Of a DNA stretch of 20,779 nt, positions 1 through 20,779 are shown piece by piece. Under the pieces are notes generated by a model that saw only the letters and a list, made by a program, of their open reading frames with translations, had not been told where the DNA came from and ran no database searches. The position numbers and the translations under genes are program-made. The DNA is taken from assembly GCA_017415945.1 (NCBI GenBank), contig JAFQDR010000053.1, positions 1 through 20,779 on the forward strand, in the 5' to 3' direction. This DNA comes from Oscillospiraceae bacterium. Its GTDB lineage: Bacteria; Bacillota_A; Clostridia; Oscillospirales; Oscillospiraceae. Each line of letters begins with the position of its first letter. The first letter of the stretch is position 1.

Positions 1-12
1 GGTCCTCCTCTC
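1..12 (-). promoter_or_regulatory. Ribosome binding site of a minus-strand gene starting left of the window
   Basis: Read on the minus strand the first bases are GAGAGGAGGACC, a near-perfect Shine-Dalgarno sequence. No start codon follows inside the window, so the gene it would serve begins just beyond the left edge. This is inferred from the motif alone. Confidence 0.4.
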
Positions 13-105
13 ATTGCACTGCTTACATATTTATTCTATTATATCACAAAACTGTGAATAATTCAAGGCGTTTCTTTCCTTTTACCTTGATATGCGCCAA
101 ACAAG

Positions 106-130
106 ATGGCATCGGATATTTCACGATGCC
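106..130 (-). terminator. Probable intrinsic terminator of the DUF6809-like gene
   Basis: GGCATCG at 108-114 pairs perfectly with CGATGCC at 124-130 around a 9-base loop. On the minus strand it lies just after the stop of the small gene ending at 149 and is followed by ATCTTGTTT, a weak U-rich tail. Position and orientation fit a terminator, but the tail is imperfect. Confidence 0.5.
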
Positions 131-148
131 TGATTTGCTGTTTTGTTG

Positions 149-421
149 TTATTCTTCGTCTGTTTGCACCTCCATCGTGAGCCTTGCTCCAAGGCGGAAA
201 GCGTATTCGAAGATGGCTGCTTCGGCAAGGCTTACGTACTCATCCCAGCAGTCGTGGAACTTTTCGAAGATCTCCTTCTGCTCGTCGGTGAAGGTCTTTG
301 CCAAGTCATCGTGATGTCTTGCCATATATCCGAGTAGCTCCTTCATCTCCTTTGAGTTGTTTCTGCTGTCCTCTTGCGGAACGATGTTTCCGTGCCATAG
401 CTCTTTTATCATACTTTTCAT
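149..421 (-). CDS. Small DUF6809-like protein of unknown function
   Basis: This is a 90-residue soluble, acidic protein with no signal peptide or membrane segment. It is rich in charged residues and looks all-helical. It resembles the small clostridial family DUF6809, in which a conserved centre (MARHHDDLAKTFTDEQKEIF) is followed by a Tyr/Leu/Ala/Glu-rich helix and ends in FRLGARL. The family has no established function. The ATG at 421 is supported by AGGAGG nine bases upstream, and a hairpin at 106-130 follows the stop. A decayed paralogue lies at 4665-4857 in the same orientation, with the 150-200 bases upstream of the gene also duplicated. Family assignment is from recall of the sequence pattern. 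The gene itself is well supported by the RBS and by the existence of a homologous copy. Confidence 0.75.
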   Translation of the reverse strand: MKSMIKELWHGNIVPQEDSRNNSKEMKELLGYMARHHDDLAKTFTDEQKEIFEKFHDCWDEYVSLAEAAIFEYAFRLGARLTMEVQTDEE

Positions 422-562
422 AGGTTGTACCTCCTGTTAGCACAACAACATACCACAGAAGAGAGAGGAAGTCCAGTACTTTTTCGAAAATAAATCGGGG
501 CTTTTTCACGGGCCTTTTCTTTGACTACTGCGATGCAAATTGTGAGTGTTGAGAGAAGGCGC

Positions 563-591
563 TTGACTATTACGCTGATGTATGGTATAAT
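563..591 (+). promoter_or_regulatory. Consensus sigma-A type promoter pointing right, no recognised gene behind it
   Basis: TTGACT at 563-568 and TATAAT at 586-591 are separated by exactly 17 bases, close to the ideal vegetative promoter. It points away from the DUF6809-like gene. The DNA downstream, up to the IS3 remnant at 776, has only a short open frame (ATG at 521, upstream of the promoter) that I do not recognise. The second copy of the block keeps the TTGACT box (5005-5010) but has a degraded -10 (CACAAT, 5028-5033). A small RNA or a lost gene is possible. Confidence 0.55.
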
Positions 592-775
592 AACGGCAGA
601 AAAAGAAATTTTGCGGAGTCGGATTTTCGATTTCCTGATAGCATCCATATCCCACCGAAACGGGCTTGACCACATATTTGACCATAGATGCAAAGAAGAG
701 ACGATTCTCGGTATTGTTGTGCCCCAATTTGTACGACAGCACAAAAAAGGTCTCTATAGTAGAAAATGTTGAATT

Positions 776-1324
776 TTAAGCAGCAAACTGACTTCGTTTT
801 TCAAATGAGGTCAGTTTTGTTTTGATCTGGATCCGTTCGTTGTTATAGAAATGAATGTATTCACCTATGAGAAGGCGAGCCTCCTCATAGGTTTTCAACT
901 TCGCACGATAAATGCATTCTGTTTTGAGGATAGAGAAGAAGTTTTCCGCTGTTGCGTTGTCATACAGATTTCATTTGCTTGATATTGACGGCGTAATGTG
1001 GTATGCTTGTGTTAGCTTGAAATATGCGTGGGAAGTATATTGAAAGCCTTGGTCACTGTGGAGTTGCAGCTCTGCAGTGACTTTCTCTTTTCTCTTGGCT
1101 GCTTTAATGGTGTCCAACACAAGATTAACCGTTTGCTGTGTTCCGGTCTTGTATGCAATTATGCTGTTGTCATACAAATCTCGGATGATAGAAAGATACA
1201 GAATACTTTGGTTCGTGTGTATGTACGAAATATTATTTGATCACTTTGGGTTCGGTCTATCCGCTTTGAAGTTCTGCTTCCAAAGGTTATTATATTCCTG
1301 TATGTGTCGGTACTCTCTTGGCAT
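776..1324 (-). pseudogene. IS3-family transposase remnant (orfA start fused to orfB core, two nonsense codons)
   Basis: One continuous minus-strand frame starts at ATG 1324, with AGGAGGG just upstream, and begins MPREYRHIQEY, the typical N-terminus of an IS3-family OrfA. After about 22 codons it passes directly into the integrase core of OrfB: ISYIHTNQ, then LYDNSIIAYKTG, then LHSDQGFQYTS, then YDNATAENFFSILK, and it ends ERIQIKTKL...QFAA at 776. Most of OrfA and the first part of OrfB are missing, so an internal deletion of well over 100 codons has joined the two in frame. TGA codons interrupt the frame near 1241-1243 (where Trp is expected) and at 971-973 (where the conserved Gly before NPYDN is expected). 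The element is dead. The TGTCC-containing sequence near 1386 may be what remains of one terminal inverted repeat. Confidence 0.85.
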
Positions 1325-1452
1325 AAAAATCCCTCCTATGGTTCTTTTCTCTATTCTACCATAGAAGGGCCTTTTTGTCATTGTCCGTTTTTACTGGACT
1401 TGTTCAATCGGGATATTCTTTTCATCTTCTCAGTTATAAACTGTCTAATCCG

Positions 1453-1469
1453 AACGCAGTATTTGCGTT
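1453..1469 (-). terminator. Short hairpin after the aldolase operon, possible weak terminator
   Basis: AACGCA at 1453-1458 pairs with TGCGTT at 1464-1469 around a 5-base loop, about 25 bases past the aldolase stop. There is no clear U-tract on the minus strand, so terminator function is uncertain. Confidence 0.3.
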
Positions 1470-1492
1470 AGTTGTGTTTATGTTTGTAAAAC

Positions 1493-2338
1493 TTATGCGT
1501 GTCCATTAGAACCAAACAACTTAATTTTTTTCTTAACCACTTCACGCATAGCGACAACTTTGTGTGCTCTGCGCTCGTGATACGCTCCGGTGAAATCTCT
1601 GAGAGCAGCGTCAGCGCCTGCGTATATATCGGTAAAGATATTAACCTTGGTAATTCCGTTATATATACATTCTTTTAAATCGGCTTGGGAAAGTCCTGAA
1701 CCACCGTGTAATACCAAGGGTGTGCTGATAGTATTACGAATTACCTTTAATCTTTCAATATCAAGTTTCGGGGTACAAGTGTAAGTGCCGTGAGCCGTGC
1801 CTATGGCAATAGCTAGAGCATCAATACCCGTCTTTTCTACAAAATCCTTAGCCATATTGGGATCTGTATAAAATTTTGTTGGGTCATCCATATGTGAATC
1901 CCCCTCCTGAGAACCCTCATTATCGCCAACATGTCCAAGCTCTCCCTCTATTGTAGCATTTTTAGAATGAGCAATAGCAGCCATTTCAGCCACTGCCTTA
2001 ATATTATCTTCGTAAGTAGCTGTGGAACAATCGTACATTACCGAACGAAATCCAATTTCTAATGCCTCGACGCATTTTTCGTATGTCAAACCGTGGTCAA
2101 AATGGACAACAACTGGCACCGATGCCTTCTTTGCCATATTCACCATTGCAGGACCAATAAGTTGAAGTTCGGCATGTCTTAACAAAACCTCTGCAGTTCC
2201 CAATATAATAGGGGAACGAAGCTCTTCTGCCGCTGATATAGCAGCTTCAATAGCGTCGGTATCAGTTGTGTTAAATAATCCTACACCATAATGATGCTTT
2301 TGCGCATCCAATAACACATCATTTAAATTTACCAACAT
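1493..2338 (-). CDS. Class II (zinc-dependent) ketose-bisphosphate aldolase, GatY/KbaY/FbaA-like
   Basis: This 281-residue cytoplasmic enzyme has the usual length and motif order of the class II aldolases. HFDHG (79-83) supplies the catalytic Asp81 and zinc ligand His82. EGELGHVG (131-138) is the conserved glutamate loop. GTAHG (180-184) supplies zinc ligand His183, and LHGGSG (210-215) supplies His211. KVNIFTD (231-237) is the C-terminal phosphate-binding strand. The family splits ketose-1-phosphates or 1,6-bisphosphates into dihydroxyacetone phosphate and an aldehyde; motifs alone do not fix whether the substrate is fructose-, tagatose- or another bisphosphate. It is the last gene of a three-gene operon, 20 bases after the isomerase, with RBS AAGGAG. 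Expected role: cleave the sugar phosphate made by the upstream isomerase and kinase. Family certainty is high; substrate is unknown. Confidence 0.93.
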   Translation of the reverse strand: MLVNLNDVLLDAQKHHYGVGLFNTTDTDAIEAAISAAEELRSPIILGTAEVLLRHAELQLIGPAMVNMAKKASVPVVVHFDHGLTYEKCVEALEIGFRSVMYDCSTATYEDNIKAVAEMAAIAHSKNATIEGELGHVGDNEGSQEGDSHMDDPTKFYTDPNMAKDFVEKTGIDALAIAIGTAHGTYTCTPKLDIERLKVIRNTISTPLVLHGGSGLSQADLKECIYNGITKVNIFTDIYAGADAALRDFTGAYHERRAHKVVAMREVVKKKIKLFGSNGHA

Positions 2339-2358
2339 TATAAAATACTCCTTTTCAC

Positions 2359-4106
<1,748 letters not shown>

Positions 4107-4130
4107 AACACACCCTCCTTTTTCAAATTA

Positions 4131-4159
4131 ATTATATCAGTTAACCTTCAAACTGTAAA
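4131..4159 (-). promoter_or_regulatory. Promoter of the kinase-isomerase-aldolase operon with operator-like palindrome
   Basis: On the minus strand TTTACA (4154-4159) and TATAAT (4131-4136) are separated by 17 bases, 25 bases before the HTH-kinase start. The spacer carries the inverted repeat CAGTT-8-AACTG (4138-4155), and AGGTT-type words recur nearby. An XRE-type autoregulator would be expected to bind here, and the HTH domain of the first gene is the obvious candidate. Confidence 0.65.
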
Positions 4160-4222
4160 CCTACTCATTTTCAAGATTAACCGTTTTAATCGTCAAAAAG
4201 AGAACTTCTATCTACTTCCCGT

Positions 4223-4324
4223 AGAGTTCTGCACCATTACGTTGTCATAAGGATTGCCTTTATTATACATGTGTGGCGTAATAATGAAAAATTGAGTAAG
4301 CTTAAAATATCCGTACGAGGTATA
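4223..4324 (-). pseudogene. Second IS3-family transposase fragment
   Basis: A 34-codon minus-strand frame reads YTSYGYFKLTQ, then ITPHMYNKGNPYDN and VMVQNS. This corresponds to the same part of OrfB as the remnant near 960-1030, between the DQGFQYTS and AENFFS motifs. Unlike that copy, it retains the conserved GNPYDN. It has no start or stop and is flanked by unrelated sequence, so it is a scrap of a separate IS3-type insertion on the other side of the sugar operon. Confidence 0.65.
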
Positions 4325-4340
4325 TTATCCCGGCCAGTAA

Positions 4341-4460
4341 AACGCAGATGTATATGTTGAAGTTTCAGATGAAATTGCTGAATTTCTGGAAGAACAACGT
4401 CCGAAAAAAGCAAGTACAATCCGGAAGATGTATCGTCACAAGTCGCATTATTTTCTTTGA
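4341..4460 (+). pseudogene. Fragment resembling the N-terminus of a sigma-70-like protein from conjugative elements
   Basis: A plus-strand frame of 39 codons reads NADVYVEVSDEIAEFLEEQR, then RKMYRHKSHYF, and stops at 4458-4460. This resembles the start of the small sigma-70-like factors carried by clostridial conjugative elements, where a VSDEVAE-type segment is followed by a basic YRHK segment. There is no start codon and no sigma region 2 or 4, so only a short broken piece remains. The identification is by pattern memory only. Confidence 0.4.
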
Positions 4461-4629
4461 ATGTTTGCAGATATAAAATGTTTTTGTTTTCAAATTTTAA
4501 GGTTAGTTCAGAATCCTTATATCGAACACCTCAAATTGCTGATATAATCATTTTACGGTGCTGTATTTTCGGTCGCAGGAAACACCATATGACAAGAAAG
4601 GAAGACTTTTTTGCAGAGGAGTTAAAAAA

Positions 4630-4651
4630 GGATAGGTTATTACGCCTATCC
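4630..4651 (-). terminator. Intrinsic terminator behind the decayed DUF6809 copy
   Basis: On the minus strand GGATAGG (4645-4651) pairs perfectly with CCTATCC (4630-4636) around an 8-base loop and is followed by six T residues. It lies 14 bases past the remnant's stop and is a textbook rho-independent terminator. Confidence 0.75.
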
Positions 4652-4664
4652 TAATAATCATTAT

Positions 4665-4857
4665 TTATTCTTTGACCGTCTGTATCTCCAGTATAAGCCT
4701 CGATCCGAGCCTGAATGCATATTCGAAGAAGGCGGCTTTGGCAAGACTGATGCCTTGCCATGTAACTGAGAAGTTCATTCATCTATTTCGAGTGGTTTCT
4801 GCTGTCCTCTTGTGGAATTATACTTCTATGCCATAGCGCTTTTATCATATTTTTTAT
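4665..4857 (-). pseudogene. Decayed second copy of the DUF6809-like gene
   Basis: The translation matches the protein at 149-421, with IKALWHRSIIPQEDSRNHSK at the start and AAFFEYAFRLGSRLILEIQT at the end. Three lesions are visible. The start codon is ATA instead of ATG (4855-4857). A TAG stands where copy 1 has GAG after the NHSK stretch. A deletion of about 28 codons with a frame change joins the MARH segment directly to the final helix. A terminator (4630-4651) and the duplicated upstream DNA are still present, so this was once a full gene copy. Confidence 0.8.
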
Positions 4858-5060
4858 AGGTTGTGCCTCCTTTTTCTGTCAGCACAACATCATACCGAAG
4901 AAGAGAGGGGAAGTCCAGCGCTTTTTCGGAAATAAATCCAACTTTTTCTCCGAGTGTTTTCTTTGAAAACTGTACCGCAATTTTTGCGTTTTGAGGAAAT
5001 GCGATTGACTGTTTCTTTGAAGTATAGCACAATAGTAGCAGAATAAGATATCTTGCGGCT
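4665..5060 (-). repeat. Duplicated block, copy 2 (decayed)
   Basis: This is the counterpart of 149-625 in direct orientation. The gene portion is a pseudogene. The upstream portion keeps AGAGGGGAAGTCCAG, CTTTTTCGGAAATAAATC and the TTGACT box at 5005-5010. Numerous substitutions show the duplication is old. Confidence 0.65.
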
Positions 5061-5157
5061 TTAAACATTTTACCGGGAGATAATAATGATGTACAAACAA
5101 AAGAAATGAAGCGCTTCGTGATTCACACAATTGCCGCCCTTGTCAAACTCAAATGAA

Positions 5158-5505
5158 TCAGATCAGCACACCCTCGCAATGATCTACCTCGTGCTGAATA
5201 ATCTGCGCTGTGAAGCCTGTGTAGCTTTTGATCCGCACCTGCATCTCGGTGGTCTGATACTTCACCTTGATGCTCTTGTACCGCTTGCACGGTCGCGGAC
5301 CGCCGAGGAGTGACAGACAGCCTTCCTTGGTGTCGTATGCGTTGTCCTTTTTGATGATCTCGGGATTGAGCATCACCTTATAAGTCGGCGTATTCCCGCT
5401 TTCATCGAGAAACGCGATGATGCGCTTCTTGACATCGATCATGTTCGCTGCCATGCCGACACAGCCGTCCTTGTGCGCAAGCCGTGCCGTCCGCGTGGTT
5501 ATACC
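5158..5505 (-). pseudogene. Peptide deformylase lacking its N-terminal part
   Basis: The frame carries the hallmarks of a short clostridial peptide deformylase, the metalloenzyme that removes the formyl group from nascent proteins. These are HKDGCVGMAANM (the motif-1 region), EGCLSLLGGPR with metal ligand Cys, and QIIQHEVDHCEGVLI with the HExxH ligands, ending normally at 5158. Counting from the ATG at 5454 the product would be 98 residues (Cys46, His88, Glu89, His92). Homology continues upstream of that ATG to about 5505, with no ATG, GTG or TTG available, and then stops. Roughly the first 35-40 residues of a normal enzyme of about 136 residues are therefore missing. The gene is most likely dead. 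A short product from 5454 would keep the metal site but lose the first helix and half of motif 1. Confidence 0.75.
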
Positions 5506-5547
5506 GATTTGAGAATTTGATGAATTGGTGAATTATAAACAAAATGA

Positions 5548-5619
5548 GTTCAGAAATCTCCTGTTATGTGCGCTAAACTCCTATTAATTTGTAGGAATTT
5601 GCAGTATAATTCATATAAT
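5548..5619 (+). promoter_or_regulatory. Regulated promoter of solute-binding protein 1 (shared operator A)
   Basis: GTTCAGAA (5548), TTATGT (5564) and CCTATTA (5580) occur with the same spacing as in the promoter of the second binding protein at 11910; 29 of 39 bases are identical without gaps. Two possible -10 boxes follow (TATAAT at 5605-5610 and 5614-5619), and neither has a good -35. That fits a promoter needing an activator, probably the AraC-family protein encoded at 13602-14477. Confidence 0.65.
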
Positions 5620-5703
5620 ACAAGCGATGATCCGTTATTTCAATCGGCTCATGATCGCTTTGTGCTCTCAAAGCGGGAGCTCACAGAATAGGAGGTTGGG
5701 TTT

Positions 5704-7203
5704 ATGAAAACAACAACAAAAAAAAGTCTTCAAAAAGGTGCGATTCTGCTGGCGATTCTCTTGCTTCTGGAGTCGCTGTCTGTTCTGACAGCCTGCTCGA
5801 ATGAAGAGGCATCGAAGACAGTCGATCAAACAACTGTAACTGATGCAGAGCAAAACGAGGCTGTAATCGAAGAGCTTACAGACGGACTTGAAGACATCAA
5901 TATGGAGGGCTATGAGTTTAACATTCTGGCAACAGAAATGGCATGGACTAGAGCAAAATACGATGCGGAGCAGGACGGCGAGCCGATAAACGACGCAATC
6001 AGTACACGGAATCGCTATTTAGAGGAGCGTTTTAACTGCGATATCGTTGTATTATCCGACACGGCCCATGCTTCGGCAATGAACAAGGCAACCAACGATG
6101 TGCAAAGTGATGACGGCGTATTTGATATGGTATCGCTTTATGATGTATACATTTCTGTCATGCTGCCTTATATTGCCGATTGGAATAATGTTTCGCAGCT
6201 GAAGCTCGATAAGCCCTGGTGGAATCCCGACGCAACCGTAGTATATAACTGGGGCGGAAAGCAGTGTACCATCAATGGATACACCAGCTTGACTGCGATT
6301 TCCTCTACCAATGCAATTGCTTTTAACAAGGATATGCTCGAAACACTCAATGTGGAAAGCAAAGAGCTGTATGATCGGGTCAGAAACGGCAGCTGGACAC
6401 TCGATGCCATGTATGCATACGGTAAACAGGCAATCACCGATTTGAACGGTGACAGTAAGATTGACCTCAAGGATGACCGCTTTGCCATCCAAGACGGCAA
6501 TTCCATTAAAAATCTGGTTAATGCGGCTGTTGCCTCAGCCGGCATTCGCTATGTTGGCTATGATGCCAACCACAATCCAGTTTATCAATTCGATAACGAA
6601 AAAAGCATTAATATGTACCAAAAGTTGATCGAAAAATCCTTTAACGAGGGTGTGCTGATTACCAATGCCGCGAATCCCGACCGCGGTACATCGGTGCCCA
6701 TTTTCCTTGAAAACCGTGCGCTTTTTGTTCATGCGAGCATGCTGGGTATGGAAACTGTTCGAGGTGTCGATCAGTTTGATATCGGTATACTTCCTTTCCC
6801 GAAATTTGATGAAACGGTTGATGATTACCGTTCCTTGTCTGTAGGAAGCGCAACCTGCTTCCTGCCTCGCACCGTGTCGCCCGATGATTACGACAGGATC
6901 GGTACGATGCTTGAGGCAATGGCATTCTATTCCTATTATGAAGTGCTTCCGGTATATAAGGAAATTGCGCTTAAGACAAAATCAACACGTGACAATGAAA
7001 GTTCCGATATGCTGGATATCATCTTCAATACTATCTGTTTCGACCTTGGACACACACTCGAGCATATTGTAACCAAGCCTTTGATTGCAGCAGCTTTTCT
7101 GAAAAAGGACAGTACACTGGTTGCTTCATCCATTGAAGCGAACAAGGAAGTCATTCGAGCGGAAATCGAAAAGCTGCTTGAAGCCGCAAAAGATATTTTT
7201 TAA
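5704..7203 (+). CDS. Lipoprotein extracellular solute-binding protein (carbohydrate ABC transporter family 1-like), paralogue 1
   Basis: This 499-residue lipoprotein begins with a basic N-terminus, a hydrophobic stretch (12-29) and a lipobox LTAC with lipidated Cys31, so it is anchored outside the membrane. The mature part has the layout of large family-1 carbohydrate-binding proteins: YEFNIL near 70, NDAISTRNRYLEERF (96-110), KPWWNPD (170-176), FNKDMLE (207-213), GSWTLD (229-234) and LPFPKFDE further on. An EF-hand-like loop DLNGDSKIDLKD (246-257) suggests bound calcium. RBS AGGAGG precedes the ATG. It is a clear paralogue of the protein at 12026-13504. No permease or ATPase genes adjoin it, so the rest of the transporter must be encoded elsewhere. 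The glycan bound is presumably the substrate of the neighbouring PL8 and GH2 enzymes. Confidence 0.88.
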   Translation: MKTTTKKSLQKGAILLAILLLLESLSVLTACSNEEASKTVDQTTVTDAEQNEAVIEELTDGLEDINMEGYEFNILATEMAWTRAKYDAEQDGEPINDAISTRNRYLEERFNCDIVVLSDTAHASAMNKATNDVQSDDGVFDMVSLYDVYISVMLPYIADWNNVSQLKLDKPWWNPDATVVYNWGGKQCTINGYTSLTAISSTNAIAFNKDMLETLNVESKELYDRVRNGSWTLDAMYAYGKQAITDLNGDSKIDLKDDRFAIQDGNSIKNLVNAAVASAGIRYVGYDANHNPVYQFDNEKSINMYQKLIEKSFNEGVLITNAANPDRGTSVPIFLENRALFVHASMLGMETVRGVDQFDIGILPFPKFDETVDDYRSLSVGSATCFLPRTVSPDDYDRIGTMLEAMAFYSYYEVLPVYKEIALKTKSTRDNESSDMLDIIFNTICFDLGHTLEHIVTKPLIAAAFLKKDSTLVASSIEANKEVIRAEIEKLLEAAKDIF

Positions 7204-7226
7204 TAATCATTTATAAAAATATGGAA

Positions 7227-7296
7227 GAAATCATGGCTGCAAATCTGACACAAATCTGCAGACATGATTTCATCATGCTGCGATGTTATTTTTTTT
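7227..7296 (+). terminator. Large hairpin with T8 tract between binding protein 1 and PL8 gene
   Basis: GAAATCATG (7227-7235) pairs perfectly with CATGATTTC (7263-7271). Inside, CTGCA (7237) pairs with TGCAG, and a T8 run lies at 7289-7296, 17 bases after the stem. It could be a partial terminator or attenuator that lowers expression of the enzymes relative to the binding protein, because no promoter is evident between it and the PL8 start. Confidence 0.5.
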
Positions 7297-7329
7297 CATG
7301 CACTACAGTAAAAAGAAAGGAAGACCTCT

Positions 7330-9189
7330 TTGCAGGTCGGTTTTGTTGAAATGAATTCTGTAAAAGCACGTTATCAAGCACTATTATGGGAAAAAATAGA
7401 GGACGGGAGGCCCATACCGGAGCTTTCCTGCGATGGGCAGTATTGGCACTATATGCAGTTTGACTGCACTTCTGAGGATCCCGCAGCATGGGATGGTAAG
7501 CTTTATATTGATACGCTCCAGCGCTACATCAATCTCTCTGGGAAGGAGATATTCCAAGATCAGGCGCTTCAAGGGAAAATACTATCTGCGCTGGATTATT
7601 GGCTGGATCACGATTTTCAAAATCCGAATTGGTGGTATAATCAAATCGGTGTGCCTACTGCGATATCCAATATCTGCCTCATGCTGGAACTGATTTTATC
7701 GGACAGTCAGAAAAATAAATGCGTTGAGATCATCTCACGAGGGGTGCTTCCCGGATGTCAGACCCATTTTCAATGGACGGGAACAAATCTGATCTGGGGT
7801 GTATGGACAACGATTCGCGCTGCGCTGATTACCGGAGACTCGGATATGCTGACGGAGGCACTCGGGTTGGCTTCGAGGGAGATGAAAATCGCGCCCGATT
7901 CGCTTGAAGGGATTAAACGTGACGGCGGCTTCTTTCAGCATGGTCCACAGCTTTATTCGTGCGGATACGGCAGATCTTTCACAACCGAAATCGCGACTAT
8001 GGCATATATCCTTTCGGGCTCTCCCTATCAATTCTCAGAGAAATCGCTGAAAAATTTTACAAGCCATGTGCTTGACGGTCAGCGGCATTTATCGCGGGGC
8101 GGATATTTCGACTATAATTGTATCGGACGTGAAATCAGCCGTCCCGGTGCCACCGATATTGCGTCAAAGGATCAATTTGGCTTTTATCAATCGCTGAAAC
8201 GAATGAAGAACACGGCGGAGATGCCGCGCAAAGACGAAATTGCCGCCTACATTGCCTCGATTGAAGATGTCACACAGGATGTGATGTGCGATGTGAAATA
8301 TTTCTCGATCGTGAAATATCTTTCCAATAAGCAACCGGGCTACTATATCGGTGTGAGAGGACATGATAAAAGTCTGCGCGGCGGGGAACAGCTGCTCGGC
8401 GAGAACATATTGGGCTACAATCTCTGCTATGGCTCGGTGATCTGCATTATGGAGGATGGAGACGAATATTCGAAGGTGTTCCCGGTTTGGGATTTCTCTA
8501 TGATTCCGGGAACAACAGCATATGAAGAAAGCGACGAAATGCTGATTAGACGAGGAGAATGGAAACATGATCCGGGCAGGAGAATTTCCTGTACCGGAGC
8601 TTCTGACGGTCATATCGGAATGATGCACATGGAATTGATTTCGAAAGGCATATCGGGAGAACTGGTGTTTGTGACTTATGAAAGCGGCATTGCGGTATTG
8701 GCAAAGCATCTTCATGCAGAGAATTGTGGGAAGCGAATCCGCACAACCCTGAATCAATGTGCTGCGAATATGCCTTTGTGCGGAAGCACCCCCCTTGAAG
8801 GCGAGGCAGTCGTGGAAAGCGCTGTTTCAAACGCGGGCTTTACATATCGGTGTCTTGACGGAGGAAAGCTTACCGCCCGCTGCATTACACAGCAGGGAAG
8901 CTGGAGGCGAAATAATCATTCGGAGAGTGACGAACCTATCTCAAAAGAGGTATTCACGGTATACATTGACCACGGTGAAGCGATTGAAAATGGCAGCTTT
9001 GCATATGCTGTTGAGCATAACGAAAGCATGACGTCAGAGAGTCAGATTGTCTGTGTTACGAATACAGAAGCACTGTCTGCGGTGGAATTCGCCGATGGAC
9101 GCGCCGCTGTATATTTCCATGAACCCGGCACATATACAACAAGCTGCGGCAAGCGTGTGTCCGGATCCGGTGCTGTTATTATAGGGTGA
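7330..9189 (+). CDS. Polysaccharide lyase family 8-like enzyme without signal peptide
   Basis: This 619-residue protein carries the PL8 (hyaluronate/chondroitin AC/xanthan lyase) pattern in order: NPNWWYNQIGVP (98-109), TGTN (150-153), DGGFFQHGPQLYSCGYG (198-214), RGGYFDYNCIGREISR (256-271), GEN (358-360) and VWDFSMIPGTT (386-396). Candidate catalytic residues by family comparison are Asn153, His204, Tyr213 and Arg267/Arg271. The family cleaves uronic-acid-containing chains by beta-elimination. It is shorter than typical members (about 700-1000) and lacks a signal peptide, so it probably works on imported oligosaccharides in the cytoplasm. The start is either TTG 7330 (GGAAG seven bases upstream) or ATG 7351; the TTG sits in a small hairpin, GACCT-6-AGGTC. 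The exact uronide substrate cannot be read from the sequence. Confidence 0.85.
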   Translation: MQVGFVEMNSVKARYQALLWEKIEDGRPIPELSCDGQYWHYMQFDCTSEDPAAWDGKLYIDTLQRYINLSGKEIFQDQALQGKILSALDYWLDHDFQNPNWWYNQIGVPTAISNICLMLELILSDSQKNKCVEIISRGVLPGCQTHFQWTGTNLIWGVWTTIRAALITGDSDMLTEALGLASREMKIAPDSLEGIKRDGGFFQHGPQLYSCGYGRSFTTEIATMAYILSGSPYQFSEKSLKNFTSHVLDGQRHLSRGGYFDYNCIGREISRPGATDIASKDQFGFYQSLKRMKNTAEMPRKDEIAAYIASIEDVTQDVMCDVKYFSIVKYLSNKQPGYYIGVRGHDKSLRGGEQLLGENILGYNLCYGSVICIMEDGDEYSKVFPVWDFSMIPGTTAYEESDEMLIRRGEWKHDPGRRISCTGASDGHIGMMHMELISKGISGELVFVTYESGIAVLAKHLHAENCGKRIRTTLNQCAANMPLCGSTPLEGEAVVESAVSNAGFTYRCLDGGKLTARCITQQGSWRRNNHSESDEPISKEVFTVYIDHGEAIENGSFAYAVEHNESMTSESQIVCVTNTEALSAVEFADGRAAVYFHEPGTYTTSCGKRVSGSGAVIIG

Positions 9190-9212
9190 CCATGACAGCA
9201 GCAAAAAAAGAC

Positions 9213-9241
9213 TTTACATTCGAGTCAAATCGTGGTACAAT
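9213..9241 (+). promoter_or_regulatory. Internal promoter for the GH2 gene
   Basis: TTTACA (9213-9218) and TACAAT (9236-9241) are 17 bases apart in the 93-base gap between the PL8 stop and the GH2 start. This is a good vegetative-type promoter, allowing GH2 expression independent of the upstream promoter. Confidence 0.6.
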
Positions 9242-9282
9242 GCGGTTAGGCCGCAAAGACATTATGAAAAAAGGAGTTTTCC

Positions 9283-11763
9283 ATGAATATCATCTGGACA
9301 GCACAGATTCAGTCACCCGATCACATCCACGATTACACAATCCCCGCGCGCGTTCCGGGCTGCATTCATGCCGATCTGCTTCGTGCGGGCTTGATTTGTG
9401 ATCCCTATTGGCGGGATAATAACGAACAGCTTCAATGGATTGAGGCGTGCGATGTAACCTATACAGGAACCTTTTCACTGGACGAAGTCCACCACGACAG
9501 CCATCTGATTTTTCGAGGGCTTGATGTATATGCATCAATTTACTGCAATGGAGTTCTGCTTGGATTGAGCGACAACATGCATATCACTTGGGATTTTGAT
9601 GTCTCAGATGTGTTGATCGTCGGTGAGAATCAGCTTACCGTTGCCTTTCGCTCTCCGATACGTGAAGTGGAAGGTGCACCGAGACGAAGCGCTGCTTTCA
9701 CCTGTGAACGACTCTATACGAGGCGTGTTCAATGCAGCTATGGATGGGATTGGCTCGGACGGTTTGTCACCATGGGAATCTGGAAGCCGGTTGAGCTGAT
9801 CGTTCGTCACCACGATTACATCGGTGACAGACAGGATGGGATTTACGTTTTCACAAAGAATATCAATCCATACAGCGCGCAGATCGGTGCGGCACTGCAC
9901 TTCGAAAATGTTACCGGAAACGCATGGGTGAAAATGGAGATTTACGATCCCCACGGAAAGAAGCTTTGGGAAAAAACACGTCGGATTTTGCTGCCAAATA
10001 TGGACGAGACGGTCGATATTTCAGACCCCATGCTTTGGTTTCCTGCGGGATACGGAGAGCAGCCTTTATACCGCTTGGCAATCACAACCTATACCGACAG
10101 CTCATTGAAGGAAATGACCGAGATGCGCGAGGTTGACTTCGGCATTCGCACAGTCGTTATTCTTGAGCCCGAAGATCACCCCGATTCTGCAGAATCTGTG
10201 ATGGCAAAGAAACTGAAAGAGACTGCACATTTGCAGGAGTGGGATAAAAATGAACGATCAAGCGCCTTCTGGCTGCTGGTCAACGGCGTTCGCATTTTCT
10301 GTCAGGGCGCAAACTGGGTGCCCAGTGAGCCATTCCCCTCCGAAGAAAATGAGGAAAAGATTACAAGGCTCATCGCACTTGCGAAGGGAGCGGGTGTCAA
10401 TATGCTGCGCATGTGGGGAGGCGGTATATTCGCACCGAAGCTGCTGCTTGATGCCTGTGACCGTGAAGGAATTCTTGTGACGCAGGACTTTTTGATGGCC
10501 TGTGGTGACTATCCCGAGGAGAATTCTGACTTTTTGGAACAGCTGCGAAAGGAAGCAAAAGAGGCAGCTCTGACCATGCGCAATCATCCCTCTCTTGTAT
10601 GGTGGTCGGGAGATAATGAAAATGCGGTTCGCGGAAATGAAAACCTCGAATCTTACAACGGACGGGATGCAGCGCTCCTTGCGATCGGTCCGGTGCTGAA
10701 GAATCTCGATCCGCAGAGAACATTTCTCCCATCCAGTCCGTATGGCGGCGTTCCGTATGCCTCGGGTGTGCGGGGGACAACACATAATACACAGTTTCTT
10801 GGGAATCTGTTTGCTTGGGTCAGAGAAGGGAATCTGAAGAATTACAGAGAATATCTTGACACTTATCTGAACCGCTTTACCGCAGAGCAGCCTGCTCTCG
10901 GTATGCCTTTTCTGTCCTGCCTGAAGAAATTCATGACCGATGAGGATATTTTCGGGGATGATAGCAGCATCAGCGAATACCATACAAAGAATAATCCGGG
11001 GCTTGGTGAGATTACGCTGTACGGATATGTGGAACGCTTAGCGCAGGGGATCTTCGGCGATTTTCATTCAGGGGAAGATCGGGTGAAAAAGATGCAGCAG
11101 CTCCATTGTGAGTGGATCAGACTTTCCATGGAACTCTTCCGTAGGCATGCTTGGTATTCATCGGGAATTCTTTATTGGATGTGGAATGATTGCTGGCCTG
11201 CCGCAAACGGTTGGTCAATGATCGATTATTACGGCAATCCGAAACCGGGATATTACGCATTTAAACGCTGCGCAAAACCGCTGATTGCTTCGATACAGCT
11301 TCATGATGAGATAAGTGATGCCCCCTGTACGAGAGTATATCTCTCTTATCATGGAAGCGCCGAGCAAATCGCAGTTGGTTCCTGTAGGCTGTATCGCTAT
11401 CACATTCTGTCTGGTGAAGAGGATTACGAATATGAGATCCCGATCGAAATACAGGCGGGCAGATCGGAAATTATATTCAACGATGAGGCGATACCGCTCA
11501 CATGCGAGACGGTGCTTGTTGCAGATATTCAGACCGATGTCGGCTCTGACCGTGCATTTTGTCTGCCGGCAGGCTGCTGTTATGCCGATATGGCCTTTGT
11601 CGATGCACAGCCTGAGATTGTCGAGGAGACCGAAGATTTCATCCGCTTGCAGGCAAAGGAAACGCTCCCCTTTGCGTTGATCGATACAGAAAACGTAATT
11701 CTGGAAGAAAACGGAGCCTTTCTGAAAAAAGGCGAAATTGTAGTATACCGAAAATTAAAATAA
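9283..11763 (+). CDS. Glycoside hydrolase family 2, beta-mannosidase-like
   Basis: This 826-residue enzyme matches the length and architecture of bacterial beta-mannosidases. It has an N-terminal jelly-roll (about 1-175, with VPGCIHADL at 24-32 and YGWDWLGRF at 153-161), an immunoglobulin-like domain (about 180-290, ending in EVDFGIRTV) and a TIM barrel (about 325-690). The barrel contains GANWVPSEPFP (342-352), MLRMWGGG (374-381) and WWSGDNE (440-446) with acid/base Glu446. RFTAEQPALGMP (531-542) places the probable nucleophile at Glu535. The family removes terminal beta-mannose, but related GH2 members cleave other beta-glycosides. No signal peptide is present, so it acts in the cytoplasm. 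RBS AAGGAG lies before ATG 9283. It follows the PL8 gene and is closed off by a terminator at 11769. Specificity for mannose is likely but unproven. Confidence 0.88.
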   Translation: MNIIWTAQIQSPDHIHDYTIPARVPGCIHADLLRAGLICDPYWRDNNEQLQWIEACDVTYTGTFSLDEVHHDSHLIFRGLDVYASIYCNGVLLGLSDNMHITWDFDVSDVLIVGENQLTVAFRSPIREVEGAPRRSAAFTCERLYTRRVQCSYGWDWLGRFVTMGIWKPVELIVRHHDYIGDRQDGIYVFTKNINPYSAQIGAALHFENVTGNAWVKMEIYDPHGKKLWEKTRRILLPNMDETVDISDPMLWFPAGYGEQPLYRLAITTYTDSSLKEMTEMREVDFGIRTVVILEPEDHPDSAESVMAKKLKETAHLQEWDKNERSSAFWLLVNGVRIFCQGANWVPSEPFPSEENEEKITRLIALAKGAGVNMLRMWGGGIFAPKLLLDACDREGILVTQDFLMACGDYPEENSDFLEQLRKEAKEAALTMRNHPSLVWWSGDNENAVRGNENLESYNGRDAALLAIGPVLKNLDPQRTFLPSSPYGGVPYASGVRGTTHNTQFLGNLFAWVREGNLKNYREYLDTYLNRFTAEQPALGMPFLSCLKKFMTDEDIFGDDSSISEYHTKNNPGLGEITLYGYVERLAQGIFGDFHSGEDRVKKMQQLHCEWIRLSMELFRRHAWYSSGILYWMWNDCWPAANGWSMIDYYGNPKPGYYAFKRCAKPLIASIQLHDEISDAPCTRVYLSYHGSAEQIAVGSCRLYRYHILSGEEDYEYEIPIEIQAGRSEIIFNDEAIPLTCETVLVADIQTDVGSDRAFCLPAGCCYADMAFVDAQPEIVEETEDFIRLQAKETLPFALIDTENVILEENGAFLKKGEIVVYRKLK

Positions 11764-11768
11764 CACGA

Positions 11769-11801
11769 AAGCCTCAAAATCTTTGGTTTTGGGGCTTTTT
11801 T
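11769..11801 (+). terminator. Intrinsic terminator after the GH2 gene
   Basis: AAGCCTCAAAA (11769-11779) pairs with TTTTGGGGCTT (11787-11797), with one G-U pair, and runs into a T6 tract. It starts six bases after the stop codon and is a strong rho-independent terminator. Confidence 0.9.
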
Positions 11802-11909
11802 GATCGTTTACAATGTGTTTATACACAAAATATGGGATTGATGCCCTCTAATATCAATATCCCAAAGGCCTGGAGTAGGCAAATGTGAACCGCCCTTTAT
11901 TCGATTTGT

Positions 11910-11974
11910 GTTCAGAATATTCATATTATGTTCGACAATATCCTATTATGTGGAATTATTATGCCTTATACTAT
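11910..11974 (+). promoter_or_regulatory. Regulated promoter of solute-binding protein 2 (shared operator B)
   Basis: GTTCAGAA (11910), TTATGT (11926), CCTATTA (11942) and GGAATT (11952) mirror operator A upstream of 5704. TATTATG is repeated at 11924-11930 and 11944-11950, 20 bases or about two helical turns apart, and again at 11957-11963. This is the spacing expected for a tandem-binding AraC-type activator. A -10-like TATACT/TACTAT sits at 11967-11974 without a recognisable -35. Confidence 0.65.
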
Positions 11975-12025
11975 AGTAGCGATATCATGGTATAAAAATC
12001 ATTCAACTTATTTCAGGAGGTCAAC

Positions 12026-13504
12026 ATGAAACGAATTTGCATGGCTTTTCTCAGCATATTTCTTGCGGCAGCACTATTCTCATCCTGTGCACCCGAAGCT
12101 TCGTCCGGAGAAGAGAATATGAACACAGGTACTACTCTGACCGAGAGTACACCACCCGAAGATATCCTTGTGGGGCTTGAGCGTGCCAATCTGCCCAAAA
12201 ACGATTTTGGCGGCGTGGATTTTGTCTTTTTCCACGAGGACAGCGAAGCAACGGCATCTACAGGAGATGCATGGCGTATGATTGACTCGGATCAGCAGAA
12301 CGGCGAGATTCTGAACGATGAGATTTATAAGCGAAACAAAAAAGTTGAAGAACTGTATGGCGTTGTGATCGATGTCGTTCAGAACAGCGGTGACTCAAAG
12401 CAGATCATGAAAAACAGCGTAAATGCAGATGATAACGCTTATCAGGCATTTTTTGCAAGTCTCACCAATATGCTTCCTGTTTCACAGGAGAATTATCTGG
12501 CAGACTGGCTGGATATGCCTCATTTGAATACGGCAGCTGATTGGTGGGATCAGTCGGTGGTGGATGCATTTACAATCAAAAACAAGCTTTATATGTGTAC
12601 CGGCGACATCTCACCGTTGGTCAACTGCCGTGTATATTCGATTGTGTTTAACAAGGATATGTGTGCCGAGCTGGGACTGGAGCTTCCCTATGCCAGCGTT
12701 TTTGACGGAAACTGGACGCTGGAAAAATTCAATTACTATACAGCCAATGTGAACAGCGATATCAATGGCGACAGTAAGATGGATTTTGATGACCGCTGGG
12801 GGTATCTTTCTCAGAACGGCAATTCACTGATGATGTATTTCTCGGCTGGCGGTACCGTTGTGCAGAAGAATAGCGATAGCCTTGTTCTTTCAATCAATTC
12901 CGAGCGTAATATCTCGCTGGCGACTGCAGCACTTTTGGTGTCGATTGATGAGACAAGAACGCTCATGGGTAATCCGCTGACCGCCAATGGCGGTTGGGCG
13001 GCAGTTTCCAACTGGTTTGCAGAGGGCGGATCGCTGATGCGTGCCTCTGTGTTTGAGCCTGTCCCGCGCGATTATCGCTCGATGGAAACCGACTTCGGTG
13101 TGCTTCCTTTTCCCAAGCTGGATGAAGCACAGGATAGATATTATACATTCCCTGAGGCAACCGGTTTTGTGATTTCGTTCCCTACGACCTGCGACAGGGA
13201 AATGTGCGGTCTGATCGTGGAAGCGATGGCAGCCGAGTCAACATATACCGTTAAAAAGGCCTTCTATGAAACCTGCTTGAATGAGAAATCGGTTCGTGAT
13301 GAGGAGTCACAGAGAATTCTTGATATTATCTTCAACAGCAAGCAGTTTGATATCGGATATATCCTTGATTTCGGTAAGATTGCATCTCGCATTATCAATC
13401 TCGAGAGCAAACGCAACACTGAAGTTGCAAGTGCATTTGCTTCGATCACCGCGCAGGCAGAGGAAGCGCTTGAAAAATTCCTCGAAAGCTACGAAAACAA
13501 CTGA
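12026..13504 (+). CDS. Lipoprotein extracellular solute-binding protein (carbohydrate ABC transporter family 1-like), paralogue 2
   Basis: This 492-residue lipoprotein has signal peptide 1-20 and lipobox FSSC with lipidated Cys21. The mature protein parallels the product of 5704-7203: NDEIYKRNKKVEELYG (97-112), ADWWDQ (171-176), FNKDMCAELG (208-217), GNWTLEKFN (228-236), an EF-hand-like DINGDSKMDFDD (245-256) and LPFPKLDEAQD. RBS AGGAGG lies seven bases before ATG 12026. It has its own promoter, which shares the operator of paralogue 1, and a bidirectional terminator follows. No permease is nearby. The two paralogues differ substantially in the ligand-facing segments, so they may bind different chain lengths or ends of the same glycan; this is inference. 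Confidence 0.88.
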   Translation: MKRICMAFLSIFLAAALFSSCAPEASSGEENMNTGTTLTESTPPEDILVGLERANLPKNDFGGVDFVFFHEDSEATASTGDAWRMIDSDQQNGEILNDEIYKRNKKVEELYGVVIDVVQNSGDSKQIMKNSVNADDNAYQAFFASLTNMLPVSQENYLADWLDMPHLNTAADWWDQSVVDAFTIKNKLYMCTGDISPLVNCRVYSIVFNKDMCAELGLELPYASVFDGNWTLEKFNYYTANVNSDINGDSKMDFDDRWGYLSQNGNSLMMYFSAGGTVVQKNSDSLVLSINSERNISLATAALLVSIDETRTLMGNPLTANGGWAAVSNWFAEGGSLMRASVFEPVPRDYRSMETDFGVLPFPKLDEAQDRYYTFPEATGFVISFPTTCDREMCGLIVEAMAAESTYTVKKAFYETCLNEKSVRDEESQRILDIIFNSKQFDIGYILDFGKIASRIINLESKRNTEVASAFASITAQAEEALEKFLESYENN

Positions 13505-13525
13505 TTGTATATCCTGGCTGCAAAA

Positions 13526-13564
13526 AAACGGCGTTATTTCAAATCATCGAATATAAAGCCGTTT
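13526..13564. terminator. Bidirectional terminator between converging binding protein 2 and araC-family gene
   Basis: AAACGGC (13526-13532) pairs with GCCGTTT (13558-13564). On the minus strand the stem runs into seven T residues, which serves the AraC-family gene. On the plus strand it is followed by ATTC, a weaker exit for the binding-protein transcript. The loop is long (25 bases). Confidence 0.6.
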
Positions 13565-13601
13565 ATTCATCAACATCTTCGGTCATGCCCTTGGATATAA
13601 A

Positions 13602-14477
13602 TCATTCAAAATGCAGAGGTTCGTTATTATCCGATTTTTTCTGTGACTGTTTATATGCCATGGGAGTACAGCCAAAGTGCTTTTTAAAGACCGATATAAA
13701 ATAGGAGCTTTCGCTAAAACCGCAGAGAAGGGCTGTTTCTGTGACCGAATGCGCTTTGAGAAGATAGGATGCCTGCAAAATACGGTATTTGGTAAGGTAT
13801 TCATGAATTCCCATCCCCACATCCTTTTTGAAGATACGAGACAAATAGGAAGCGCTTACGCCATATGAGTCGGCAAGCTGATCAATTTTAATTTCAGAAG
13901 CAAAGTTTTCGGTGATACAGCAGAGGGTATTCTGTGTGAGTTTGTTAAGAAAGAAGGGGGATACGCGATTGCTGCGGGTATAGACGGCGTTGATCAGTGC
14001 GAGGATTTCTATTGTGTATGCCAGTGCAAGTGCGTGATGGTGTTCTTCCAGCGCATGCTCGAGTTTTTCGACAAGCCGCTGTGCGGTTGTCACATCCTTA
14101 CTGCTCGGTCTGAATATAACATTTCGGTTATGACTGTTATCGATCAGTGCTTTAATCAGCTTGTTTCCGTCTGAGATGTGGTCGAGTGATTTGATTCCCA
14201 CATTCAGCTCGTAATAATCGAGATGGGTTTGATTCAGAATCAGTCCGCAATGCATTTGGTATGGCTGCAGGACACAAATATCTCCATAGGTCGGGCGATA
14301 GGAATGATCATCAACGATCACCGAAAAATTGCCCTCCAGAAAAAGATTGATTTTGATATAGCAATAGCAGAATACCATTTCTTTCGTCCAGGTTCCCGCT
14401 TCCGCGTCCTCCTTGATGTGGTGAAATCGTATCTGCTTATCCACATCTTTCGTATCGATAACATGAAAAACTGCCAT
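13602..14477 (-). CDS. AraC/XylS-family transcriptional regulator
   Basis: This 291-residue regulator has an N-terminal cupin-like sensor domain (about 1-95, including EGNFSVIVDDHSYRPTYGD at 48-66 and PYQMHCG at 72-78), a helical linker (about 125-175) and a C-terminal double helix-turn-helix. The first HTH covers about 196-220 (IDQLADSYGVSASYLSRIFK). The second covers about 244-270 (SVTETALLCGFSESSYFISV, then FKKHFG), the typical AraC signature. Such proteins usually activate sugar-catabolic promoters when the sensor domain binds a sugar. The gene is divergent from the glycyl radical enzyme across 117 bases and convergent with binding protein 2. Three promoters in the locus carry related two-turn direct repeats that would suit it. 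RBS AAGGAG lies eight bases before ATG 14477. Confidence 0.92.
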   Translation of the reverse strand: MAVFHVIDTKDVDKQIRFHHIKEDAEAGTWTKEMVFCYCYIKINLFLEGNFSVIVDDHSYRPTYGDICVLQPYQMHCGLILNQTHLDYYELNVGIKSLDHISDGNKLIKALIDNSHNRNVIFRPSSKDVTTAQRLVEKLEHALEEHHHALALAYTIEILALINAVYTRSNRVSPFFLNKLTQNTLCCITENFASEIKIDQLADSYGVSASYLSRIFKKDVGMGIHEYLTKYRILQASYLLKAHSVTETALLCGFSESSYFISVFKKHFGCTPMAYKQSQKKSDNNEPLHFE

Positions 14478-14509
14478 CTGCCGCTCCTTGTGTTGTTCAT
14501 TAAAATAAT

Positions 14510-14557
14510 ATTATATCGATAATATGACGAATAATATAACATTTATGCTATTACTAT
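14510..14557. promoter_or_regulatory. Divergent araC / glycyl-radical-enzyme control region (shared operator C, looser)
   Basis: TAATATG (14520-14526) and ATTTATG (14541-14547) are 21 bases apart, with ACGAATAATAT between. This resembles the TTATGTTCGACAATAT arrangement before binding protein 2. ATTTATGC then leads into TATTACTATA, like TTATGCCTTATACTATA at 11960. A minus-strand TATAAT at 14510-14515 could serve the AraC gene. No strong -35 is seen in either direction. Confidence 0.5.
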
Positions 14558-14594
14558 ACCACCATATCTGGCTTTTGTCAAGAAAGGATTTTAT

Positions 14595-16781
14595 ATGTCT
14601 TATCAAAGTATACCGATTACCGAAAGAACCGAAAAACTGAGAAGTATTTTTCTCTCTCTGCCTGTACCGATGGAAGAGGACCCGTATGTAGATAAAAAAT
14701 ATCGCAAATTCAATACAGCCGATCGTTGGATCACGCTGGGCTATCTGAGAGGCTGGAAGAAGCATTGCAATGCAGAAACCACACGACTTCGTACCTCATA
14801 TGCGGAAGCAGAAGAGCTGTATGAAGCAGAGCCCTTGATCGCAGAAGAGGAGCTTTTGGTTGGGCGTCTCTATCTGCCCGAATATACGGAAGAAGAACAG
14901 AAAGAATACGATATGCTCTGCGATATGTTTGAGATGTCCTCCCATACGCTGACACAAATCACACCGAAACGAGATCATTTATCGCTAGATTTTGAAAAGC
15001 TGCTGAAGCTGGGCATTTCGGGGATCCGAGCAGAAATTCACGAAGCGATGGGAAAGCTTGATCTCAACTGCTGTCATGATTATCCTGCATACGAGGTGAT
15101 CAAACAGCATGAATTTTATCGCTGTTGTTTGATTGAGCTGGATGCGCTCTCCGATTTGGCAAGACGTTATGCGAAAAAGGCAGCCGAGATGGCTGAATCT
15201 GCTGCAGAAAACAGAAAGAATGAATTGATTCGGATCGCCGAAACACTTTTGAGGGTGCCCGAATATCCTGCAGGCAGCTTTTATGAAGCAATGCAAAGTG
15301 TTCAGTTTTTCCTCGGTACGCTCTTCGGTTTGTATCCCTTGAATCGCCCTGACCGTTATTTGTATCCCTATTATTTGCAGGATATCCAAATGGGCAGACT
15401 GACCAAAGAAGAAGCACAGGAACTGGTCGATCAATACTGTCTTCACATTTCGACCCGCGTCTTTACTCGTGCGGCATGCGGATTTATGGTCGGCGGGCTT
15501 GATGCCAATGGAGTGCTTGTAGAAAATGATTTGACCTATATGTTTATAACCGCTCTTGATCATCTGCAGCTTCCCGATCCTAATGGTGCTGTGGCGGTAT
15601 GTGAGCAGACGAGCGATGAATTGCTTCTGTACTGCGCAGAAATCCTCTCTCACGGTACAACACACCCCGCTTTCTTTAATGATGCAGCCATCGTAGCCTC
15701 TTTGGAGCAGAATTACGGCTGTCCCCATGAAGATGCGGTTAATTACATTCATACTACCTGTGCCGAGATTACGGTTGTCGGAAAAACAAGAGCGCATACC
15801 ACCGCTTTTATGGCTGATCTGCCCCAGCTTCTTGCAAAGACAGTCAGGGAACTTACCAATGAATCGGATTTCGATGAATTGCTTTGTCATTTTTATGAAA
15901 ACATTGTTTCGGACATGCGCGGTTACATTCTGTACTATGCGACGCGTATGCTCGAGGCCAGCCGCAACGGAAATGAGCCGATGCGCGTCTGCACACTGAT
16001 CGATGACTGTATCGGCAGAGGAAGAAGCATCTTTGAGGGCGGGGAAAAATACATGTTTATTCAGCCGATTATGATTGGTTTTTCCAATGCAGTGGACTCA
16101 CTTGCGGCGATCCGTTCGATCGTTTATGAAGATCGTCAGATGACGCTCAGTGCCTTCAACGAAATTGTCGAGCAGAATTTTGAGGGGCACGAAGAGCTGC
16201 GGCAATATATCATTCGAAACCTTCCTCATTACGGGAATGATGATGCTGCGGTTGATGATTTGGCAGGCAGCTTTGGCAGGCAGCTCCAGGCTCTTTTCAA
16301 AGAAAATAACCTCCTTTTCGGAAATCATATGATGCCGGGGACATTTTCTTATGTGGATCATGCTGCCCGCGGTGCACTGATGGGAGCGACCTTTGACGGA
16401 CGGCTCAGCGGCTATTCTTATTCGGACGGATGCAGTCCTGTTCAGGGGCGTGATGTGAACGGCCCCACCGCAATGATTAATTCACTGACCTCGTGGGAAC
16501 AGTCGTCGCTGATTGGCGGTATGGTTGTCAATGTCAAGTTCAGCAAAGAACATCTGCGCGGTGATAAACAGTATACACTTGTGGCGTTGCTGCGTACCTT
16601 CATCAAGCAGGGCGGTATTGAGCTGCAGGTAAATGCGGTGGACCGTGCTACATTAGAGGCAGCGCGTCAATCCCCTGAAAAATACAGCAATCTTCAGGTG
16701 CGTATTGGCGGATTCAGCGATTATTTTGTCAGATTGCAGCCGGAGCTTCAGCAGGAAATCATTGACAGAACCGAATATTAA
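14595..16781 (+). CDS. Glycyl radical enzyme of the pyruvate formate-lyase superfamily, unassigned subgroup
   Basis: This 728-residue protein has the full glycyl radical enzyme fold. Key points are HPAFFND (357-363), the thiyl loop IHTTCAE with Cys389 and Glu391 (385-391), YGNDD (546-550), FDGRLSGYSYSDG (600-612), SPVQGRD (614-620) and the C-terminal glycyl loop VRIGGFSDYF (702-711), where Gly706 is the expected radical site. Characterised dehydratases and lyases of this class usually have GCVE around the cysteine and RVxGY around the glycine. Here they are TCAE and RIGGF, so none of the well-known activities can be assigned. The retained Cys-x-Glu pair is typical of eliminating and lyase members rather than formate-lyases. 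It needs a radical-SAM activase, none of which is in the window. RBS AAAGGA precedes ATG 14595. It shares a control region with the AraC gene and lies 30 bases before an isomerase-like gene. Substrate is unknown; a deoxy or uronic sugar from the glycan is plausible. Confidence 0.9.
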   Translation: MSYQSIPITERTEKLRSIFLSLPVPMEEDPYVDKKYRKFNTADRWITLGYLRGWKKHCNAETTRLRTSYAEAEELYEAEPLIAEEELLVGRLYLPEYTEEEQKEYDMLCDMFEMSSHTLTQITPKRDHLSLDFEKLLKLGISGIRAEIHEAMGKLDLNCCHDYPAYEVIKQHEFYRCCLIELDALSDLARRYAKKAAEMAESAAENRKNELIRIAETLLRVPEYPAGSFYEAMQSVQFFLGTLFGLYPLNRPDRYLYPYYLQDIQMGRLTKEEAQELVDQYCLHISTRVFTRAACGFMVGGLDANGVLVENDLTYMFITALDHLQLPDPNGAVAVCEQTSDELLLYCAEILSHGTTHPAFFNDAAIVASLEQNYGCPHEDAVNYIHTTCAEITVVGKTRAHTTAFMADLPQLLAKTVRELTNESDFDELLCHFYENIVSDMRGYILYYATRMLEASRNGNEPMRVCTLIDDCIGRGRSIFEGGEKYMFIQPIMIGFSNAVDSLAAIRSIVYEDRQMTLSAFNEIVEQNFEGHEELRQYIIRNLPHYGNDDAAVDDLAGSFGRQLQALFKENNLLFGNHMMPGTFSYVDHAARGALMGATFDGRLSGYSYSDGCSPVQGRDVNGPTAMINSLTSWEQSSLIGGMVVNVKFSKEHLRGDKQYTLVALLRTFIKQGGIELQVNAVDRATLEAARQSPEKYSNLQVRIGGFSDYFVRLQPELQQEIIDRTEY

Positions 16782-16811
16782 TCAATTTGAAAAACAGGAG
16801 GGATATATAAC

Positions 16812-17561
16812 ATGCTGTCGGCAGGAATGGTTTCGGTGACCTTTCGCACATTTACACCACAGAAGATTCTGGTTGTGACAGCTGCTGCGGGATTGCAGGA
16901 TATTGAGTGGGGGAGTGATCTTCATGTTCCTGCTGGCAGCATTGAGAATGCGCAGTCAGTGAGGGAACTCACTGAACAGGCAGGGCTGCGACCGATCTCA
17001 TATGGTTCCTATTTTTTCGCAGGCTATAACGATGAGACGGTCTTCATTGAGATTTTGCAAACCGCAAAGGCGCTGGGGGCCCGCAATATCCGTATTTGGG
17101 CAGGAAAAAAGGGAAGTCGTGAAGAAGATGACCGCCAGAAGGTTGTACGATCGATTCGGCAGTGTGCAGCACTTTGTGAGAAAGAGGGGATTGTTCTCTC
17201 CATCGAATATCATATAAACACACTAACCGATCAGCTTCATTCAGCGCTTCGGCTGATAGACGAGGTTGCTCATGAGAATGTACGGTTATATTGGCAAATC
17301 AGCTCAGGTATCGATGATCCGGTTGTCAATATCCAGATACTTCGTGGTGTTTTGCCCTATTTGTCCAATGTTCATGTGAATGCGGCCAGCAGCAATGCGC
17401 TTATCCCCCTTGTGGAAGGAGAAGTCATGTGGCGCCGTGTCATTGATCTTTTGCGGCAGGATGGACACGATCGCAGTATGCTGATTGAGTTTACTCAAAA
17501 CGGATCGATTGAGCAATTTATGGATGATGCGAATACACTTTGCAGTTGGCTTTATTCGTGA
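16812..17561 (+). CDS. Sugar phosphate isomerase/epimerase-like TIM-barrel protein (xylose isomerase-like/AP endonuclease 2 superfamily)
   Basis: This 249-residue single-domain TIM barrel has the metal-site layout of the superfamily: DIEWGSD (30-36) with Glu32, SIEYH (130-134) with Glu132 and His134, YWQ (160-162) with Gln162, NVHVN (186-190) with His188, and LIEF (224-227) with Glu226. Relatives epimerise or isomerise keto-sugars, inositols and related compounds. It follows the glycyl radical enzyme by 30 bases with its own AGGAGG, so the two are co-transcribed and probably act in consecutive steps. The sequence is short compared with many 270-300 residue members but looks complete from start to stop. 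The exact substrate is not readable. Confidence 0.82.
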   Translation: MLSAGMVSVTFRTFTPQKILVVTAAAGLQDIEWGSDLHVPAGSIENAQSVRELTEQAGLRPISYGSYFFAGYNDETVFIEILQTAKALGARNIRIWAGKKGSREEDDRQKVVRSIRQCAALCEKEGIVLSIEYHINTLTDQLHSALRLIDEVAHENVRLYWQISSGIDDPVVNIQILRGVLPYLSNVHVNAASSNALIPLVEGEVMWRRVIDLLRQDGHDRSMLIEFTQNGSIEQFMDDANTLCSWLYS

Positions 17562-17963
17562 GTTACATTTTAATGTTGATTGCTTTTTGGACATTATTGG
17601 CATTTGTGCAAAATATCGGACGGACGATCCACATCCAATACCCGCCGCAGTCATAAACAAGAAAAATCGCTCAGCATAAACCAACGCTGAATAAATCAAA
17701 GGGTGGCGAAGGAAGACCTGCGCGAAAATAATTTCAGCTTGAAAAGGTTGTAACCTTTATTGAACCCCATTCTTTCTTTAACTACTGCATCCCATCCGCT
17801 GCGCCACGATCACGACCACATACCTGACCACAATCAGATCCGGAACACATGGAAACAGCGGATACAAGAGCGCACAAGATCATCTTTCGTCAAGCGGAAA
17901 GCGCCTGAAACGGCCGCAAATCGTTAGACGGATGCCTGACCACCTCTTCGGGACCAAGATGGC
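17562..17963. other. Gene-free stretch with relics
   Basis: No convincing coding region is seen. A short plus-strand frame ending near 17679 matches nothing I recognise. The word CCTGACCAC occurs at 17823 and 17935, and GACCAC three times overall. Two stretches (17774-17788 and 17814-17832) resemble sequences at 517-531 and 668-686. The stretch looks like degraded mobile-element DNA next to the tRNA-like end at 17964. Confidence 0.4.
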
Positions 17964-17991
17964 GAAGGTTCGATTCCTGTCACTCCGACCA
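17964..17991 (+). other. tRNA 3'-end-like fragment (possible attachment site scar)
   Basis: The bases contain GGTTCGATTCC, the T-loop/B-box consensus of a tRNA, followed at the right distance by CACTCCG, an A and CCA, exactly as in a tRNA 3' end with encoded CCA. The upstream T-stem strand is imperfect, and no matching CGGAGTG acceptor strand or anticodon arm is found upstream, so there is no complete tRNA. Elements that integrate into tRNA 3' ends leave such copies. Confidence 0.5.
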
Positions 17992-17992
17992 A

Positions 17993-18038
17993 AAATCAGC
18001 CGAAAACGGGTCTTTTGAAACACGTTTTCGGCTGATTT
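17993..18038 (+). terminator. 16-bp perfect hairpin directly after the tRNA-like end
   Basis: Bases 17993-18008 (starting AAATCAGCCG) are perfectly complementary to 18023-18038 around a 14-base loop. It starts two bases after the CCA, the usual place of a tRNA terminator, though the trailing sequence ATTGTATAGG is only weakly T-rich. Confidence 0.65.
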
Positions 18039-18093
18039 ATTGTATAGGTTTCACAAACGGCGAATTTCGATCAAAGAAAATTTAAATGCAAAA

Positions 18094-18127
18094 ACACCGA
18101 TGAGATTTTGCTTGCCCTCATCGGCGT
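18094..18127 (-). terminator. Intrinsic terminator of the minus-strand membrane protein/TetR unit
   Basis: On the minus strand ACGCCGATGAG (18117-18127) pairs with CTCATCGGTGT (18094-18104), with one G-U pair, and is followed by a short T run. The last codons of the membrane protein lie inside the stem. Confidence 0.8.
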
Positions 18128-18729
18128 TCACTTATTCTTTTCGTATTGTTCAGCGACCTGAAGATAACCTTTTCCTTCCGCACCAGATTCAGTCCAAGCA
18201 GAAACACGATGATACATACGGCACAACCGGTTGCAGCGTTCATGATGCGTATTCCCGACTCGCTCATTCCCTCAAAAGAAACGAGCATAGATCTCTGCAA
18301 AGAGAAGATCGAAACAAAAGCCGTCGCAAAAGAAATATTCCGCAGTGTCACCGCCTTTGCAGAGCGGATATGGCGTGACTTTACAAGTTTCACTGTTGCA
18401 AGCGTGATTTTCGCGAACGCATACACAGCAATGGAGATCATAACGATCTCGTGAAAGACGGTTCCTCTATCTGTCACGACGGCAAGCACCACGGTTCCGG
18501 CGAGCGGTACGGACAGCACCATAAGCATGATACCGGCGAATTTTGTAACAAAACGACCGTTTTGTTTTGTCATGATGACAGCGAATCGGGCGGTACTTAG
18601 AATCACGTAATAGACACCAACCGTGAACAGCCACCACGAGCGCTCCATCACGCCGAAAACAATGTGATATGCGCTGAACGCCATATTGAGTGCTAAACTG
18701 GCAAGTGCAGATTTAAAGATTCTGTCCAT
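18118..18729 (-). CDS. Six-helix integral membrane protein of unknown function
   Basis: This 203-residue protein has about six hydrophobic segments (roughly residues 8-28, 32-53, 64-85, 92-116, 130-150 and 161-183), short charged loops and a basic C-terminal tail ending SERR. It has no motif I can tie to a transporter or enzyme family. Its start lies 17 bases inside the end of the TetR-type gene, so the two are translationally linked; the RBS (GGAAAG) is weak. A terminator follows at 18094-18127. Small membrane proteins encoded next to a TetR-type regulator are often controlled by it and involved in export or envelope stress; this is context only. Confidence 0.75.
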   Translation of the reverse strand: MDRIFKSALASLALNMAFSAYHIVFGVMERSWWLFTVGVYYVILSTARFAVIMTKQNGRFVTKFAGIMLMVLSVPLAGTVVLAVVTDRGTVFHEIVMISIAVYAFAKITLATVKLVKSRHIRSAKAVTLRNISFATAFVSIFSLQRSMLVSFEGMSESGIRIMNAATGCAVCIIVFLLGLNLVRKEKVIFRSLNNTKRISERR

Positions 18730-19318
18730 GTATTTTCAACTTTCCGAGAACACACTCGGTGATGACACCGATAATGGTATCAATACTGTCAGCACAGTCA
18801 CCTGCGAGCCACTCCATAACGATCACCGTAATACCCGAAAGATAGAATTTCATGACATAGCCTCTGATGTTTTCGGGGAAATCAAACCGCGCGAGAATCG
18901 GGTCGAAAATGTATGTAAACATTTTTTGATACACCTTATCAAATCCCATAAAGCCGAACTCCTTCATCGTGGTTTGGAACAGGCGCTGATTGTCTTTCAT
19001 GAATGTAAGGTACGGTGTCAGATATTCGGGTGTGATAAACAAAAGATCCTTCAGATCCGTTTTTGAATATCGGAGCGTAATACTTTCCTTATCAACTGTG
19101 AAATAAGAACTGAAGCGGTCGAGGATGTATTGTGTGGCCTCCTGTAAGAGATCGGAGGTGTTGTCATAGTGGAGGTAGAATGTGGAGCGATTCACACCCG
19201 CCTTATCGCAGATCTCCTTGACGGTGATATACTAAAACTCCTTCTTTTCGAGAAGCGAAATGAGGGCTTCGTCCATTTTCACCGCTGTATTAAAATATTT
19301 GCTTTCATTCTTGTTCAT
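18713..19318 (-). pseudogene. TetR-family regulator interrupted by one in-frame amber codon
   Basis: The frame starts at ATG 19318 with AGGAGGG upstream and encodes MNKNESKYFNTAVKMDEALI, continuing SLLEKKEF, a TAG at codon 29 (19232-19234), and then YITVKEICDKAGVNRSTFYL in the same frame. This is the canonical TetR helix-turn-helix, where an acidic residue normally fills the stop position (GAG to TAG would need one change). The rest (about 201 codons in all) is open and ends at 18713. The only other start, ATG 19195, lies inside the HTH recognition region and would give a 160-residue protein unable to bind DNA normally. Either the gene was inactivated recently, the codon is read through, or the base is a sequencing error. 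It sits in a unit between two membrane-protein genes. Confidence 0.85.
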
Positions 19319-19342
19319 AGGATGCGCCCTCCTTTTTCGATA

Positions 19343-19696
19343 TTATTTTCCCTCGCTGATCTCTCTTGCAAGCTCCACAATCTCAAACGCATATTTTTTC
19401 TTGCCGTTTTCAAGCATCCTCTTATAGATAGGATAATTCACACCGCATCCGATCATACCGATAATTCCGACGACGATTCCGAGAAGCATACCGGCGATAC
19501 CGCTTCCGATAACCTGCATTGCAAGACACATTCCCGTGCCGAATACAAGCGCGGATATGATGCCGAATGTGTAGGTGAATACAGTTGCCGGCATTTTTGC
19601 CTTTGCATCGAGCTTTCGAAGTGTTACGATTTTGGAGTTATCCTTGGGGGCATACTCCTTGGCGATAGATTCTGCGTAGATTTTGTCTGTGTTCAT
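19343..19696 (-). CDS. Small membrane protein with two transmembrane helices
   Basis: This 117-residue protein starts with a charged cytoplasmic-looking segment (YAESIAKEYAPKDNSKIVTL, residues 7-26). Two long hydrophobic helices follow (about 39-61 and 64-90, the second rich in Gly and Ile), then a charged tail (YKRMLENGKKKYAFEIVELA). I recall similar clostridial proteins, sometimes labelled dihydropteridine reductase, but no enzyme motif is visible and that name should not be trusted. RBS AAAGGAG lies before ATG 19696, and a probable promoter is at 19727-19755. It heads the minus-strand unit whose next gene is the TetR-type regulator, 24 bases downstream, and may be a regulated target. Confidence 0.8.
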   Translation of the reverse strand: MNTDKIYAESIAKEYAPKDNSKIVTLRKLDAKAKMPATVFTYTFGIISALVFGTGMCLAMQVIGSGIAGMLLGIVVGIIGMIGCGVNYPIYKRMLENGKKKYAFEIVELAREISEGK

Positions 19697-19726
19697 TTTG
19701 TTATCTCCTTTTCATGTGATGTCTAT

Positions 19727-19778
19727 ATTGTACCAGATGAAAAAGGAAATCGGAAGAACACGTTTGCGGGAATGTGTT
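19727..19778 (-). promoter_or_regulatory. Promoter and possible TetR-type operator of the membrane-protein unit
   Basis: On the minus strand TACAAT (19727-19732) lies 31 bases before the start of the 117-residue protein, with a weak -35 (TTCCGA, 19750-19755). Immediately upstream, 19757-19778 is an imperfect palindrome with arms AACAC and GTGTT, a shape typical of TetR operators. Confidence 0.45.
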
Positions 19779-19833
19779 GTTTTGAGTGTTTTATCGTGTT
19801 AATTGTAAATGAGCAATTTCCGTCTCTCCGTCC

Positions 19834-19866
19834 AAAAGGCTCTGATATATGAACTCAAAGCCTTTT
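19834..19866 (+). terminator. Terminator-like hairpin just outside the IS110 element
   Basis: AAAAGGCT (19834-19841) pairs with AGCCTTTT (19859-19866), followed by further T residues. No gene ends here on the plus strand, so it may belong to a gene lost or displaced by the insertion. Confidence 0.5.
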
Positions 19867-19881
19867 TCTTTGGTACAATAT

Positions 19882-19926
19882 AAGCATAGCCCTATACTGA
19901 GCAAATCGGTATAGCCAGCTATGCTT
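19882..19926 (+). other. Two-tier hairpin at the left end of the IS110 element
   Basis: AAGCATAG (19882-19889) pairs with CTATGCTT (19919-19926), and inside it CTATAC (19892-19897) pairs with GTATAG (19909-19914). T5 follows directly. It is either the target hairpin into which the element inserted or part of the element's own end. Confidence 0.55.
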
Positions 19927-19940
19927 ATTTTTGTTATAAT

Positions 19941-20100
19941 AAGAGAGCAATGGACTGACGACGTTTTCTTTGAGCTTCGTGTTCGTTAGGCAAAGCGTCA
20001 TCCGTTCTCTTGTTATAAAGATTCGATTAAGCAGGTTGTTCCGTTTTTGAATGGGTGGGCGAGCCCACCCATTCAAAAAATGCGTTCGCGTCACGAGCCA
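19941..20100 (+). ncRNA. Candidate IS110 bridge RNA in the transposase leader
   Basis: IS110-group elements are known to express a structured bridge RNA from the non-coding leader. Here TATAAT (19935-19940) stands just before a nested stem: AAGAGA (19941) with TCTCTT (20006), GGA with TCC, GACG (19957) with CGTC (19996), and CTTTG (19968) with CAAAG (19991). An 18-base loop remains between the last pair, which could be a target-binding loop. A second, very stable stem lies at 20044-20079. Limits are approximate; the -35 would come from the joined right end in the circular form. Confidence 0.5.
20044..20079. repeat. 16-bp perfect inverted repeat inside the IS110 leader
   Basis: Bases 20044-20059 (TTTTTGAATGGGTGGG) are exactly complementary to 20064-20079 around a CGAG tetraloop. 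It lies between the candidate bridge-RNA stem and the transposase start. It may close the RNA as its 3' stem-loop, or block read-through transcription into the transposase from outside. Confidence 0.8.
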
Positions 20101-20159
20101 AAATGAGTCGTAATAAGCTGAAACGGTACATTGCAGAAACAACAAAAAGGAGGATTTTT

Positions 20160-20779
20160 ATGATCTGCGTTGGTATTGACATCGCAAAAGGAAAAAGCAC
20201 CGTATGCTTTTTGAAACCGGGCGGAGAGGTTCTGAGGATACCTTACGACATCGAACACATCGCCGAAGAAATTACAAAGCTTATACGGGATATTCGCTCG
20301 TATGACGAGGAGGTTAGCGTGGTACTAGAAGCCACGGGACACTACCATTTACCCGTGGTAGCACAGCTGCTTGAAGCAAATATTTTTGTTTGCGTGGTAA
20401 ACGCTCTACGCATGAAAAAGTTTTGTTCTCAGGATATTCGCAAAGCAAAGACAGACAAGATTGACTCTATGAAGATCGCCGCCTTCGGTCTTACTTATTG
20501 GCAGGATCTCAAGGCTGCCAAACCTACAGACGAGGTATACCGCGAACTGCGGTTGCTTTCAAGGCAGTATTTCCAGCTTACTTCTATGCTCACCAAAGCG
20601 AAAATTACCATGGGTAACGTTCTCGACAACGTTATGCCGGGTATTACAAAACTCTTATATGACCGCGCTCCAAACCACAAATTAACGGATTTTGTACTCA
20701 GATATTTACATTTTGACAAGATTTCCGCTATGGGAGAGAAAAGATTTACCACCGACTACTGCAAATGGGCAAAAAAACA
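20160..20779 (+). CDS. IS110-family DEDD transposase (N-terminal 206 residues, truncated by window end)
   Basis: ATG 20160 with AAGGAGG seven bases upstream opens a frame that reaches the window edge without a stop. MICVGIDIAKGKSTVC shows the RuvC-like start with Asp7, VVLEATGHYH gives Glu57, and KTDKIDSMKIA gives Asp99 and Asp102, the DEDD tetrad of IS110-family recombinases. A helical region with LRLLSRQYFQLTSMLTKAK follows, the expected coiled part before the C-terminal Tnp_20 domain with its catalytic serine, which lies outside the window. The enzyme moves the element by bridge-RNA-guided recombination. The long leader places it in the IS110 rather than the IS1111 group. No interruption is visible, so the element may be active. 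Confidence 0.9.
   Translation, partial: MICVGIDIAKGKSTVCFLKPGGEVLRIPYDIEHIAEEITKLIRDIRSYDEEVSVVLEATGHYHLPVVAQLLEANIFVCVVNALRMKKFCSQDIRKAKTDKIDSMKIAAFGLTYWQDLKAAKPTDEVYRELRLLSRQYFQLTSMLTKAKITMGNVLDNVMPGITKLLYDRAPNHKLTDFVLRYLHFDKISAMGEKRFTTDYCKWAKK

Follow-up and report, generated by a model that had tools for sequence, protein, structure and literature searches.

The AraC-family regulator encoded at 13602-14477 of the window (the whole stretch of DNA analysed, 20,779 nucleotides from an Oscillospiraceae bacterium) in all likelihood binds tandem operators and activates three promoters, those of the SBP1-PL8-GH2 genes, of SBP2 and of a glycyl radical enzyme (GRE), in response to an imported glycan product. 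We infer binding, activation, the ligand and a toggle at the regulator's own promoter from cross-genome motif conservation, repeat structure and promoter geometry. The features concerned are the following:

5548-5588, forward strand: predicted SBP1 operator, with direct-repeat boxes 5548-5568 and 5568-5588, period 20 bp
5605-5610, forward strand: SBP1 -10 hexamer TATAAT, at +57 from GTTC
5704-7203, forward strand: SBP1, a lipoprotein-like extracellular solute-binding protein, named from its homologues
7330-9189, forward strand: PL8-type polysaccharide lyase (PF02278/PF08124; best solved match chondroitinase AC)
9283-11763, forward strand: GH2 protein, beta-mannosidase-like (PF22666; beta-mannosidases are its best solved matches)
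11910-11950, forward strand: predicted SBP2 operator, with direct-repeat boxes 11910-11930 and 11930-11950, period 20 bp
11967-11972, forward strand: SBP2 -10 hexamer TATACT, at +57 from GTTC
12026-13504, forward strand: SBP2, a solute-binding lipoprotein with 29% identity to SBP1
13602-14477, reverse strand: AraC-family regulator (PF12833, PF00165; six orthologues have the same divergent GRE neighbour)
14495-14535, forward strand: weak predicted AraC site in the araC/GRE gap; its distal box matches SBP2 box 1 and its proximal box is poor
14552-14557, forward strand: predicted GRE -10 TACTAT, at +57 from GTTC, positioned by analogy
14553-14581, reverse strand: araC promoter TTGACA-N17-TATAGT, the -10 of which overlaps the predicted GRE -10
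14595-16781, forward strand: GRE of an uncharacterised clade (PF02901, PF01228)
16812-17561, forward strand: xylose-isomerase-like TIM barrel (PF01261)

The words GTTCAGAA, TTATGT and CCTATTA, which the sequence-only reading had placed at 5548/5564/5580 upstream of SBP1 and at 11910/11926/11942 upstream of SBP2, are found at exactly these positions, and a recount gave the same ungapped identity of 29/39 between the two elements. Between the two SBP intergenic regions this is the top 39-base match; when both were dinucleotide-shuffled 2000 times, 29 was never reached (maximum 28). A pattern written from both sites necessarily finds these two in the window; it matched nowhere else there and in none of 100 shuffles. 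The 16-base steps between the words, taken as a period in that reading, are incidental, since identity at offset 16 amounts to 1 and 2 of 21. The repeat lies elsewhere: a tandem direct repeat of about two helical turns is clear at both SBP sites, with 13/21 identical positions between the SBP1 boxes (equalled by 7/5000 single-base shuffles, best of offsets 19-21) and 14/21 between the SBP2 boxes (1/5000), and the box identity summed over both sites is maximal at offset 20 (27/42; next 17). This period of 20 is absent from the earlier account. The direct repeat is not clear in the GRE gap of the window nor in 5/6 relatives described below, where a weak peak falls at varying offsets between 19 and 22 bp, the locus L006 alone coming near significance (49/5000).

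The geometry of the two SBP promoters is the same. Box 2 of the operator ends 16 bp before the -10 at both SBPs and so lies over the -35 position. There, at a spacing of 17 bp from the -10, stand TATTAA and TATTAT, both poor -35 boxes; the remark that these promoters lack a good -35 thus holds at SBP1 and SBP2, and the layout is that of class II-type activation. The offset of +57 from GTTC to the -10 is common to SBP1, SBP2 and the relatives' loci L002 and L005. That both SBP promoters have an identical -10 offset had been missed in the first reading. Further promoter-like words (9-10 of 12 matches) overlap or flank the SBP operators. The AraC protein would bind two boxes of about 21 bp placed 20 bp apart, the second over the -35 position of the SBP promoters, and because the SBP and GRE promoters have no -35 at the right spacing, activation would probably depend on the protein directly touching an RNA polymerase that sits on the -10.

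The connection with the regulator comes from related genomes. An AraC profile (the window protein and 23 homologues) was compared with GTDB genomes, and of 491 relatives the 80 best were retained. Among these 80, six orthologues stand out with 39-43% identity (E 3e-71 to 2e-62), followed by a relative with 30% identity and E 1e-25. All six come from Clostridia MAGs, and in 6/6 an orthologous GRE (55-62% identity) is divergent from the AraC gene. The GRE of one of them, L004, is in two pieces. Each of the six gaps contains GTTC near the araC start and a -10-like word at +56/57, and a CTAT word stands at +32/33 in 5/6 (L002 is without it). The GTTC-based element is therefore present upstream of orthologous genes, where its absence would have refuted the sequence-only reading, and a matrix built from these six gaps, with the SBP letters left out, scores 33.8 at 5548 and 15.9 at 11910, which are ranks 1 and 2 in the window. 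The control set consisted of 74 other loci (L007-L080), and none of its 2,157,702 positions for this matrix reached the SBP1 or the SBP2 score. An operator-only matrix, with the -10 left out, put the same two sites on top with 0/2,160,424 controls equal, and its score was reached by 0/2000 (SBP1) and 1/2000 (SBP2) within-region shuffles; for all these matrices, block limits and -10 offsets had been picked by eye once the SBP sites were known. None of 500 column-shuffled full matrices put both SBP sites in the top two (SBP1 in 0, SBP2 in 1). Furthermore, in a leave-one-out run over eight sites, every held-out site scored above all of about 2.16 million control positions. Since SBP1 and SBP2 rank first and second with a matrix made from relatives only, comparison of the sequences indicates that the local AraC protein most likely binds both.

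The GRE branch in the window itself is weaker. A third, looser site had been noted in the araC/GRE gap at 14520; a weak site is indeed there, but that register was rejected, because the counterpart of the relatives' sites begins 25 bp further left, at 14495. With the relatives-only matrix, 14495 has rank 7 (237/2,157,702 controls equal; 4486 and 18031 higher), with the eight-site matrix rank 8 (36/2,156,204 controls and 19/2000 forward gap shuffles equal), and with the operator-only matrix rank 4 (22/2,160,424 controls and 25/2000 gap shuffles equal; position 23 higher). With the eight-site model, the match at 14494 has E 0.65, and the reverse strand of this stretch has one with E 0.039. The weakness of this site in the window is odd if the GRE is the ancestral target. 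As for the forward match at 4486, it has 6.4 bits, is equalled by 21 control positions and includes the word GTTCAGAA at 4505, with no clear gene behind it. A weak site without the CTATTA part is what one would expect if the regulon here comprised only SBP1-PL8-GH2 and SBP2, the GRE operator having decayed and the GRE being expressed otherwise. We regard this as rather unlikely, since the distal box is kept (15/21 matches to SBP2 box 1, equalled by 22/2000 shuffles) and the -10 stays at +57 behind an operator whose operator-only score only 25/2000 shuffles equal. The claim that one AraC signal governs both SBPs and the GRE is thus largely upheld, with a cross-genome operator at SBP1 and SBP2 and a weak GRE site in another register, and we infer the common signal. 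On the favoured reading, the AraC protein would bind a weaker version of the operator in the divergent gap, and the imported glycan product would lead it to activate all three promoters.

Of the three sites in the window, that of the GRE is the weakest, which would also suit an arrangement where the neighbouring AraC protein controls the GRE only and another regulator, encoded elsewhere in the genome, binds the SBP sites; this is improbable, given that the matrix which finds the SBP sites comes from gaps sharing the orthologous AraC gene. It is still more doubtful that the SBP promoters are alike merely as the SBP genes are duplicates which carried the promoter along: the two proteins are homologous at 29% identity, but the operator identity of 29/39 is far above this, so something maintains the operator, and the same element occurs in the AraC/GRE gaps of six genomes. 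Duplication may be the origin of the second SBP site. That the similarity reflects no more than what AT-rich promoters have in common, a -10 and A/T tracts, is barely credible, for although the SBP matches have 33% and 25% G+C, the sites stay above all controls with the -10 left out, shuffled-column matrices fail, within-region shuffles reach the operator-only score as rarely as given above, and equal scores were not seen in the control loci.

The divergent gap has a further property. On the araC strand, TTGAC(A/T)-N16/17-TATAAT-like words occur in 7/7 gaps with 10-12 of 12 matches, and the predicted GRE -10, placed by analogy, overlaps the araC -10 in all seven (GTTC+56..62 versus +58..66). 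Because the two -10s overlap, there is room for one polymerase only, and this arrangement suggests a toggle with negative autoregulation. The araC gene would be transcribed from its near-consensus promoter; the activated AraC protein would then recruit polymerase to the GRE promoter and block its own gene by negative feedback, a polymerase engaged at the GRE promoter excluding araC transcription.

The gene products fit into known families to different degrees. A Pfam scan of SBP1 gave no match; among its homologues, some have PF01547 or PF13416 or bear the name extracellular solute-binding protein. By eye, lipoprotein-like leaders are seen at the start of SBP1 and SBP2, and a signal peptide is not obvious in the PL8 lyase. 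In the AraC protein the C-terminal double helix-turn-helix domain is present, with PF12833 and PF00165 above cut-off; for an N-terminal cupin, PF02311 found no match in it and is present in 3/26 homologues (P0020, P0025 and P0026). The TIM-barrel gene, 30 bp behind the GRE, is probably cotranscribed with it. A Pfam scan of 16 window ORFs showed neither a permease nor a GRE activase. No plasmid record resembling 5400-14700 at high identity was found.

The GRE has the glycine radical domain PF01228, and its catalytic CxE aligns with C433/E435 of 1r8w; in enzyme family and in the CxE and glycyl radical motifs it is like the glycerol/diol dehydratases (1r8w, 5i2a). Opposite H281, S282 and D447 of 1r8w it has Y, P and T, in an alignment that is gapped near 281-282 and clear at 447. 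We take H281, S282 and D447 (1r8w numbering) to be defining residues of the glycerol/diol dehydratase subfamily, and as the window GRE, unlike 1r8w, is without counterparts of them, we did not file it as a diol dehydratase. It matches 12 NCBIfam families, each with a score under the curated cut-off (best TIGR01774, 362.9 versus 678.2). Its clade comprises 256 clustered proteins at E<=1e-100 among 7992 candidates scored; six of the 120 matches listed carry a source name, namely 'hypothetical protein' (3), 'formate C-acetyltransferase' (2) and 'pyruvate-formate lyase' (1).

In E. coli, AraC at araBAD and RhaS at rhaBAD have an activator site at -35, a regulator gene adjoining the targets, and autoregulation. 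The present locus is like them in its predicted operator at -35, in the regulator lying beside its targets and in the likely autoregulation, and unlike them in that the araC and predicted target -10 boxes overlap. A similar repeat structure, direct-repeat operators with a 21-bp period, is predicted for regulators of the AraC family that govern L-rhamnose use in Bacillales, Bacteroides and Enterococcus, whereas E. coli RhaR has an inverted repeat (PMC3870299). The L-rhamnose regulators share with our case an AraC-type protein, sugar-use targets and a predicted direct-repeat operator; the regulator, motif and gene content are different here, the period is 20 and a GRE is among the targets (PMC3870299). 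Glycosaminoglycan importers such as Smon0123 are likewise reported to link an SBP with uronate-polysaccharide breakdown (PMC5717064, PMC5430744), and differ from this locus, which has no permease among the 16 ORFs scanned. A literature search made largely outside the subscription journals brought up no description of this regulon. Tandem-repeat operators are well known from AraC regulons; the present gene set is not.

Regarding the extent of the regulon, the eight-site model found one strong site in each of the six relatives' genomes, that of the AraC/GRE gap (E 2.1e-9 to 3.7e-15), these gap sites being among those from which the model was built. With up to 150 candidates scored per genome, in possibly incomplete MAGs, the search gave no further strong site (next best E 0.02), and the 54 secondary matches beyond the six have E 0.02 or worse. 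SBP1 homologues at E<=1e-15 exist in 3/6 of these genomes, and among the same number of candidates no same-direction site was found before an SBP gene. One opposite-strand match (G005:C67:32687-32713), before the SBP1 homologue at C67:32845, was judged a chance match at E 0.93. With no such site before the relatives' SBP genes, the transport branch rests on the window together with the cross-genome match, and in view of the missing second strong site the SBP sites look like a lineage-specific extension. From these comparisons the SBP branch seems to have been added in this lineage, with the relatives' regulator apparently serving the GRE only; the regulator would have gained the transport operons here.

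The orthologues themselves are patchy and occur in at least four families, as judged by group sizes. In the order of G001, an AraC search scoring up to 6 or 8 candidates per genome gave E<=1e-25 in 6/394 genomes, two of them clear (G001 and G005) and four weak; in four families such searches gave 1/74, 1/4, 1/295 and 1/21 genomes, each already known. GRE searches with 2 candidates scored per genome gave E<=1e-150 in 2/394 and 1/391 genomes, all already known, and in the samples taken across the order a GRE was seen in the same two genomes that have the clear AraC protein. Since the profile comparison kept the 80 best of 491 relatives, further AraC/GRE orthologues may exist. A pattern search for AraC relatives in viral contigs gave 143 matches, none of which was confirmed. 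A GRE activase gene lies directly 3' of the GRE in 3/6 relatives (L002 6777-7676, G003:C101 341-1189 and G006:C38 5182-6030). Moreover, a Pfam scan of 28 relatives' ORFs found GH28, sulfatase, fucose isomerase, GH38, GH39 and GH4 genes among them. The GRE may handle something common to several glycans.

Taken as a whole, the comparison supports well the view of an ordinary regulatory switch with an unusual gene set, and makes of a motif first noticed in the bare sequence an operator conserved across genomes, from which genes with a common signal can be predicted. More tentatively, and at clearly less than an even chance, a one-target GRE switch found in several families of Clostridia may have captured two glycan-uptake operons in this lineage, with operators now better than that of the original target, and the GRE may act on a product of a glycan containing both uronate and mannose. 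The locus is also a compact case of apparent regulon growth and of a divergent promoter pair whose predicted -10 boxes overlap. It gives a substrate hint for a large, unassigned GRE clade, namely the products of a PL8 lyase and a beta-mannosidase, and, if true, GRE chemistry on a uronate/mannose glycan product would be one not yet assigned to this enzyme family.

The second recognition helix of the window's AraC-family regulator (13602-14477) carries a Tyr, while His occupies the same place in all six relatives in which an orthologous AraC gene lies divergent from an orthologous glycyl radical enzyme gene. The homologue P0001, an AraC of 95% identity, has the Tyr as in the window. This difference is possibly linked to the changed, weak predicted AraC site in the araC/glycyl radical enzyme gap (14495-14535). 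In one of the six relatives, L004, the glycyl radical enzyme reading frame is in two pieces (7687-9865), as a result of either an assembly error or a real break in this MAG. A more distant AraC (30%) is divergent from a homologue of the solute-binding proteins in Candidatus Flemingibacterium (L007, 1303-3589), and this locus, which served as one of the controls in the operator matrix scan, had no site matching that of SBP1 or SBP2 in score.

Other features of the window are as follows:
2892-4106, minus strand, PfkB-type sugar kinase with a fused N-terminal HTH_3 domain
4505, GTTCAGAA word
4543, TATAAT
4486-4652, minus strand, terminator-like hairpin in this stretch
5158-5454, minus strand, peptide deformylase match
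20055-20777, plus strand, IS110-type transposase (PF01548), extending past the right end

The stretch 4486-4652, which includes both words, holds a weak operator-like match and has no clear gene. Since the deformylase match starts at profile position 46, the 5' part of this gene, beside the SBP1 promoter, may be missing. The kinase fusion gene is followed by genes for a lyxose-isomerase-like protein and then a class II aldolase, and the three possibly form a self-regulating sugar kinase operon.
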